Shown here: piece by piece, positions 1 to 64,000 of the stretch | Layout: each line of letters opens with the position of its first letter | Position numbering within the stretch: the stretch's first letter is position 1 | Source: Streptomyces sp. NBC_01439 | Lineage (GTDB): Bacteria > Actinomycetota > Actinomycetes > Streptomycetales > Streptomycetaceae | Assembly (NCBI RefSeq): GCF_036227605.1 | Contig: NZ_CP109487.1 | Location: 5,089,501-5,153,500, forward strand | Direction: 5' to 3' | Length of the DNA: 64,000 nucleotides | Notes under the pieces: model-generated | Databases searched by the model: none | What the model was told of the DNA's origin: nothing | Seen by the model: only the letters and a program-made list of their open reading frames with translations | Program-made: the position numbers and the translations under genes

Positions 1-95
1 GGCGTCCGCGCGGGTCGCATCCGCAGGGACGCGGCGGGCCCGGCCGTCGCTTCGGACGCGATGGAGCCGCGTCAGCGCGTAGCCTTTTGGGTGCA

Positions 96-118
96 GGTCG
101 CGTCGTGCGACCGTTTTT
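96..118 (+). terminator. Terminator-like hairpin in the upp leader
   Basis: A 6-bp stem (96-101 with 107-112) with a 5-nt loop is followed by G and five T residues, the form of an intrinsic terminator. It ends about 31 nt before the upp start codon. It may end an upstream transcript or act as an attenuator for upp; the sequence cannot tell which. Confidence 0.5.
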
Positions 119-149
119 GCAGGTCGCAGGCTGAGTTTTGGAGGATGTT

Positions 150-785
150 GTGCGTTTGCAGGTCGTCGATCACCCCTTGGTGGCGCACAAACTCACCACC
201 CTGCGCGACAAGCGCACCGACTCCGCCACCTTCCGGCGGCTCGCCGACGAGCTGGTGACCCTGCTCGCCTACGAGGCCACCCGGGACGTGCGCACGGAGC
301 GGGCCGACATCGAGACCCCGGTCGCCCCGACCACGGGCGTGAAGCTCTCGGCCCCCCGGCCGTTGATCGTCCCGATCCTGCGGGCGGGCCTTGGCATGCT
401 CGACGGCATGGTGCGGCTGCTGCCGACCGCCGAGGTGGGCTTCATGGGCATGGTCCGCAACGAGGAGACCCTGGAGGCCTCCACGTACGCGACGCGCATG
501 CCGGAGGACCTCTCGGGTCGCCAGGTCTACGTCGTCGACCCGATGCTCGCCACCGGCGGCACGCTGGTCGCGGCGATCCAGGAGCTGATCAAGCGCGGCG
601 CCGACGACGTCACGGCCGTGGTGCTGCTGGCCGCGCCCGAGGGCGTCGAGATCATGGAGCGCGAGCTGGCGGGCACGCCGGTGACGGTGGTGACGGCCGC
701 GGTGGACGAGCGGCTCAACGAGCACGGCTACATCGTGCCGGGCCTGGGCGACGCCGGCGACCGGATGTACGGCTCGGCGGAGTAG
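150..785 (+). CDS. upp: Uracil phosphoribosyltransferase
   Basis: Pyrimidine salvage enzyme in the cytoplasm that joins uracil and PRPP to make UMP. The 211-residue product has the usual family length. The PRPP-binding loop DPMLATGGT lies at about residues 130-138, and the C-terminal uracil-binding stretch [13 protein letters not shown] is intact. I chose the GTG at 150 because GGAGG at 140-144 sits 5 nt upstream and the product then begins MRLQVVDHP, as in other Streptomyces Upp proteins; a TTG at 138 would add four residues. The gene stands alone. It is preceded by a terminator-like hairpin and followed by short tandem repeats and a hairpin shared with the convergent neighbour. Confidence 0.97.
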
Positions 786-804
786 GACGGCTCGGCGGAG
801 TAGG
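769..804 (+). repeat. 18-bp tandem duplication across the upp stop codon
   Basis: An 18-bp unit covering the last codons and stop of upp (769-786) is repeated exactly at 787-804, so the TAG stop and the preceding Gly-Ser-Ala-Glu codons occur twice in the same phase. The second copy is untranslated. Confidence 0.85.
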
Positions 805-812
805 ACGGCGCG

Positions 813-863
813 GCGGTCCGGTACGTCGGACGTGCGGTCCGGTACGTCGGACGTGCGGTCCGG
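813..863 (+). repeat. 21-bp tandem repeat between upp and the LytR_C gene
   Basis: Two exact 21-bp units (813-833 and 834-854) are followed by a 9-bp partial third copy. Each unit has a small GTCCG/CGGAC dyad. The repeats lie between convergent genes. Confidence 0.85.
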
Positions 864-876
864 CGCGTCCGGACCG
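856..876. terminator. Bidirectional hairpin between upp and the LytR_C gene
   Basis: A perfect 8-bp stem (CGGTCCGG at 856-863 with CCGGACCG at 869-876) and a 5-nt loop sit between two convergent genes. No T-tract follows, which is common for Streptomyces terminators. Confidence 0.5.
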
Positions 877-890
877 CCGCCGTCGGCGCG

Positions 891-1562
891 TCAGCAGTTC
901 TTGGGCGCGGGCGCGGGGTTGGCCAGGAGGGCCAGCGCCTTGTCCGCGTCCTCCTTCGTACTCAGCTCCTTGAAGGCGTCGCCCAGGATCAGGTCGACGT
1001 CCGCGGTCTCCCGGGTGTCGGTCTGCTGGGTGGTGCCGGCGAGCTGCGTGCCGAGCACGGCGAAGACCGCCTTGTCGGTCGCGGGGGAGCCCAGCAGTAT
1101 CCCCGTGCCGGGGACCTTCTTGTCGAAGTCGGCCGGGGCGTTGCCCACGTGGCCGATCACGAAGCCGCGTTTGGCCAGCTCGTCACCGACGGCCTTGGCC
1201 AGGCCCGCGCGCGGTGTCGCGTTGTAGACGTTGACCGTGATCTCCCCGGGCGGGGGGAGCACGACCGCCGGTTTGGCGGCGGCCGGGGCGGTGGAGGCGG
1301 CGCCGGGGCCGCCCTTGGCAGCGGCACCGGGAGGCGTCGTCGGGCAGTCCTTGGCACCCGCAGCCGTGTTCCGTTTGGGGCTGTCGCCCCGGAACACGTC
1401 GATGAGCTGCAGGGCCCCGTAGCCGACCAGGGCCAGCGCAAGGATCGAGCCGAGCACGGCGAGGACGATCCGGGTACGGCTCCGCTTACGACTCATACGG
1501 GGGTAGGCGGCTCCCGTGACGCGGTACTTTCCGCCCATGCCGGGGGGAGTGAGCATGCTCAT
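891..1562 (-). CDS. LytR C-terminal domain membrane protein
   Basis: A 223-residue protein with a basic cytoplasmic N-terminus (MSRKRSR at about 23-29), one transmembrane segment at about 30-50, an Ala/Pro-rich linker, and an extracytoplasmic LytR_C domain from about residue 105 (GEITVNVYNAT...GLA..V...L..RGF). LytR_C domains occur on LCP cell-wall glycopolymer ligases, but no LCP catalytic domain is present here, so this is a stand-alone LytR_C protein, possibly an accessory wall factor. It reads convergently to upp. The ATG at 1562 has no strong ribosome-binding site; Met3 is an alternative start. The specific role is unknown. Confidence 0.88.
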   Translation of the reverse strand: MSMLTPPGMGGKYRVTGAAYPRMSRKRSRTRIVLAVLGSILALALVGYGALQLIDVFRGDSPKRNTAAGAKDCPTTPPGAAAKGGPGAASTAPAAAKPAVVLPPPGEITVNVYNATPRAGLAKAVGDELAKRGFVIGHVGNAPADFDKKVPGTGILLGSPATDKAVFAVLGTQLAGTTQQTDTRETADVDLILGDAFKELSTKEDADKALALLANPAPAPKNC

Positions 1563-1589
1563 GGGCGCAGCGTAGTGCGACCCGGTGTC

Positions 1590-1625
1590 GATGCCTACTA
1601 AATGATCTGCTGATAGGTCAATGGT
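1590..1625 (-). promoter_or_regulatory. Candidate promoter for the LytR_C gene
   Basis: On the minus strand TTGACC is followed after about 18 nt by TAGGCA, close to a HrdB-type -35/-10 pair, upstream of the start at 1562. Assigned by eye only. Confidence 0.3.
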
Positions 1626-1655
1626 GACCCGAAAGGCGCAATCCGGGAGAAGTCG

Positions 1656-1952
1656 TCAGTCCATCTCGAGGACGCGCGCGTGCAGCACCTGGCGCTGCTG
1701 GAGGGCGGCGCGCACGGCGCGGTGCAGCCCGTCCTCCAGGTAGAGGTCGCCCCGCCACTTCACGACGTGCGCGAACAGGTCGCCGTAGAAGGTGGAGTCC
1801 TCGGCGAGCAGCGTTTCGAGGTCCAGCTGGCCCTTGGTCGTCACGAGCTGGTCGAGCCGGACCGGGCGCGGCGCGACGTCCGCCCACTGCCGGGTGGTTT
1901 CCCTGCCGTGGTCCGGGTAGGGCCGTCCGCTTCCGATGCGCTTGAAGATCAC
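1656..1952 (-). CDS. Small conserved protein annotated elsewhere as VapB-family antitoxin
   Basis: A 98-residue soluble protein starting GTG (MIFKRIG..RPYPDHG) and ending near RAALQQRQVLHARVLEMD. From memory, close Streptomyces homologues are labelled type II toxin-antitoxin VapB-family antitoxin, but no PIN-domain VapC or other small toxin gene lies beside it: the neighbours are the LytR_C gene, in the same direction, and a divergent ATPase. The Asp/Glu-rich centre (TLLAEDSTFYGDLF) and conserved placement next to the LytR_C gene argue for a housekeeping role. I would not rely on the antitoxin label. Confidence 0.8.
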   Translation of the reverse strand: MIFKRIGSGRPYPDHGRETTRQWADVAPRPVRLDQLVTTKGQLDLETLLAEDSTFYGDLFAHVVKWRGDLYLEDGLHRAVRAALQQRQVLHARVLEMD

Positions 1953-2040
1953 ACGGAAAGCCTACCGGGCCGGTGCGTGCGGGCGCAGCCTCGTGACGGC
2001 GGTGCAAAAGTGACGAACACTGCTATTTGGGGAGTGAATC

Positions 2041-3660
2041 ATGAGCGAGAGCACCGACCCCGCCCCTCCGGCGGACCGGACGGACCCGGCGGGCCCGTCC
2101 GCGGAGATCGCCGCCGGGTACGCGTTCACCGGCCCCGCGCTCGACCTCGGGGCCCTCCTCTGGGACGGCGACTGCCTGCCCGACCGTCAGATCCGCATCC
2201 CCCTGGCGATGCTGAACCGGCACGGGCTGGTCGCCGGAGCCACCGGAACCGGCAAGACCAAGACGCTCCAGCTCATCGCCGAACAGCTCTCGGCGGGCGG
2301 CGTCCCCGTCTTCCTCGCGGACATCAAGGGCGACCTCTCGGGGATCTCGGCGCCCGGGACGGCGGGCGAGCGGATCGACGAACGGGCCCGGGACGTGGCC
2401 CAGTCGTGGGAGCCCACCGGATACCCCTGCGCGTTCTACTCGCTGGGCGGGATCGGCCCGGGGGTGCCGCTGCGGTCCACGGTCACCGGCTTCGGCCCGG
2501 TGCTGATGTCGAAGGTGCTCCAGCTCAACCAGACCCAGGAGCAGTCCCTCGGCCTGATCTTCCATTACGCCGACACCAAGGGCCTGGAGCTGATCGACCT
2601 CAAGGACCTGCGCGCGGTCGTCGCCTTCCTCGTCTCCGACCAGGGCAAACCCGAACTCAAGGGGATCGGTGGCCTGTCCACGGTGACGGCAGGGGTGATC
2701 CTGCGGGCGCTCACCGCCTTCGAGCAGCAGGGCGCGTCGGAGTTCTTCGGCGAGCCCGAGTTCGACACCAGCGAGTTCCTGCGGACGGCCGCCGACGGGC
2801 GCGGACTGGTCTCCGTACTGGAACTCCCGGCGGCCCAGGACAAGCCGCAGCTCTTTTCCACCTTCCTGATGTGGCTGCTCGCCGACCTCTACGACGACCT
2901 GCCGGAGGTCGGCGACCTGGAGAAGCCCAAACTCGTCTTCTTCTTCGACGAGGCGCACCTGCTCTTCAACGGGGCTTCGAAGGCCTTCCTCGCGGCCATC
3001 ACCCAGACGGTCCGGCTCATCCGCTCCAAGGGCGTCGGCGTCTTCTTCGTCACCCAGACCCCCAAGGACGTGCCGTCGGACGTCCTCGCCCAGCTCGGCA
3101 ACCGGGTGCAGCACGCGCTGCGCGCCTTCACCCCCGACGACGCCAAGGCGCTGAAGGCGACCGTGAAGACCTTCCCCCGCTCCGCGTACGACCTGGAGGA
3201 ACTGCTCACCGGGCTGGGGACCGGCGAGGCGGTCGTCACCGTGCTCAGCGAGAACGGCGCCCCCACCCCGGTCGCGGCGACCCGGCTGCGGGCCCCGCAG
3301 TCGCTGATGGGGCCGATCGCGGCGGCGGACCTGGAGCAGGCCGTGAAGTCCTCCTTGCTCTGGTCGCGCTACGCGGAGCCGGTCGACCGCGAGTCGGCGT
3401 ACGAGAAGATCAGCGCCGAACAGGCCGCCGCGGAGGCGCGGGCGGAGGCCGCCGCGGCCGCCGCCGAGGCCGAGAAGCAGGACGAGGAGGCGCAGGAAGC
3501 GGCCGCGCGGGCCGCGCGCAGCGCCCCGAAGCCGGATCCCTCGCTGGCCGAGCAGGTGGTGGGGAGCGGGCTGTTCCGCTCGCTGGCCCGGTCGATCGGG
3601 ACACAGTTGGGCCGGGAGATCTCGCGCTCTATCTTCGGGACGGCGCGCAGGCGCCGGTGA
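2041..3660 (+). CDS. HerA-like/DUF853 P-loop ATPase
   Basis: A 539-residue AAA-type ATPase of the YjgR/DUF853 group, related to HerA/FtsK-type DNA-pumping enzymes. Walker A GATGTGKT is at residues 66-73, and the Walker B-like FFFDEAHLLF is near 298-307, followed by a sensor region (VGVFFVTQTPKDVP). A strongly charged Ala/Glu coiled-coil stretch occupies about residues 455-500 before a short basic tail. A clear GGAG at about 2030 precedes the ATG. The downstream opcA-like gene begins 20 bp after the stop and is probably cotranscribed. The cellular role of bacterial DUF853 proteins is not established. Confidence 0.93.
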   Translation: MSESTDPAPPADRTDPAGPSAEIAAGYAFTGPALDLGALLWDGDCLPDRQIRIPLAMLNRHGLVAGATGTGKTKTLQLIAEQLSAGGVPVFLADIKGDLSGISAPGTAGERIDERARDVAQSWEPTGYPCAFYSLGGIGPGVPLRSTVTGFGPVLMSKVLQLNQTQEQSLGLIFHYADTKGLELIDLKDLRAVVAFLVSDQGKPELKGIGGLSTVTAGVILRALTAFEQQGASEFFGEPEFDTSEFLRTAADGRGLVSVLELPAAQDKPQLFSTFLMWLLADLYDDLPEVGDLEKPKLVFFFDEAHLLFNGASKAFLAAITQTVRLIRSKGVGVFFVTQTPKDVPSDVLAQLGNRVQHALRAFTPDDAKALKATVKTFPRSAYDLEELLTGLGTGEAVVTVLSENGAPTPVAATRLRAPQSLMGPIAAADLEQAVKSSLLWSRYAEPVDRESAYEKISAEQAAAEARAEAAAAAAEAEKQDEEAQEAAARAARSAPKPDPSLAEQVVGSGLFRSLARSIGTQLGREISRSIFGTARRRR

Positions 3661-3680
3661 CGCGGTGACAGACTCGGTGC

Positions 3681-4613
3681 ATGCGGACCGAACTCACCGA
3701 CACCACGTCCAGCAAGGTCAACCGGGCGCTGCTCGAAGCCCGCCGGGCGATAGGCAGCCCGACCATGGGGCTGGTGCTGACCCTCCTCCTCGCCACCGAC
3801 GAGGAGAACGCCTACGACGCCGTGCGCGCGGCCTCCGAGGCCTCGCGCGAACATCCCTGCCGCATCATCGCGGTGATCAGGCGGTCCTCGCGCGGCCCGC
3901 ACAAGCTCCGTGCGAACCGGGTCGACGCCGAACTGCGGGTCGGTTCCGACGCCGGGACCGGCGAGATCGTGCTGCTGCGCCTGCACGGGGCGTTGACCGA
4001 GCACGCCGGCTCGGTCGTCCTCCCGCTGCTCCTGCCGGATGCACCCGTGGTGGCTTGGTGGCCGGCCGACGCGCCCACCGACCTGGCGCGGGATCCGCTG
4101 GGCGCGCTCGCACAGCGCCGGATCACGGACGCGGCCGCCGCCTTCGACCCGGTCGGCGTGCTCGACGAGCGGGCCGCCGGCTACCAGCCCGGCGACACCG
4201 ACCTGGCCTGGACCCGCCTCACGCCGTGGCGCTCGCTGCTGGCCGCGGCCCTGGACCAGAAGCCGCTGCCGGTGACCGGCGCGGCGGTGGAGAGCGAGCC
4301 CGACAACGCGAGCGCGGAGCTGCTGGCGCGCTGGTTGGAGGACCGGCTGGGGGTGCCGGTGGCGCGGGTGGCGACCGAGGGTCCGGTGATCACCGGGGTC
4401 AGCCTGCAGACCGCGGGCGGGGAGATTCGGGTGGACCGGCCCGCGGGCGTGTTGGCCACCTTGAGCCTGCCGGAGAGCCCCGACCGGAGGGTGGCACTGA
4501 AGATCCGCAGCGGCGCCGAACTGATCGCGGAGGAACTGCGCCGCCTCGACGCGGACGTGGTCTACGGCTCCGCGCTGCGGCGGCGGCCGCTCCAGACGGG
4601 GCTCTCCGCGTAG
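3681..4613 (+). CDS. opcA: OpcA-family protein (glucose-6-phosphate dehydrogenase assembly factor paralogue)
   Basis: A 310-residue protein with the full OpcA pattern: an N-terminal LTDTTSSKVNRALLEARRAIG..., a central DAPVVAWWPADAP...DPLGALAQRRITDA, and PGDTDLAWTRLTPWRSLLAAALDQ. OpcA activates or assembles glucose-6-phosphate dehydrogenase in actinobacteria and cyanobacteria and is normally encoded between zwf and pgl in the pentose phosphate cluster. Here there is no zwf, tal, tkt or pgl; the gene follows the HerA-like ATPase by 20 bp. It is probably a second copy. Its 3' end overlaps the convergent cupin gene by 52 bp. The ribosome-binding site before ATG 3681 is weak. Confidence 0.88.
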   Translation: MRTELTDTTSSKVNRALLEARRAIGSPTMGLVLTLLLATDEENAYDAVRAASEASREHPCRIIAVIRRSSRGPHKLRANRVDAELRVGSDAGTGEIVLLRLHGALTEHAGSVVLPLLLPDAPVVAWWPADAPTDLARDPLGALAQRRITDAAAAFDPVGVLDERAAGYQPGDTDLAWTRLTPWRSLLAAALDQKPLPVTGAAVESEPDNASAELLARWLEDRLGVPVARVATEGPVITGVSLQTAGGEIRVDRPAGVLATLSLPESPDRRVALKIRSGAELIAEELRRLDADVVYGSALRRRPLQTGLSA

Positions 4614-5035
4614 TGGTTGTCGTAGGTCGCCGAGCTGTCCTTGATGTCCTGCACGGTGGCCTCGCCCGCGTTGACCCGGCCGAGGAGCCGGTAGTAGTCG
4701 AAGCGGCCCATGCCGGGGGTGAAGCCGACGAAGACGGCGGCGGTGTGGCCGGCGGCGGGGGCGAAGGCGTGCTTCACGCCCGGCGGGACCGCGATGAAGT
4801 CGCCGGCGCCCAGGGTGTGGATCTCGTCGTCGACGAGGATGTCGAGCCGGCCGGCGGTGACGTGGAAGAACTCGGTGGCCTTGGTGTGGAAGTGCACCGG
4901 GGCACCCGCCGCTCCCTCGTCGAAGGTGGCGGTGTTGCAGGTGAGTTCAGCGGTGTCGGTGAGCAGGGTGATGAGGCTGCCGGGGGCATCCTGGATGGCT
5001 TCGGCGGTGGCGGCGCGGGTCGCGATCTCTGTCAT
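4562..5035 (-). CDS. Cupin-domain protein
   Basis: A protein of about 157 residues with one cupin barrel. Metal-site motif 1 appears as PVHFHTKATEFFHVTAGRLDI and motif 2 as IAVPPGVKHAF, so the His/Glu ligands look intact. It may be a small dioxygenase, isomerase or sensor; the substrate cannot be told from sequence. I prefer the ATG at 5035, with GGTGG just upstream; a TTG at 5044 would add three residues. The last 52 bp overlap the convergent OpcA-like gene. Confidence 0.87.
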   Translation of the reverse strand: MTEIATRAATAEAIQDAPGSLITLLTDTAELTCNTATFDEGAAGAPVHFHTKATEFFHVTAGRLDILVDDEIHTLGAGDFIAVPPGVKHAFAPAAGHTAAVFVGFTPGMGRFDYYRLLGRVNAGEATVQDIKDSSATYDNHYAESPVWSGRRRSAEP

Positions 5036-5117
5036 GTCCACCAATCTACGATCTTGAGCGACCGGAATCAGGGGTCAATCAACGGCCTGTGCGGCCGGTC
5101 AATTCGGTGGCCCGGGA

Positions 5118-5756
5118 TCAGGAGCCGCCCGCGGCCCCGGTGGCCCTCGCGGCCTTCGTAGCCTTTGCGGCCTTCGTGGCCTTTGCGGAGGCCTTCATCT
5201 CCTGCTTGTGCGCCCGCACCTTGGCCAGGGACTCCGGTCCCGTGATGTCGGCTGCGGAACGGTAGACGTTCGCCTGGCCGTAGCCGCCCGCGGCCTCCCG
5301 CCAGCCCGTCGGACGCACGCCGAACCGCTTGCCCAGCAGGGCGAGGAAGATCTGCGCCTTCTGCTCCCCGAAGCCCGGCAGCGCCTTGAGGCGTTTCAGC
5401 AGCTCCTGACCCGTCGCGGCGTCGGCCCAGACCGCCTCGGCGTTCCCGTCGTAGTGCTCGACGAGGTACGCGCACAACTGCTGGACGCGCGTCGCCATCG
5501 ATCCCGGATACCGGTGGACGGCGGGCTTCTCGGAGAGCAGGGCCGCGAAGGCCTCCGGGTCGTACGCGGCGATGGCGTGCGCGTCGAGATCGTCGCCGCC
5601 CAGCCGCTGGGCGATCGTCCAGGGCCCCGAGAACGCCCACTCCATCGGCACCTGCTGGTCCAGCAGCATTCCGACGAGTGCGGCGAGCGGGCTCCGGCCG
5701 AGCAGCGCGTCGGCCTCCGGCTGCTGTGCCAGCCGGATGGTGATGTCCTTGTCCAT
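5118..5756 (-). CDS. HhH-GPD base-excision DNA repair protein
   Basis: A 212-residue member of the HhH-GPD glycosylase superfamily. The helix-hairpin-helix LKRLKALPGFGEQKAQIF is near residues 115-135. The N-terminus (LLGRSPLAALVGMLLDQQVPMEWAFSGP) matches the actinobacterial HhH-GPD-type family. No FeS cysteine cluster is visible. The last 30 residues form a low-complexity Lys/Ala/Thr tail (repeated KATKAA), encoded by an imperfect DNA repeat at about 5125-5185; such basic tails may aid DNA binding. A single gene, divergent from the VOC protein. Confidence 0.88.
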   Translation of the reverse strand: MDKDITIRLAQQPEADALLGRSPLAALVGMLLDQQVPMEWAFSGPWTIAQRLGGDDLDAHAIAAYDPEAFAALLSEKPAVHRYPGSMATRVQQLCAYLVEHYDGNAEAVWADAATGQELLKRLKALPGFGEQKAQIFLALLGKRFGVRPTGWREAAGGYGQANVYRSAADITGPESLAKVRAHKQEMKASAKATKAAKATKAARATGAAGGS

Positions 5757-5868
5757 GGCTCCAGCGTCCCGCCTGGGCGCGCTCCCCGCGCGGTCGCCGC
5801 ACCGCGCGCCTAGCGTGAGTACGACCGTCTACGACGACGACAGGTACGAGACGAGGAGTCGATCGATC

Positions 5869-6681
5869 ATGTCCGAGTTCTCCGAAGGCGCTCCGTGCTG
5901 GGTGGACGCGATGTTCGCCGACGTGGAGGGGGCCAAGACTTTCTACGCGGACGTGCTGGGCTGGACCTTCGGCGAGGCCAGCAGCGAGTACGGCAACTAC
6001 ACGCAGGCCTACTCCGACGGCAAGGCCGTCGCGGCCGTGGTCCCGCCGATGCCGGGGGCCGACGCACCCTCCCAGTGGTGTCTGTACTTCGCTTCGCCCG
6101 ACGCGGCGGCCACCGCCGAGAAGGTGAGGACCAATGGCGGCGAGGTGCTGATGGGCCCGATGCAGGTGGGCGCCTTCGGCACGATGCTGATCGCGAAGGA
6201 GCCGAGCGGTGCGGTCTTCGGCGTCTGGCAGCCGGGCGAGCACAAGGGCTTCGAGAAGATGGGCGAGTCGGGATCGTACGCGTGGGCGGAGGTCTTCACC
6301 CGGGACCCGGCCAAGGCGGACGCCTTCCTGCCGAAGGTCTTCCCCTACGGCGCTCAGCAGATGGATCCGGGCGAGGACCCCGAGATGGCTGGCATGGACT
6401 TCAAGGTCTTCAGCGTCGAAGGCGCCGGGAACCCGGTGCTGGGCCGGATGAAGATGGACGACGACTTCCCGCCGGAAGTGCCGCCTTACATCCAGGTCTA
6501 CTTCGGGGTGCCGGACTGCGACGAGGCGGTGTCGAAGACCCAGAAGCACGGCGGGAAGCTGCACTTCGGCCCGATGGACAGCCCGTTCGGCCGGTTCGCG
6601 GCGGTCACGGACCCGCAGGGCGCCGCTTTCGCCGTGATCGACATGTCGACAACAGTGGGTGAGATGCCGAGCTTCGGCTGA
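5869..6681 (+). CDS. VOC-family (glyoxalase/bleomycin-resistance fold) protein
   Basis: A 270-residue protein built of two tandem VOC modules (about residues 5-125 and 140-268), each starting with a CWVDAMFADVEGAKTFY-like or AWAEVFTRDPAKADAF-like strand. Such two-module proteins are often annotated hydroxylase or glyoxalase-like; metal ligands and substrate cannot be assigned with confidence. The ATG at 5869 is preceded by GAGGAG at 5853-5858. A single gene with its own upstream region. Confidence 0.9.
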   Translation: MSEFSEGAPCWVDAMFADVEGAKTFYADVLGWTFGEASSEYGNYTQAYSDGKAVAAVVPPMPGADAPSQWCLYFASPDAAATAEKVRTNGGEVLMGPMQVGAFGTMLIAKEPSGAVFGVWQPGEHKGFEKMGESGSYAWAEVFTRDPAKADAFLPKVFPYGAQQMDPGEDPEMAGMDFKVFSVEGAGNPVLGRMKMDDDFPPEVPPYIQVYFGVPDCDEAVSKTQKHGGKLHFGPMDSPFGRFAAVTDPQGAAFAVIDMSTTVGEMPSFG

Positions 6682-6767
6682 GCGACGTCCCCGCCGTGTC
6701 GCCGGACCCGGCGACACGGCAGACTGCCCCCGGCACACGGGTTCGAGCTACACGGGGGCGGATTTCC

Positions 6768-7508
6768 ATGAGACGCGCGACGATGCTCGCTGCTGCGGGA
6801 TGCGGACTGGCCATCCTCGCGACGGCCGCGTGCACCCTGCCGTCCGCGCCGGCGCTCTCGCCGCCCGCGGTCCCGGCGCAGCCCGCACCGGTGCCCGTGA
6901 CGTCGGCGCCACCGGCACCGGCACCATCCCCGACGGTGTCCCAGCCGCCGCGGGCGTCCGGGCCGTCCGGGCCCGCGCAGCCGGTCGGGGACGCGAAGGT
7001 CACGGCCGCCGACGGAGCCCTGCTGGAGGCCGCCCGCGCGGGCTCGGACGCCCGTGTTCCGGACGACGGATCCGTCATCGTGATCCACCGCGAACCGGCC
7101 GGCGACGCGGGCGAGCTCGCCTGGATGCCCGACGACGGGAACTACTGCCTGGCCGTGGTGCGCGATGCCCGCGCGAGCACCACCTGCAACCCCTTGCCGA
7201 AGTCCTGGGCGCGGATCGGGATCCGGCTGGTGACCGAGGGCGTCACGTACCACGCGGGGCCCACGGTCTACTTCGCCGTCGTGGACGGCGGCCACGCCCC
7301 GTACGCGTACGTCGGACGCGGGCCGCAGAGCCCCGGCACGGGCCCGGTCCGCGACGCCACGGCCGTCTTCGCCTCGGGCCGGACGCTGAGCCTGCTCACG
7401 TACGAACGCCCCACCCGCCAGCTCTCGCCGGGCGACCGGGAGATCTGCAGCGCGGACAACGCCGTTTGCTTCCCCGCCCTCGACGTCTACGTCCCCGGCA
7501 GCCCCTGA
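6768..7508 (+). CDS. Putative secreted lipoprotein
   Basis: A 246-residue protein of unknown function. The N-terminus MRRATMLAAAGCGLAILATAAC is a lipoprotein signal with the lipidated Cys at about residue 22, followed by a Pro/Ala/Ser-rich spacer of about 50 residues and a globular domain with paired cysteines (NYCLAVV..., TTCNPL, EICSADNAVCF) that may form disulfides outside the cell. An ATG start fits the signal peptide; an upstream in-frame start would bury the signal. No recognisable family. Confidence 0.8.
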   Translation: MRRATMLAAAGCGLAILATAACTLPSAPALSPPAVPAQPAPVPVTSAPPAPAPSPTVSQPPRASGPSGPAQPVGDAKVTAADGALLEAARAGSDARVPDDGSVIVIHREPAGDAGELAWMPDDGNYCLAVVRDARASTTCNPLPKSWARIGIRLVTEGVTYHAGPTVYFAVVDGGHAPYAYVGRGPQSPGTGPVRDATAVFASGRTLSLLTYERPTRQLSPGDREICSADNAVCFPALDVYVPGSP

Positions 7509-7631
7509 GCGCGGGCGAGACTTTTTCGCGCGGCCTGTCACATCGGTGCGGCGGGGCGGGTCAGTGGAGTGAAGCAGGCGGGGAACAGACCGGAGCGAGT
7601 CCGCACCGGCGCCCGCCCGAGGGGAGCTCGG

Positions 7632-7979
7632 ATGTCCACCACTGCTGTTGTCTTCGCCCTGGTCGGCGCGTTCATGGTCGGATTCTCGGCGGCTTCGATG
7701 TTCTTCGAGGCGAAGTGGGTCGTGGAGCCGCTGGTCGAGTACGGGGTTCCGCGCTCGTGGTGGACCCGGCTCGCCACCGCGAAGGCGGCCGGCGCGGCGG
7801 GCCTGGCGGTGGGCGTCTTCGTCCCCGCGATCGGCATCGCGGCGGCGATCGGGGTCGCCCTGTACTTCGCGGGCGCCGTGATCACGGTGCTGCGGGCGAA
7901 GTCCTACGCCCACGTTGCCTTCCCGGTGATCTACGCGGCCCCGGCGGTCGTGGCCCTGGCCCTCGGCTTCACGGGCTGA
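7632..7979 (+). CDS. DoxX-family membrane protein
   Basis: A 115-residue, four-helix membrane protein resembling the DoxX/DoxD group (FSAASMFFEAKWVVEPLVEYGVPRSWWTRLATAKAAGAAGLAVG). GGGGAG at 7621-7626 sits 5 nt before the ATG. DoxX-like proteins are linked to redox and oxidative stress functions in other actinobacteria; the role here is inferred only from family. Confidence 0.88.
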   Translation: MSTTAVVFALVGAFMVGFSAASMFFEAKWVVEPLVEYGVPRSWWTRLATAKAAGAAGLAVGVFVPAIGIAAAIGVALYFAGAVITVLRAKSYAHVAFPVIYAAPAVVALALGFTG

Positions 7980-8013
7980 ACGGGAGCGGGGGAGGGCGGC
8001 CCACGGACTCCTC

Positions 8014-8793
8014 CTACGGGGTCACGTGGGGCAGGTCGGCGGCGCGGACGCGGTGCAGCGGCCCGGCCGCGCGCAGCACCACGTCCAGGACGGCCTCGGG
8101 CCGGGCGGCGTAACTGTTGGAGAACCACGGCATGTTGGCCTCGACCACGGCGTACCGGCCCGTCGCTCCGACGAGGCCGACGTCGACGGTGACGGCGCTG
8201 GGCAGCCCGGTGCCGGTCGCGGCGAGCAGCGCGGCCGCGAAGCCGCGTACGTCCGCCCCGCGCGCGTCCTCGTCGAGGGGAGCGGGGTCCAGGTGCCCAT
8301 GGACGGCGTACCGGCTCCCGGCGACGACCTCCCCGTCGAGCAGGAACAGCCGGTACTCGGCGGCGAAGTCCACCACCTCCGAGACCAGCACGGGGGTGGC
8401 GGCGGGCAGGGACCGGGGCAGCGGCGAGCCGGGCCCGTACACGGCGGGCGGGAAGGACTTCTCGCGCGGCGGCTTCACGAACGCCGGCCGCCCGGATCCG
8501 GTCAGCTCCCGCGCCGCCCGGCCCAGGGTGGTCAGCTCGATCCGGCGGCCCGTGAACCGCTCGGGCAGCCGCGTGAGCCAGTCGTCGGGCGGCTCCAGCA
8601 GCCCCAGCCCGAGCGCGCCGGCCACCCGCGCGGCGGCGTGCGGACCACCGCACCAGTGCACGGCCCGGCCGGCCAGTTCGCCGAAGCCGGGGCCGAGGGC
8701 CCGCACGGCCATCCCCCGGCGCGCGGCTGCCTCGGCGAGCAGCCCGGCCGTGGCGGTCGGCCGAGCCGGTATCAGAAACACCTCGTCCGTCAT
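8014..8793 (-). CDS. ATP-grasp domain protein (DUF4343/R2K-like)
   Basis: A 259-residue protein with an ATP-grasp fold: a central FVKPPREKSFPPAVY nucleotide-binding region, VLVSEVVDFAAEYRLFLLDGEVV, and C-terminal metal-ligand strands VTVDVGLV and YAVVEANMPWF. This layout matches the short ATP-grasp clade (DUF4343/R2K) found near peptide-modifying or conflict genes, but no peptide precursor is beside it. The ATG at 8793 was chosen because the upstream in-frame extension is not protein-like. The substrate is unknown. Confidence 0.85.
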   Translation of the reverse strand: MTDEVFLIPARPTATAGLLAEAAARRGMAVRALGPGFGELAGRAVHWCGGPHAAARVAGALGLGLLEPPDDWLTRLPERFTGRRIELTTLGRAARELTGSGRPAFVKPPREKSFPPAVYGPGSPLPRSLPAATPVLVSEVVDFAAEYRLFLLDGEVVAGSRYAVHGHLDPAPLDEDARGADVRGFAAALLAATGTGLPSAVTVDVGLVGATGRYAVVEANMPWFSNSYAARPEAVLDVVLRAAGPLHRVRAADLPHVTP

Positions 8794-8902
8794 CCGGCCA
8801 TTGTGCGGCGACCGGCGGTCCGGCCCCTGAACTACGCCCTGCGCCGGGTGGCCGTCGGAGCCGGGAGCGCCTAGCACCCGGCCCGGACCGGCGCGCTCCT
8901 GC

Positions 8903-9862
8903 TCAACCCGTGGAAGTACGAGGGCCGATCTGCGGGCGGTTGCGTGAGTCCTCGTGAGATCGACTTCGCGGAACATCTGCGCCGGGACGCGGGGTTCCGT
9001 GGAAGACCTGGCTGGTGTGCCAAGAGCGGTGGTGCGCCGCCACCGGGCGGACGCCCGGCTGCGGACCGATGAGGGGGCGGCCGGCGAGGGCTATGACGTG
9101 CTCGCGGGCCGCGGGGCTGTGCCCGACGAAGCGCTGCGAGACGAGGATGCGGTGGCCGTCACCCACACCGAGGACGCCCTTGTCGAAGAGTTTGTGGTGC
9201 AGTGAGCACAGGCACAGGCCGTTGTCGACGTCGTCCGGGCCGCCGAACGCCCACCAGCGCACGTGTGCGGCCTCCAGCCCGACCGGAACCGCGCCGATCC
9301 GGCCGTCGTAACCGCAGAAGGCGCACTGGTACTCGTAGGCCGTCAGCACCAGCTCCCGCATCCGCCGGTCCCTCGACCGGCGCGCTGGCGACGGCCGCCC
9401 GGTCTCCGCCGGCTCCAGCTCCAGTCCCGTCGCTTCGCACAGCTCGCCGTGCAGGGAGGGCGGGAAGTGCAGGTCCAGCAGTACGCGCGCCATCCGGCCC
9501 AGCAGCGACGGCTCCCGCCGCAGCGCCGTCCGCAGCTCCGGCGCCAGCCGCCCCGCGGCCCCCGTCGCCCGCAGCTCGCGCACCGCGCTGCCAGGACTGC
9601 CGAGTCCGTCTCGGGTGCGCACTTCCCAGACCCCGTCGCTGGTCAGATGGTGGAAGGGGTAGGCGGGCGTCGTCTTGTTGGGCGGACCGTACTCGGCCAG
9701 CAGCCGCTGTAGCTCCTCTTCCACGGCGCTGTAGATCAGCTCGCCGTCCGCGTCCTGCTGGAACCGGCCGAGGGCGTAGAGGAAGAGCAGCGGCTTGTGC
9801 GGAGCGCGAGCCCCGCCCTTGGTCCACTGCCGCAGTGTCGCGGTCCGCTCCAGCCAGTCCAT
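8903..9862 (-). CDS. HNH endonuclease with phosphorothioate-DNA-binding domain (ScoMcrA-like)
   Basis: A 319-residue type IV restriction enzyme candidate. The N-terminal half (MDWLERTATLRQWTKGGARAPHKPLLFLYALG...) resembles the sulfur-binding domain of ScoMcrA-type nucleases that recognise phosphorothioate-modified DNA. The C-terminal HNH module has CAFCGYDG, the catalytic LEAAHVRWW, and DNGLCLCSLHHKLFD, all intact. Such enzymes cut incoming sulfur-modified DNA; consistent with this, no dnd modification genes lie in the window. A single gene on the minus strand, at the left edge of an accessory-looking patch. Confidence 0.88.
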   Translation of the reverse strand: MDWLERTATLRQWTKGGARAPHKPLLFLYALGRFQQDADGELIYSAVEEELQRLLAEYGPPNKTTPAYPFHHLTSDGVWEVRTRDGLGSPGSAVRELRATGAAGRLAPELRTALRREPSLLGRMARVLLDLHFPPSLHGELCEATGLELEPAETGRPSPARRSRDRRMRELVLTAYEYQCAFCGYDGRIGAVPVGLEAAHVRWWAFGGPDDVDNGLCLCSLHHKLFDKGVLGVGDGHRILVSQRFVGHSPAAREHVIALAGRPLIGPQPGVRPVAAHHRSWHTSQVFHGTPRPGADVPRSRSHEDSRNRPQIGPRTSTG

Positions 9863-10020
9863 GAGCGGTGATCGTAGTTGCGCCGAACTGAACGCCGGCC
9901 GGGGCCCGTCACGGGCATGTGTCTGGCCCGTCCGAGGGCGCCGTAAGGACTCGTAGGTAAAGGTCCGAAGTAAACGCAACCACGAACCATGGTGTGCCGC
10001 TTGGTCGGCGCCCAGGGGCC

Positions 10021-10060
10021 AGCGTGGTCGGGAATCGAACCCGCGCATTCCGTGGCGATC
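10021..10060 (-). pseudogene. tRNA 3'-like fragment (possible integration scar)
   Basis: The minus strand carries GCGGGTTCGATTCCCG, a T-arm-like sequence, followed by CCACGCT in the acceptor position. No matching 5' acceptor, D arm or convincing anticodon arm is found upstream. The T stem has a mismatch. It could be a tRNA remnant left by an integrated element, or chance. Confidence 0.35.
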
Positions 10061-10206
10061 AAGGAGGGCGGCAAGCGGCCCTTGGTGAGCGCTGTTTACC
10101 GCCCCGACTTGCGCGAAGTGCACGTGCTGGGACTCGGGCCCAAGAAGCTCGCGCCAGCCTGATGAACCTTTGCCTGGAGGACGTCGGGTGGCGCCACCCT
10201 TGAGCG

Positions 10207-10222
10207 TGTGACGAGGGTCACA
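10207..10222. promoter_or_regulatory. Crp-like dyad upstream of the ECF sigma gene
   Basis: Perfect inverted repeat TGTGAC-N4-GTCACA, which fits the published Streptomyces Crp pattern GTG-N6-GNCAC. It ends 34 nt before the GTG start of the sigma gene, in the core promoter region, so binding could repress or position polymerase. Confidence 0.4.
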
Positions 10223-10256
10223 TGCAACGGGGTGAGGCGCGCGGACACTATCCAGT

Positions 10257-10829
10257 GTGGACCACCAACTGTTCGCGGAAATCTACGACGCACACGCCCG
10301 GTCGGTCTACGCGTACGCCGCCCGCATGACCGGCGATCGCGCGGAGGCCGAGGACATCGTCTCCCTCACTTTTCTCGAGGCGTGGCGGTTACGTGAAGCG
10401 CTTGAAGGCGTCACGAGCCATCGGGCATGGCTTTTCGGAATCGCCACCAACGTCCTGCGGAACACCCGCCGGGCTGCGCGTCGTCACGGCGATGCGATAG
10501 CCCGTCTTCCGCCACCCGATACCGTCCCCGACTTGGCGGAGGCTGTCGTGTCCCGCATCGCAGACGCGGCCGAGGCCGCTGCCGCCCTTGCCGTCCTGAG
10601 CCGACTACGGCGTACGGATCGCGAGGCCCTCCTTCTATCCGTCTGGTCCGGCCTCAGTCACGACGAAGTTGCACAGGCGTGTGGCGTGCCCGTCGGTACC
10701 GTGCGTTCCCGGCTCTCCCGTGCCCGTGCCCGTGCCCGTCTACGCAAACTCACTGCCGCCTATCTCGAGGCCGCTCCGGCTTCCAGGTGCGCCCCCGCGT
10801 CTTCAGTCGCACGGAAGGGGAATCTGTGA
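10257..10829 (+). CDS. ECF-type RNA polymerase sigma factor
   Basis: A 190-residue sigma-70 family member with region 2 at about residues 5-70 (FAEIYDAHARSVYAYAARMTGDRAEAEDIVSLTFLEAWR) and region 4 at about 115-165 (TDREALLLSVWSGLSHDEVAQACGVPVGTVRSRLSRARARARL). Regions 1.1 and 3 are absent, as expected for ECF factors. The stop overlaps the GTG of the next gene by 4 bp, so the two are cotranscribed and translationally coupled. The partner is a single-pass membrane protein that may act as its anti-sigma or sensor. Lower GC than the flanking core genes. Confidence 0.93.
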   Translation: MDHQLFAEIYDAHARSVYAYAARMTGDRAEAEDIVSLTFLEAWRLREALEGVTSHRAWLFGIATNVLRNTRRAARRHGDAIARLPPPDTVPDLAEAVVSRIADAAEAAAALAVLSRLRRTDREALLLSVWSGLSHDEVAQACGVPVGTVRSRLSRARARARLRKLTAAYLEAAPASRCAPASSVARKGNL

Positions 10830-11839
10830 ACTCCCCCGACAACACACGACTCGATCCGTTCGAGCGCGCGGAGATCATCCGGAGCCTTCCCGGCCTCTCC
10901 GAAACCGAGCTGCCGTTCCACGGACATCACCGGATCAAGGAGCACCTGATGCGCGAAACAGCTGGGAACGGGCACGTCGCCAGCGCGAGGTCCCGACGCC
11001 CCCGGACCTTGGTCCTAGTGCTGGGTGCCGCGACGTGTGCCGTTGCCGTCGCCGTTGCCGTCGCCTTCGGTGTAGACGGTTCAGAGAAGCGCCCAACCGT
11101 TGCTCGGACGGAGCCGGCGGCCGTACAGCTTCTGGATCGCGTGGCTCTGGCGGCGCAGGCGGCACCCGCTCCAACCGTCCGGGACGGTCAGTTTCTGTAC
11201 ACGAAGACCAGGGGGCACTCCACGTCTCTGTCCGAGACCAAGAACGGAGGAATGGAGGCAGCCCGAACGGACGAATCTGCTGAGCACTGGGTGTCTGTGG
11301 ACGGGGCGGTCGGCACGCTCACCCGTAACGCGAGGGGCACCACGACGGATCCGGTGCGAGGCAAGGACAAGGCCAGCATCAACGGCCCTACCTATCGCTT
11401 CCTTGAGACCCTTCCGACTGACCCTGATCGTCTGTTGGAGGTGATCTACGCGGACACCCGCCTCAACCACGGGGCCGACTCCGAATCCACCACCGGCCCA
11501 GATCAGGAAGCATTCGTAGCGATCGGTGACCTGCTGCGGACCGTGGAGGCTCCGCCTGCCGTGAGTGCTGCTCTCTATCGTGCTGCCGCCCGGATCCCCG
11601 GCGTTGTGCTGGTTCCCGAGGCGACGGATGCTGCCGGGCGGACGGGTGTTGCGGTTGCCCGCGTTCACAACGGGGAGCGAACCGAATGGATCTTCGACAA
11701 GGAAGGCCTGCGCCTGTTGGGCGAGCGGACCGTGCTCCTCAAGGACAGCGCATGGGGGAAGGCGGGAACGCCGGTGACATCCGTGGCCATCGTCGACCGG
11801 GGCGTTACGGACGTGGCGGGGCGGGCGCCGGGGCACTAG
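10826..11839 (+). CDS. CU044_5270-family membrane protein paired with the ECF sigma factor
   Basis: A 337-residue protein: a cytoplasmic N-terminal segment of about 55 residues (NTRLDPFERAEIIRSLPG...), one transmembrane helix at about 60-82 (LVLVLGAATCAVAVAVAVAFGV), then a large extracytoplasmic domain. The family is recurrently encoded right after ECF sigma genes in actinobacteria, and this GTG start overlaps the sigma stop (GTGA) with AAGGGG just upstream. No zinc-binding anti-sigma motif (HxxxCxxC) is seen. It may be a membrane anchor, sensor or unusual anti-sigma factor. Codon use is less GC3-biased than that of the flanking genes. Confidence 0.88.
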   Translation: MNSPDNTRLDPFERAEIIRSLPGLSETELPFHGHHRIKEHLMRETAGNGHVASARSRRPRTLVLVLGAATCAVAVAVAVAFGVDGSEKRPTVARTEPAAVQLLDRVALAAQAAPAPTVRDGQFLYTKTRGHSTSLSETKNGGMEAARTDESAEHWVSVDGAVGTLTRNARGTTTDPVRGKDKASINGPTYRFLETLPTDPDRLLEVIYADTRLNHGADSESTTGPDQEAFVAIGDLLRTVEAPPAVSAALYRAAARIPGVVLVPEATDAAGRTGVAVARVHNGERTEWIFDKEGLRLLGERTVLLKDSAWGKAGTPVTSVAIVDRGVTDVAGRAPGH

Positions 11840-11870
11840 CGGGCATGTTCGGGCCAAATGAATCGAAAAT

Positions 11871-12095
11871 ATGGCCGACTTGCCGCGGAGCGTACTGAAG
11901 GTCGAGACCGACGCCTGTACCGACCGCCCGTCGGCGTGGCGCACGGTCCGGCGGCCGGGAGCCGGGGAGGAAGTCGAGGCGCATGTTCGTGGCACCGACG
12001 AGGCGGCCGTGAAGGCCGCGTTCGCTGACGCCTGCGCACAGGCTGTGGACCGCGCCCAGCACCCGGGGAAGTACGGGGACACCGACGACTGGTGA
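11871..12095 (+). CDS. Small hypothetical protein
   Basis: A 74-residue acidic reading frame (MADLPRSVLKVETDACTDRPSAWRTVRRPG...GKYGDTDDW) after the CU044_5270-family gene. Its composition is protein-like and better than the overlapping minus-strand frames, but there is no clear ribosome-binding site and no recognised family. It could be a C-terminal fragment of a larger lost gene. Confidence 0.4.
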   Translation: MADLPRSVLKVETDACTDRPSAWRTVRRPGAGEEVEAHVRGTDEAAVKAAFADACAQAVDRAQHPGKYGDTDDW

Positions 12096-12196
12096 CGACG
12101 GACGCCTTCGTCGGGACGGTACACCGGGTCGTCTTGGAAGGCGCCAGTGGGAACTCCGCTGGCGCCCTGCGCCATGCGCAGACCGGCGCCGCGCCC

Positions 12197-12864
12197 CTAC
12201 AGCTGGTCCTTCCAGTTGCGGATGGCCTGGTCGAGCTTGGCGCGAAGCCGGTCAGCGGCCGTCGTCCCTGGAAGCAACCGGGGGTATGCCTCGCTGTCCC
12301 TTCTGGCGATCAGAGCGCCGAGTGGTGGAGCTCTGCGATGGGAAGACCAGCGAGCACTTCTTGCCGCCCATCTCCTTTGCCAGTCCCGAGAACCCGCGGC
12401 CGATCCCGAGGCCGGGTGAGGTGCCGTAGTGCTTCGCCTCGATCGCGGCGACGAGCCCCTTGCCCCGGGGGTGGACCATGGCCCGGCGGCTCCGCTCGGC
12501 CTCCTGGTGGTCCAGAACCGCGACGTCGCACTCATGCGCCACCTTCGACGTGGTGGCCGCCACGTACACGCCCAGGTGGATCTCCAGCTTCTTTTGTGTG
12601 TCCGTGAAGCTCACCACCGCGCGGGTGGAATCGCCGGACCACAGCCTGCCGGGGGACCGGCGGAAGCGCAGCGCGATAGCCGGGCTCGTGCCGTCCTGCA
12701 TGAGGAGCGTGGTTCGGCCTTCGGCCCGCCGCCCTAGCGGCATCGATGCACACGACGAGCAGGGATGCCTCGTACAGGTCCGACTCGTCCGCCTTGCCGC
12801 GGTAGACGGGTTCCAGGACGCCGATCGCCTGCTCGATGGCCGGGACCAGGCCGGGCTTGTTCAC
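12197..12864 (-). pseudogene. Frameshifted conserved protein of unknown function
   Basis: Three consecutive minus-strand frames together read as one protein of about 220 residues. A GTG at 12864 with GGGAG 7 nt upstream starts NKPGLVPAIEQAIGVLEPVYRG...LLVVCIDAARAAG. Near 12720-12735 the protein continues in another frame as EGRTTLLMQDGTSPAIALRF...VAHECDVAVLDHQEAERSRR...KHYGTSPGLGIGRGF. Near 12325-12345 it continues in a third frame to end LIARRDSEAYPRLLPGTTAADRLRAKLDQAIRNWKDQL. Two single-base shifts explain this. No catalytic motif is recognised. It lies just inside the tRNA-Ser end of the accessory patch. Confidence 0.6.
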
Positions 12865-13020
12865 TGGATCGCTCCCACCGATACGTCGGTTCCCTGATCC
12901 CCAGCTGATGCCGGCGGGCCTCGCTGAAGCCACCAGCAGACCCCGCAGAGGTATGGCGGCCGATTCGAGCCCTCGGGATGCCAGGGAGCAACTGCAACCA
13001 AAACTGCAACCGCGGAACGA

Positions 13021-13055
13021 CGAAGGACCCGACCGCTATGCGGTCGGGTCCTTCG
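13021..13055. terminator. Terminator downstream of tRNA-Ser
   Basis: Perfect 16-bp stem (13021-13036 with 13040-13055) with a 3-nt loop, immediately 3' of the minus-strand tRNA-Ser gene. Confidence 0.75.
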
Positions 13056-13075
13056 GCTGCCCTGGCGGGCGAGTG

Positions 13076-13160
13076 CGGAGGATACGAGATTCGAACTCGT
13101 GAGGGGTTGCCCCCAACACGCTTTCCAAGCGTGCGCCCTAGGCCACTAGGCGAATCCTCC
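13076..13160 (-). tRNA. tRNA-Ser(GGA)
   Basis: An 85-nt class II tRNA with acceptor GGAGGAT/ATCCTCC, anticodon loop TTGGAAA (anticodon GGA, codons UCC/UCU), a long variable arm, and a normal TTCGAAT T loop. Discriminator G; CCA is not encoded. The accessory patch lies on its 3' side, the usual side for integrated elements. Confidence 0.95.
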
Positions 13161-13264
13161 GCGGCAAACAATACAAGACGTTGAGGGGTGCTCGCGAACG
13201 TGATCGTCGGGCCGAGGGCAGGTCGGGGTCCGGCTCGATTCCGGGGCCCTCCATCCGCTAGGGT

Positions 13265-13360
13265 GGGGCCAGCCCCTCACGTGGCGCTATCTCACCCAAC
13301 TCCCCCAGGGCCGGAAGGCAGCAAGGGTAAGTGGGCTCTGGCGGGTGCGTGGGGGGCGCT
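13265..13360 (+). ncRNA. ffs: Signal recognition particle RNA (4.5S, small type)
   Basis: The conserved SRP core AGGGCCGGAAGGCAGCAAGG lies at about 13307-13326, between complementary arms CCCC(U)CACG (about 13273-13281) and CGTGGGG (about 13348-13354), giving the hairpin of small bacterial SRP RNA. It scaffolds Ffh for co-translational membrane targeting. Location just upstream of dnaX is typical for Streptomyces. The exact ends are approximate. Confidence 0.92.
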
Positions 13361-13430
13361 TTGCGTTACGGGCGCCGTGCGGGAGGCGCCGGAAGGGCTT
13401 CGGCGGGCCGCTGATGTCGGTGGGCCCGGA

Positions 13431-13443
13431 TAACCTCGTATAC
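13431..13443 (+). promoter_or_regulatory. -10-like hexamer, leaderless dnaX candidate
   Basis: TAACCT at 13431-13436 is followed by exactly 7 nt and the GTG start of dnaX. No ribosome-binding site precedes the GTG, so transcription may begin at the start codon. No clear -35 is seen. Confidence 0.4.
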
Positions 13444-15615
13444 GTGTCGTCCCTTGCGCTGTACCGCCGCTATCGCCCCGAGTCGTTCGCCGAGGTCATC
13501 GGGCAGGAGCATGTCACTGCCCCGCTGATGCAGGCCCTGCGGAACAACCGGGTCAATCACGCGTACCTGTTCAGCGGGCCGCGCGGCTGCGGCAAGACGA
13601 CCAGCGCGCGCATCCTCGCCCGGTGTCTGAACTGTGAGCAGGGTCCCACCCCCACCCCCTGCGGGGAGTGCCAGTCCTGCCGGGACCTGGCCAGGAACGG
13701 GCCGGGGTCCATCGACGTCATCGAGATCGACGCCGCCTCGCACGGTGGTGTGGACGACGCCCGTGACCTGCGCGAGAAGGCCTTCTTCGGGCCGGCTTCC
13801 AGCCGCTACAAGATCTACATCATCGACGAGGCCCACATGGTCACCTCGGCGGGCTTCAACGCCCTGCTGAAGGTGGTCGAGGAGCCGCCGGAGCACCTCA
13901 AGTTCATCTTCGCCACGACGGAGCCGGAGAAGGTGATCGGGACCATCCGGTCCAGGACGCACCACTATCCCTTCCGGCTCGTGCCGCCCGGCACCCTGCG
14001 GGAGTACCTGGGTGACGTCTGCGGGCGCGAGGGCGCCAAGGTCGAGGACGGCGTGCTGCCGCTGGTCGTGCGTGCCGGCGCCGGGTCCGTGCGCGACTCG
14101 ATGTCCGTCATGGACCAGCTCCTCGCCGGCGCGACCGACGACGGTGTGACGTATGCCATGGCCACTTCGTTGCTCGGCTACACCGACGGCTCGCTGCTCG
14201 ACTCCGTCGTCGACGCCTTCGCCGCCGGGGACGGGGCGGCCGCCTTCGAGGTCGTCGACCGGGTCGTCGAGGGCGGGAACGACCCGCGCCGGTTCGTCGC
14301 CGACCTGCTGGAGCGGCTGCGCGACCTGGTGATCCTGGCCGCCGTGCCGGACGCCGGGGAGAAGGGGTTGATCGACGCCCCCGCCGATGTGGTGGAGCGG
14401 ATGCAGGCCCAGGCGTCCGTGTTCGGGGCCGCCGAGCTGTCGCGCGCCGCCGACCTGGTCAACGCCGGGCTCACCGAGATGCGGGGCGCGACCTCGCCGC
14501 GGCTGCAGCTGGAGCTGATCTGCGCCCGGGTGCTGCTGCCCGCCGCCTTCGACGACGAGCGGTCCTTCCAGGCCCGGCTCGACCGGCTGGAGCGCAGCGG
14601 CCCGCCCGCCGCTGCGGCGTTCGCCGCGCCGCCGGCCACCGCGCCCGCCATGGGCTACGTGCCCGGGCCCGAGGCGCATTCCATGGCGCCCGCCGGTCCC
14701 GGTGGGGGTGCGGCCGCCGCGCGCGCCGCCGCTCCCGCTCCCGCACCTGCTCCGGTACGGGCTCCCGAGCCCGTCCAGGCCGCGCCGGCGCCCGCTGCCG
14801 CTGCCGCTCCCGCACCGACCCCGGCCCCCGCTCCCGCCCCCGGCGCCTGGCCGGGCGCCGCGCAGCCCGGGAGCGGCGCGCCCGGTGCCTGGCCCGGAAC
14901 GGCGCCGGCGGCCGCCGCGGGTGCCTGGCCCAGCGCGGCCGCGTCCGCCCCGGCCCCCGCTCCCGCCGCCCCGGCCGCCACCCCCGCCCCGGCCGCCGCG
15001 GCCCCCGCGCCCTCCCCCGGCATGGCCGCCGGCGCCGGGCAGGTGCAGGCGATGTGGCCCGGCGTGTTGGAGGCCGTCAAGAACCGCCGTCGCTTCACCT
15101 GGATCCTGCTCAGCCAGAACGCCCAGGTCACCGGCTTCGACGGGACCACCCTCCAGCTGGGCTTCCCCAATGTCGGGGCCCGCGACAACTTCGCCAGCAG
15201 CGGCAGCGAGGACGTCCTGAAGGCGGTCCTGGCCGAGCAGTTCCAGGTCAACTGGAAGATCGAGGCCGTCATCGGCGGCGGAGCCCCGGCCCCGGTCCCG
15301 ACCTCCTCGTACGGCTCCTCGTACGGGGCCCCGGCCGCGCCCGCCCCCGCCTACAACCCGCCGCCGGCCCCGGCTCAGCAGCAGGCCCCCGCCCCGCAGG
15401 CCCCGACCGCCGCGCCGTACGCGCCGCAGCAGCCGCCCCAGCAGTCGGCTCCCGCCCCGCAGCCCCCCGTACAGCAGGCGCCCCCGCCCGTCGCCCCCGA
15501 GGACGACTTCGCGGAGGAGGACGATCCCGACCTCGTCGAGAGCGCCCTGACCGGGCACGACCTGATCGTGCGCGAGCTCGGAGCCACCGTTGTGGAGGAA
15601 TACACAAACGAGTAG
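13444..15615 (+). CDS. dnaX: DNA polymerase III subunits gamma and tau
   Basis: The 723-residue clamp-loader ATPase of the replisome. Walker A GPRGCGKT is at 45-52, zinc-binding cysteines at 61, 64, 73, 76 and 79, DEAH at 128-131, and the arginine finger in [11 protein letters not shown] follows. After the AAA+ collar, a Pro/Ala-rich linker of more than 100 residues (about 400-535) precedes the tau-specific domain ([26 protein letters not shown]), then a second Pro/Gln-rich stretch and an acidic C-terminus. I chose GTG 13444 because the protein then begins [20 protein letters not shown] as in relatives; ATG 13414 would add ten residues. Confidence 0.96.
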
Positions 15616-15663
15616 CCGGGTCCTGATTGGGTGGCCGCACGAAGGCGACCGCTCGGTCCCGGC

Positions 15664-15676
15664 TAGGCTGAGCAGC
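15664..15676 (+). promoter_or_regulatory. -10-like hexamer, leaderless purD candidate
   Basis: TAGGCT at 15664-15669 lies 7 nt before the GTG start of purD at 15677, with no ribosome-binding site. It suggests a separate promoter inside the short dnaX-purD gap. Confidence 0.4.
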
Positions 15677-16930
15677 GTGAAGGTCCTCGTCATCGGCGGC
15701 GGCGCCCGCGAACACGCCCTGTGCCGCTCTCTGTCCCTCGACTCCGCCGTCTCCGCGCTGTACTGCGCTCCCGGCAACGCCGGCATCGCCGAGGTGGCCG
15801 AGCTCCGCCCGGTCGATGCCCTCGACGGCGCTGCCGTCGCCGCTCTGGCCACCGAACTCGAAGCCGACCTGGTCGTCGTCGGCCCGGAGGCCCCGCTGGT
15901 CGCCGGCGTCGCCGACGCCGTGCGTGCCGCCGGGATCCCCGTCTTCGGCCCGTCGGCCGAGGCGGCGCAGCTCGAAGGCTCCAAGGCCTTCGCCAAGGAC
16001 GTGATGGCCGCGGCCGGGGTCCCGACCGCGCGCAGCTACGTCTGCACCACGCCCGAAGAGGTGGACGAGGCCCTCGACGCCTTCGGCGCCCCGTACGTCG
16101 TCAAGGACGACGGCCTCGCCGCCGGCAAGGGCGTCGTGGTCACCGAGGACCTGGCCGCCGCCCGCGCGCACGCGCTCGGCTGCGACCGGGTGGTCATCGA
16201 GGAGTACCTCGACGGGCCCGAGGTCTCCCTCTTCGCCATCACCGACGGCGTCACCGTGGTCCCGCTCCAGCCGGCGCAGGACTTCAAGCGCGCCCTGGAC
16301 GGCGACGAGGGCCCCAACACCGGCGGCATGGGCGCGTACTCCCCGCTGCCCTGGGCCGACCCGAAGCTGGTCGACGAGGTCATGGAGCTGGTCCTCCAGC
16401 CGACCGTCGACGAGCTCCGCCGCCGCGGCACCCCCTTCTCCGGGCTGCTCTACGCGGGCCTTGCGATCACCAGCCGCGGTACCCGCGTCATCGAGTTCAA
16501 CGCGCGCTTCGGCGACCCCGAGACCCAGGTGGTCTTGGCCCGGTTGCGCACGCCGCTCGCCGGCGTGCTGCTGGGCGCCGCCAAGGGCACCCTGGACGCC
16601 GTGCCCCCGCTGGTCTGGCGCGAGGATGCGGCCGTCACGGTGGTCATCGCCTCCCACAACTACCCCGAGACCCCCCGCACCGGGGACCCGATCGAGGGCC
16701 TGGCCGAGGTGGCCGCCGAGGACGGGCCGGACGCCTACGTGCTGCACGCCGGGACGCGGCACGAGGGCGACGCGGTGGTCAGCGCGGGCGGCCGAGTGCT
16801 GTCGGTGACGGCGACCGGTTCCGACCTGGCGCAGGCGCGAGAGAAGGCGTATAAGGCGGTGGCGCGGATCCGTCTCGACGGCTCGCAGCACCGTACGGAT
16901 ATTGCCGCCAAGGCGGCCGAGGGCCGCTGA
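15677..16930 (+). CDS. purD: Phosphoribosylamine-glycine ligase (GAR synthetase)
   Basis: A 417-residue ATP-grasp enzyme of purine synthesis: phosphoribosylamine + glycine + ATP gives GAR. The N-terminal [14 protein letters not shown], the ATP-grasp loop [17 protein letters not shown], the metal site [17 protein letters not shown] and the signature [14 protein letters not shown] are intact. Usual family length. The gap to dnaX is 61 bp. GTG 15677 is preferred because the product then starts directly at the nucleotide-binding strand. Confidence 0.97.
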
Positions 16931-17218
16931 CCAGCAGCTCCGCAGACCCGCGGGCCCGGTGTGCACCTCGTGCGCCCGGGCCCGCGGGCGTGTCCGCGTG
17001 CGACTGCATCCGGCCGCGTTCGAACGCAGCCAGCTTTACCCAAAGCCATTCCATCGGGTGATCGTCCTCCGGTCTGCCTGACTCCCGCGCGTGCCCCAAC
17101 TAGGGTGCGATGCCAAGCATTCCGGCACTTGGCCCACCGGCATTGCGATGTCAGTGGCGGGTGTCACAGTGGGGGAGTGAGCAACGTCGCCGCAGGGCAG
17201 AGGGGGTGAGGTCCGGCC

Positions 17219-19063
17219 GTGTCCGGAACAGGTTCGATCATGGAAGCGGGTGCACCGTCCGCGCGTTCCCGCGCCCTGGCCGTGCTGCGCGTGCGCAGCA
17301 GGGCCTTGGCGGCCGCGCTGCTGCCCGCCGCCCTCGCGGTGGTCCTGGTGGCCGCCAGGGCGACGGGCCGGCTGGCCGGTGATCCCTGGCCCGCGGTGAC
17401 CCTCGTCGTGTGCGTGCTCGCCGCGATCGTGCTGCTCGTCGGCGGTGCCTTCGCCGCGGTGGTGCTGCGGGCGAGCCCCGCCGTGACGCCGACGGTGCCC
17501 CTCTCGGAGGCCGCCGCGCCCGATCTCTACCGGCTGGTGCGGGACCTGGCCGACCGGATGGACGTGCCGCCGCCCTCCGCCATAGCCCTGACGCCGGACT
17601 GCGACAGCTGGCTGGAGGACCGGAGCCACGCGGCCCACCGCCGCGGCGCGGCCCGCGTCTTCGGCGCCGCGCCCGGAGCCGTCGGGCCGGAGTCCGAGCC
17701 GGGCGCGGCCCCGGTGCTGGTGATCGGCTCGCCCTTCCTGTGGTGGATGCGGGTCGCTGAGCTACGGGCGGTCCTCGCGCCCGTCGTCGCCGGTACGGGC
17801 CCTTCCGCGCACCCGGACATAGCCGACGCGCGCGGCTTCGTGCGCGGCCTGGACGCGGCCGTGGACGTGGGCGGTCGGCGCGGCCTCGGCTGGATCGCCC
17901 CGCCGGCCCGGCTGCTGCTGCGGCTGTGCCGGACGGACGCCGCCGAAATGGAGCGCGGGGTGGCCGCGGCCGCCTCGGAGCGTGCACAGGGAGTGGACTA
18001 CGGGCTGCGCATCGTCGCCCAGGAGCAGGTCGGCCTGGCCTACGCGGGCTGGGACCGGCTGCTGACCCGGGTCGCGCTCCCCGCCTGGCGGATGGGTCGC
18101 TGGCCCGCGCACCTCGACGCCGGGGTGGTCTCCGCACTGACCGAGCTCTCCCGGCGGGACCGGCTGGCCGAGGGGTTCACCTCGCGGCTGGGCGAGCGCC
18201 CCGCCTGCGACCTGTTGGATCAGCCCGGGCTGATCGACGAGGCGACCTCCCTGTTGGCTGCACGGCTCTTCCACGGAGGGCCGGCCGAGGCCGGGCCGGA
18301 CTGGTCCCCGGTGGACTGGGCGGCGTATCCGGAGGAGGTCGTGGACCGCAAGTGGCGGACGGAGGCGGCCCGCCTGCACGCGGCGTTGGACGCCCTGGCC
18401 GTCCCGGCGGGGCTGCCCGGGGGCCCTTCGGGCTCCCCCGCCCCGGCCGCGTCGGCCCCAGGGGCCGCTCCCGCGACCCCTGCCGCGCCGAGCGGCTCTG
18501 CCGGGGCCGCGGCCCGCCCCGGTTCCTCGGGTGCTTCGGGTTCCTCGGGAGCGGCCGGAGCGGCCGGAGCGGCGGGTCCCGCCACGCTCGCGGCCGCCGA
18601 CTCGCCCCCACCCACCGCGGACGCCTTCGCCGGGCCCACCCTGGAGCGGGTGTTGGGCTACCTCACCGACCTGGGCGGCGAGGGTGCGGCCGGTGAGGCG
18701 CTGGCCGGCCGGATCACCGGTGAGCTGGCCCGCGAGGAGCGGGCCGCCGGACCGGCCGCCGGGGCCGGGAAGGCGCGCGGGACGGACACCGTCCCGCTGT
18801 TCCCGCTCCAGCCGCCGCGCAGCGGCCGGGACCTGCTGGCCGACCACGTCACGGCGATGGTGTGCTGCGCGGCCGTGGACTCGGCCAGGGCTACCCCTGG
18901 GCTGGACTGGCTGGACGGGCCGGTCCTGCTGGTGGGCGGCGAACGCCGTTCCGACCTGGCGCCGCGCGTGCTGTGCCTGGTCGAGGAGGGGAACCCGGAG
19001 CCGCTGCGGGACTGGCTCTCGGCCCTCGGCATCCGCCCGGAGAAGCCGGTCCGCTTGGTCTGA
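17219..19063 (+). CDS. M48-peptidase-like membrane protein lacking the HExxH zinc site
   Basis: A 614-residue protein. Two transmembrane helices (about 31-49 and 60-83) are followed by PDLYRLVRDLADRMDVPPPSAIALTPD, which is laid out like the linker region of M48 metallopeptidases. Next comes PVLVIGSPFLWWMRVAELRAVLAPVVAG (about 165-192). In M48 enzymes the ELRAVLA stretch runs into the catalytic HExGH; here PVVAG replaces it, so the zinc site is missing. The rest contains further hydrophobic segments, a Gly/Ala/Ser/Pro-rich linker (about 400-470), and a C-terminal soluble domain. It probably has a non-catalytic role. Function unknown. Confidence 0.8.
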   Translation: MSGTGSIMEAGAPSARSRALAVLRVRSRALAAALLPAALAVVLVAARATGRLAGDPWPAVTLVVCVLAAIVLLVGGAFAAVVLRASPAVTPTVPLSEAAAPDLYRLVRDLADRMDVPPPSAIALTPDCDSWLEDRSHAAHRRGAARVFGAAPGAVGPESEPGAAPVLVIGSPFLWWMRVAELRAVLAPVVAGTGPSAHPDIADARGFVRGLDAAVDVGGRRGLGWIAPPARLLLRLCRTDAAEMERGVAAAASERAQGVDYGLRIVAQEQVGLAYAGWDRLLTRVALPAWRMGRWPAHLDAGVVSALTELSRRDRLAEGFTSRLGERPACDLLDQPGLIDEATSLLAARLFHGGPAEAGPDWSPVDWAAYPEEVVDRKWRTEAARLHAALDALAVPAGLPGGPSGSPAPAASAPGAAPATPAAPSGSAGAAARPGSSGASGSSGAAGAAGAAGPATLAAADSPPPTADAFAGPTLERVLGYLTDLGGEGAAGEALAGRITGELAREERAAGPAAGAGKARGTDTVPLFPLQPPRSGRDLLADHVTAMVCCAAVDSARATPGLDWLDGPVLLVGGERRSDLAPRVLCLVEEGNPEPLRDWLSALGIRPEKPVRLV

Positions 19064-19305
19064 GGCGGGCCGAGGAGCGTCGCCCCCGGGAGCGCTACGG
19101 CCCGTACGGGCAACCGGACGTCAGTGTTCCGATCACGTCAATTCGCGACGAACAGTGACGGACTGCGTGCGTTATGTGATGTGCTGGGACCGGTCGCGGC
19201 TGGACGTCCCGGAGCGGGTGCCGAGGAACACCGCCTCGGCTCAGCCAGGAGCCGTGCACCGAGGCGATGTACGCCCGTTGGGGGGATCGAGGGAGGGGAG
19301 CGGTC

Positions 19306-20793
19306 ATGGGTGCGGACCAGATCCGTCGTTGGGAGTCAGGTGCGCTCGCGCACGCGGTGTCCGACCCCTTCGGGCAGGGCCCCCTGCCCTGGTTCCGGGG
19401 CAGTGAGCTCTACTTCGACGACACCGGCCAGGTCGTGCCCTGGTACGTGGACCCGGCCGCCGCGGCCGCCGGAACCGGCCAGATCCCGCGCGCCCGCGGC
19501 AACGGCGGTCCCCGCACCGCCGACGACGTGCACCGCCAGATCAAGGGCTTCGCCTCCACCGGCGGTGTGGCTCCCGGCGAGGCCATCGACTTCCACATCA
19601 CCGTCGACCCGCCCCAGCAGTTCTCCGTCGACGTCTACCGGATCGGCCACTACGGCGGCGACGGAGCCTCCAAGATCACCACGAGCCCCCGGCTCTCCGG
19701 CATCGTCCAGCCGGCCCCGCTCGCCGCCGACCGCACCGTCTCCTGCCACCACTGGTGGTTGTCCTGGCGCCTCCAGGTGCCCTCCTACTGGAGCGTCGGC
19801 GCGTACGTCGCCGTCCTCACCACCGCCGACGGCTACCGCTCCCACATCCCCTTCACGGTCCGCGACGACCACCCCGCCGACCTCCTGCTCCTACTCCCCG
19901 ACATCACCTGGCAGGCCTACAACCTCTATCCGGAGGACGGTCGCAGCGGCGCCAGCCTCTACCACGCCTGGGACGAGGAGGGCCGGTTGCTGGGTGAGCA
20001 GGACGCCGCCGTCACCGTCTCCTTCGACCGCCCCTACGCGGGTGCGGGCCTGCCCCTGCACGTCGGCCACGCCTACGACTTCATCCGCTGGGCCGAGCGC
20101 TACGGCTACGACATCGCCTACGCCGACACCCGTGACCTGCACGCCGGCCGCGTCGACCCCACCCGCTACCGCGGCCTGGTCTTCCCCGGCCACGACGAGT
20201 ACTGGTCGGCCCCCATGCGCCGCACCGTCGAGCGTGCCCGCCGGCACGGCACCTCGCTCGTCTTCCTCTCCGCCAACACCATGTACTGGCAGGTCGAGCT
20301 CGGCCCGTCGCCCTCCGGGGTCGCCGACCGGCTCCTCACCTGTCGAAAACGGCGCGGACCGGGCCGCCCCAGCCTGTGGCGCGAGGTCGACCGACCGGAG
20401 CAGCAGCTGCTCGGCATCCAGTACGCGGGCCGGGTCCCCGAACCCGCGCCGCTGATCGTGCGCAACGCCACCCACTGGCTCTGGGACTCCACCGGCGCGG
20501 GCGAGAACGACGAGCTGCCCGGCCTGGTCGCGGGTGAGGCCGACCGCTATTTCCCGCGCACCCAGCTCCCCGAGCACCAGGACCGGATCCTGCTGGCGCA
20601 CTCTCCGTACCTCGACAGCGAGGGCCACCGCCGGCACCAGGAGACCTCCCTCTATCGGGCGCCCAGCGGCGCGCTGGTCTTCGCCTCCGGCACGTTCGCC
20701 TGGTCCCCGGCCCTCGATCGCCCCGGCCACGTGGACGAGCGCGTGCAGCGGGCCACGGCCAATCTCCTCGACCGGATTTGCAAGCACGACTGA
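19306..20793 (+). CDS. N,N-dimethylformamidase beta-subunit-like protein
   Basis: A 495-residue soluble protein resembling the large-subunit domain of N,N-dimethylformamidase (DLLLLLPDITWQAYNLY...GGRS-like, FSVDVYRIGHYGG, LVFPGHDEYWS, SLVFLSANTMYWQVEL). Real DMFases have a small alpha subunit, which is not present here, and the substrate of the actinobacterial stand-alone proteins is unknown. An excellent ribosome-binding site (GGGAGGGGAG at 19291-19300) precedes ATG 19306. It sits between the M48-like gene and purC and is probably monocistronic. Confidence 0.85.
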   Translation: MGADQIRRWESGALAHAVSDPFGQGPLPWFRGSELYFDDTGQVVPWYVDPAAAAAGTGQIPRARGNGGPRTADDVHRQIKGFASTGGVAPGEAIDFHITVDPPQQFSVDVYRIGHYGGDGASKITTSPRLSGIVQPAPLAADRTVSCHHWWLSWRLQVPSYWSVGAYVAVLTTADGYRSHIPFTVRDDHPADLLLLLPDITWQAYNLYPEDGRSGASLYHAWDEEGRLLGEQDAAVTVSFDRPYAGAGLPLHVGHAYDFIRWAERYGYDIAYADTRDLHAGRVDPTRYRGLVFPGHDEYWSAPMRRTVERARRHGTSLVFLSANTMYWQVELGPSPSGVADRLLTCRKRRGPGRPSLWREVDRPEQQLLGIQYAGRVPEPAPLIVRNATHWLWDSTGAGENDELPGLVAGEADRYFPRTQLPEHQDRILLAHSPYLDSEGHRRHQETSLYRAPSGALVFASGTFAWSPALDRPGHVDERVQRATANLLDRICKHD

Positions 20794-20948
20794 CCCGCCG
20801 CGGGACCCGCCGCGGACCCACGCCGGACCCGCCGCGGACCCGCCGTGGGCCTGGGGCGGGAACTGGGGCCGGACCACCCCCGTCCGCCGGAGCGGGCCCG
20901 GTGCGGGAGAATCGGGGTGCGCTTCATACAGATCTACAGGGAGACCCC

Positions 20949-21854
20949 GTGTCCGGATTCGTCGAAAAGCCCGAGCCGGTTCAGGTTTCGGGCCTCGTCC
21001 ACCTCCACACCGGCAAGGTGCGCGACCTCTACCGTGACGAGGACGGCCGCCTCGTCATGGTCGCCAGCGACCGCATGTCCGCCTTCGACTGGGTGCTGCC
21101 CACGGAGATCCCGGACAAGGGCCGCGTCCTGACGCAGCTCTCCCTGTGGTGGTTCGACCAGCTCGCGGACCTCGTCCCGAACCACGTCATCTCCACCGAC
21201 CTGCCCGCCGGCGCTCCCGCCGACTGGACCGGCCGCACCCTGATCTGCAAGAACCTCGACATGGTCCCGGTCGAGTGCGTGGCCCGCGGCTACCTCACCG
21301 GTTCGGGTCTCGCCGAGTACAAGCAGACCCGTACGGTGTGCGGCCTCGGCCTCCCCGAGGGCCTCGTGGACGGCTCCGAGCTGCCCGGTCCGATCTTCAC
21401 CCCGGCCGCCAAGGCCGAGGTCGGCGAGCACGACGAGAACGTCTCCTACGAGGAGGTCGCGCGCACCACCGGCGCCGAGACGGCCGCGCTGCTGCGCCAG
21501 ACCACCCTCGCCGTGTACGGCCGCGCCCGGGACATCGCCCGCGAGCGCGGGATCATCCTGGCCGACACCAAGTTCGAGTTCGGTTTCGACCCGAAGGACG
21601 GCACCCTGGTCGCCGCGGACGAGGTGCTGACCCCGGATTCCTCCCGCTTCTGGCCGGCCGATCAGTGGGAGCCGGGCCGTTCGCAGCCTTCCTTCGACAA
21701 GCAGTACGTCCGCGACTGGCTGGCCTCCGCGGCCTCCGGCTGGGACCCGAAGGGCGAACTGCCGCCGCCGGCCCTCCCGACGCAGGTCGTCGCGCAGACC
21801 CGCGCGAAGTACATCGAGGCGTACGAGCGCCTGACCGGCCTGGACTGGTCGTAG
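20949..21854 (+). CDS. purC: SAICAR synthase
   Basis: A 301-residue enzyme converting CAIR and aspartate to SAICAR with ATP. Diagnostic stretches include GKVRDLYRDEDGRLVMVASDRMSAFDWVLP, PVECVARGYLTGSG and ILADTKFEFGFDP. AGGGAG at 20938-20943 sits 5 nt before GTG 20949. The strong hairpin that follows serves both purC and the convergent tRNA-Gly. Confidence 0.97.
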   Translation: MSGFVEKPEPVQVSGLVHLHTGKVRDLYRDEDGRLVMVASDRMSAFDWVLPTEIPDKGRVLTQLSLWWFDQLADLVPNHVISTDLPAGAPADWTGRTLICKNLDMVPVECVARGYLTGSGLAEYKQTRTVCGLGLPEGLVDGSELPGPIFTPAAKAEVGEHDENVSYEEVARTTGAETAALLRQTTLAVYGRARDIARERGIILADTKFEFGFDPKDGTLVAADEVLTPDSSRFWPADQWEPGRSQPSFDKQYVRDWLASAASGWDPKGELPPPALPTQVVAQTRAKYIEAYERLTGLDWS

Positions 21855-21860
21855 GGAAAC

Positions 21861-21894
21861 GAAGAAGCCCCGGTCCGAGGACCGGGGCTTCTTC
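21861..21894. terminator. Bidirectional terminator between purC and tRNA-Gly
   Basis: 16-bp perfect stem (21861-21876 with 21879-21894) starting 6 nt after the purC stop and ending 8 nt from the 3' end of the opposing tRNA-Gly gene. Confidence 0.8.
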
Positions 21895-21901
21895 CTTACA
21901 G

Positions 21902-21974
<73 letters not shown>

Positions 21975-21996
21975 AAGCGCCGTAAGGCGAGACCTA

Positions 21997-22608
21997 CTAT
22001 ACCCAACCCCGCTCCCTCGCGAGACGCACTGCCGTGTGCCGGTTCTCGGCACCCAGCTTCGTGGCCGCCGAGGACAGGTAGTTGCGGACGGTCCCCTGTG
22101 AGAGCGAGGCCCGCTCCGCGATCTCCGCGATCGGCGCCCCGTCCCCCGCCAGCTCCAGCACTTCGGCCTCCCGGGCGGTCAGCGGGGAGTCACCGGCGCT
22201 GATCGCGTCGGCCGCCAATTCCGGGTCCACGTAACGGCCTCCGGCGTGCACGGTCCGGATCAGTTCGGCCAGCCGCTGCGCCGAGACCGTCTTCGGGGCG
22301 AAGGCCCGCACCCCCGCCGCCAGGGCCCGCTTCAGGTGTCCGGGGCGCCCGTGACTGGTCACGATCATCGTCTTGCAGTCGGGGAGCTCGGCCCGCAGGG
22401 ATGTGGCGACACTCACACCGTCCGCCCCCGGCATCTGCAGGTCCAGCACCGCCACGTCCGGGCGGTGCGCCCGCGCCATCGCCAGCGCTTCGGGGCCGGA
22501 CGCCGCCTCCGCGACGACCAGCAGGTCGTCCTCCAGCGCGAGGAGCGCGGCCAGCGCCCCACGGATCAAGTGCTCGTCGTCGGCGAGCAGTACGCGTACG
22601 GGGCTCAC
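21997..22608 (-). CDS. NarL/LuxR-family response regulator
   Basis: A 203-residue two-component regulator. The receiver domain has acidic residues Asp10/Asp11, phospho-acceptor Asp56 in VAVLDLQMPG, and the conserved Lys in FAPKTVS. The C-terminal LuxR-type HTH (LTAREAEVLELAGDGAPIAEIAERASLSQGTVRNYLSSAATKL) binds DNA. The GTG start overlaps the kinase stop by 4 bp. Last gene of an exporter/kinase/regulator operon; it probably controls the ABC transporter genes ahead of it. Confidence 0.95.
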   Translation of the reverse strand: MSPVRVLLADDEHLIRGALAALLALEDDLLVVAEAASGPEALAMARAHRPDVAVLDLQMPGADGVSVATSLRAELPDCKTMIVTSHGRPGHLKRALAAGVRAFAPKTVSAQRLAELIRTVHAGGRYVDPELAADAISAGDSPLTAREAEVLELAGDGAPIAEIAERASLSQGTVRNYLSSAATKLGAENRHTAVRLARERGWV

Positions 22609-23846
22609 GCCCGCACCTCCAGTCCTTCGAGCCGTGGGCCCGGTATCTCCGCCCGCAGCCGGAACCGGCCGTCGCCGACCAGCCCCGCCTCCAGCGTCCC
22701 TTCCAGCACGGCGAGCCGTTCCCGCAGCCCGGCCAGTCCCGAGCCGGGCGGCCCGGCAGGGGCCTCCGGCGCGCCGTCGTTCTCCACCACCAGCGTCACG
22801 GGTCCGCTCTCCGGAGCCGTCAGCCGGATCCGGCAGCGCTGTGCGTCCCCGTGCCGCAGCACGTTCGTCGTGGCCTCGCGGACCACCCAGCCGAGCGCCG
22901 ACTGGACTTCGGAGGGCAGCTCCCGGTCGGGCCGGAAGTCGACCCGGCAGTCCATTCCGGCCGCGCTCAGCACCCCGCGCGCACCTTCCAGCTCCACCGA
23001 GAGGTCCGCCTCCCGGTAGCCGCGCACCACGTCCCGTACTTCCCGCTGGGACTCCCGGGCGATCCGCTGGACCTCGATCATCTGCTCCACCGCCTCGGGG
23101 CGTCCGCGCCGGGCCAGTTGGACGGCCAGCTCGCTCTTGAGGGCGATCACGGCCAGGTTGCGGCCCATCACGTCGTGCAGGTCGCGACCGAAGCGCAGCC
23201 GCTCCTCGGCCACCGCCAGCCGCGCCTGGACCTCGCGGGAGCGGTCCAGCTCGTAGACGGTCCTCAGCAGCCAGCCCGAGAACCCGCTGGTGGCGCTGAA
23301 GAACAGGCAGCACATCAGCACCCCGACGAAGTACCCCAGGGCGTGTGCGGCCGGCAGGCCCAGGGCGAGCGCGGTCACCCCCGTGCCGGTCGCCGCGACC
23401 GGGGCGACGTACCGCATGCTCCGCACCGATCGCATGCAGAGCACCAGAGATCCGGCGGTGAAGCAGGTGAGCCCCAACACCAGCATCGGGGCCAACGCCG
23501 GCTCGTCGATCTTCCCGACCGCCTTCAGGGCGAGGATCCCCAGGACGGCCGCGCCCGTCAGGGAGGCCGTGGTCACCGCCAGCCGGGTGGGGCGTTCGCG
23601 CCGCCCCACCACCCAGGTGAGCGCCTTGGACGAGAGCACCCCGCACAGCACCGAGTGGGCGCACAGCATCAGGAAGAGCGAGAAGGGCAGCGCCCGGTCG
23701 GAGGAGTTCTCGACGGCGGAGCCCAGCGCCGGCATTCCGAACGACGAGATCTCGATGAGCACGAACAGGTGGAACGACCACCGCGTGTACAGCTCGACCT
23801 TTCCCGCGCTGCTGCGGTTCTTCCACCACCCGGTCAGCTTCGACAC
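22605..23846 (-). CDS. NarL-type sensor histidine kinase
   Basis: A 413-residue membrane kinase with about six transmembrane helices in the N-terminal half and no obvious extracellular sensor domain, then a HisKA_3 dimerisation box with His224 in FGRDLHDVMGRNLAVIALKSELA and an HATPase domain (WVVREATTNVLRHG, GSGLAGLRERL). Intramembrane-sensing kinases of this kind often detect membrane-active antibiotics or lipids. GTG 23846 is my preferred start. It lies 22 nt downstream of the ABC permease and shares a 4-bp overlap with the response regulator. Confidence 0.92.
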   Translation of the reverse strand: MSKLTGWWKNRSSAGKVELYTRWSFHLFVLIEISSFGMPALGSAVENSSDRALPFSLFLMLCAHSVLCGVLSSKALTWVVGRRERPTRLAVTTASLTGAAVLGILALKAVGKIDEPALAPMLVLGLTCFTAGSLVLCMRSVRSMRYVAPVAATGTGVTALALGLPAAHALGYFVGVLMCCLFFSATSGFSGWLLRTVYELDRSREVQARLAVAEERLRFGRDLHDVMGRNLAVIALKSELAVQLARRGRPEAVEQMIEVQRIARESQREVRDVVRGYREADLSVELEGARGVLSAAGMDCRVDFRPDRELPSEVQSALGWVVREATTNVLRHGDAQRCRIRLTAPESGPVTLVVENDGAPEAPAGPPGSGLAGLRERLAVLEGTLEAGLVGDGRFRLRAEIPGPRLEGLEVRA

Positions 23847-23868
23847 GGTTCCCGTCCCCCGACTCGTT

Positions 23869-24633
23869 CTAGCGACGCGGTTCCCAGCGGAACCACCGCT
23901 GGACAGCAAACACGCTGATCACGATCCAGGCCAGCGTGTTCAGCCCGGCCCCCAGCAGGTCCCCGCCCTCCGCGCCACCGCTCCAGCCGGCCCGTACGAG
24001 GGTCATCACGCCGCTCAGCGGCAGCAGTTCGCACAGGGAGGCCGCCAGGTCGGGCAGCGAGTCCGTCGGCGTGAACAGCCCCGAGCCGAGCACGGTCGCC
24101 AGGAACAGCGGCAGCGTGGTGAGCCCCGCGGTCTCCACGGTGCGGGTGAAGGAGCTGGTCACCGCGGACAGCGCGGCGAGCAGCAGGAGGCCGGCGAGGA
24201 CGGCGGCCACGAGCAGCAGCGGGTTCTGCGGCATCCGCACGTCCAGGGCGACCGCCCCGGCGACCGCGAGGACGGCTATCTGGCCGAGGGCCAGGCAGAC
24301 GGCGGGCAGCGCGGTCCCGGCCAGGATCTCCAGGTCCCGGGCCTCGCCGGTGCGCAGCCGCTTGAGGACGAGCTCCTCGCGCCGGGCGACGTAGGCGGAG
24401 ACCAGGTTCATGTAGACGACGAGGAGCAGCACCATGCCGATCCCGCCGGTCAGGGTGGCCTCGCCGACGGCCTGGGCGCCTTCGACGCCGCTGAGGGACG
24501 AGCGCAGGATGAACACCATCAGCAGGGGCATCAGGAGGGCCACGCCGAGCGTGGCCCGGTTGCGCACCAGCAGGGTGAGTTCGGAGCGGCCGAGCGCGGT
24601 GATCCGGCCGGCGTTCAGGGTGAGCGTGTTCAT
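23869..24633 (-). CDS. ABC-2 type transporter permease
   Basis: A 254-residue integral membrane protein with six predicted helices, typical of ABC-2 exporters of lipids, drugs or peptides. Its start ATG overlaps the ATPase stop (ATGA), so the two are translated together. It pairs with the upstream ATPase and the downstream kinase/regulator in one operon, a layout like known drug-resistance exporters controlled by NarL-type systems. Confidence 0.93.
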   Translation of the reverse strand: MNTLTLNAGRITALGRSELTLLVRNRATLGVALLMPLLMVFILRSSLSGVEGAQAVGEATLTGGIGMVLLLVVYMNLVSAYVARREELVLKRLRTGEARDLEILAGTALPAVCLALGQIAVLAVAGAVALDVRMPQNPLLLVAAVLAGLLLLAALSAVTSSFTRTVETAGLTTLPLFLATVLGSGLFTPTDSLPDLAASLCELLPLSGVMTLVRAGWSGGAEGGDLLGAGLNTLAWIVISVFAVQRWFRWEPRR

Positions 24634-25577
24634 CGGGTCCCCGCCATCGTGTCGTCGTCGCTGCGGTCGCCGGCGCTCCGGCGGTTCTGGGCGATCTCCA
24701 GGAAGGCCTCCTCCAGGGAGGCGGACCGGGCGTCGAGCCCGGCCAGTTGCACACCGTTCTCCCGGGCCCAGCCGAGCAGTTCGGTCAGGTCCTCCTGGAG
24801 CCCTTCGGTACGGATCTCCACGCGCTGCCCGGAGGCGGCCGCCCGCAACGAGAGAGGCAGCCGTGCGGCGGGCACCCCGTCGGGCAGGGTGAAGTGGATC
24901 CGGGCCGGCCGGGTGGCGGTCACCTCGGCCGGAGTGCCGGACAGGACCAGCTCGCCCTCGTGGAGGATCGCGAGGCGGTCCGCGAGCTCCTCGGCCTCTT
25001 CCAGGTAGTGCGTGGTCAGCAGCACCGTGGTGCCCTGCTCCTGCAGCTCGCGCACCAGGGCCCAGGTGTCCCGGCGCCCTTCGGGGTCCATGCCGGTGGT
25101 GGGCTCGTCCAGGAAGAGCACCTCGGGCCGGCCGAGCAGGGCCAGCGCCAGGTCGAGGCGCCGCCGCTCACCACCGGACAGTTGCTTCACGCGTACGGAG
25201 GACCGTGCGGCCAGACCGACGAGCTCCAGCACCTCGGCCGCCGGGCGGGCACCGGTGGTGACCCCGCCCCACATCCGTACCGTCTCGGTGACCGACAGGT
25301 CGGAGGGGAAGCCACCCTCCTGGAGCATGACCCCGGTGCGCGGCCGGACCTCGGCCCGCCGGGTGAGGGGGTCGAGGCCGAAGACGCGGACCTGCCCGCC
25401 GCTCGGCGCGGCCAGTCCCTCCAGCAGCTCGACGGTGGAGGTCTTGCCCGCGCCGTTGGTGCCGAGCAGGGCGAAGATCTCGCCCCGCGCCACGGAGAAG
25501 GAGACGCCCCGTACGGCCTCGAACCCTCCGGTGTAGCCGCGGCGCAGGTCCCGGGCTTCGATCACGGTGTCAGTCAT
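24630..25577 (-). CDS. ABC transporter ATP-binding protein
   Basis: A 315-residue ATPase: Walker A GTNGAGKT at 39-46, signature LSGGERRRLDLALALLGRPEVLFLDEPTTG with Walker B, and the H-loop LLTTHYLEEAEELADRLAIL. A C-terminal extension of about 85 residues is typical of DrrA-like exporters. First gene of the exporter/two-component operon; three TGTCA-type half-sites lie 44-70 bp upstream of its ATG. Confidence 0.95.
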   Translation of the reverse strand: MTDTVIEARDLRRGYTGGFEAVRGVSFSVARGEIFALLGTNGAGKTSTVELLEGLAAPSGGQVRVFGLDPLTRRAEVRPRTGVMLQEGGFPSDLSVTETVRMWGGVTTGARPAAEVLELVGLAARSSVRVKQLSGGERRRLDLALALLGRPEVLFLDEPTTGMDPEGRRDTWALVRELQEQGTTVLLTTHYLEEAEELADRLAILHEGELVLSGTPAEVTATRPARIHFTLPDGVPAARLPLSLRAAASGQRVEIRTEGLQEDLTELLGWARENGVQLAGLDARSASLEEAFLEIAQNRRSAGDRSDDDTMAGTR

Positions 25578-25620
25578 GACTCAAGCGTCGCGGCGCCCGG
25601 ACCGGGTCGGCAGTGCGCGC

Positions 25621-25647
25621 TGTCATGATCGGCGATGACATTTGTCA
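25621..25647. promoter_or_regulatory. Candidate operator for the exporter/two-component operon
   Basis: TGTCAT at 25621, ATGACA at 25635-25640 and TGTCA at 25643-25647 make two overlapping inverted repeats (TGTCAT-N8-ATGACA and TGACA-N2-TGTCA) just upstream of the ABC ATPase gene. NarL-family regulators commonly bind such dyads near the -35 of their own operon. Inference from position and symmetry. Confidence 0.4.
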
Positions 25648-25679
25648 GGGTGCCCGTGGCCGGAGGCGGGGCAATACGA

Positions 25680-25712
25680 AGAAGGCCCCGATCGCAATGA
25701 TCAGGGCCTTCT
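25680..25712. terminator. Terminator downstream of tRNA-Gly copy 2
   Basis: 14-bp stem with one mismatch (25680-25693 with 25699-25712), 5-nt loop, 9 nt past the 3' end of the minus-strand tRNA-Gly gene. Confidence 0.7.
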
Positions 25713-25720
25713 ACATACAG

Positions 25721-25793
<73 letters not shown>

Positions 25794-25872
25794 ATGCACT
25801 GCATTGCACTGCCGTGAGGCGATGCGTGCATCACTCTACCCGATCCACAATAGTGGTCCGGAAGTGATGCAG

Positions 25873-25944
25873 AGCGGGTGACAGGAATCGCACACTGCGC
25901 CTTCCCTCTGGAAGAGGGATGTTCTGCTACTGAACTACACCCGC
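25873..25944 (-). tRNA. tRNA-Gly(UCC) with non-canonical D and T arms
   Basis: A 72-nt tRNA with acceptor GCGGGTG/CACCCGC, anticodon loop CTTCCAG (UCC, codon GGA) and discriminator U. The D loop reads AGTAGCA, so the usual G18 is A. The T loop reads TGCGATT rather than TTCGAnT, so position 55 is G, and the T stem (CAGTG/CCTGT) pairs poorly. The acceptor, D stem and anticodon stems are perfect, so this is not a decayed gene. Elbow changes of this kind mark the peptidoglycan-dedicated tRNA-Gly of staphylococci. Confidence 0.9.
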
Positions 25945-26032
25945 ACGACCTCGGAGGCTTTGACCTGCGGCCTGGCCCCTTGGCGTGATCCACACACTAG
26001 CCGACAGATGGGGGTGCATGGCAAATCGACGC

Positions 26033-26350
26033 TCAGTGGGCCTCGTTGTAGGCCTCGTAGATCGCCTTCGGGATGCGCCCGCGCGGGGGCACCTCGAACT
26101 GGTTCGACCGGGCCCAGGCGCGGACGACCGCCGGGTCCGGGGCGACGGCGGTGTGCTTGAAGGCCTTCCCCGAGCGCGACTGACGACGGCCGGCGGCCAC
26201 GAAGGGGGCGAGGCCCTTCCGCAGTTTCTTTGCGTTCGCCGCATTGAGGTCGATCTCGTAGGACTTTCCGTCCAGAGCGAACACGACCGTTTCCGTCGCT
26301 TCTCCGCCATCGATGTCGTCGGAGAACGTGACTACTACGCGCTGCGCCAC
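26033..26350 (-). CDS. lsrL: Lsr2-like nucleoid-associated protein (LsrL)
   Basis: A 105-residue homologue of Lsr2, the actinobacterial H-NS analogue that bridges AT-rich DNA and silences acquired genes. The N-terminal dimerisation domain (QRVVVTFSDDIDGGEATETVVFALDGKSYEIDLN) and the C-terminal DNA-binding domain with the AT-hook-like PPRGRIPKAIYEAY are intact. Streptomyces have two such proteins; the copy near the purSQL genes is LsrL (SCO4076 in S. coelicolor, from memory). It starts at GTG with AAGGGA 10 nt upstream. Divergent from purS. Confidence 0.95.
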   Translation of the reverse strand: MAQRVVVTFSDDIDGGEATETVVFALDGKSYEIDLNAANAKKLRKGLAPFVAAGRRQSRSGKAFKHTAVAPDPAVVRAWARSNQFEVPPRGRIPKAIYEAYNEAH

Positions 26351-26676
26351 GGATATCGGTCCCTTCGTGCGACGTCACCACCTGCTGACGTGCGGTGATG
26401 TCGCCTGTGTGGATGTTTCGGGGCAATGCAACTTTCATCCGGAATCCGGAGTGATTCCTTTGTACCGCGATTCCCATTGCAATGCGAAGCCCAGTTAATT
26501 CTCTCCGCGTGTCCCGCCGCAATGCTGGGCGCATGGTTTTCCGGCGGATTTTGCGAAGCGTTGGTGAAGCCGAAACGCCCCGGTGATCACGGCCCGAGGA
26601 TATCTACCCGCGTAGAAATTTCTGCCGGGTACGCTGATGGAACCGCCTTCGCACCAACCACACACGGGAGTGCCCG
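26351..26676. other. Divergent regulatory region between lsrL and purS
   Basis: 326 bp without a gene and visibly richer in A/T than the flanks. It holds an imperfect 11-bp inverted repeat (26369-26379 with 26394-26404, one mismatch) in the lsrL leader and presumably the purS promoter near 26630 (TACGCT). An AT-rich patch next to lsrL would suit autoregulation. Confidence 0.6.
26369..26404. promoter_or_regulatory. Inverted repeat in the lsrL leader
   Basis: GCGACGTCACC at 26369-26379 and GGTGATGTCGC at 26394-26404 match at 10 of 11 positions with a 14-nt spacer, 19-54 nt upstream of the lsrL start. Could be an RNA hairpin or a protein site. Confidence 0.4.
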
Positions 26677-26922
26677 ATGGCACGCGTCGTAGTCGACGTC
26701 ATGCTCAAGCCGGAGATCCTCGACCCCCAGGGCCAGGCGGTGCAGCGTGCACTGCCGCGCCTGGGATTCGAAGGGATCGCCGACGTCCGCCAGGGGAAGC
26801 GCTTCGAGCTCGAGGTGGAGGGACCGGTCGACCAGGCCGCCCTCGACCGCATCCACAAGATGGCCGAAACGTTCCTCGCCAACACCGTCATCGAAGACTT
26901 CACCGTGAAGGTCGAGGCCTGA
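26677..26922 (+). CDS. purS: FGAM synthase subunit PurS
   Basis: An 81-residue small subunit of the three-part formylglycinamidine ribonucleotide synthetase. The PurS fold is clear ([48 protein letters not shown]). It bridges PurQ and PurL. First gene of purSQL; purQ starts 2 nt after its stop. Confidence 0.96.
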
Positions 26923-26924
26923 CG

Positions 26925-27601
26925 GTGACCACTCGCATCGGAGTCGTCACGTTCCCCGGAACGCTCGACGACCGTGACTCGCTGCGCGCCGTCCGCCTCG
27001 CGGGGGCCGAGCCGGTTTCGCTGTGGCACCGCGACAAGGACCTGCACCAGGTCGACGCGGTCGTCCTCGCGGGCGGCTTCTCCTACGGGGACTACCTGCG
27101 CGCCGGGGCCATCTCCCGCTTCTCGCCGGTGATGGAGACCATCATCGAGCAGGCCAAGGGCGGCATGCCCGTCCTGGGCATCTGCAACGGCTTCCAGGTC
27201 CTCACCGAGGCCCACCTGCTGCCGGGGGCGATGCTCCGGAACAACCACCTGCACTTCATCTGCCGCGACCAGAAGCTGCGGGTGGAGAACGCGGAGACCG
27301 CGTGGACCGGCGACTACACCGCCGGCCAGGAGATCTCCGTACCGCTCAAGAACATGGACGGCCGTTACACCGCCGACGAGCGCACGCTCGACGAACTGGA
27401 GGCCGAAGGCCGAGTGGCCTTCCGCTACCTGGACGGCAACCCGAACGGTTCGCTGCGCGACATCGCAGGCATCACCAATGCCGCGGGCAACATCGTCGGC
27501 CTCATGCCGCACCCCGAGCACGCGGTCGAGCCGCTGATCGGGACGGGCCGCACCGACGGCCTCCCGTTCTTCACCTCGGTCCTGAAGAAGCTGGTCAGCG
27601 C

Positions 27602-27605
<4 letters not shown>
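26925..27605 (+). CDS. purQ: FGAM synthase glutaminase subunit PurQ
   Basis: A 226-residue class I glutamine amidotransferase that delivers ammonia to PurL. The nucleophile Cys87 is in VLGICNGFQ and the catalytic His/Glu pair in GLMPHPEHA. The GTG at 26925 begins [15 protein letters not shown]. The stop overlaps the purL ATG by 4 bp. Confidence 0.97.
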
Positions 27606-29851
<2,246 letters not shown>

Positions 29852-29868
29852 TCCCCCGCGACAGCCCT

Positions 29869-29906
29869 GTCGAAGCCCCGCACGGAGTGCCGTGCGGGGC
29901 TTCGAC
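29869..29906 (+). terminator. Terminator after purSQL
   Basis: 17-bp perfect stem with a 4-nt loop, starting 17 nt after the purL stop. Confidence 0.8.
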
Positions 29907-29993
29907 GTCGGGGCCCGCGGGGAAGCGGCCGTAGCGATTCCGTAGCCCGAGAACCCCTTCTGACCTGCGGGTTCCCGCCCTCATGCTGACGCC

Positions 29994-31262
29994 GTGAGCG
30001 ACATGGTGAAGTACCTGCCGGAAGCCGCGATACCTGACGGAGGCGTGCCCGTCTGGCGCACCGAGGACGCCGAGCGATGGCGGAAGGCGGCCGTCCCGGC
30101 CGTCTTCGGGCCGGTCTTCGGCGCGTGGGCGCTGGTCCTGCCGGTGCTCGTCGCGCTCGTCCTGCTGGGGTGGACCGATTCGCAGGTGCAGGACCCCGGT
30201 ACCTCCTGGGACGGGTACCCGGCCGCCGTCCTGCTGGTCGGCCTGCCCCTCTGGTACCGGATGATCCCGGCCGCGACCGTCCTGGCCGCTCCCGCGCTGG
30301 CCGGGTACACGCTGTTCGAGCTGGCCGCTCTGCCCGAGTCGGACGGTCCGGGCCGGGTCGGGTCCTGGCTGGTCGTCGCCCTGTGCAGCGCGGCCTTCAC
30401 GGGGGCGCTGCTGCGGTTGCGGGCCCGCCGCGCGCAGTGCGCCCTCGCGCTCGCCGCCGCCGGGGACGGCCGCCGGGAACTCCCCGACGAACTGCCCCGG
30501 CGCCACCGCCGCCGCGGCCTGCCGATGACCCTGACCGGCGGCGGGCTCTGCCTCGCCGCGGCGGCCCTCCTGTGGTGGGCCCTGGCCCGGGACCTCGGCG
30601 CGGACCCGGAGCACCCGTACGACGCCACGGGACAACAGGTCCTGGCCCTCCTGCTGCTGGTGCCCGCCACGGCGCTGCTCGGCCGGGGCATCGGCGCCCG
30701 CCGGGCCGCCCGGCGCCTGCACGCCGGACCGCAACCCGCCCTGCGGGTCGGGATCCGGGCCGACTCCCTTACGTACAGCTGGCTGTACGCGGACGTCCGG
30801 GACCGGTCGGGGAAGCCCCTGATCGCCTTCCGCGACCACATCGACAACACCGTCGACCGCGTACGGACCCTGCTCGGCGGATCCGAGGACAAGCTCCGCA
30901 CGGAGCACCACGACATCAACCACTACAGCGAGCCGTTCGAGGCGGTCCTGTACGGCGCGCCCTTCGAGGGCGCGGAGGTCGTCCTGGAGTACGCGGCGTA
31001 CTACGGCAACACCCAGATCACCACCAGCGTGCTGGCCGTACCGCTGCACCCGCGCCGCCGGCACACCCTTCGCCAGTGGCGCGAGTCCGGGCACTCGTAC
31101 GTCCTGAAGGACCGCGAGGAGCGGGCGGCGCGCCGGGCCAAGGCCGCCGCCGGCGGTTCCGTCGGCTCCGGCTGCGGGACTTCCTCCAGCGGCTGCGGCA
31201 GCAGCAGTTGCGGCAGCAGTTGTGGAAGCAGCTGCGGCGGCGGCTGCGGCGGCGGCGACTGA
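29994..31262 (+). CDS. Membrane protein with Ser/Gly/Cys-rich tail
   Basis: A 422-residue protein of no recognised family. About five transmembrane helices lie in the first 230 residues, followed by a soluble domain ([64 protein letters not shown]). The final 32 residues are almost pure Gly/Ser/Cys with seven cysteines in regular [16 protein letters not shown] spacing, a possible metal-binding or lipid-anchoring tail. GTG 29994 is assumed; ATG 30003 would also serve. The next gene starts 17 nt after its stop. Confidence 0.82.
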
Positions 31263-31279
31263 TCCGGCAGACTCGCCGC

Positions 31280-32068
31280 ATGGCATCCAGGACCCGCACC
31301 CGAACGTACGACCCCGCGAAGATCCGCGCGGCCGTCACCGCACAGTTCGCGCACGTCGTCGGGGCCGTGGCGGACCTCGGACCCGAGCAGCTGGCCCGGC
31401 CCAGCGGGCTCGGGGACTGGACCGTGGCCGAACTCGCAAGGCACATCGCGTGGATCGCCGACTCACTGGCGGGGGTCCTGGCCCGCCCGCCGGCCGCCGT
31501 CGCGGAGCTGTCGGCGGTCGAGTGGTCCTTCGCCACCGCCTCCCTCGCCGGGAAGATCTCCGAAGCGGCCCGGGAGACCCTGACCGGGGCCCCGCTGCCC
31601 GAGCTGTACGACCGGGCGGCCGCCCGGATGGCGCAGGCGCTCGCGGCGAATCCGGGCGACCGCGTGCTGGACCTGTGGATCGGGGACATGACCCTGGCCG
31701 ATTTCCTGGTCACCCGGACCGTGGAACTGGTGGTCCACACCGACGACCTGAACCGGGCCGCCGGACTGGACGTCCCGATCGACCGGCAGGCCCTGGCCGC
31801 CTGCACCCGGCTGCTCGCCGACGCCCTCGCCCTCAAAGCACCGGGCGGCTCCGTCGAGGTCCGCGTCCCGCCCTTCGCGGTGGTCCAGTGCATCGAGGGC
31901 CCGCGGCACACCCGCGGCACCCCGCCGAACGTGGTGGAGACCGACCCGCTGACCTGGATCCGGCTCGCGACCGGCCGTACGGGATGGGCCGCCGCCGTCG
32001 ACGGGGCCCACGTACGGGCCAGTGGCGAGCGGGCCGATCTGTCGGCGCTGCTCCCGCTGATGGGCTGA
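31280..32068 (+). CDS. Maleylpyruvate isomerase/DinB-fold protein with SCP-like C-terminus
   Basis: A 262-residue protein of the mycothiol-dependent maleylpyruvate isomerase N-domain family ([43 protein letters not shown]), with a C-terminal sterol-carrier-like segment ([39 protein letters not shown]). Such proteins may use mycothiol, the actinobacterial thiol. The three DinB metal ligands look present (H in LARHIAW, H in ELVVHTDD). Close spacing to its neighbours suggests cotranscription. Confidence 0.88.
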
Positions 32069-32082
32069 GGGGAGCGATCACG

Positions 32083-32925
32083 GTGGAACCGTCGCGCCGC
32101 CCGCTCCGTCCCAGGGACATGCCCGGAATCCGGTACGTCCCCGCCTCCACGGCCCTGGCCCTCGCCCTCGCGCTCGCCCTGGCCGGCTGCGGCCGGTCCG
32201 AGGACGGCCGCGGCGTCCGGCTGCCCGATCCCGTGGGTTCCTGGGCCGTCGAGTCCCTGACCACGGGCGGCCGTACCCTGCACGCGCCCGAGTCCGCCCA
32301 CCTCGACATCGGCCGGAACCAGGTCAAGGGCAACTACGGCTGCAACGGCTTCACCGCGCAGGCGGCCTTCGACGGCTCCTCCGCGGTGACCGTGACACCC
32401 GGCGACTCGACCACCATGGCCTGCGCGGACATGGAGTTCGAGACGGCCTTCGCCCATCTGTTCCGGGGCAAGTTGGCGATCGACCGGGGACCCGACCGGC
32501 TCACCCTGAAGACCGCCGACGGGAGCACCATCGCCATGACGTCGGCGCCCGCGGTCACGGACGCCCCGCTCACCACGACCGAGTGGACCGTGGAGTCCCT
32601 GGTCAGCGGCGGGACCGCGGCCTCCCTGCCCACCGAGGCGGCCGGGAAGGCACGGTTCACGATCGCCCCGGACTTCACCGTGAGCGGCATCCTGGGCTGC
32701 AACCGGTTCAGCGCGAAGGCCACCGTGGAGGGCTCCACGATCACCTTCGGGCCGCTGACCTCGACCAAGATGGCCTGCGAGGGAGCGGTGGGCGAGGTCG
32801 AGCGGACACTGACCGAGCTGTTCGGCAGCGGCCCGCTCACCGCGAAGATCGAGGGCCGGACCCTCACCCTCACCGCATCCGACGGCAAGGGCCTGACCGC
32901 GAAGGCGGCCTCCGCCGCCGAGTGA
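32083..32925 (+). CDS. META-domain lipoprotein with two repeated domains
   Basis: A secreted lipoprotein of about 280 residues: a basic N-terminus, a hydrophobic ALALALALALAGC lipobox, then two META domains, each with the hallmark Cys-Asn (NYGCNGFTAQA at about 86-96 and ILGCNRFSAKA at about 206-216) and a second Cys (MACADMEFE, MACEGAVGE) likely forming a disulfide. META domains occur in heat-shock HslJ-like proteins; the role is unknown. The GTG at 32083 has GAGGGGAG upstream; ATG 32119 would give a shorter signal peptide. Confidence 0.86.
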   Translation: MEPSRRPLRPRDMPGIRYVPASTALALALALALAGCGRSEDGRGVRLPDPVGSWAVESLTTGGRTLHAPESAHLDIGRNQVKGNYGCNGFTAQAAFDGSSAVTVTPGDSTTMACADMEFETAFAHLFRGKLAIDRGPDRLTLKTADGSTIAMTSAPAVTDAPLTTTEWTVESLVSGGTAASLPTEAAGKARFTIAPDFTVSGILGCNRFSAKATVEGSTITFGPLTSTKMACEGAVGEVERTLTELFGSGPLTAKIEGRTLTLTASDGKGLTAKAASAAE

Positions 32926-32958
32926 CAGCGGCGGCGGGGGCGGCGGGGGCGGCGGCGG

Positions 32959-34392
32959 TCAGCCCGGGTAGGGCAGCAGCCCGGCGTCCACCTTCTCCCA
33001 GGCCGCCCGCAGCTGCGCCAGCCGGGCCGGCTCCACGGCGGCCCTGTCGGCCTGCTCGCGGACGTCCCCGGCCAGGTTGAACAGTTGGTCCTTGCCCGCC
33101 TTGCCGCGGTAGTACTTCCAGTCCCCGCGGCGCAGCGCCCGCTCGCCCCGAACCCGCCAGAACAGGTCCCGCTCGGCGACCTTCTCACCGCGCAGCAGGT
33201 ACCCGGCCAGGCTCACCCCGTCCAGCGGGTGGGCGGGGTGCGGGCGCGCCCCGGCGACCTCCAACAGCGTCGCCGTCCAGTCCGGGCTGAACACCGGGAC
33301 GTGGCTGACCTGCCCGCCGTCCAGCCGGGCGGGCCAGCGCGCGATGTTGGGCACGCGGATCCCGCCCTCCTGCAGGGAGGCCTTGTTGCCGGACAGCGGC
33401 CAGTTGTACGAGAAGCGCTCGCCGCCGTTGTCGCTGGAGAAGACGACGAGGGTGTCCTCCTCCTGGCCGGAGCGCTTGAGGGCCTTCAGCACCTCGCCGA
33501 TCGAGCGGTCGAGGTCCTCGACCATCTCCTTGTACTTCTCGATCGAGCCACCGTCCTGGTGCCACAGGGCGCGCCCGTCGCCAGCCTTGATCCGGCGGAC
33601 GATCTCGGCGCTCTGCTCGGTGTCCCCGTCGGCGATCCACGGCCAGTGCGGGGTGGTGAAGTTGAGGTTCAGCAGCCACGGCTTGCCGTGGTGGTCGCGC
33701 GAGACGTACTCGCTCGCCCGCTCGGTGATGATCCGGGTGTAGTAGCGCAGGTCCTTGTACTCGGCGTCGCCCTCGTACAGGTCGTACTCACCGCCCAGGC
33801 CCAGCTTGGAGTAGTACTCCAGGGCGCCGCCGAAGTTTCCGAAGAACTCGTCCCAGCCGGACCTGGTCGGGCTGTAGTCGGGCAGGTAGCCCGCGTGCCA
33901 CTTGCCGATCAGCGCGGTGGCGTAGCCGGCGGACTTCAGCAGCGAGGCCAGCGTCGGGTGCGTGGGGTCCAGGCCGACCGACTTGTCGGCGATCGGCTCA
34001 GCCAGCCCGCCCTTCGTCCGGCCCGGGTAGCGCCCGGTGTAGAGGCTGAACCGGGTCGGCGAGCAGGTCGCGGAGCCCGAGTAGGCATCGGTGAACCGGA
34101 CGCCCTGGCGGGCGAGTCGGTCCAGGTTCGGGGTCTTGATGTGCGGGGAGCCGTACGAGGAGAGGTCGGCCCAGCCCAGGTCGTCGCCGAGGACGAACAG
34201 GATGTTCGGCCGGCGGGACGGCCGGGGCCGCCCGGCCCGGAACTCCCGCTCCTGAGGCAGGTTCCGGCCGTCCCCGGCGGCCGGGGCGGCCGCGGCCGGG
34301 GAGGCGCCCAGCCCCACCGCCGCCGCGGCAGCGCTCACACCGACCGCACCGCCGAAGGCGCGCCGGGACAGGTTGGGTTCGTACGAGGTCAC
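32959..34392 (-). CDS. Tat-exported sulfatase (arylsulfatase family)
   Basis: A 477-residue extracellular sulfatase. The N-terminus SRRAFGGAVGVSAAAAAVG is a Tat signal. The catalytic core NILFVLGDDLGWADLSSYGSPHIKTPNLDRLARQG holds the metal-binding aspartates, and SATCSPTRFSLYTGR carries the Cys that is converted to formylglycine (C-x-P-x-R). HTPHWPW-like and SSDNGGE motifs complete the active site. I chose GTG 34392 with GGAG 6 nt upstream. Sulfate-ester substrate unknown. Convergent with the META gene. Confidence 0.92.
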   Translation of the reverse strand: MTSYEPNLSRRAFGGAVGVSAAAAAVGLGASPAAAAPAAGDGRNLPQEREFRAGRPRPSRRPNILFVLGDDLGWADLSSYGSPHIKTPNLDRLARQGVRFTDAYSGSATCSPTRFSLYTGRYPGRTKGGLAEPIADKSVGLDPTHPTLASLLKSAGYATALIGKWHAGYLPDYSPTRSGWDEFFGNFGGALEYYSKLGLGGEYDLYEGDAEYKDLRYYTRIITERASEYVSRDHHGKPWLLNLNFTTPHWPWIADGDTEQSAEIVRRIKAGDGRALWHQDGGSIEKYKEMVEDLDRSIGEVLKALKRSGQEEDTLVVFSSDNGGERFSYNWPLSGNKASLQEGGIRVPNIARWPARLDGGQVSHVPVFSPDWTATLLEVAGARPHPAHPLDGVSLAGYLLRGEKVAERDLFWRVRGERALRRGDWKYYRGKAGKDQLFNLAGDVREQADRAAVEPARLAQLRAAWEKVDAGLLPYPG

Positions 34393-34755
34393 AGGTACTC
34401 CAAGGCACGGCCCGACGGCCCGCCCCGGGCGGCGCGGGACGGCGCGCGGCACGGCAGGGCGGGCTTCGGACAGAGGTCAGGAAAAGAAAAGAACGGAAAT
34501 CGGCGTGTGACTACGCAGAACAGCGACAGATGGCGCTCGCGACACGGACAAGGTCCACGTGCCGGCGCTCGACGAGGGTGACGGTACGGTCACCGAGGGG
34601 CTGCATGGGGCGAGAGCCTGTACGAATGCCCATGCGCCTGTCAACAAGGGCATTCCGGATACCGAGACGGAATGGATCGGTCACCCTCTGTGCTGTGACA
34701 TTTCCCGGCCGTCCCCAATTCGGACCAGTGGTCGATCTCGCCTACACTCGGGAGC
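34393..34755. other. Divergent promoter region between sulfatase gene and purF
   Basis: 363 bp with no credible gene. The right end carries TACACT at 34743-34748, seven nt before the purF start. No strong dyad was seen. Confidence 0.6.
34743..34755 (+). promoter_or_regulatory. -10-like hexamer, leaderless purF candidate
   Basis: TACACT at 34743-34748 is exactly 7 nt before GTG 34756. GGGAG abuts the start codon too closely to work as a ribosome-binding site, so a leaderless mRNA is likely. Confidence 0.45.
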
Positions 34756-36273
34756 GTGCCTCGTGGTGATGGACGACTCAACCACGACCTGCTCCCCGGC
34801 GAAAAGGGCCCCCAGGACGCTTGCGGCGTCTTCGGTGTCTGGGCTCCGGGTGAAGAGGTCGCCAAGCTCACCTACTTCGGACTGTATGCCCTGCAGCACC
34901 GTGGACAAGAGTCCGCGGGAATCGCTGTGAGCAACGGTTCCCAGATCCTCGTCTTCAAGGACATGGGCCTCGTTTCCCAAGTCTTCGACGAAACCTCTCT
35001 CGGCTCGCTCCAAGGTCATATCGCGGTCGGTCACGCCCGCTATTCGACCACCGGGGCCTCCGTCTGGGAGAACGCCCAGCCGACCTTCCGCGCGACCGCC
35101 CACGGCTCCATTGCCCTGGGTCACAACGGCAACCTGGTGAACACCGCCGAGCTTGCCGAGATGGTCGCCGACCTCCCCCGTCAGGACGGCCGTGCCACCC
35201 AGGTGGCGGCCACCAATGACACCGACCTGGTCACCGCCCTGCTCGCCGGTCAGACCGACGACGAGGGCAAGCCCCTGACCATCGAGGAGTCGGCCGCCAA
35301 GGTCCTGCCTCAGGTCAAGGGCGCCTTCTCCCTCGTCTTCATGGACGAGGGGACCCTCTACACCGCCCGTGACCCGCAGGGCATCCGCCCGCTGGTCCTC
35401 GGCCGCCTGGAGCGCGGCTGGGTGGTCGCGAGCGAGACCGCCGCCCTCGACATCTGCGGCGCCAGCTTCGTCCGCGAGGTCGAGCCGGGCGAGCTCATCG
35501 CGATCGACGAGAACGGTCTGCGCACCTCTCGATTCGCGGAAGCGAAGCCCAAGGGCTGTGTCTTCGAGTACGTCTACCTGGCGCGCCCGGACACCGACAT
35601 CGCCGGCCGGAACGTCTACCTCTCGCGTGTCGAGATGGGTCGGCGCCTGGCCAAGGAAGCCCCGGTCGACGCCGATCTGGTGATAGCGACGCCGGAATCC
35701 GGCACGCCCGCCGCCGTCGGATACGCCGAAGCCAGCGGGATCCCGTACGGATCCGGCCTGGTCAAGAACGCCTACGTGGGCCGGACCTTCATCCAGCCCT
35801 CGCAGACGATCCGCCAGCTCGGCATCCGGCTCAAGCTCAACCCCCTCAAGGAAGTCATCCGCGGCAAGCGCCTGGTGGTCGTCGACGACTCGATCGTCCG
35901 CGGCAACACCCAGCGCGCGCTGGTCAAGATGCTCCGCGAGGCCGGTGCGGCGGAGGTCCACATCCGGATCTCCTCGCCGCCGGTGAAGTGGCCGTGCTTC
36001 TTCGGCATCGACTTCGCCACCCGGGCCGAGCTGATCGCCAACGGCATGACGGTCGACGAGATCGCCACTTCCCTGGGTGCGGACTCGCTCTCGTACATTT
36101 CGCTCGACGCGATGGTCGAGGCGACCACCATCCAGAAGCCCAACCTCTGCCGTGCCTGCTTCGACGGCGAGTACCCGATGGAGCTGCCCGACCCGCAGCT
36201 CCTGGGCAAGCAGCTGCTGGAGTCCGAGCTCGCGGGCGGCACGGACGCCGCCGACGCGCTCCGCCGCCCGTAG
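34756..36273 (+). CDS. purF: Amidophosphoribosyltransferase
   Basis: The 505-residue first enzyme of purine synthesis, making phosphoribosylamine from PRPP and glutamine. The propeptide is removed to expose nucleophile Cys23 (QDACGVFGVWA). The PRPP site is LVVVDDSIVRGNT. Cysteines of the B. subtilis-type iron-sulfur ligation appear (KWPCFFGIDFA, LCRACFDGEYP). The upstream gene is divergent; purM follows after 91 nt containing a large hairpin. Confidence 0.97.
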   Translation: MPRGDGRLNHDLLPGEKGPQDACGVFGVWAPGEEVAKLTYFGLYALQHRGQESAGIAVSNGSQILVFKDMGLVSQVFDETSLGSLQGHIAVGHARYSTTGASVWENAQPTFRATAHGSIALGHNGNLVNTAELAEMVADLPRQDGRATQVAATNDTDLVTALLAGQTDDEGKPLTIEESAAKVLPQVKGAFSLVFMDEGTLYTARDPQGIRPLVLGRLERGWVVASETAALDICGASFVREVEPGELIAIDENGLRTSRFAEAKPKGCVFEYVYLARPDTDIAGRNVYLSRVEMGRRLAKEAPVDADLVIATPESGTPAAVGYAEASGIPYGSGLVKNAYVGRTFIQPSQTIRQLGIRLKLNPLKEVIRGKRLVVVDDSIVRGNTQRALVKMLREAGAAEVHIRISSPPVKWPCFFGIDFATRAELIANGMTVDEIATSLGADSLSYISLDAMVEATTIQKPNLCRACFDGEYPMELPDPQLLGKQLLESELAGGTDAADALRRP

Positions 36274-36289
36274 CCCTGGCTGAACCTGC

Positions 36290-36327
36290 GCCGGGCCCTG
36301 TCTTTGAGGCTTCTCCCAGGGCCCGGC
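36290..36327 (+). promoter_or_regulatory. Hairpin between purF and purM
   Basis: Perfect 11-bp stem (36290-36300 with 36317-36327) with a 16-nt loop, starting 16 nt after the purF stop and ending 37 nt before purM. It may be a partial terminator or processing site. Confidence 0.5.
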
Positions 36328-36364
36328 ACCACACGCAGTAACGACACGAAAGCTCTCTCCTGTC

Positions 36365-37435
36365 ATGACAGAGAAGACCACCGGTGCCAGCTACGCAGCC
36401 GCAGGCGTGGACATCGAAGCGGGCGACCGCGCCGTCGAGCTGATGAAGGAGTGGGTGAAGAAGACGCAGCGCCCCGAGGTCCTCGGCGGCCTCGGCGGCT
36501 TCGCCGGCCTCTTCGACGCCTCCGCCCTCAAGCGCTACGAGCGCCCGCTGCTCGCCTCGGCCACCGACGGCGTCGGCACCAAGGTGGACATCGCCCGCCA
36601 GCTCGGCGTGTACGACACCATCGGCCACGACCTGGTGGCGATGGTCATGGACGACATCGTCGTCTGCGGTGCCGAGCCGCTCTTCATGACCGACTACATC
36701 TGCGTCGGCAAGGTGCACCCCGAGCGTGTCGCGGCGATCGTGAAGGGCATCGCCGAGGGCTGTGTCCTCGCCGGCTGCGCCCTGGTGGGCGGCGAGACCG
36801 CCGAGCACCCCGGCCTGCTGGGTCCGGACGACTTCGACGTGGCCGGTGCCGGAACGGGCGTCGTCGAGTACGACCGCCTGCTCGGTGCGGATCGCATCCG
36901 TACGGGTGACGCCGTCATCGCGATGGCTTCGTCCGGCCTTCACTCGAACGGGTACTCGCTCGTCCGTCACGTCCTCTTCGAGCGCGCCAAGATGTCGCTG
37001 GAGGGTCACGTGGAGGAGCTCGGCCGCACCCTCGGCGAGGAGCTCCTGGAGCCCACCAAGATCTACTCGCTGGACTGCATGGCCCTCACCCGTACGGCCG
37101 AGGTGCACGCCTACTCGCACATCACCGGCGGCGGCCTCGCGGCGAACCTGGCCCGGGTCATCCCGGACCACCTGCACGCCACGGTCGACCGTTCGACCTG
37201 GGCCCCCGGCGCCATCTTCGACCTGGTCGGCAAGGCCGGTCAGGTGGAGCAGTTGGAGCTGGAGAAGACCCTGAACATGGGTGTCGGCATGATGGCCGTC
37301 GTTCCGCAGGAGTCGGTGGACGTGGCGCTGACCGCGCTGGCCGACCGGGGTGTCGACGCGTGGGTCGCGGGAGAGATCCTGGAACGCGGCGACCACGCCG
37401 AGGGTGCGACCATGACCGGTTCCTACGCGAGCTGA
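36365..37435 (+). CDS. purM: AIR synthase
   Basis: A 356-residue phosphoribosylformylglycinamidine cyclo-ligase closing the imidazole ring. Motifs LASATDGVGTKVDIA, GHDLVAMVMDDIVVCGAEPLFMTDYI and ITGGGLAANLARVIP are intact. The ribosome-binding site is modest. It follows purF in the same direction, and a strong T-tailed hairpin ends the transcript. Confidence 0.97.
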   Translation: MTEKTTGASYAAAGVDIEAGDRAVELMKEWVKKTQRPEVLGGLGGFAGLFDASALKRYERPLLASATDGVGTKVDIARQLGVYDTIGHDLVAMVMDDIVVCGAEPLFMTDYICVGKVHPERVAAIVKGIAEGCVLAGCALVGGETAEHPGLLGPDDFDVAGAGTGVVEYDRLLGADRIRTGDAVIAMASSGLHSNGYSLVRHVLFERAKMSLEGHVEELGRTLGEELLEPTKIYSLDCMALTRTAEVHAYSHITGGGLAANLARVIPDHLHATVDRSTWAPGAIFDLVGKAGQVEQLELEKTLNMGVGMMAVVPQESVDVALTALADRGVDAWVAGEILERGDHAEGATMTGSYAS

Positions 37436-37440
37436 GCAGC

Positions 37441-37489
37441 ACTGAAACCCGGCCCGGGGCGATGCCCTGGACCGGGTTTCAGTCTTTTT
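37441..37489 (+). terminator. Terminator after purM
   Basis: 12-bp outer stem (37441-37452 with 37472-37483) with an inner GC-rich part, followed by CTTTTT. Confidence 0.8.
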
Positions 37490-37515
37490 GTCTGTCGTGC
37501 AGACGCCTCAGGGCG

Positions 37516-37779
37516 TCAAGCGCCGCGACGCTGTGACGACGGTCCGGACTCTTCGTCCTCGTCGTCGTCATCCGTGTTGTAGAGGTCCGCGTACCGAGCG
37601 TACGGGTCGTCCTCGTCCAGCTCGTCGTCGTCTACCTCGACCGGCTCGCTGACAGGCAGCGGTTCCACGGTCGATGCGCCCAGCTCGTTGGCCAGACGCG
37701 AGAGGTCAGTCCCGCCGCTGCTGTACTTCAGCTGGCGGGCGACCTTCGTCTGCTTGGCCTTTGCCCGGCCGCGCCCCAT
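37516..37779 (-). CDS. DUF3073-family small protein
   Basis: An 87-residue actinobacterial protein: a basic N-terminus MGRGRAKAKQTKVARQLKY, then a long acidic tail (EVDDDELDEDDPYARYADLYNTDDDDEDEE). The family is conserved next to purM in Streptomyces, but its function is unknown. Its charge layout suggests nucleic-acid or ribosome association. GAGGGGG lies before the ATG. Confidence 0.9.
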   Translation of the reverse strand: MGRGRAKAKQTKVARQLKYSSGGTDLSRLANELGASTVEPLPVSEPVEVDDDELDEDDPYARYADLYNTDDDDEDEESGPSSQRRGA

Positions 37780-38053
37780 GGCTCGACCCCCTCGGTGACG
37801 GGGCTCGACGGCCCCAGAGTCTGACACGCGTTCATGGTTCGGAGCGGGCTCTCCGTGGAGAGACCGTCCGTAGGGGTTTAACGGTACCTGCTTCCGCGGC
37901 CATACGGTACGCCGCCCGCATGACGCGCCCCGGTGCAGAACCAACAAGGCGCCCCGTCCTCGCTGGTCAGCTGCGATTTTAACCTTTTCCTGGCGGGCGA
38001 CCCGCCGAAGTGCAGTGAGTTCCGTCTCGCCGCACTCCGGAGGGCGCACCCGA

Positions 38054-38071
38054 AGGCCCCCGGAAGGGCCT
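38054..38071. terminator. Hairpin at the vdh stop codon
   Basis: AGGCCC (38054-38059) pairs with GGGCCT (38066-38071); the right arm overlaps the minus-strand vdh stop. Weak stem; possible terminator. Confidence 0.35.
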
Positions 38072-39164
38072 AGACGGCGCGCGCGGCGCGGCCGTCGGCC
38101 ATCCGCTGCTCGGCGATCCGGTCGGCCGCAGCGGCCGGCGGAATGCCGTCCGCCTTCGCACGAGCAAAGATCTCCAGCGTGGTGTCGAAGATCTTCGTCG
38201 CCTTGGCCTTGCAGCGGTCGAAGTCGAAGCCGCGCAGCTCGTCGGCGACCTGGATGACACCGCCCGCGTTGACCACGTAGTCGGGCGCGTAGAGGATCCC
38301 GCGGTCCGAGAGGTCCTTCTCGATGCCCGGGTGGGCGAGCTGGTTGTTCGCCGCACCGCAGACGATCGTCGCGGTGAGCGCCGGGACGGTCTCGTCGTTC
38401 AGGGCACCGCCGAGCGCGCAGGGGGCGTAGATGTCCAGGCCCTCGGTGCGGATCAGCGCGTCCGTGTCCGCCACGGCGGTGACCTTGCCGGGGTGCTTGT
38501 CCAGGATCCGGCGGACGGACTCTTCCCGCACGTCCGTGATCACGACCTCGGCGCCGTCCTCCAGCAGGTGCTCGACCAGGTAGTGCCCGACCTTGCCGAC
38601 ACCGGCCACGCCGACCTTGCGCCCGCGCAGGGTCGGGTCGCCCCACAGGTGCTGGGCGCTGGCGCGCATGCCCTGGAAGACACCGAAGGCGGTGAGGACC
38701 GAGGAGTCGCCCGCGCCGCCGTTCTCGGGGGAGCGGCCGGTCGCCCAGCGGGTCTCGCGGGCCACGACGTCCATGTCGGCCACGTAGGTGCCGACGTCGC
38801 AGGCGGTCACGTAGCGGCCGCCGAGGGACTCCACGAACCGGCCGTAGGCCAGCAGCAGTTCCTCGGTCTTGATGGCGTCCGGGTCGCCGATGATCACGGC
38901 CTTGCCGCCGCCGAGGCCGAGGCCGGCCATGGCGTTCTTGTACGACATGCCGCGCGAGAGGTTCAGCGCGTCCAGGACGGCCTCCTCGTCGGAGGCGTAC
39001 GCGTGGAAGCGCGTACCGCCGAGGGCGGGGCCCAGGGCGGTGGAGTGGATGGCGATGACGGCCTTCAGGCCGGTGGCGCGGTCCTGGCACAGCACGACTT
39101 GCTCGTGGCCGCCCTGCTCCGTACGGAACAGGGTGTGCAGGACGCCGTCGGTCATTTCGGTCAC
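38070..39164 (-). CDS. vdh: Valine (Leu/Phe/Val) dehydrogenase
   Basis: A 364-residue NAD-dependent amino acid dehydrogenase that starts branched-chain amino acid breakdown and feeds acyl-CoA precursors to polyketide and fatty acid synthesis. The catalytic Lys region [43 protein letters not shown] and the Rossmann loop [17 protein letters not shown] are intact. I chose GTG 39164 because GGGAG lies 8 nt upstream and the length then equals that recalled for S. coelicolor Vdh; ATG 39179 is the longer option. Confidence 0.95.
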
Positions 39165-39357
39165 GGTGGTGACTCCCATGGAAGAGATGCGGCGGAAAGA
39201 CGCCCGCCCTGCGGGTGGGGGAGGGCGTGCTGGGAGCAGAGTAAGACCTGGGGGCCGCCCGTAGGTGAGCTGTCCGAGGATCGAAACACTCCCGTGGTGC
39301 GCGCGGGCGGCAGCGTCCGGAGGTGAACCCGACCCCGCGGAGGGGCAATACGAGAGC

Positions 39358-40212
39358 GTGAGCGAATCCTCCGAACTCCCGCTGCCGTCCGCGCGCTCGG
39401 CGCCGACCGTCCCGTACGCCTCCTACCTGCGCGTCTACGAGCCCTTGGCGGCCTTCGCCGAGCCGGAGCGCACGCATTGGGCCGACTACGCCCGGCGCGG
39501 GGCGGCCCCGACCGCCCAGGACGAACTGCGCAGGTCACTGTCGGACTTGGTGCGGGTCCCGCTGGTGGGGGTGCCGGCCCACGAGAGCGCGGACGCCTTC
39601 ACGGCGGTGGTCGACGGGGTGCTGCTGGTCTGCCCGTGGCGCACCCGGCTCCGCGGCTGGCTGGCCCTCCAGGAACTCGTCGAGTGGTTTCCGCGGCCGG
39701 TGCTGGACGCCGCGCTGCCACCGGGAGCGCGCCGCCGGGCGGCCGAGGACTACGAGCGCTGGCGCGAACGGAACCCGGACGCGCGCCCCTGGATCCGTAC
39801 GGGGGTGTGGCAGGTTCCGCTGCGTTGGTTCGTGCTGGTGGCGGACGAGGAGCGGGACCACGTGCCCGGCGAGCGGCTGCGCTACCGCACGCCGATGGTC
39901 CAGGCCCGGCGGCGGCTCGCCCGCGCGCTGCGGACCCTGCGGGACGCGGAGGGGTACGGGATGCTCGCCGACGGACTGGTGGAGGTGGGGAGCTGGCTGG
40001 AGGAGTTCCACCCGCGCTCGATGGTCGAGCTGGACTACGGAGGGCTGCTGCACGCCCTGCCGGCGGATCGACTGGCGGCCGACCGCTCGGCCGGGGACCT
40101 CGCGGCGGGTATCGCGGCCCTGCGGGCCGGGGACGCGCGGGGCGCGACCGAGGTCTACGAGGAGTTGGCGGAGCGGTGGCGGGCGGTCCGGGAGCGGCTT
40201 TTCGCGAATTAG
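39358..40212 (+). CDS. Conserved Streptomyces protein of unknown function
   Basis: A 284-residue soluble protein without recognised domains ([58 protein letters not shown]...[26 protein letters not shown]). Arg- and Trp-rich, largely helical. It starts at GTG 39358 and is divergent from vdh. In Streptomyces this gene sits between vdh and bldC, so position is conserved even though function is not known. Confidence 0.8.
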
Positions 40213-40321
40213 GCCGAAAGGTGCCTGTGTGGCTGGTTTCACCTAGAAGGGGTTAGTGCGTATCGTCCGGTATCGGTCGATCGGTCAATAGTGGCTGATC
40301 AGAGGCTTGATCATGGCATTT

Positions 40322-40348
40322 GGGACGTAGTGCCAGGACCTACGTCCC
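40322..40348. promoter_or_regulatory. Perfect 9-bp dyad upstream of bldC
   Basis: GGGACGTAG and CTACGTCCC, spacer 9 nt, 110 bp after the end of the upstream gene and 431 bp before bldC. Operator or transcription terminator of the upstream gene. Confidence 0.45.
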
Positions 40349-40520
40349 GATACGGGCCATTGGCCCAAGCGTGACGGACCGCACTAACTACACCCTTGCG
40401 CCCTTCCCCTACCCTCGTGCCAAAATAGGACAAGGAGTCCGGGGAGGGTTCCTTCCGCCCAACTAAGGGCGGAATGCTCGGCATTGCACTCTATGGGGGG
40501 TCTGGTGACTCCTGATCGCT

Positions 40521-40539
40521 CTGTGACTGATCGTCACAG
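40521..40539. promoter_or_regulatory. CTGTGAC-N5-GTCACAG dyad upstream of bldC
   Basis: Perfect 7-bp inverted repeat with the shape of a Crp/FNR-type site, 240 bp before bldC. The half-site spacing is one nt longer than the Streptomyces Crp pattern. Confidence 0.4.
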
Positions 40540-40741
40540 TGGGGTGACTGTCCGTTATGGGACGGTCCATCGGCTTCCGCCGCTGATGAACACCTCGGAG
40601 GGCAATTCCGTCGGTTTGGCCGTCGAGGCTGGACGGATGGTGTAGTTGTAGTGCCGAGGACAAGCCGTTCGTCCTATAACCGACTCGGCCCGCGTATGTC
40701 CATTTCGGGCAACGCGGGCCAAGGTGCAGAATTTAGAGGAA

Positions 40742-40763
40742 AGAACCGAGATGGTTCGGTTCT
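40742..40763 (+). promoter_or_regulatory. Hairpin just before the bldC ribosome-binding site
   Basis: AGAACCGA and TTCGGTTCT around GATGG form an 8-bp hairpin that ends about 4 nt before the GAGGAG ribosome-binding site at 40767. In mRNA it could modulate ribosome access. Confidence 0.4.
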
Positions 40764-40779
40764 CCCGAGGAGGCCGCTC

Positions 40780-40986
40780 ATGACCGCTCGCACCCCTGAT
40801 GCCGAGCCGCTGCTGACCCCGGCTGAGGTTGCCACGATGTTCCGCGTGGACCCGAAGACGGTCACCCGCTGGGCCAAGGCTGGCAAGCTCACGTCCATCC
40901 GCACCCTGGGTGGACACCGCCGGTACCGCGAGGCCGAGGTTCGCGCACTGCTCGCGGGAATTCCGCAGCAGCGCAGCGAGGCCTGA
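40780..40986 (+). CDS. bldC: Developmental transcriptional regulator BldC
   Basis: The 68-residue MerR-like single-domain DNA-binding protein required for normal timing of Streptomyces development. The whole protein is a winged helix-turn-helix: LLTPAEVATMFRVDPKTVTRWAKAGKLTSIRTLGGHRRYREAEVRALLAGI. It binds direct repeats head-to-tail as asymmetric filaments. ATG 40780 follows GAGGAG at 40767-40772. It is monocistronic, with a long upstream region and a strong terminator. Confidence 0.98.
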   Translation: MTARTPDAEPLLTPAEVATMFRVDPKTVTRWAKAGKLTSIRTLGGHRRYREAEVRALLAGIPQQRSEA

Positions 40987-41094
40987 GGTCGCGCAAACAC
41001 CCCGCTTTAACGGGTCTATATCGGGTCCCCCAATCCGATGAAACCCACATAGCTTCATACGGCTGGGCCTGCCCCAACAGGTCCGAGGTCGTTC

Positions 41095-41133
41095 GATCGC
41101 GCTGGACTCCGCCGGGTCCAGCGCGATCTTTTT
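41095..41133 (+). terminator. Terminator after bldC
   Basis: Perfect 13-bp stem (41095-41107 with 41116-41128), 8-nt loop, then TTTTT: a textbook intrinsic terminator. Confidence 0.88.
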
Positions 41134-41423
41134 ATGCCCAGGTCAGGGCGGTCTCGAGCGCGCACGGGAGCGCCGGCGGGGTAGGTGCCATTGCACATAT
41201 TCTATCGAGCAGGCGTATAGGTGCGATAAAAGTGTGAGTCCCAAAAACTCATCCGGTGACTCCCGTCACAGATGATCACTCTTGTATATCCGGTATTGCA
41301 CCCCGTAAAGGGGACCCGCATCGAGAGGCGCATCATGCGAACGGGGGATTCCGGGTGACGGTCGGCCGGGAAGGCTCCCACGACCCCACGACCCCACGGC
41401 TCCGGAGGGGGCAGGGAGCAGGC

Positions 41424-41459
41424 GGGCAGGAGGAGCACGAGGGGCAGGAGGAGCAGGAG
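41424..41459. repeat. 18-bp purine-rich tandem repeat
   Basis: Two 18-bp units of the form GGGCAGGAGGAGCANGAG in tandem; all-purine apart from a few C. In intergenic DNA. Confidence 0.7.
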
Positions 41460-41612
41460 GGGCCGGGGCGGGTTCGGAGGGGGGCCCGGGGCGCGCTCGT
41501 GTCCGCCCCGCAGACGCGGCGGACACGACCCGGAGGTGTCCACGGGCACTGCGGGTGCTCCACGGCCTCCGGGCGACCTCCAAGGCCGCCCGGGCGGTGT
41601 CGCCCGCCAACG

Positions 41613-41652
41613 CGTCAGGGCCCGTATCCCCAGAGGGATACGGGCCCTGACG
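41613..41652. terminator. Terminator downstream of tRNA-Asp copy 1
   Basis: 18-bp perfect stem with a 4-nt loop, 6 nt beyond the 3' end of the minus-strand tRNA. Confidence 0.8.
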
Positions 41653-41658
41653 TTTCTG

Positions 41659-41732
41659 CGAACCTGACGGGACTTGAACCCGCGACCTCCACCTTGACAG
41701 GGTGGCGAGCTAACCAACTGCTCCACAGGTCC
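41659..41732 (-). tRNA. tRNA-Asp(GUC), copy 1
   Basis: 74 nt, acceptor GGACCTG/CAGGTTC, anticodon loop CTGTCAA (GUC), TTCAAGT T loop, discriminator G. It differs from copy 2 (48158-48231) only in base pair 3:70 (A-U here, U-A there). Confidence 0.96.
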
Positions 41733-41801
41733 TAGATTTGCGGCCGCTCGGCGGCTGCGAATCAGACTGTACCGCAGCTCAGGGGGTGCAGTCGAACCGG
41801 A

Positions 41802-44800
41802 TCACGGAGCCGCCGCGTCCACCGCCTTCACGATCCGCTTGTCGGAGATCGGGTAAGCCGTCCCGAGTGCGTGCGCGAAGTAACTGACGCGAAGTTCCTC
41901 GATCATCCAGCGGATGTCGGTGACCGTGGACGGGACGGGCCGCCCCTTCGGCAACTGCTCCAGCAGCCAGGCGTACTCGTCCTGCATCTCGTGGACCTTC
42001 TCCATGCGCGTGGTGTCGCGCTGGACGCCCGTGGGCATCTGCTGGAGCCGTCGGTCCACCGCCACCAGGTAGCGCATCAGGTCCGCCAGTCGGCGCAGCC
42101 CCGTGAGCGTCACGAAACCGGCCGGCATGAGGGCCGCCAGCTGCGTCTTGACGTCCTGGATGTTCGCGACCAGCGCCAGGCTGCCCGTGGCCTTCAGCCG
42201 GCGCTCACAGGCCTGCCAGGCGGCCAGCACCTGCTGCACCTGGCCGACCGTGCGCACGGTCGTGTCCACCAGGTCGGCGCGGACGGCTTCGTAGAGCTTC
42301 CGGAAGTCCGCCTCGTCCCATGCGGGGCCACCGTGGTCGGCGATCAGCTTGTCGGTCGCCGCGGTCGCGCAGTCGTCGAAGAGCGCCTGGATGGAACCGT
42401 GCGGGTTCCTGGACAGGGCCAGCTTCTGCTGGTTGGTCAGGTGGTCCGAGGCGAACTTCGCCGGGTTCACCGGGATGTTCAGCAGGATGAGCCGCCGGGT
42501 GCCCAGCCACATGGCCTGCTGCTGCTCGGCCTCGGTGTCGAAGAGCCGTACGGACACGCTCGTGCCCTCGTCCACCAGCGCCGGGTACGCCTTCACCGGC
42601 TGACCGGCGCGCCGGGTCTCGAAGACCTTGGTCAGCGTGCCGATCGTCCAGTCGGTCAGCCCGGTCCGCTCCACCGACTCCCCGCCCGCCCGTTCGGCGG
42701 TGGCCGCGGCGGCCTTGGAGAGGGCCTGGCGGGCCTTCGGCTTCAGCCTCAGGCGCAGGGCCTCCAGGTCCTTGTCCTCGGCGAGGTTCTTGCGGCGCTC
42801 GTCGACGATCCGGAAGGTGATCTTCAGATGGTCCGGGATCCGGGTGAGGTCGAAGTCCTCGGCCGACACCGGGACCCCGACCATCCGCTGGAGCTCGCGC
42901 GCGAGGGTGACCGGCAGCGGCTCCTGCAGGGGCACCGCCGTGTCCAGGAAGCGGCCGGCGAAGTTCGGCGCGGGCACGTAGTGCCGGCGGATCGGCTTCG
43001 GCAGCGAGCGGATCAGCTCGGTGACGACCTCCTCGCGCAGGCCCGGGATCTGCCAGTCGAAACCCTCGTCGGTGACCTGGTTCAGCACCTGGAGCGGGAT
43101 GTGGACGGTCACGCCGTCGGCGTCCGCGCCCGGCTCGAACTGGTAGGTCACCCGGAACTTCAGCTGACCCTGGCGCCAGGAGTCCGGGTAATCGGCCTTG
43201 GTGACCCCGGCCGCCTTCTCGGTCAGCAGCATCTCCCGCTCGAAGTCGAGGAGTTCGGGCTCCTCGCGCTTCTTGTGCTTCCACCAGGAGTCGAAGTGCG
43301 CCCCCGAGACCACGTGGGCGGGGATCTTCTGGTCGTAGAAGTCGAAGAGCGTCTCGTCGTCCACCACGATGTCGCGGCGACGGGCCCGGTTCTCCAGCTC
43401 CTCCACCTCGGTGAGGAGCTTGCGGTTGTCGGCGTAGAACTTGTGGTGGGTGCGCCAGTCGCCCTCGACCAGCGCGTTGCGGATGAACAGCTCGCGCGAG
43501 ACCTCGGCGTCGATCCGGCCGTAGTTGATCTTCCGCTGGGCCACGATCGGTACGCCGTACAGCGTGACCTTCTCGTACGCCATCACGGCCGCCTGGTCCT
43601 TCTCCCAGTGCGGCTCGCTGTACGTGCGCTTGACCAGGTGCTGCGCCAGCGGCTCCACCCACTCGGGCTCCACCTTGGCGTTCACCCGGGCCCACAGCCG
43701 CGAGGTCTCCACCAGCTCGGCCGACATCACGAACTTCGGCTGCTTCTTGAAGAGCGACGACCCCGGGAAGATCGCGAACTTGGCGCTCCGGGCACCGAGG
43801 TACTCGTTCTTGTCGGTGTCCTTGAGCCCGATGTGCGAGAGCAGTCCGGACAGCAGCGACACGTGGACGACCTGCTCGGGGGCGTCGGCCTCGTTGACGT
43901 GGATGCCCATGCCCTTGGCGACCGTGCGCAGCTGGGAGTAGATGTCCTGCCACTCGCGGATCCGCAGGAAGTTCAGGTACTCCTGCTTGCACATCCGGCG
44001 GAACGAGGACGAGCCGCGCTCCTTCTGCTGCTCCCGCACGTAGCGCCACATGTTCAGGAACGAGAGGAAGTCGCTGGTCTCGTCCTTGAAGCGGGCGTGG
44101 TTCTGGTCGGCCTGGGTCTGCTTGTCCGAGGGCCGTTCGCGCGGGTCCTGGATGGACAGGGCCGCCGCGATGACCATGACCTCGCGGACGCAGTTGTTCT
44201 TGTCGGCCTCGATGACCATGCGGGCCAGCCGCGGGTCCACCGGGAGCTGGGAGAGCTGGCGGCCCATCTGCGTCAGGCGCTGCCCCTTCTTCCCCTCCGG
44301 GGAGGACTTCTCGGCCGCCTCGAGCGCGCCGAGCTCCTGGAGGAGCTGCACGCCGTCGCGGATGTTGCGGTGGTCCGGCGGGTCGATGAAGGGGAACTTC
44401 TCGATCTCGCCGAGGCCGGCCGCGGTCATCTGGAGGATGACGGAGGCCAGGTTCGTCCGGAGGATCTCGGCGTCGGTGAACTCGGGACGCGCGTCGAAGT
44501 CGCCCTCGGAGTACAGCCGGATGCAGATTCCGTCGCTGGTACGTCCGCAGCGGCCCTTGCGCTGGTTGGCGCTGGCCTGCGAGATCCGCTCGATCGGCAG
44601 GCGCTGGACCTTGGTGCGGTGGCTGTAGCGGGAGATCCGGGCGGTGCCCGGGTCGATCACGTACTTGATGCCGGGGACGGTCAGCGAGGTCTCGGCGACG
44701 TTGGTCGCGAGCACGATCCGGCGGCCGGTGTGCTGCTGGAAGACGCGGTGCTGCTCGGCGTGCGAGAGGCGTGCGTAGAGGGGGAGGACCTCGGTGGAAC

Positions 44801-45749
44801 GGAGGTTCCGTTTGGTCAGGGCGTCCGCCGTGTCGCGGATCTCCCGCTCGCCGGAGAGGAAGACCAGGATGTCGCCCGGACCCTCCGACTGGAGCTCGTC
44901 CACGGCCTCGCAGATCGCGGTGATCTGGTCCCGGTCGGAGTCGTCGCCGTCCTCGGCGTCCTCTTCCAGGAGCGGCCGGTAGCGCACCTCCACCGGATAC
45001 GTGCGCCCGCTGACCTCGACGATCGGGGCGTCGCCGAAGTGCCGGGAGAAGCGCTCGGGATCGATGGTGGCCGAGGTGATGACGACCTTGAGGTCGGGGC
45101 GCTTGGGCAGCAGCGTGGCCAGGTAGCCCAGCAGGAAGTCGATGTTCAGCGAGCGCTCGTGGGCCTCGTCGATGATGATCGTGTCGTAGGCGCGCAGCTC
45201 GCGGTCCGTCTGGATCTCGGCGAGCAGGATGCCGTCCGTCATCAGCTTCACGAAGGTCGCGTCCTGGTCCACCTGGTCGGTGAAGCGGACCTTCCAGCCG
45301 ACGGTCTGGCCGATCTCGGACTTCAGCTCCTCGGCGATCCGCTCCGCGACCGTGCGGGCGGCGATCCGGCGGGGCTGGGTGTGCCCGATCATGCCCCGGA
45401 CGCCGCGGCCCAGCTCCATGCAGATCTTGGGGATCTGCGTGGTCTTGCCGGACCCGGTCTCGCCCGCGACGATCACGACCTGGTGGTCGCGTATCGCCTC
45501 GGCGATCTCGTCCTTCTTCTGGCTGACGGGCAGGTTCTCGGGATACGTGACCTCCGGCATCCGCGAGGCACGGCCGGCCAGTCGCTCGGCGGCCTTGGTG
45601 GCCTCCGCGGCGATCTCGTCGAGCACGGCCTGCTTGGCCTCGGGCTTGCGGATACGGCGGGCGCCTTCGAGGCGGCGGCCGAGGCGGTGCGCGTCACGGA
45701 GGGAGATCTCACCGAGAAGCGTCTGCAGGGCGGCGAAGGAAGTAGACAT
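41802..45749 (-). CDS. hrpA: ATP-dependent RNA helicase HrpA
   Basis: A 1315-residue DEAH-box helicase of full HrpA length. Walker A GETGSGKT is at 96-103, DEAH at 194-197, then SATID (motif III) and the helicase C domain with GRCGRTSDGICIRLYSE (motif VI). Helicase-associated, OB-fold and HrpA C-terminal DUF3418 regions follow. HrpA acts on stalled or collided ribosomes and in mRNA processing in other bacteria. Single minus-strand gene between tRNA-Asp and a divergent secreted protein. Confidence 0.96.
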   Translation of the reverse strand: MSTSFAALQTLLGEISLRDAHRLGRRLEGARRIRKPEAKQAVLDEIAAEATKAAERLAGRASRMPEVTYPENLPVSQKKDEIAEAIRDHQVVIVAGETGSGKTTQIPKICMELGRGVRGMIGHTQPRRIAARTVAERIAEELKSEIGQTVGWKVRFTDQVDQDATFVKLMTDGILLAEIQTDRELRAYDTIIIDEAHERSLNIDFLLGYLATLLPKRPDLKVVITSATIDPERFSRHFGDAPIVEVSGRTYPVEVRYRPLLEEDAEDGDDSDRDQITAICEAVDELQSEGPGDILVFLSGEREIRDTADALTKRNLRSTEVLPLYARLSHAEQHRVFQQHTGRRIVLATNVAETSLTVPGIKYVIDPGTARISRYSHRTKVQRLPIERISQASANQRKGRCGRTSDGICIRLYSEGDFDARPEFTDAEILRTNLASVILQMTAAGLGEIEKFPFIDPPDHRNIRDGVQLLQELGALEAAEKSSPEGKKGQRLTQMGRQLSQLPVDPRLARMVIEADKNNCVREVMVIAAALSIQDPRERPSDKQTQADQNHARFKDETSDFLSFLNMWRYVREQQKERGSSSFRRMCKQEYLNFLRIREWQDIYSQLRTVAKGMGIHVNEADAPEQVVHVSLLSGLLSHIGLKDTDKNEYLGARSAKFAIFPGSSLFKKQPKFVMSAELVETSRLWARVNAKVEPEWVEPLAQHLVKRTYSEPHWEKDQAAVMAYEKVTLYGVPIVAQRKINYGRIDAEVSRELFIRNALVEGDWRTHHKFYADNRKLLTEVEELENRARRRDIVVDDETLFDFYDQKIPAHVVSGAHFDSWWKHKKREEPELLDFEREMLLTEKAAGVTKADYPDSWRQGQLKFRVTYQFEPGADADGVTVHIPLQVLNQVTDEGFDWQIPGLREEVVTELIRSLPKPIRRHYVPAPNFAGRFLDTAVPLQEPLPVTLARELQRMVGVPVSAEDFDLTRIPDHLKITFRIVDERRKNLAEDKDLEALRLRLKPKARQALSKAAAATAERAGGESVERTGLTDWTIGTLTKVFETRRAGQPVKAYPALVDEGTSVSVRLFDTEAEQQQAMWLGTRRLILLNIPVNPAKFASDHLTNQQKLALSRNPHGSIQALFDDCATAATDKLIADHGGPAWDEADFRKLYEAVRADLVDTTVRTVGQVQQVLAAWQACERRLKATGSLALVANIQDVKTQLAALMPAGFVTLTGLRRLADLMRYLVAVDRRLQQMPTGVQRDTTRMEKVHEMQDEYAWLLEQLPKGRPVPSTVTDIRWMIEELRVSYFAHALGTAYPISDKRIVKAVDAAAP

Positions 45750-45860
45750 ACCTGGTCGAGGATCTCACCTGGGCCCTCCGGGTGGCGAACGCATTTGTGG
45801 GGCGGACCCGTACCATTTCGGGACGAGTCCGTCGGTCGTACGAGTGAGAGGCAGCCCACC

Positions 45861-46382
45861 TTGTCCCGCCCCCGTCACGTCTGGCACCTGCTCGGCGTGG
45901 TCCTGGCGGTACTCCTGGGCTGTGCGGCCCCGGCGGTGGCGGTCGACCCGGCGGCCCGGACGGCTCAGACACCGGCCGCGGACTCGACCCCGGCCCCGGT
46001 CCTGACCCCGGCCCCGGTCCTGACCCCGGCCCCGGTCCTGTACCCGGCTTCTGCCTCGGTCCCGGCTCCGGCCCCGGTCCTGGCCCCGGCTCCTGCTTCG
46101 GCGGCCGTCCCGGCTCCGGCCAACGACCCGGCCGCGGCGCGGCCCCGCGCGGCCGTCTCCACCGACGGCACGGGCGGGCCCGCCTGCGCCCCGGTGGCCC
46201 CCGAGCGCGGCGGTACGCCCGCCGTCCCCGCGCGCGCCTGGGGCGAGCACGCCCAGGTCCCGCCGGTCCGGGCGGCGCCCGAGGAGGCCGGTCCGGCCGC
46301 GGCCGTGCCCGTACGGACCCCCGTACGCGGCCCCGACCGCCCGGCCCCCGACCGGCTGGAGCTCTGCGTGATGCGGGTCTAG
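45861..46382 (+). CDS. Secreted Pro/Ala-repeat protein of unknown function
   Basis: A protein of about 173 residues starting at TTG: signal sequence SRPRHVWHLLGVVLAVLLGCAAPAVAV, then a TPAPVL repeat region (encoded by three 18-bp tandem DNA repeats at about 45990-46045), a Pro/Ala-rich body and the conserved-looking end DRLELCVMRV. It is followed closely by the DsbA-like gene; a cysteine near each end could be its substrate, but this is speculative. The start codon is uncertain. Confidence 0.65.
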   Translation: MSRPRHVWHLLGVVLAVLLGCAAPAVAVDPAARTAQTPAADSTPAPVLTPAPVLTPAPVLYPASASVPAPAPVLAPAPASAAVPAPANDPAAARPRAAVSTDGTGGPACAPVAPERGGTPAVPARAWGEHAQVPPVRAAPEEAGPAAAVPVRTPVRGPDRPAPDRLELCVMRV

Positions 46383-46440
46383 ACGGACCGGTCCCACCGG
46401 TCCGTCCATTCCCACCCACCCGCAGCACTGGAGCACCCGC

Positions 46441-47178
46441 ATGCCCTCTTCCAAGAAGCCCTCCGCCAAGAAGTCCTCCGCCAAACCCCTGCTGTTCTCC
46501 GCCGGGGTGGCCCTCGCCGCGATCGCCCTCGGTCTCGTCTCCTGGCAGGCCACCGCTCCCGCCGAGACCGGTTCGGCCGGGTCCGGCGCCGTCGCCGCGC
46601 CCCGGACCGACCCCGCCGCTGAGCTCAAGGCACTGGCCCGGCGCGAGTCCGGCGACAAGCTCGCCGTCGGCCGTGCCGACGCGCCCGTCGTGCTCATCGA
46701 GTACTCCGACTTCAAGTGCGGCTACTGCGGCAAGTTCGCCCGGGACACCGAGCCCGAACTGGTGAAGAAGTACGTCGAGGACGGCACCCTGCGCATCGAG
46801 TGGCGCAACTTCCCGATCTTCGGCGCCGAGTCCGAGGCCGCGGCCAAGGCCGCCTGGGCGGCCGGGCAGCAGGACCGCTTCGACGCCTTCCACGCCGCCG
46901 CCTACGCCGGCGGCTCGAAGGAGAAGGGCTTCGCCGAGCCCCGGCTCGTGGAGCTGGCCCGGGAGGCCGGGGTGCCCGATCTGGAGCGCTTCAAGGCGGA
47001 CATGGCCGGCGAGCAGGCCACGGCGGCCCTGAAGAAGGACCAGGAGGAGGGCTACCGCATCGGCGTCACCTCCACCCCGTCCTTCCTGCTGAACGGCAAG
47101 CCCATTGCCGGTGCCCAGCCGCTCGACACCTTCACGGCCGCCATCGCCAGGGCGAAGGCCGAGGCGGCGGAGCAGTGA
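46441..47178 (+). CDS. DsbA-family thiol-disulfide oxidoreductase
   Basis: A 245-residue membrane-anchored thioredoxin-fold protein. The Lys-rich cytoplasmic N-terminus and helix at about 17-35 anchor it. The active site is C93-G-Y-C96 (YSDFKCGYCGKFA), the cis-Pro is in VTSTPSFLLNG. It catalyses disulfide formation or isomerisation outside the membrane. Its stop overlaps the GTG of the CcdA-like gene by 4 bp, so they form a redox unit. Confidence 0.93.
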   Translation: MPSSKKPSAKKSSAKPLLFSAGVALAAIALGLVSWQATAPAETGSAGSGAVAAPRTDPAAELKALARRESGDKLAVGRADAPVVLIEYSDFKCGYCGKFARDTEPELVKKYVEDGTLRIEWRNFPIFGAESEAAAKAAWAAGQQDRFDAFHAAAYAGGSKEKGFAEPRLVELAREAGVPDLERFKADMAGEQATAALKKDQEEGYRIGVTSTPSFLLNGKPIAGAQPLDTFTAAIARAKAEAAEQ

Positions 47179-48020
47179 CCGACATCGGATACCTGGCCGC
47201 CCTGCTGGGCGGCCTCCTCGCGCTGCTCAGCCCCTGCAGCGCCCTGCTGCTGCCGGCCTTCTTCGCGTACTCCATCGACTCCACCTCGCGGCTCCTGGCG
47301 CGCACCGGGATCTTCTACGCGGGCCTCGCGAGCACCCTGGTACCGCTGGGGGCGGCCGGCTCGTACGCAGGGCGGTTCTTCCACGGCAACCGCGACCAGC
47401 TCGTGCTGGCGGGCGGCTGGCTGATCATCGCGCTCGGCCTCGCGCAGATCCTGGGCCTCGGCTTCGCCCCGAAGCGGATCTCGGAGCTGTCGGGCCGGAT
47501 CCGGCCGACCACCGTTCTGTCGGTGTACGCGCTCGGCGCGGTCTACGGGCTGGCCGGGTTCTGCGCCGGCCCGATCCTGGGCAGCGTCCTGACGGTCGCG
47601 GCGGTGAGCGGCAGCCCCGTCTACGGCGGCCTGCTGCTCGCGGTCTACGCCCTGGGGATGGCCGTACCGCTGTTCGTACTGGCGCTGCTGTGGGAGCGGT
47701 TCGACCTGGGCCGGCGGCGCTGGCTGCGCGGCCGGGTCCTGCGCGTCGGCCGCTTCGAGCTGCACACCACCTCGCTGCTGTCCGGGCTGTTCTTCATCAC
47801 CCTGGGCGTGCTGTTCCTCGCCTACGACGGGGCGAGCGCGCTGCCGGGGCTGCTGGACGTGGACGACTCGTTCGCCGTGGAGCAGCGGCTCCGCGCGCTG
47901 GCCGACGCGGTTCCGGACGGGGCGCTGCTCGCCCTGGTCGCCGCCGGAGCGGCGGCCGTCGGCGTGGTGCAGTGGCGCCGCAGGGAGCGGGCGGCGGCGG
48001 CAGAGACCGAAGGGGAGTAA
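47175..48020 (+). CDS. CcdA/DsbD-type transmembrane electron carrier
   Basis: A 281-residue protein with about six or seven transmembrane helices. The redox cysteines are C21 (ALLSPCSALLLPA) and C130 (LAGFCAGPILGS), as in CcdA. It moves electrons from cytoplasmic thioredoxin to an external thioredoxin-like partner, most likely the preceding DsbA-like protein, with which it overlaps by 4 bp. Confidence 0.92.
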   Translation: MTDIGYLAALLGGLLALLSPCSALLLPAFFAYSIDSTSRLLARTGIFYAGLASTLVPLGAAGSYAGRFFHGNRDQLVLAGGWLIIALGLAQILGLGFAPKRISELSGRIRPTTVLSVYALGAVYGLAGFCAGPILGSVLTVAAVSGSPVYGGLLLAVYALGMAVPLFVLALLWERFDLGRRRWLRGRVLRVGRFELHTTSLLSGLFFITLGVLFLAYDGASALPGLLDVDDSFAVEQRLRALADAVPDGALLALVAAGAAAVGVVQWRRRERAAAAETEGE

Positions 48021-48024
48021 CCAC

Positions 48025-48055
48025 AGAAGGCCCCGTCCGATGGACGGGGCCTTCT
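48025..48055. terminator. Bidirectional terminator between ccdA-like gene and tRNA-Phe
   Basis: Perfect 14-bp stem (48025-48038 with 48042-48055) and 3-nt loop between convergent transcripts. Confidence 0.8.
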
Positions 48056-48061
48056 TGATGG

Positions 48062-48135
48062 TGGCTGGGGCCGGGGTCGAACCGGCGACCTATCGCTTTT
48101 CAGGCGATCGCTCGTACCAACTGAGCTACCCAGCC
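48062..48135 (-). tRNA. tRNA-Phe(GAA)
   Basis: 74 nt, acceptor GGCTGGG/CCCAGCC, anticodon loop CTGAAAA (GAA), normal D and T loops, discriminator A. The CCA end appears to be encoded (48059-48061 on the minus strand), unlike the other tRNAs here. Confidence 0.96.
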
Positions 48136-48137
48136 AC

Positions 48138-48155
48138 GAAACCGTTTCCGGTTTC
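48138..48155 (-). other. Hairpin between tRNA-Phe and tRNA-Asp
   Basis: GAAACCG and CGGTTTC with a 4-nt loop in the short spacer of the tRNA cluster; likely an RNA-processing element. Confidence 0.4.
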
Positions 48156-48157
48156 AG

Positions 48158-48231
48158 CGATCCTGACGGGACTTGAACCCGCGACCTCCACCTTGACAGG
48201 GTGGCGAGCTAACCAACTGCTCCACAGGACC
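48158..48231 (-). tRNA. tRNA-Asp(GUC), copy 2
   Basis: 74 nt; identical to copy 1 except for the 3:70 pair (U-A). Acceptor GGTCCTG/CAGGATC, anticodon GUC, discriminator G. Middle gene of the Glu-Asp-Phe cluster transcribed leftward. Confidence 0.96.
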
Positions 48232-48270
48232 TTGCAGTGTGCGAGACCAAGTCTTGCACACGGTAATGCG

Positions 48271-48343
48271 TACCCCCAACGGGATTCGAACCCGTGCTAC
48301 CGCCTTGAAAGGGCGGCGTCCTGGGCCACTAGACGATGAGGGC
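48271..48343 (-). tRNA. tRNA-Glu(UUC)
   Basis: 73 nt, acceptor GCCCTCA/TGGGGGT with two G-U pairs, anticodon loop CTTTCAA (UUC), TTCGAAT T loop, discriminator A. First gene of the leftward tRNA cluster. Confidence 0.95.
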
Positions 48344-48446
48344 TAAAGGCCCGCCGGGCACTTCTCAGCGCGTCGGGGACGTGAGAAGCATATGGGATCC
48401 GGGGAGCTATCGCCAAAACGGTTTCCCCCGGAGCGACAATGGCCGG

Positions 48447-48797
48447 GTGCTGGAGATGACGCGCGAGGAGTTCGAAGAGCTCGTCGCAGAGGCCCTGGAC
48501 CGGATCCCGCCGGAGCTGACGCGGCTGATGGACAACGTGGCGGTGTTCGTCGAGGACGAGCCGCCCGCCGACGATCCCGAGCTGCTCGGTCTGTACGAGG
48601 GGACTCCGCTGACGGACCGCGGCGAGTGGTACGCCGGGGTGCTGCCGGACCGGATCACCATCTACCGCAATCCCACGTTGCGCATGTGCGAGGACCGGGA
48701 GAGCGTGGTCGCGGAGACGGAGGTCACCGTGGTGCACGAGATCGCCCACCACTTCGGGATCGACGACGAGCGGCTGCACGCGCTGGGGTACGGGTGA
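48447..48797 (+). CDS. Small zincin-type metallopeptidase
   Basis: A 116-residue minimal metallopeptidase of the PF06262 family. The zinc motif HEIAHHFG is at 97-104, with a further His in DERLH. The N-terminus [21 protein letters not shown] is typical. Substrate unknown. Start is GTG 48447 or ATG 48456. The stop overlaps the crcB1 GTG by 4 bp, so it is cotranscribed with the fluoride channel genes. Confidence 0.9.
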
Positions 48798-49330
48798 CGC
48801 GGCCGCTCCCGGTGCCCGGCGACGGGGCGGAGCGGGCGGTGGATGATCCGGAGGCAATTGATCCGGACGTCGACCTGCACGTACCCGCGCAGCGCACCGA
48901 GCCGCAGGGCCGGGTGCTCGCGGCGGTGGCGGCGGGCGGCGCGCTCGGGGGCGCGGCACGGTACGGGATCTCCCTGCTGTGGCCGGCCGGGCCCGGGGCC
49001 TTCCCGTGGGCGACCCTGTGGATCAACGCCTCCGGCAGCGCGCTGATCGGCGTGCTCATGGTGCTGATCAGCGAGGGCGGCCGGACGGCCCCGCATCCGC
49101 TGCTGCGGCCCTTCGTCGGGGTCGGCGTGCTGGGCGGCTTCACCACCTTCTCCACCTACGCGGTGGACTTCTCGAGGCTCCTGGACGAGGGGGAGACGGG
49201 GGCCGCCCTGGCCTACGGCGGGCTCACGGTGGTGGCGGCGCTCGGCGCCGTGTGGGCGGCGGCTGCAGCGACCCGGCTCGCGGTCCGCGGGCCCGGAAGC
49301 GGGCACGGGCGCGGGCGCGTTCCGCGGTGA
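48794..49330 (+). CDS. crcB: Fluoride efflux channel subunit CrcB (first copy)
   Basis: A 178-residue Fluc/CrcB protein with four helices, the asparagine of WINASGS and the phenylalanine-box [13 protein letters not shown] intact. A 45-residue soluble N-terminal extension precedes the first helix. Fluc channels are dual-topology dimers; with two adjacent different subunits, a heterodimer is expected. Overlaps both neighbours by 4 bp. Confidence 0.94.
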
Positions 49331-49701
49331 ACTGGCTGCTCGTGGTGGTGGGCGCGGCCGTCGGCGCGCCGCTCCGCTACCTGTTGGACCGTGCGGTGCA
49401 GGCGCGGCACGACTCCCTCTTCCCCTGGGGCACCTTCGTGGTCAACGCGGTCGCCTGCCTGGTGCTCGGGGGGTTGACCGGGGCGGCGTTGGCGGGGGCC
49501 GCTCCCTCGCGGCTGCAGTTGCTGCTCGGGGCCGGGCTGTGCGGGGCGCTCAGCACGTATTCGACGTTCTCGTACGAGACGCTGCGGCTGGCCGAGCGCG
49601 GCCGGGGGTTCCTGGCCGCGGCGAACGTGGGGATGTCGGTGCTGGTCGGGCTCGGCGCGGTGCACCTCGGGTCGCAGGTGGCGCGGCAGCTCTTCGGCTG
49701 A
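49327..49701 (+). CDS. crcB: Fluoride efflux channel subunit CrcB (second copy)
   Basis: A 124-residue Fluc subunit: VNAVAC carries the asparagine and [13 protein letters not shown] the phenylalanine box. Shorter than the first copy and without the N-terminal extension. Last gene of the three-gene operon. Confidence 0.94.
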
Positions 49702-49719
49702 GGGGTTCGGCTCGGGGGC

Positions 49720-49790
49720 TCCACCGGGGCTCCGCTCCCGGGCTCCGCTCCGGGGCTCCGTTACTGGGCTCCGCCCCCGGGTGTTCGTCG
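49720..49790 (+). repeat. GGGCTCCG-type short repeats after crcB
   Basis: Five imperfect copies of a GGGCTCCG core in about 70 bp of intergenic DNA; may fold into GC-rich structure. Confidence 0.5.
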
Positions 49791-49878
49791 CAGGGCGTGT
49801 CCCTTACGGGTCAAAGGGAGTTGGGCACATTGACCCGCTCATGCGGAACGTTCGCCCTCAGGCTCCGGAGGTGCCCCC

Positions 49879-50424
49879 GTGCGCCAGTTGTCCGCTTCCC
49901 TCCGACTGGCCGTCACCGCGCTCGCGGTCGCGGCGACGGCCGGCTGCATGAGTGTCGGTGAGAACGCGGCGAAGCCCGGGCCCTCCGCTCCGGGGGACCG
50001 CCGCAGCGGCGCCGAAGCCGGCCCGGGGAACGTCTCGGGACGGGGCACCGGGGTCCGCGGCAACGGGCACGGCACGAAGGACGGTACGGGGAGCCAGGAC
50101 GGCCGGCACAAGGACGACGGCAAGGCCTCCGGCGCGACCGGAGCCTCGCCGAGCCCGGGCGCGCCGACCGGCCGGCCGGGGGTGCCCGCGCCGTCAGCGG
50201 GACCGGGCGGCGGCGCGGGCGGGCAGGGCCCGCAGCAACCCACCACGGGCGGGTCGGGCGGGTCGGGCGGTGGGCCCGGCGGCCCGGGCGGTTCGGCCGG
50301 CGGACAGCAGTCGGCGAGCCCGACCCCGGCACCCCCGGCCACGACTCCCCCTGTGACGGAACCCACGTTGGCGCCGCCGAGCCCGCAGCCGGAGCCGACC
50401 ACCCAGCCGGCCCCCGAGCTCTAG
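49879..50424 (+). CDS. Putative low-complexity lipoprotein
   Basis: A 181-residue protein: signal RQLSASLRLAVTALAVAATAGC with the lipid-attachment Cys at 23, then a Gly/Pro/Ser/Thr-rich body with GGSGGSGGGPGGPGGS and a Pro/Thr-rich end. No folded domain is apparent. GGAGG at 49867-49871 precedes GTG 49879. It may be a surface spacer or cell-envelope protein; function unknown. Confidence 0.75.
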   Translation: MRQLSASLRLAVTALAVAATAGCMSVGENAAKPGPSAPGDRRSGAEAGPGNVSGRGTGVRGNGHGTKDGTGSQDGRHKDDGKASGATGASPSPGAPTGRPGVPAPSAGPGGGAGGQGPQQPTTGGSGGSGGGPGGPGGSAGGQQSASPTPAPPATTPPVTEPTLAPPSPQPEPTTQPAPEL

Positions 50425-50702
50425 GCCGGGCGGGCGTCCGGCCGGGTCCGGCAGGACCCGGTCCGCTACCGATGCCGGAGGCGTCTTCGCAGGTCAGAGA
50501 CGTTTCTGCGGGGGCGACTTGCCAGACCCCCAGGAGGGTGCGTATGGTTATAGATCGTTTGATCCCATTGCCCGGCGCCGAATCCGAAGAGCGCCGTGTG
50601 GCGCGTACTCTCCCTAGCCGTGGCTGACCGCATTGAGGCGGTCGATTTGCGATTCACGGAGTTTGGGCGCGTGCCGAGACTCCGGAAGGTTTCGCATTTC
50701 GC

Positions 50703-53033
50703 ATGTCCATTTCCAGCTCTGACCGTTCCGTCATGCCCGAGAACGACTCCAACGAGATGATCGACGCCGAGGCCCTCGTGGTCACCGAGGCGATCGAGGC
50801 CGCTGAGGCCAACGAGATCATCGAGGCTCTTGAGGCCGACGTGAACACCGACGGGTCCTACGAGGACTCGACCACCGACTTCGACGACGACGCTGACGCT
50901 GACGCGGAGCCCTCGATCACCTTCGGCGACCTCGGTCTCCCCGAGGGCGTCGTGCGCAAGCTCGCGCAGAACGGCGTCACCACCCCCTTCCCGATCCAGG
51001 CCGCGACCATCCCGGACGCCCTGGCCGGCAAGGACATCCTCGGCCGTGGTCGCACCGGCTCCGGCAAGACCCTCTCCTTCGGTCTGCCGACCCTGGCGCA
51101 GCTCGCCGGCGGTTTCACCGAGAAGAAGAAGCCCCGCGCCATCATCCTCACGCCGACGCGTGAGCTCGCGATGCAGGTCGCGGACGCCCTCCAGCCGTAC
51201 GGCGACGTGCTCGGCCTGAAGATGAAGGTCGTCTGCGGCGGTACCTCCATGAGCAACCAGATCTACGCCCTGGAGCGCGGCGTCGACATCCTCGTCGCCA
51301 CCCCGGGCCGTCTGCGCGACATCATCAACCGTGGCGCCTGCTCCCTGGAGAACGTCCAGGTCGCGGTCCTCGACGAGGCCGACCAGATGGCCGACCTGGG
51401 CTTCCTGCCCGAGGTCACCGAGCTGCTCGACCAGATTCCCGGCGGCGGCCAGCGCATGCTCTTCTCCGCCACCATGGAGAACGAGATCGGCACGCTGGTC
51501 AAGCGCTACCTGTCCAACCCCGTCACGCACGAGGTCGACAGCGCGCAGGGCAACGTCACGACCATGACGCACCACGTCCTCGTCGTGAAGCCGAAGGACA
51601 AGGCGCCGGTCACGGCCGCCATCGCCGCCCGCAAGGGCCGCACCATCATCTTCGTCCGCACCCAGCTGGGCGCCGACCGCATCGCCGAGCAGCTCGTCGA
51701 GGCCGGCGTGAAGGCCGACGCGCTGCACGGCGGCATGACGCAGGGTGCCCGTACCCGCGTCCTCGCCGACTTCAAGGACGGCTACGTCAACGCGCTCGTC
51801 GCCACCGACGTCGCCGCCCGCGGCATCCACGTCGACGGCATCGACCTGGTCCTGAACGTGGACCCGGCCGGCGACCACAAGGACTACCTGCACCGCTCGG
51901 GCCGTACCGCCCGCGCCGGCAAGTCCGGTGTCGTGGTCTCCCTCGCGCTGCCGCACCAGCGTCGCCAGATCTTCCGCCTGATGGAGGACGCGGGCGTCGA
52001 CGCCTCGCGTCACATCGTCCAGGGCGCCGGCGCCTTCGAGCCGGAGGTCGCCGAGATCACCGGTGCCCGTTCGCTGACCGAGGTCCAAGCCGACTCCGCC
52101 AACAACGCCGCCAAGCAGGCCGAGCGCGAGGTCGCCGAGCTGACCAAGCAGCTGGAGCGCCTGACCCGCCGTGCCGGCGAGCTGCGCGAGGAGGCCGACC
52201 GCCTCGTCGCCCGCTCCGCCCGTGAGCGCGGCGAGGACCCGGAGGCCGCTGTCGCCGAGGTGGCCGAGGCCGCCGAGGCCGAGGTCGCGGCTGCCGCCGC
52301 TGCCGCTGCCGCCGAGATCGCGGCGCAGGAGCGCCGCGAGGAGCACCGCGCCCAGCGTGACGACCGTGGCAACTTCGAGCGTCGCGACAACCGTGGCGGC
52401 GACCGCGGTGGCGACCGTGGTGGCTTCCGCCGTGACGACCGCGGTGACCGCGGTGACCGCGGTGGCCGTCCGTCCGGTGGCTTCAACCGCGATGACCGTG
52501 GTGGCGAGCGTGGTGGCTTCCGCCGCGATGACCGTCCGTCGGGTGGCTTCCGCTCCGGTGGCGACCGTCCGTCCGGTGGTGGCTTCCGTCGTGACGACCG
52601 TCCGTCCGGTGGCTTCAACCGCGATGACCGTGGTGGCGAGCGTGGTGGCTTCCGCCGCGATGACCGTCCGTCGGGTGGCTTCCGCTCCGGTGGCGACCGT
52701 CCGTCCGGTGGTGGCTTCCGTCGTGACGACCGTCCGTCCGGTGGCTTCAACCGCGATGACCGTGGTGGCGAGCGTGGTGGCTTCCGCCGCGACGACCGTC
52801 CCTCCGGCAGCTTCAACCGTGACGACCGCTCCTCCGGCGGCTTCCGCTCCGGTGGCGGCGACCGCCCGTTCAACCGCGACCGTCGTGACGACCGTCCGTC
52901 CGGTGGCTTCCGCTCCGGTGGCGGCGACCGCCCGTACGGCCGTCGTGACGACCACCGTCCGTCCGGCTCCGGTTCCACCGGCGGCTTCGGCGGCCGCCGC
53001 GACGACAAGCCGCGCTGGAAGCGCAACGGCTGA
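50703..53033 (+). CDS. DEAD-box RNA helicase with RGG-rich C-terminus
   Basis: A 776-residue helicase. An acidic N-terminal extension (about 1-70) precedes the Q motif (PFPIQ), Walker A GRTGSGKT at 116-123, PTRELA, DEAD at 224-227, FSAT near 256, and HRSGRTARAGKSG. A coiled-coil Ala/Glu segment (about 470-550) leads into about 220 residues of Arg/Gly/Asp repeats (GGFRRDDRPSGGF), encoded by 132-bp DNA repeats. It resembles CsdA/RhlE-type helicases acting in RNA decay, ribosome assembly and cold adaptation. The ribosome-binding site at 50703 is weak; Met11 (50733) is an alternative start. Confidence 0.95.
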   Translation: MSISSSDRSVMPENDSNEMIDAEALVVTEAIEAAEANEIIEALEADVNTDGSYEDSTTDFDDDADADAEPSITFGDLGLPEGVVRKLAQNGVTTPFPIQAATIPDALAGKDILGRGRTGSGKTLSFGLPTLAQLAGGFTEKKKPRAIILTPTRELAMQVADALQPYGDVLGLKMKVVCGGTSMSNQIYALERGVDILVATPGRLRDIINRGACSLENVQVAVLDEADQMADLGFLPEVTELLDQIPGGGQRMLFSATMENEIGTLVKRYLSNPVTHEVDSAQGNVTTMTHHVLVVKPKDKAPVTAAIAARKGRTIIFVRTQLGADRIAEQLVEAGVKADALHGGMTQGARTRVLADFKDGYVNALVATDVAARGIHVDGIDLVLNVDPAGDHKDYLHRSGRTARAGKSGVVVSLALPHQRRQIFRLMEDAGVDASRHIVQGAGAFEPEVAEITGARSLTEVQADSANNAAKQAEREVAELTKQLERLTRRAGELREEADRLVARSARERGEDPEAAVAEVAEAAEAEVAAAAAAAAAEIAAQERREEHRAQRDDRGNFERRDNRGGDRGGDRGGFRRDDRGDRGDRGGRPSGGFNRDDRGGERGGFRRDDRPSGGFRSGGDRPSGGGFRRDDRPSGGFNRDDRGGERGGFRRDDRPSGGFRSGGDRPSGGGFRRDDRPSGGFNRDDRGGERGGFRRDDRPSGSFNRDDRSSGGFRSGGGDRPFNRDRRDDRPSGGFRSGGGDRPYGRRDDHRPSGSGSTGGFGGRRDDKPRWKRNG
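52476..52815 (+). repeat. 132-bp tandem repeat inside the helicase gene
   Basis: Units start at 52476, 52608 and 52740: two full 44-codon copies and a partial third of about 25 codons, nearly identical at DNA level. Recent duplication is likely and copy number may vary between strains. Confidence 0.9.
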
Positions 53034-53058
53034 TCGCGGCTGAGCTGAACCCCTGAGG

Positions 53059-53096
53059 AAGGGCCCGTACGGCACCTGAGTGCCGTACGGGCCCTT
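53059..53096 (+). terminator. Terminator after the DEAD-box helicase
   Basis: 16-bp perfect stem (53059-53074 with 53081-53096) and 6-nt loop, 26 nt after the stop. Confidence 0.8.
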
Positions 53097-53252
53097 TCCT
53101 CGCTCCAGGGGAACTGATGGTGCGTAACGCCCCTTCGGGGGTCGGCCCGAGGCCCTGCGGCACCCCACCGAACCCGTGGCGACAGGCCGGCCGACGGATA
53201 CCCGATCGGCTGACCGGCGCGGTCCGGCTATGCTCTGGGGTGAGCACCTGGA

Positions 53253-53325
53253 GGGCCATTAGCTCAATTGGCAGAGCAGCGGACTTTTAATCCGTTGGTT
53301 GTCGGTTCGAGTCCGACATGGCCTA
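53253..53325 (+). tRNA. tRNA-Lys(UUU)
   Basis: 73 nt, acceptor GGGCCAT/ATGGCCT, anticodon loop CTTTTAA (UUU), TTCGAGT T loop, discriminator A. Confidence 0.96.
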
Positions 53326-53337
53326 CCGCTCGCAGGT

Positions 53338-53353
53338 GGCGGGTTAACCCGCC
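53338..53353. promoter_or_regulatory. 16-bp perfect palindrome after tRNA-Lys
   Basis: GGCGGGTTAACCCGCC is fully self-complementary, 12 nt past the tRNA. It could be a protein site or a small tRNA 3' processing hairpin. Confidence 0.4.
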
Positions 53354-53366
53354 TGACCTGCTACTT

Positions 53367-53400
53367 AGCGCCTCGACCGGCTTCGGCCGGTCGAGGCGCT
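53367..53400 (+). terminator. Terminator after tRNA-Lys
   Basis: 15-bp perfect stem (53367-53381 with 53386-53400) closed by a TTCG tetraloop. Confidence 0.8.
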
Positions 53401-53608
53401 TCGTCGTTCCCGGCCCCGTGCGGGGGGTGAGCGCCTCCACGGAGTTGGGCGTGATCGGCTTCCCGTCCCGTCCAACTGAAGCCAAGGGCAAGGCCGTGCT
53501 GGGAGGCTGAGCGCATTTGATGAAGAAAGCCCTCAAGATCGCTGAAGATGGGGCGGTGCGGTGGTGCCGTGCCGGGAGACATGAGCGAGCGAGGGGAACG
53601 AGGACCGC

Positions 53609-54400
53609 GTGACTGACGTTGAGCGCATGCTCGAAGAGGCGCAGGCGATGATGACGGAAGAAGTCTTCGAGGGGGTGCTGAAGGCGCAAGGCATTGACCC
53701 CGACGACCTGTCTGCCCTCCTGGACCTGCTCGCCATCGGCCTCACGAACGGCTCGTGGCGCAACAGCTGCGTGGAGAACTGGCATGCCGAAGGCAGGCTG
53801 TCCGACGGCGACATGCTGCGGATCAACAGCCACACCACGCTCGGCATACGCCAGCGCCTCCGCGGATGGTGCACGGAGTACGGCATCACCTCGGGGAGCA
53901 GCGAAGCGTTCACGAACGTCACGGTCGAGGACGTGGACGTCCTCGGGCATCGACTCTTCAGGTGGCTGACCAACCCCGACCGCAAGCTTCCGACCGGCAT
54001 GACCTTGGGCGAGCTCGCGCGAACCGAAGAAGACCTCGCGGAGTACGAGGACCATGCGGACGGAAAGCTGGGAGCCTTCGCCGGACAGATGGAGAAGAAG
54101 GGCGTCCGCCACGGCATCCTCTACACGGCTGGCCACGGCGCACTGGCGTGCGACCGCTGGTGGGGTCATCCCACCTGGCCGGCGCGCGTCGACCGTTTCC
54201 TGTCCGTACTGGACACCCCCGCGGACCCCCACTGGGGCACTGATGGCGAGCGCCTCAAGCACCTGGGCCCGCAGCCTGCTGCCCTTCAGGATCGTGCTGC
54301 CCTGCGCAGGACGCTCCTGCGGACGCCTTGGGAGCTCGGAACGCAGGACGCGGAGTGGGTCGTGGACTCCGGGATCGGGTACCTGATGGTGACCGTCTGA
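53609..54400 (+). CDS. Hypothetical protein between tRNA-Lys and 5S rRNA
   Basis: A 263-residue soluble protein of no recognised family (MTDVERMLEEAQAMMTEEVFEGVLKAQGIDPDDLSALLDLLAIGL...LYTAGHGALACDRWWGHPTWPARVDRFLSVLDTPADPHWG). GAGGGGAACGAGG precedes GTG 53609. Its codon use is less GC3-biased than that of core genes, and it lies between two RNA genes, both of which suggest acquisition by transfer. Two cysteines and several Trp but no catalytic signature are visible. Confidence 0.78.
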   Translation: MTDVERMLEEAQAMMTEEVFEGVLKAQGIDPDDLSALLDLLAIGLTNGSWRNSCVENWHAEGRLSDGDMLRINSHTTLGIRQRLRGWCTEYGITSGSSEAFTNVTVEDVDVLGHRLFRWLTNPDRKLPTGMTLGELARTEEDLAEYEDHADGKLGAFAGQMEKKGVRHGILYTAGHGALACDRWWGHPTWPARVDRFLSVLDTPADPHWGTDGERLKHLGPQPAALQDRAALRRTLLRTPWELGTQDAEWVVDSGIGYLMVTV

Positions 54401-54483
54401 GGGCGGTCTCCACGCAGCGACCCGTCGGTGATCCAGACCCGTGCTCTTCGCCCACGCGTGCGGTAACGCGCTCCTGGGATGTG

Positions 54484-54489
54484 TAGAAT
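54484..54489 (+). promoter_or_regulatory. -10-like hexamer upstream of 5S rRNA
   Basis: TAGAAT about 57 nt before the 5S gene. The -35 is unclear. If real, it gives the isolated 5S gene its own promoter. Confidence 0.35.
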
Positions 54490-54545
54490 TCGGCGCAGAG
54501 AGTCGGACCCGACCACACGGTCGCACGGTCTGGCGATCGAAGAAT

Positions 54546-54661
54546 TTCGGTGGTCATTGCGTTAGGGAAACGCCCGGTTACATTCCGAACCCGGAAGCTA
54601 AGCCTTTCAGCGCCGATGGTACTGCAGGGGGGACCCTGTGGGAGAGTAGGACGCCGCCGAA
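54546..54661 (+). rRNA. rrf: 5S ribosomal RNA (isolated gene)
   Basis: About 116 nt with the full 5S core: GGTGGTCATTGCG, AAACGCCCGGTTACATTCCG, AACCCGGAAGCTAAGCC, AGCGCCGATGGTACTGC and GGGAGAGTAGGACGCCGCC. The ends TTCGG and GCCGAA pair as helix I. No 23S or 16S sequence lies upstream: a protein gene ends 145 bp before it. The strong terminator that follows is typical of rrn ends. Confidence 0.94.
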
Positions 54662-54669
54662 TAGATTTA

Positions 54670-54705
54670 AGAGGCCCTGTCTGCGGATCCGCAGACAGGG
54701 CCTCT
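54670..54705 (+). terminator. Terminator after 5S rRNA
   Basis: 36-bp perfect palindrome (18-bp arms) followed by CTTTG, 8 nt past the 5S gene. Confidence 0.85.
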
Positions 54706-54779
54706 CTTTGTTCCGCCTCCGGCCGGGCGGGGTGCTTCGCCGTACCGGTAAATCCGGTGATCCCACGAGTCGTTGCGGG

Positions 54780-54793
54780 TAGCGTCGCCGACC
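54780..54793 (+). promoter_or_regulatory. -10-like hexamer, leaderless GNAT gene candidate
   Basis: TAGCGT at 54780-54785 lies 8 nt before ATG 54794; no ribosome-binding site. Confidence 0.35.
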
Positions 54794-55306
54794 ATGACGC
54801 CTGCTCTGCGTACCGAACGCCTGCTCCTCGACCCGTACGTCCCCGAGGACGAGGAAGGTTTCGTGGCGCTCTTCCAGGACGCCCGAGTGTCCCGGTGGAT
54901 GGGGGACGGTCCCACTTCCGAGGCTGAGGACCGGGCGCTCTTCGGGCGGATCTTCACCAAGGTCTACGCCGAGAACCTCTTCGACGTGTGGGCCGTGCGC
55001 CGGGACGGCAGGCTGGTCGGGCACGCCGAGATCAAGCGGACCGACGAGGTCGACGGCCACGAGATCATCTACGCGCTGGCCCCCGAGGCTTGGGGAGCGG
55101 GCCTCGGTACCGAGATCGCCGAGGCGATCGTCGCGTACGGCTTCGGCTCCCTCGACCTGACCGAGGTGCACGCCACCGTGGCCGACGCCAACGCCGCCTC
55201 CCTGGTGCTGCTGGAGCGCATCGGCTTCGCCCACGTCCGTGACGTGCGGGAGGACGACGGCAGCACCACCCGCGTGCTGACCCGCCGCCGGGATCCCGCC
55301 GCCTGA
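54794..55306 (+). CDS. GNAT-family N-acetyltransferase (RimJ/RimL type)
   Basis: A 170-residue acetyltransferase: N-terminal TPALRTERLLLDPYVPEDEEGF is RimJ/RimL-like, the acetyl-CoA loop lies in EAWGAGLGTEIAEAIVAYGF, and ANAASLVLLERIGFAHVRDVRED is the C-terminal strand-helix. It transfers acetyl groups to an amine, perhaps a protein N-terminus or small molecule; target unknown. Confidence 0.92.
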   Translation: MTPALRTERLLLDPYVPEDEEGFVALFQDARVSRWMGDGPTSEAEDRALFGRIFTKVYAENLFDVWAVRRDGRLVGHAEIKRTDEVDGHEIIYALAPEAWGAGLGTEIAEAIVAYGFGSLDLTEVHATVADANAASLVLLERIGFAHVRDVREDDGSTTRVLTRRRDPAA

Positions 55307-55380
55307 GGGCGTGCGCGAAGTGCCCCGACGGTCAATTGGTGAAGGGCACTCCCCGGATGGCGTACAGTTGTGTTTACCGA

Positions 55381-55454
55381 CGCGGGGTGGAGCAGCTCGG
55401 TAGCTCGCTGGGCTCATAACCCAGAGGTCGCAGGTTCAAATCCTGTCCCCGCTA
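55381..55454 (+). tRNA. Initiator tRNA-fMet(CAU)
   Basis: 74 nt. C1 opposite U72 leaves the first pair unpaired, the initiator hallmark. The anticodon stem has the G-C run (TGGGCTCATAACCCA), anticodon CAU, T loop TTCAAAT, discriminator A. Confidence 0.96.
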
Positions 55455-55460
55455 CTCAGT

Positions 55461-55498
55461 ACGAAGGCCCGGTTCCTCTTGAGGAACCGGGCCTTCGT
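55461..55498 (+). terminator. Terminator after tRNA-fMet
   Basis: 18-bp perfect stem with a 2-nt spacer, 6 nt past the tRNA. Confidence 0.8.
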
Positions 55499-55685
55499 CG
55501 TGTTCCGGCCCGCCGGGCCGTCTTTCCCCACCTCATTCCCCACCTCATTCCCCGCCTCTTTTCCCGCCTCGTCACCCGTCCGGCCGCCGTCGGGTCGCCG
55601 TACGCATGCTCCTGCCACCAGCCTTGAGGGGCGAGGAGGCGGCGGGCCCGGACCCGTGCGGCGGACCGGGCGGTAGGAGAGCAGC

Positions 55686-56873
55686 GTGGTGGGGCTGGGC
55701 CGGCAGGGCAACGGCGGTGGGCGCGCGGGCGGGGGCGGGAGCGGCGGGAGCGGCCTGGCCCGTCGCGTGGTCCGGGTGCTGCCCGTCGCACTGATCGCCC
55801 TCGGGATGGTCTTCGACGTGCTGACCCCGCCCAGCTTCACGGGGTCCCCGTTCTTCACGGCGGCCCCCTTGACCGCTGCCCCGCTGTTCACCTTCTGGGC
55901 CACCGCCCTGACGGGCTCCCTGGCCGTGTTCGCGGTGTTCGTGCTGCACGTCCTCAACGGCACCAGCTGGAAGGTCGAGGCGCTGACCGAGCTGGTGACC
56001 GTGCTGACCGTCGCCGGGCTGGCGCTCCTGATCAACCGCATGGTGCGGCGCAGCGGCGAGCGGCTCGCGTCGGCGCGCGGGATCGCGGAGGCGGCACAGC
56101 GGGCGGTGCTGCCGAAGCCGGCCGAGCGCATCGGGGGGCTGCACGTCTCCGCCTGGTACGAGGCCGCGCAGGCGGACGCCTTCATCGGCGGCGACCTGTA
56201 CGCGGTCCAGGAAACCCCGTACGGAGTGCGGCTGGCGGTGGGCGACGTAAGGGGCAAGGGGCTGGGGGCGGTCGAGGCCGTCGCGGTGGTCCTCGGGGCG
56301 TTCCGGGAGGCGGCGGACACCGAGCCCACGCTGGAGGAGTTGGCGCAGCGGCTGGAGCGGGCGCTGGCTCGCGAGGGCACCCGGCGCGACAGCCTGGACG
56401 TGGTGGAGGGGTTCACGACGTGCGTGCTCGGGGAGATCCCGCCGGGCGTGAGTGTGCTGCGCCTGCTCAACCGGGGCCACCCCGAGCCGCTGCTGCTGCA
56501 CGCGAACGGTGAGCTGGCGGTCCTCGCCCCGGCGGAGCCGGCCCTGCCGCTCGGCATGGGGGAGCTGGGCGGCTGGCCGGACCTGGTGCAGGAGTGGGCC
56601 TTCCCGGAGGGGACCACCCTGCTGCTCTACACGGACGGGTTGACCGAGGCACGGGACGGGGCGGGGGACTTCTACGACCCGGCGGACCGGCTGCGCGGGC
56701 GGATCTTTCCCGGGCCGCAGGCGCTGCTCAGCGCGCTCAGCAGCGATGTGCGCCGGCATACGGGCGGCGGGGCGACGGACGACATGGCGCTGCTCGCGGT
56801 GGGCCGGCCGGGGGAGCGGGAGCCGCAGCGACGGCGGACCGTGCCGGTGGTGCCCCGCGGCGACGTGATGTGA
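55686..56873 (+). CDS. SpoIIE/PP2C-type serine/threonine phosphatase, membrane-bound
   Basis: A 395-residue protein: Gly-rich N-terminus, three transmembrane helices (about 28-125), and a C-terminal SpoIIE phosphatase domain with metal-binding acids in FIGGDLYAV, VGDVRGKG, LLYTDGLTEARD and GGATDDMALLAV. Streptomyces have many such phosphatases acting on anti-sigma-factor antagonists. No sensor PAS/GAF domain and no anti-sigma partner lie next to it. TAGGAGAG precedes GTG 55686. Confidence 0.93.
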   Translation: MVGLGRQGNGGGRAGGGGSGGSGLARRVVRVLPVALIALGMVFDVLTPPSFTGSPFFTAAPLTAAPLFTFWATALTGSLAVFAVFVLHVLNGTSWKVEALTELVTVLTVAGLALLINRMVRRSGERLASARGIAEAAQRAVLPKPAERIGGLHVSAWYEAAQADAFIGGDLYAVQETPYGVRLAVGDVRGKGLGAVEAVAVVLGAFREAADTEPTLEELAQRLERALAREGTRRDSLDVVEGFTTCVLGEIPPGVSVLRLLNRGHPEPLLLHANGELAVLAPAEPALPLGMGELGGWPDLVQEWAFPEGTTLLLYTDGLTEARDGAGDFYDPADRLRGRIFPGPQALLSALSSDVRRHTGGGATDDMALLAVGRPGEREPQRRRTVPVVPRGDVM

Positions 56874-57174
56874 CAATGGGTGACAGAAAGGGTGCCCTCC
56901 GCAACATGATTGACGGATCGTCAATTCCGGCCTGTGGCTGAAGGGAGGGGGGAGGTGTTTGGTTTTCGCCCCACTTGAGGCGATTAGGTAGAAAAAGGAT
57001 TGGCCAAAGCTGGGCGGTGCGTGGCTGATTGGTTGGAACGATCAAGCGGGGCAGCTTGGAATCACTCCCCTCTGTCTATTACCGTTCGATAACGCAGCGC
57101 GGTCGTCCCAGCCGTCGCAAGAGACGGCACCGTGCGCGCGCGCGTCCCCGCGCGTCGATGAGGAGCGTGCCCCG
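56874..57174. other. Regulatory region upstream of the M23 peptidase gene
   Basis: 301 bp without a gene. It contains the dyad ATTGACG-N3-CGTCAAT (56909-56925), AT-rich stretches and an alternating CG run (57131-57144) near the peptidase start. No match to the c-di-AMP riboswitch core was found. Confidence 0.55.
56909..56925. promoter_or_regulatory. ATTGACG-N3-CGTCAAT dyad
   Basis: Perfect 7-bp inverted repeat 36 nt after the phosphatase stop and 250 nt before the peptidase. Operator candidate. Confidence 0.4.
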
Positions 57175-58209
57175 GTGGCCTCCAACTTGCCTGCCCCTGA
57201 AGGCATCGAGATCCAGGAGCCGCCCACCGCGGGTGCCTGGGGCGAGTGGAATCCCACCGAGGATTCGGTGCGGCCGGTCCGTGGCAAGCACCGGGTCGCC
57301 AAGCAGCGCGGAGGACTTGCCCGCAGCTCCACCGTGCTCGGCGTCGGTGTCATCGCGGCGGTCGGCGCCGGCGGCATCGCCACGGCACAGGACCGGCCCC
57401 AGGTCGCGATATCCCTGCCGGCGCTGCCCGACATGATGAGCGGGAACAAGGCCCAGCAGGAGGACGGCGGTTCCGGATCGGCGGCCCCGACGGGCGAGCG
57501 GACGGGGATCATCGCGCAGCAGTCCGTCCAGGGCCCGGACGCGGGCGAGGTGTTGCGCAACCGGATCCTCCAGCAGGCCGAGGCCCAGCAGGGCGCTGCC
57601 GAGGCGAATGCCCGGGCGGAGGCGGAGCAGGCCGCGCAGCAGGCCGCCGCCCAGGAGGCCAAGGAGAAGCTGGAGGAGGCCCGCAAGGCCGCCGAGGAAG
57701 CGAAGGCGCAGGCCGAGGCGAAGGCCAAGGAAGAGGCCGAAGCGAAGGCCGCGGAAGCGGCGCAGGCCGCGGCGGCGGCCAAGGCCGAGCAGGAGCGCGC
57801 CGCCAAGCCCTCCGGCAGCTACTCCCTGCCCACCTCCGCCTACACCCTCACCTCGCACTACGGGGACTCCGGCTCCATGTGGTCCTCCGGCCACCACACC
57901 GGCCTCGACTTCGCGGCCCCGACCGGAACCCCGGTCAAGGCCGTGGCCGCCGGAAAGATCACCTCGGCCGGCTGGTCCGGCGCGTACGGCTACCGGATCG
58001 TGCTGGAGCTCCCGGACGGCACGGAGATCTGGTACTGCCACCTTTCCTCGATGTCGGTGACCTCCGGTGCCGTCGGCGCCGGCGAGACCATCGGCCGCGT
58101 CGGCGCCACCGGCAACGTCACCGGACCTCATCTCCACCTGGAAGTACGCAAGGGCGGATCGACGCAGGACCCGCTGGCGTGGCTGAACTCCAAGGGCCTG
58201 AACGTCTGA
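57175..58209 (+). CDS. M23-family cell-wall endopeptidase
   Basis: A 344-residue LytM-type peptidase. One membrane-spanning or signal segment at about 52-70, an Ala/Glu/Lys coiled coil at about 125-210, then the peptidase domain with zinc ligands His241 and Asp245 (HHTGLDFAAPTGTPV) and the catalytic/zinc histidines in PHLHLEVR (319-321). It cuts peptidoglycan cross-links or acts as an amidase activator. GAGGAG precedes GTG 57175. Its last 92 bp overlap the convergent PrsW gene. Confidence 0.95.
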   Translation: MASNLPAPEGIEIQEPPTAGAWGEWNPTEDSVRPVRGKHRVAKQRGGLARSSTVLGVGVIAAVGAGGIATAQDRPQVAISLPALPDMMSGNKAQQEDGGSGSAAPTGERTGIIAQQSVQGPDAGEVLRNRILQQAEAQQGAAEANARAEAEQAAQQAAAQEAKEKLEEARKAAEEAKAQAEAKAKEEAEAKAAEAAQAAAAAKAEQERAAKPSGSYSLPTSAYTLTSHYGDSGSMWSSGHHTGLDFAAPTGTPVKAVAAGKITSAGWSGAYGYRIVLELPDGTEIWYCHLSSMSVTSGAVGAGETIGRVGATGNVTGPHLHLEVRKGGSTQDPLAWLNSKGLNV

Positions 58210-59509
58210 GCCCCGGGTCCGGGGCCGTTCCCGGGGTCGGGTCCGGTGCGACAAGGCCCTGGTCAGTCCGCCGGGGCCCGGGTACGTCCGCCCGTGCGGC
58301 CGCCGGGTCCAGAGGATCGAACCACGGTGGAATCAGCTCCTCCATGACCGCCGCCCGGGCCAGTGCGGGACCGGCCGTCGCCCGGGACTGCCAGAGCCGG
58401 TGCAGCAACTCCCGCTCCCGGCCCGCGAAATCCCGCTCCCGTACGGGGCCGCCGCGCCGCGCCCGGTTCCGTAGCAGGGCCAGGGCCGCAGCATCCGCCT
58501 CGTAGCGGGCGACCGTGCGTCCGGCCGCCCGGCCCCCGCTGCGCCGGGCCAGGGTGCGGGCCAATGACCGGGCCGGCATCGAAGCCAGGGCCGGGACCTC
58601 GGCCGGACCGAGCCAGCCCGCGGCCGCGTACAGCGAGAGCTCACCCTCGACGGCCCGCAACCGGTCGCGCCTTATCCGCACCGCCAGCCACACCAGTAGC
58701 CCGAACACCGGGACCATCACGCAGCTGTAGACCACGTAGAACCCGTGCTCCCCGAACTGCGAGGAGCCGTTCCACAGCGCGTGCAGGCCCATGGCCAGCA
58801 CCAGGCCGAGCAGCGGTAGGAAGATCCTGCGCGAGCGGCGGGCGCTGACGGCGGCCAGGCCGAAGCCCAGCCCGGTGAGCACGGTGAACAGCGGGTGCGC
58901 GAACGGCGACAGCACTATCCGTACGAAGAAGGTCGCCACCGTCATCGATTCCAGCACGCCGCTGCGGTCGGCCACGTCCTCCACGAAGGCGTTGCCGAGG
59001 TAGAGGATGTTCTCGGTGAAGGCGAACCCGGTGGCGGTGAAGCCGGCCACTACGAACCCGTCGGCGGGGCCGGTGAAATGGCGTCTTCGGCACAGGAACA
59101 CCAGCAGCAGGGCCGCCGCCTTGGCGCTCTCCTCCACCACCGGGGCGATGGCCACCGAGCCGAGGTGATCGGCGTCGGAGGCGTCGGCGGTGGCCGCGGC
59201 GATCCACTCGGTGGCGAAGTTGTTGGCCAGTATCGCGATCAGCGCCGCGGTGCAGGCGCCCCAGCCGAAGCAGAACAGCAGCTGCGACCAGGGCGCGGGC
59301 GCGGCCCGGCCCAGCCACCGGAAGGCCGCCATGAGCGGCGCCACCGGTAACAGGGCCAGACCGAGACCGACGAAGAAGCCCGAGGTGCCGGTCTGTTCCC
59401 GCACGAGTTCGAGGATGGCGACCCCGGTCGCGGCGAGCAGGGCGAGGAGCACGCACGTGCGGACCGTGCCGGACGGACGTGGGAGCACGAGAAGGAGCGC
59501 TCGGTACAC
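58118..59509 (-). CDS. PrsW-family intramembrane metalloprotease
   Basis: A 463-residue protein with about eight to nine transmembrane helices. PrsW motifs are present: EESAK at 126-130, FAFTEN near 163, and HPLFT and HALWN further on. PrsW proteases clip anti-sigma factors or other membrane substrates. A cytoplasmic C-terminal half of about 190 residues follows the membrane domain; its final ~30 codons lie antisense to the M23 peptidase gene. Confidence 0.92.
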   Translation of the reverse strand: MYRALLLVLPRPSGTVRTCVLLALLAATGVAILELVREQTGTSGFFVGLGLALLPVAPLMAAFRWLGRAAPAPWSQLLFCFGWGACTAALIAILANNFATEWIAAATADASDADHLGSVAIAPVVEESAKAAALLLVFLCRRRHFTGPADGFVVAGFTATGFAFTENILYLGNAFVEDVADRSGVLESMTVATFFVRIVLSPFAHPLFTVLTGLGFGLAAVSARRSRRIFLPLLGLVLAMGLHALWNGSSQFGEHGFYVVYSCVMVPVFGLLVWLAVRIRRDRLRAVEGELSLYAAAGWLGPAEVPALASMPARSLARTLARRSGGRAAGRTVARYEADAAALALLRNRARRGGPVRERDFAGRERELLHRLWQSRATAGPALARAAVMEELIPPWFDPLDPAAARADVPGPRRTDQGLVAPDPTPGTAPDPGLRRSGPWSSATPAGPASIRPCVLPGGDEVR

Positions 59510-59552
59510 ACCACGACCCTAGCGAGCAGGTCCGACACGCGCGGTGACCTTG

Positions 59553-60365
59553 TCAGTTCTCCGTGCGACGGAAGAGCAAGTCGTGTACGAGGTGCCCCTT
59601 GTCGAGGCCCTGGCCCTCGAAGCGGGTCAGCGGCCGGAAGGCGGGCCGCGGGGAGAAGCCGCCGTCCTGCTGGGTGTTCTCGAAGTCCGGGTGCGCGGTG
59701 AGCACTTCGAGCATCTGCTCGGCGTACGGCTCCCAGTCGGTCGCGCAGTGCAGTACGGCCCCGGGCGCCAGACGGGTGGCGGCCAGCGTCAGGAAGTCGG
59801 GCTGGATCAGCCGGCGCTTGTGGTGGCGGGCCTTGGGCCACGGGTCCGGGAAGTACACGCGGATGCCGGCCAGCGAGTCGGGCGGCAGCATCTCGCGGAG
59901 CAGGATGATGGCGTCGCCGTTGGCCACCCGGACGTTGGTCATCCCGCCGCGCTCGGCGAGGGCGAGCAGGTTGCCCTGCCCGGGGGTGTGCACGTCGGCG
60001 GCGAGGATCCCGGTGCCGGGGTCGTCGGCGGCCATCTGGGCCGTGGCCTCGCCCATGCCGAAGCCGATCTCCAGGACGACCGGGAGACCATCGAAGAGCT
60101 CATCGAGGTCGAGGACCCGGTGGCCGTCGATGTCCAGGCCCCACGTGCCCCACAGGCGCTTCAGGGCCTCGCCCTGGCCGGTGGTGACCCGGCTGCGCCG
60201 GGGCTGGAAGCTCCGGATCCGCCGCTCGTGGTGCGAGCCGGCCGGGTCTGGCGAAGGCCCGTCGGGGAAGCGGGGCTCGGTGCGCCACTTGGGCGGCACG
60301 TACGCGTTCGTCTCCGGTGCGGCGTCCGGGAGGCGGGGCGACTGGGGGTTCAGGGACTCAGACAC
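59553..60365 (-). CDS. trmB: tRNA (guanine-N7-)-methyltransferase
   Basis: A 270-residue SAM-dependent enzyme making m7G46 in tRNA. SAM motif I is VVLEIGFGMGEATAQMA, and the signature VYFPDPWPKARHHKRRLIQPDFL is complete. An N-terminal extension of about 55 residues (PDAAPETNAYVPPKWRTEP) is common in Streptomyces. GTG 60365 starts 10 nt after TAGAAT. Confidence 0.96.
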   Translation of the reverse strand: MSESLNPQSPRLPDAAPETNAYVPPKWRTEPRFPDGPSPDPAGSHHERRIRSFQPRRSRVTTGQGEALKRLWGTWGLDIDGHRVLDLDELFDGLPVVLEIGFGMGEATAQMAADDPGTGILAADVHTPGQGNLLALAERGGMTNVRVANGDAIILLREMLPPDSLAGIRVYFPDPWPKARHHKRRLIQPDFLTLAATRLAPGAVLHCATDWEPYAEQMLEVLTAHPDFENTQQDGGFSPRPAFRPLTRFEGQGLDKGHLVHDLLFRRTEN

Positions 60366-60380
60366 AATGCGCTGATTCTA
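60366..60380 (-). promoter_or_regulatory. -10-like hexamer for trmB
   Basis: TAGAAT (60375-60380 on the minus strand) ends 9 nt before GTG 60365; no ribosome-binding site, so a very short leader or none. Confidence 0.45.
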
Positions 60381-60438
60381 CGACGGGGGGTACGGGAGCC
60401 GCCGCGCGAGCGGCTCCCGCACCCCGCCGAAGCAGTGC

Positions 60439-61641
60439 TCAGGCCGAGCCCAGGGTCCGCAGGGCGCGGGTGGCGATCTCCCTGCCGATCGGGAGGGACG
60501 CGGTCGCGGCGGGCGAGGGGGCGTTGAGGACGTGGACCGTGCGCGGTGCGTCGCGGATCAGGAAGTCGTCCACCAGGGTGCCGTCGCGCAGCACGGCCTG
60601 GGCGCGGACCCCGGCCTCGGCGGGGCGCAGGTCGTCGGCGGTGACGGCCGGCAGCAGGCGCCGCACCGCCCGGGTGAAGGCCTGCTTCGACAGCGAGCGG
60701 TGGATCTCGCCCGTCCCGTACCGCCAGTGCCGTGCGGCCATCCGCCAGGAGCCCGGCCAGGCGAGCTCGTCCGCGATGTCCCCGGGCCGCACCGTCGACC
60801 AGGCGTAGCCCTCGCGGGCCAGCGCGGGCACGGCATTGGGGCCGACGTGGACGCCGCCGCCGATGCCCCGGGTCAGGTGCACCCCGAGGAAGGGGAACGC
60901 CGGGTCGGGCACCGGGTACACCAGGCCCCGGACCAGGTCCGGTCGCGTCAGGTCGTAGTACTCGCCACGGAAGGGGATGATCCGCATGCCCGGGTCGTCT
61001 CCGGCGAGGCGGGCGATCCGGTCGCACTGGAGGCCCGCGCAGTTCACCAGTACCCGCGCCCTGACGACCAGGCCGGACGTGGTGCGGACCGCCACGGCCG
61101 AGGCGCGCCGGGAGATCAGGTCCACGGCGCCGCCGTAGACGATCTCGGCGCCGGAGGATTCCGCGAGCTGGGCGCTCACCCGGCCGTAGTCGACGATCCC
61201 GGTGCTGCCGACATGGATCGCCGCCAGTCCCTGCACCTGCGGCTCGTACTCCGTGATCTGCGCCGGGCCGAGCTCGCGCACCGGAATGCCGTTCTCCCGG
61301 CCGCGCTGGACCAGGGCGTGCAGCCGGGGCAGCTCCTCCCGCTCCGTGGCGACGATGAGCTTTCCCGTCACCTCGTGCGGAATGCCGTGCTCCGCACAGA
61401 ACTTGACCATCTCCGCGGCCCCGCTCACCGCGAAGCGCGCCTTCAGGGATCCCGGGCGGTAGTAGATCCCGCTGTGGATCACCCCGCTGTTGCGGCCCGT
61501 CTGGTGCCGGGCCGGGCCCGACTCCTTCTCCAGGACCACGACCCTGGTCCCCGGAGCCAGGCGCGACAATGCATGCGCCGTCGACAGGCCGACGATCCCG
61601 CCGCCGATCACCAGCACATCGCAGTCCACGCCGCCACCCAC
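60439..61641 (-). CDS. lhgO: L-2-hydroxyglutarate oxidase
   Basis: A 400-residue FAD enzyme of the DAO/LhgO family: dinucleotide fold CDVLVIGGGIVGLSTAHAL, KESGPARHQTGRNSGVIHSGIYY with the flavin-contact region, and FRGEYYDL...FPFLGVHLTRGIGGGVHVGPNAVPA. It oxidises L-2-hydroxyglutarate to 2-oxoglutarate, repairing a dead-end metabolite. I chose GTG 61641 because GGAGG is 7 nt upstream. Confidence 0.93.
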   Translation of the reverse strand: MGGGVDCDVLVIGGGIVGLSTAHALSRLAPGTRVVVLEKESGPARHQTGRNSGVIHSGIYYRPGSLKARFAVSGAAEMVKFCAEHGIPHEVTGKLIVATEREELPRLHALVQRGRENGIPVRELGPAQITEYEPQVQGLAAIHVGSTGIVDYGRVSAQLAESSGAEIVYGGAVDLISRRASAVAVRTTSGLVVRARVLVNCAGLQCDRIARLAGDDPGMRIIPFRGEYYDLTRPDLVRGLVYPVPDPAFPFLGVHLTRGIGGGVHVGPNAVPALAREGYAWSTVRPGDIADELAWPGSWRMAARHWRYGTGEIHRSLSKQAFTRAVRRLLPAVTADDLRPAEAGVRAQAVLRDGTLVDDFLIRDAPRTVHVLNAPSPAATASLPIGREIATRALRTLGSA

Positions 61642-61716
61642 GCTGACACCTCCCACCCCTGCATACTGCACCCCGGCACCGACAACGCGGCCACGCGGCC
61701 CCCCGGAAGACGGGTC

Positions 61717-63525
61717 TTACGCCGGCGCCACCAACAGCGGCCGGGCCCGTTCCCGCAGCTCTGCCACACGCGGCTCGTCCCCGTACGGTTCCAGGCGGTG
61801 CAACAGGTCCCGTACGTATTCGGTCGTCCGTGCCGAGGAGATCCTCCCGGCCACCTCCACCGCCCGGGTGCCCGCCGCGCACGCCGCGTCGAGATTGCCC
61901 GACTCCAGCTCGGCGACCGCGCTCACCACCAGCCGCAGTCCGTGCGACCGCACGTACTCCTCGGTGGGGCGCGACAGGGCCTGCTCGGTGAACCGCCTCA
62001 CCTGCCTGGGCAGTTTCAGGTCCCGGTAGCATTCCGCGGCATCTGCCGCGAAACGGTCGTACGAGTAGAAACCGAGCCAGGTCGGATCCGGATCGCCCTC
62101 ACGGGACCGCTCCAGCCAGCCCTCCGCCGCCCGCAGCGCCGCTCCGGCGGCCGTCGAATCGCCGGCCTTCGCGTGCGCCCGTGCCTCGACCAGTCGGAAG
62201 AAGCTCATGGTGCGCGCGGTGGCCAGGCCGCGGTTGCGTTCGACGGCCGCCTGCGCGAGGTCCACCCCCTCGTCGGGGAAGTCCCGGTAGGTCGCCTGCA
62301 GGGACATCGAGGCCAGCACGTAGCCGCCGAGCGGTACGTCCGCGGCCGCGCGGGCGAGCCGCAGCGCCTGGATGTAGTAGCGCTGGGCCGCTTCCTGCTG
62401 GCCGGTGTCGAAGGCCATCCACCCGGCCAGCCGGGTCAGCTCGGCGGTCGCGCCGAACAGTGCGCGGCCCACCTCATCGGTGTACGAGCCGAGCAGCAGC
62501 GGCGCCGCGTCCACCCGAAGGCACTCGGGGACCATCGACGAACGCCAGTCTCCGCCGCCGTACTTGGAGTCCCAGCGGCGTGCGTCCTCGGCCGCCTCGC
62601 GCAGCTTCGACACATCGCTGTGGCCCACGCGCTGGCCGTGGTCGCGCGGCGTTTCGGGTCCGGGCTGGGCGGGCACAACGGTGGACGGCGGGCCCTTAGC
62701 CGGTTCCGTCACCGGTCCGGAGGCCGGGCCTGCCAGCGGGCCCGCCAGACCTGTCATCGGGCCGGTCGTGCGGCCGTCCGGGAAGGGCCGGGGACCTGGT
62801 GCTGCCGTCGCCTCGCGCGCCGGTGCGCCGTGAGCCGAGGGGGGCGCTGATACGGGGCTCTGAACCATGGAGTGCCGCGCCGCGGGGTCGAGCGTCGCGG
62901 AGGTGGCGGAGGTACCGGCCGGCAGGCTGCCGGCGGTCGGGTCGTCGGCCGTCGCGCTGTCGGCCGCGGTGCCGGTTGCCGCGTGGCCCGTCGTCGCGTT
63001 GGTGCTCGCCGCGTCGCCGGTCGTGAGGTGAGGGGCCCGGCTGCCCGCGGGTTCGCGGGCCACGGAACTGTCGGCGGGAGATATCAGCCAGCGCGAGGCG
63101 GGCGTCGCGTACGCCGCCACGGAGAACGAGCCCGCCAGTGACTGCCAGATCCCTCCACCGCCCCGCCGCCCGGCGAGGTCGAGCCGGTAGAGGTCGGTGG
63201 CCGAGCGCACCGCCGCGCCCACGTCGCGCGGGAAGGCCAGCCCGACCTCGGGAGCGGGGTCGGCGTCCGCCAGCCCGATCTCGTGCAGCGGCACCGGCCG
63301 CCCCAACTTGGCGCCGATGGCGGCGGCGATCAGGTGCGGGGCGGCGCCCTGGGGCACCATCCCCTTCGACACCCACCGGGCCACCGACGTCTTGTCGTAC
63401 CGAAGCGTCAGGCCGCGCTGTGCGCCGAGGTCGTTGACGCGTCGGGCCAGCCCTGCGTTGCTGATGCCCGCGAGGGCGAGGACGGCGCCGAGCTTCTCAT
63501 TGGGCTCGCGGAGCTCCCTGGACAT
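61717..63525 (-). CDS. Large HTH/TPR-like regulator resembling NsdA
   Basis: A 602-residue Streptomyces regulator. The N-terminus (about 1-65: [44 protein letters not shown]) is HTH-like, a Pro/Ala/Thr-rich linker occupies about 160-300, and the C-terminal half (about 330-590) is made of helical TPR-like repeats. It resembles NsdA-family proteins, which repress antibiotic production and sporulation, and related sporulation-associated proteins. GAGGGG lies 6 nt before ATG 63525. The assignment to NsdA itself is not certain. Confidence 0.85.
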
Positions 63526-64000
63526 GCGCCACCCCTCGTCACACGCGGAACGCAGACGCCGCCGGGGCATAGGCGCCCGGCATTTCGTAAACCCAGCGTA
63601 GTTCCCCGCCTCCCAAGCGTTAAGGCCCTTACTTCCGTATGGCGGGATTGTTGTCCGTTTGCACAGTCCGCCCCGGGCCGGGAGCCGGGGCGCACGTGTC
63701 ATCGCGTGCTCCGTCTGTGTGGCCGTGCGCCCGCCCGTGCGCTCTGGCCGGTCCCCGGACCCGGCGATTCGATGTGCGGTGCGTGGGTCGGCCCGCCGCC
63801 TGACCGGGCGGGTCGGGGGATGCCGCTGCCCCAATCCCCGCGGGTGGCGGAACGGTCCGGGGGGCGGATTGCGCCCCCCGGACCGCGCCCCCGCACGGGG
63901 GCGCGGGCGGCCCGTGACGGCTCTTCCGGCAGCCGAAGAATGGCCGAAAGCGACCTATGGGGCGGTGGGAACGGAACGTCAAATACCGAGTTGCCGGCGC
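63526..64000. other. Right-end intergenic region
   Basis: 475 bp with no credible gene. Two adjacent strong hairpins lie at 63853-63885 (14-bp stem) and 63884-63905 (10-bp stem), probably a terminator for a gene beyond the window or for antisense transcription. The promoter of the NsdA-like gene should lie left of this. Confidence 0.55.
63853..63905. terminator. Double GC hairpin near the right edge
   Basis: Stem 63853-63866 with 63872-63885, then 63884-63893 with 63896-63905, sharing two bases, so the two may be mutually exclusive. Confidence 0.5.

Follow-up and report, generated by a model that had tools for sequence, protein, structure and literature searches.

A conserved, structurally altered tRNA-Gly(UCC) in Streptomycetaceae as a possible glycine donor kept apart from translation

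In Staphylococcus aureus, the cell-wall tRNA-Gly described in PMC4052509 carries UU or CU in place of G18-G19, and A49-U65 and A51-U63, weak pairs for EF-Tu, replace G49-U65 and G51-C63. The same source lists Streptomyces coelicolor FemX among the users of aminoacyl-tRNA and remarks that how cells with peptide bridges built from aminoacyl-tRNA share it out between ribosome and wall is, in most cases, somewhat unclear. U73 has been argued to shield EF-Tu-free, non-proteinogenic Gly-tRNA from DTD (PMC6097841), and the peptidoglycan of K. viridifaciens is described as containing DAP-linked glycine, with UDP-MurNAc-pentapeptide-Gly among its precursors (PMC8092295). In Bacillus cereus, the pseudo-tRNA tRNA-Other is said to be non-translational, and its deletion altered wall morphology and antibiotic resistance (PMC3399842). 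A description of the altered Streptomyces tRNA reported here was not found in the open-access literature, to which our search was confined.

We analysed a 64,000-nucleotide stretch of the genome of Streptomyces sp. NBC_01439 (the window, meaning this whole stretch), in which the Rfam tRNA model RF00005 matches positions 25873-25944 of the reverse strand at 50.5 bits (gathering score 29). This score is the third lowest among the 72 tRNA matches of the genome (one contig, 9.58 Mb), and ARAGORN missed the gene when run on the window. The features of the locus, in window coordinates, are as follows.

25720..25793, reverse strand: ordinary tRNA-Gly(GCC), 79 nt downstream of the altered gene
25833..25838, reverse strand: putative -10 box (TAGAGT) of the GCC tRNA, read from the sequence between both tRNA genes
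25873..25944, reverse strand: altered tRNA-Gly(UCC) gene, 72 nt to U73, CCA not encoded
25889..25900, reverse strand: possible competing T-arm hairpin, GCGC-AGU-GUGC or CGCA-GUG-UGCG, from an energy model and pair counts
25891, reverse strand: position 55 of the altered tRNA, G
25894, reverse strand: bulged U of the T stem, as placed by cmscan
25928, reverse strand: position 18 of the altered tRNA, A
25945..25993, reverse strand: leader between promoter-like element and gene, with the motif CACGCCgAGGGG...GGCC kept across loci in the alignment
25994..26024, reverse strand: promoter-like element, TTGCCA (26024-26019), 19-nt spacer, TAGTGT (25999-25994)
26033..26350, reverse strand: gene for a presumed Lsr2-like nucleoid protein, 105 aa, directly upstream of the altered gene
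26934..27605, forward strand: purQ (NF002957, 326.9 bits), start approximate
27602..29851, forward strand: purL (NF002290, 1047 bits), basis of the species tree

The setting of the gene is conserved. tRNA-Gly(GCC) lies downstream on the same strand in all 64 homologous loci checked, at a median spacing of 80 nt (it was also seen in 39 of 40 further short loci, the remaining one, L130, being cut by a contig end), and a relative of the Lsr2-like protein lies upstream on the same strand in 64/64, at a median of 156 nt from the match end; within the flanks, a PurL frame was present in 52/64 loci and an ABC ATPase in 46/64. ARAGORN, applied to these 64 loci and up to 1.5 kb of flanking sequence, reported a UCC tRNA in nine, one of which is a second copy. 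We take the product of 26033..26350 to be Lsr2-like from sequence resemblance, and an NCBIfam search of this protein returned no match. A similar consensus, TTGC...TAgaGT, emerges when 149 distinct upstream sequences are aligned, and the altered gene appears to possess a conserved promoter-like element of its own. The GCC gene probably has its own -10 box; cotranscription of the two tRNAs is possible, since the GCC gene follows on the same strand. A Streptomyces RNA of Rfam, Scr4115, is also present in this window; together with the presence of Kitasatospora in the same family, it points to Streptomyces as the genus.

Split into its arms, the altered gene reads GCGGGTG TA GTTC AGTAGCA GAAC A TCCCT CTTCCAG AGGGA AGGC GCAG[T]G TGCGATT CCTGT CACCCGC T, with anticodon UCC and U73. 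Every pair of the acceptor, D and anticodon stems is formed, the D loop AGTAGCA has A at position 18 and retains G19, and the T loop TGCGATT has G at position 55 and retains C56; the G18-U55 elbow contact that is thereby missing is near-universal in tRNA. The first-pass annotation of this DNA had recognised a tRNA-Gly(UCC) with these two loops and intact acceptor, D and anticodon stems, which the sequence and the Rfam match bear out, and had called the T stem badly paired, which proved wrong: with one U bulged out, GCAG[U]G/CCUGU forms five pairs (G.U, C-G, A-U, G-C, bulge, G-C), and across 57 distinct homologues this bulged register pairs at 284 of 285 places, compared with 114 of 285 without the bulge. 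The single miss belongs to genus g10, where two base changes and a bulge shifted by one still leave five pairs plus a bulge.

The homologue set was drawn from 232 BLAST matches in fetched loci, comprising 65 distinct sequences, of which 58 (152 matches) are of UCC type; the other seven were left out, as was L273 (one base shorter, A18/G55 once shifted), giving the 57. Among them, pairs are formed at 399/399 places in the acceptor stem, 228/228 in the D stem and 282/285 in the anticodon stem. In 16 sequences, 99.4% of places are paired, a level that none of 500 shuffles attained, and double changes occur at 5 of 21 pairs (shuffled mean 3.0, with 5 reached by 9/500 shuffles). Positions 18 and 55 are A/G in 52 homologues, G/U in five and mixed in none, the five G18/U55 sequences coming from two early-branching genera (g2 and g5), while positions 19 and 56 are G/C in 57/57. 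Pair 51-63, the third of the T stem, is A-U in 57/57, and 49-65 is G.U in 51 (the window gene included) and A-U in six; EF-Tu binds at the T stem, where the bulge sits. Positions 32 and 38 form a Watson-Crick pair in all 57 (C-G in 30, U-A in 27), and the 3' strand of the T stem, CCUGU, is invariant in 57/57 next to loop positions that vary. The glycine identity set of anticodon UCC, G1-C72, C2-G71 and U73 is complete in every one of the 57, with U34 likewise invariant.

An initial DNA search matched 150/150 genomes of the genus, and a covariance model built on 16 homologues matched 391 of 392 sampled genomes of what is presumably Streptomyces (E 1e-18 or better), the sole miss (G660) being a draft of about 160 contigs. 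In some genomes the gene is present twice or three times, mostly as tandem copies; those at L097, L098, L099, L100, L101 and L102 lie about 115-160 bp apart, start to start. Of 101 family genomes sampled evenly, 77 were positive with the model, the altered tRNA scoring at 86 bits or more and other matches at 72.6 or less. The 24 genomes without it comprise 20 of genus g14, three of genus g11 and G175; the last was set aside as a third loss, and its locus is probably absent from the assembly, because a purL match is missing too. At the Lsr2-like locus of g11 and g14 (L222, L229, L230), two tandem GCC tRNA genes are found and the altered gene is absent. This GCC-GCC arrangement, used as a pattern, identified 33 named contigs (18 Kitasatospora, 14 Streptomyces and one Streptacidiphilus sp. 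ASG 303), and the altered tRNA was not found in the genomes of the 18 of these 33 contigs that were searched. By identical coordinates, the g14 genome G222 is K. cheerisanensis (G550), the g14 genome G192 is Streptomyces sp. NRRL B-24484 (G560) and the g11 genome G159 is Streptacidiphilus sp. ASG 303 (G559), and we infer that g14 as a whole is Kitasatospora.

In a PurL tree of 29 genomes, three of them outgroup genomes in which the altered tRNA is absent, g2 and g5, with bulge and G18-U55, form a single early clade (support 100/96), every A18/G55 genome falls in its sister clade (support 95/88), and g14 and g11 are separate groups within that sister clade. The g2 and g5 sequences (L269, L270, L271, L272, L274, L275, L276), which combine a bulged T stem with canonical G18-U55, look like evolutionary intermediates. 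The simplest history starts from a family ancestor whose tRNA already had the bulge, followed by a single joint switch at 18 and 55 and then by two losses, and it fits vertical descent. Wider distribution beyond the family was also considered and rejected, as the covariance searches gave nothing above the ordinary level there. Run on 394 class genomes, a UCC-Gly pattern in which position 55 is changed, and which fixes the acceptor ends and U54 and would let other designs escape, found 40, all of genus g1, and 0 of the 354 outside g1 (reversed-pattern control, 0). The best match of the covariance model outside the family scored 73.6 bits and is an ordinary tRNA by sequence, and a further covariance search gave 28 g1 genomes at 97-104 bits and two others at about 73.

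The genome has, besides the altered UCC gene, three GCC, one CCC and one ordinary UCC gene for glycine tRNA. It had been objected beforehand that a sole UCC gene would have to serve translation; the ordinary tRNA-Gly(UCC) at G000:C1:6255532-6255602 (75.7 bits, as against 50.5 for the altered gene, both by RF00005) removes this objection, and because of it the altered copy looks redundant for decoding. The two are identical in acceptor stem, D-loop length, anticodon and U73, whereas the ordinary gene has G18-U55, an unbulged T stem, G51-C63 and C32-A38, at each of which the altered gene differs. A second odd tRNA was seen at G000:C1:1808845-1808917 (forward strand; L299:8846-8918), with Cys-type anticodon GCA, 54.8 bits and an encoded CCA; its D loop, AGTAGCCA, lacks G18 and its T loop, GGCAGGA, lacks U54/U55. 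ARAGORN missed it, ordinary Cys tRNAs exist elsewhere in the genome, and genes nearby encode, among others, a GH38 mannosidase, a beta-lactamase-family protein and a sugar ABC transporter. Two further low-scoring matches, at G000:C1:2535638-2535710 and 888016-888088 (50.9 and 38.4 bits), were given by ARAGORN as one with a four-base anticodon CGCA and the other as Asp(ATC).

The reading that we favour, while rating it somewhat below an even chance, is that Streptomycetaceae possess a dedicated glycyl-tRNA that is charged with glycine, kept out of translation and most likely feeds FemX. GlyRS would charge the altered tRNA, the glycine identity positions being retained; EF-Tu and the ribosome would make poorer use of it, given its bulge, its A51-U63 pair and the lack of a G18-U55 contact; U73 may protect the free Gly-tRNA from DTD; and the consumer would be FemX, which attaches glycine to diaminopimelate in peptidoglycan precursors. 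A FemX orthologue is present in this genome. The idea that the altered tRNA tracks FemX presence was rejected: FemAB (PF02388) occurs in 100 of the 101 family genomes, all 24 that lack the altered tRNA among them, the sole miss being a 410-contig draft that carries it (G170), and no FemAB copy number tracks the altered tRNA across the 101. The FemX proteins of G214 (g14) and G172 (g11) are 77.6% and 68.0% identical to that of this genome, with several common neighbours around the gene in G214 and an adjacent common frame in G172. Since g14 and g11 keep FemX and K. viridifaciens, considered here by its published wall chemistry, is described as having DAP-linked glycine (PMC8092295), FemX can apparently use ordinary tRNA-Gly, and the altered tRNA is not obligatory for the bridge across the family. 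The first-pass proposal of a non-translational cell-wall donor thus survives in part: the molecule is probably not an ordinary translational tRNA, and it is not strictly required for the bridge, as g14 lacks the gene and keeps FemX. The altered tRNA may be a specialised form that reduces wall-ribosome competition, or a donor for another transferase.

That last option, a non-translational glycyl-tRNA whose main consumer is a different glycyl-tRNA transferase of the family, lost alongside it in Kitasatospora and g11, is in our judgement unlikely. It would account for the independence of FemX presence from the altered tRNA and for the two losses on the tree, as expected were a dispensable partner pathway lost, but the partner was not found, one candidate having been examined for parallel loss. 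Parallel loss of this candidate, a second MreB/Mbl gene, was not supported: at E 1e-40, a single MreB/Mbl-family match is present in 20/20 g14 genomes and two or more in 73 of the 81 other family genomes (among genomes with the altered tRNA, seven show a single match and one shows none), so that the Mbl paralogue is missing in all g14, but two matches occur in 3/3 g11. The single match in Kitasatospora (g14, by the assignment above; e.g. G162, G214 and G222) is recorded here as an observation in its own right. A similarly low probability attaches to a minor isoacceptor that still serves translation, its elbow and T stem having drifted to a new, self-consistent form (A18 with G55, bulged T stem) that perhaps tunes GGA/GGG decoding in certain conditions. 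Such a tRNA would be expected to keep its UCC anticodon, U34 included, as all 57 do, along with intact acceptor, D and anticodon stems and G19-C56, and the GCC tRNA gene is next on the same strand; the lost G18-U55 contact, the bulge at the EF-Tu-binding T stem, the weak A51-U63, the Watson-Crick 32-38 at the anticodon loop and the ordinary UCC gene in the same genome nevertheless argue against it.

A regulatory or decoy RNA, that is, an uncharged or cleaved tRNA-like transcript with a refolding T arm and no role as amino-acid donor, is considerably less probable still. When all stems but the T stem are constrained, the energy model gives the 52 A18/G55 forms an alternative T arm that is better by 3 to 8 kcal/mol, and in the five G18/U55 forms the best fold essentially retains the T stem, with a difference of only 2 to 3 kcal/mol; the full competing hairpin, in either register, can form in 49 of the 52 and in none of the five. 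A T-arm switch between cloverleaf and competing hairpin is possible on the model. The same energy model, however, does not give a cloverleaf for the ordinary UCC tRNA either, the cloverleaf is favoured because the CCUGU strand is invariant beside variable loop positions, and the charging determinants and U73 are invariant. As for a decaying pseudogene or a sequencing error, the low Rfam score and the missing ARAGORN call could be cited in favour, but conservation across hundreds of species, compensatory changes and the conserved upstream element reduce the probability to next to nothing. The first-pass annotation had taken the intact stems as an argument against decay, in agreement with the 391 of 392 genomes, and had allowed for a local mutation in case orthologues had canonical loops; altered loops occur in 52 of the 57 orthologues, the other five keeping G18-U55, and local mutation, like decay and error, is ruled out by the genome counts and the compensatory pairs. 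That the gene is neither decaying nor, probably, an ordinary translational tRNA is well supported.

The cell-wall donor role itself is what we infer from these features, and several of them weigh the other way: the five bulged sequences with an ordinary elbow, the retained G19 and C56 and the G49.U65 of 51 of the 57 count against a donor, and the invariant U34, for which a strictly non-decoding role has no obvious need, speaks against such a role. A more far-reaching form of the donor proposal, which we regard as possible and hold with rather less confidence, is that two-step remodelling (a T-stem bulge, then the joint 18-55 swap) made an independent actinobacterial cell-wall glycyl-tRNA that is normally charged and largely invisible to EF-Tu; the swap from G-U to A-G may also permit the alternative T-arm fold. 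If this is true, Streptomyces would therefore separate wall from ribosomal glycine by RNA shape, and Kitasatospora would have given that up. The ordinary UCC tRNA as internal control and the natural losses in Kitasatospora and g11 make the question of supply directly testable in Streptomyces, and the gene documents, across a bacterial family, how the 18-55 elbow contact changed stepwise and jointly.

Staphylococci belong to a different phylum from Streptomyces. Their non-proteinogenic tRNA-Gly species, the FemXAB donors, are by description likewise extra beside ordinary tRNA-Gly and likewise have G18 replaced. The tRNA-Other of Bacillus cereus differs in situation, being described as lying beside a genomic island (PMC3399842), whereas the altered tRNA occupies one conserved locus across the family. 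The differences from the staphylococcal molecules, as the latter are characterised in PMC4052509, are that G19 is kept here and position 18 is A, not U or C, in the 52 switched sequences, that A49-U65 is found in only 6/57, and that G55 and the T-stem bulge are on the Streptomyces side. Shared with them are A51-U63 (PMC4052509) and U73 (PMC6097841), each in 57/57 here, and the anatomy of the altered tRNA, which lacks G18-U55 and has A51-U63 and U73, resembles that of the staphylococcal cell-wall tRNA-Gly as described in PMC4052509.
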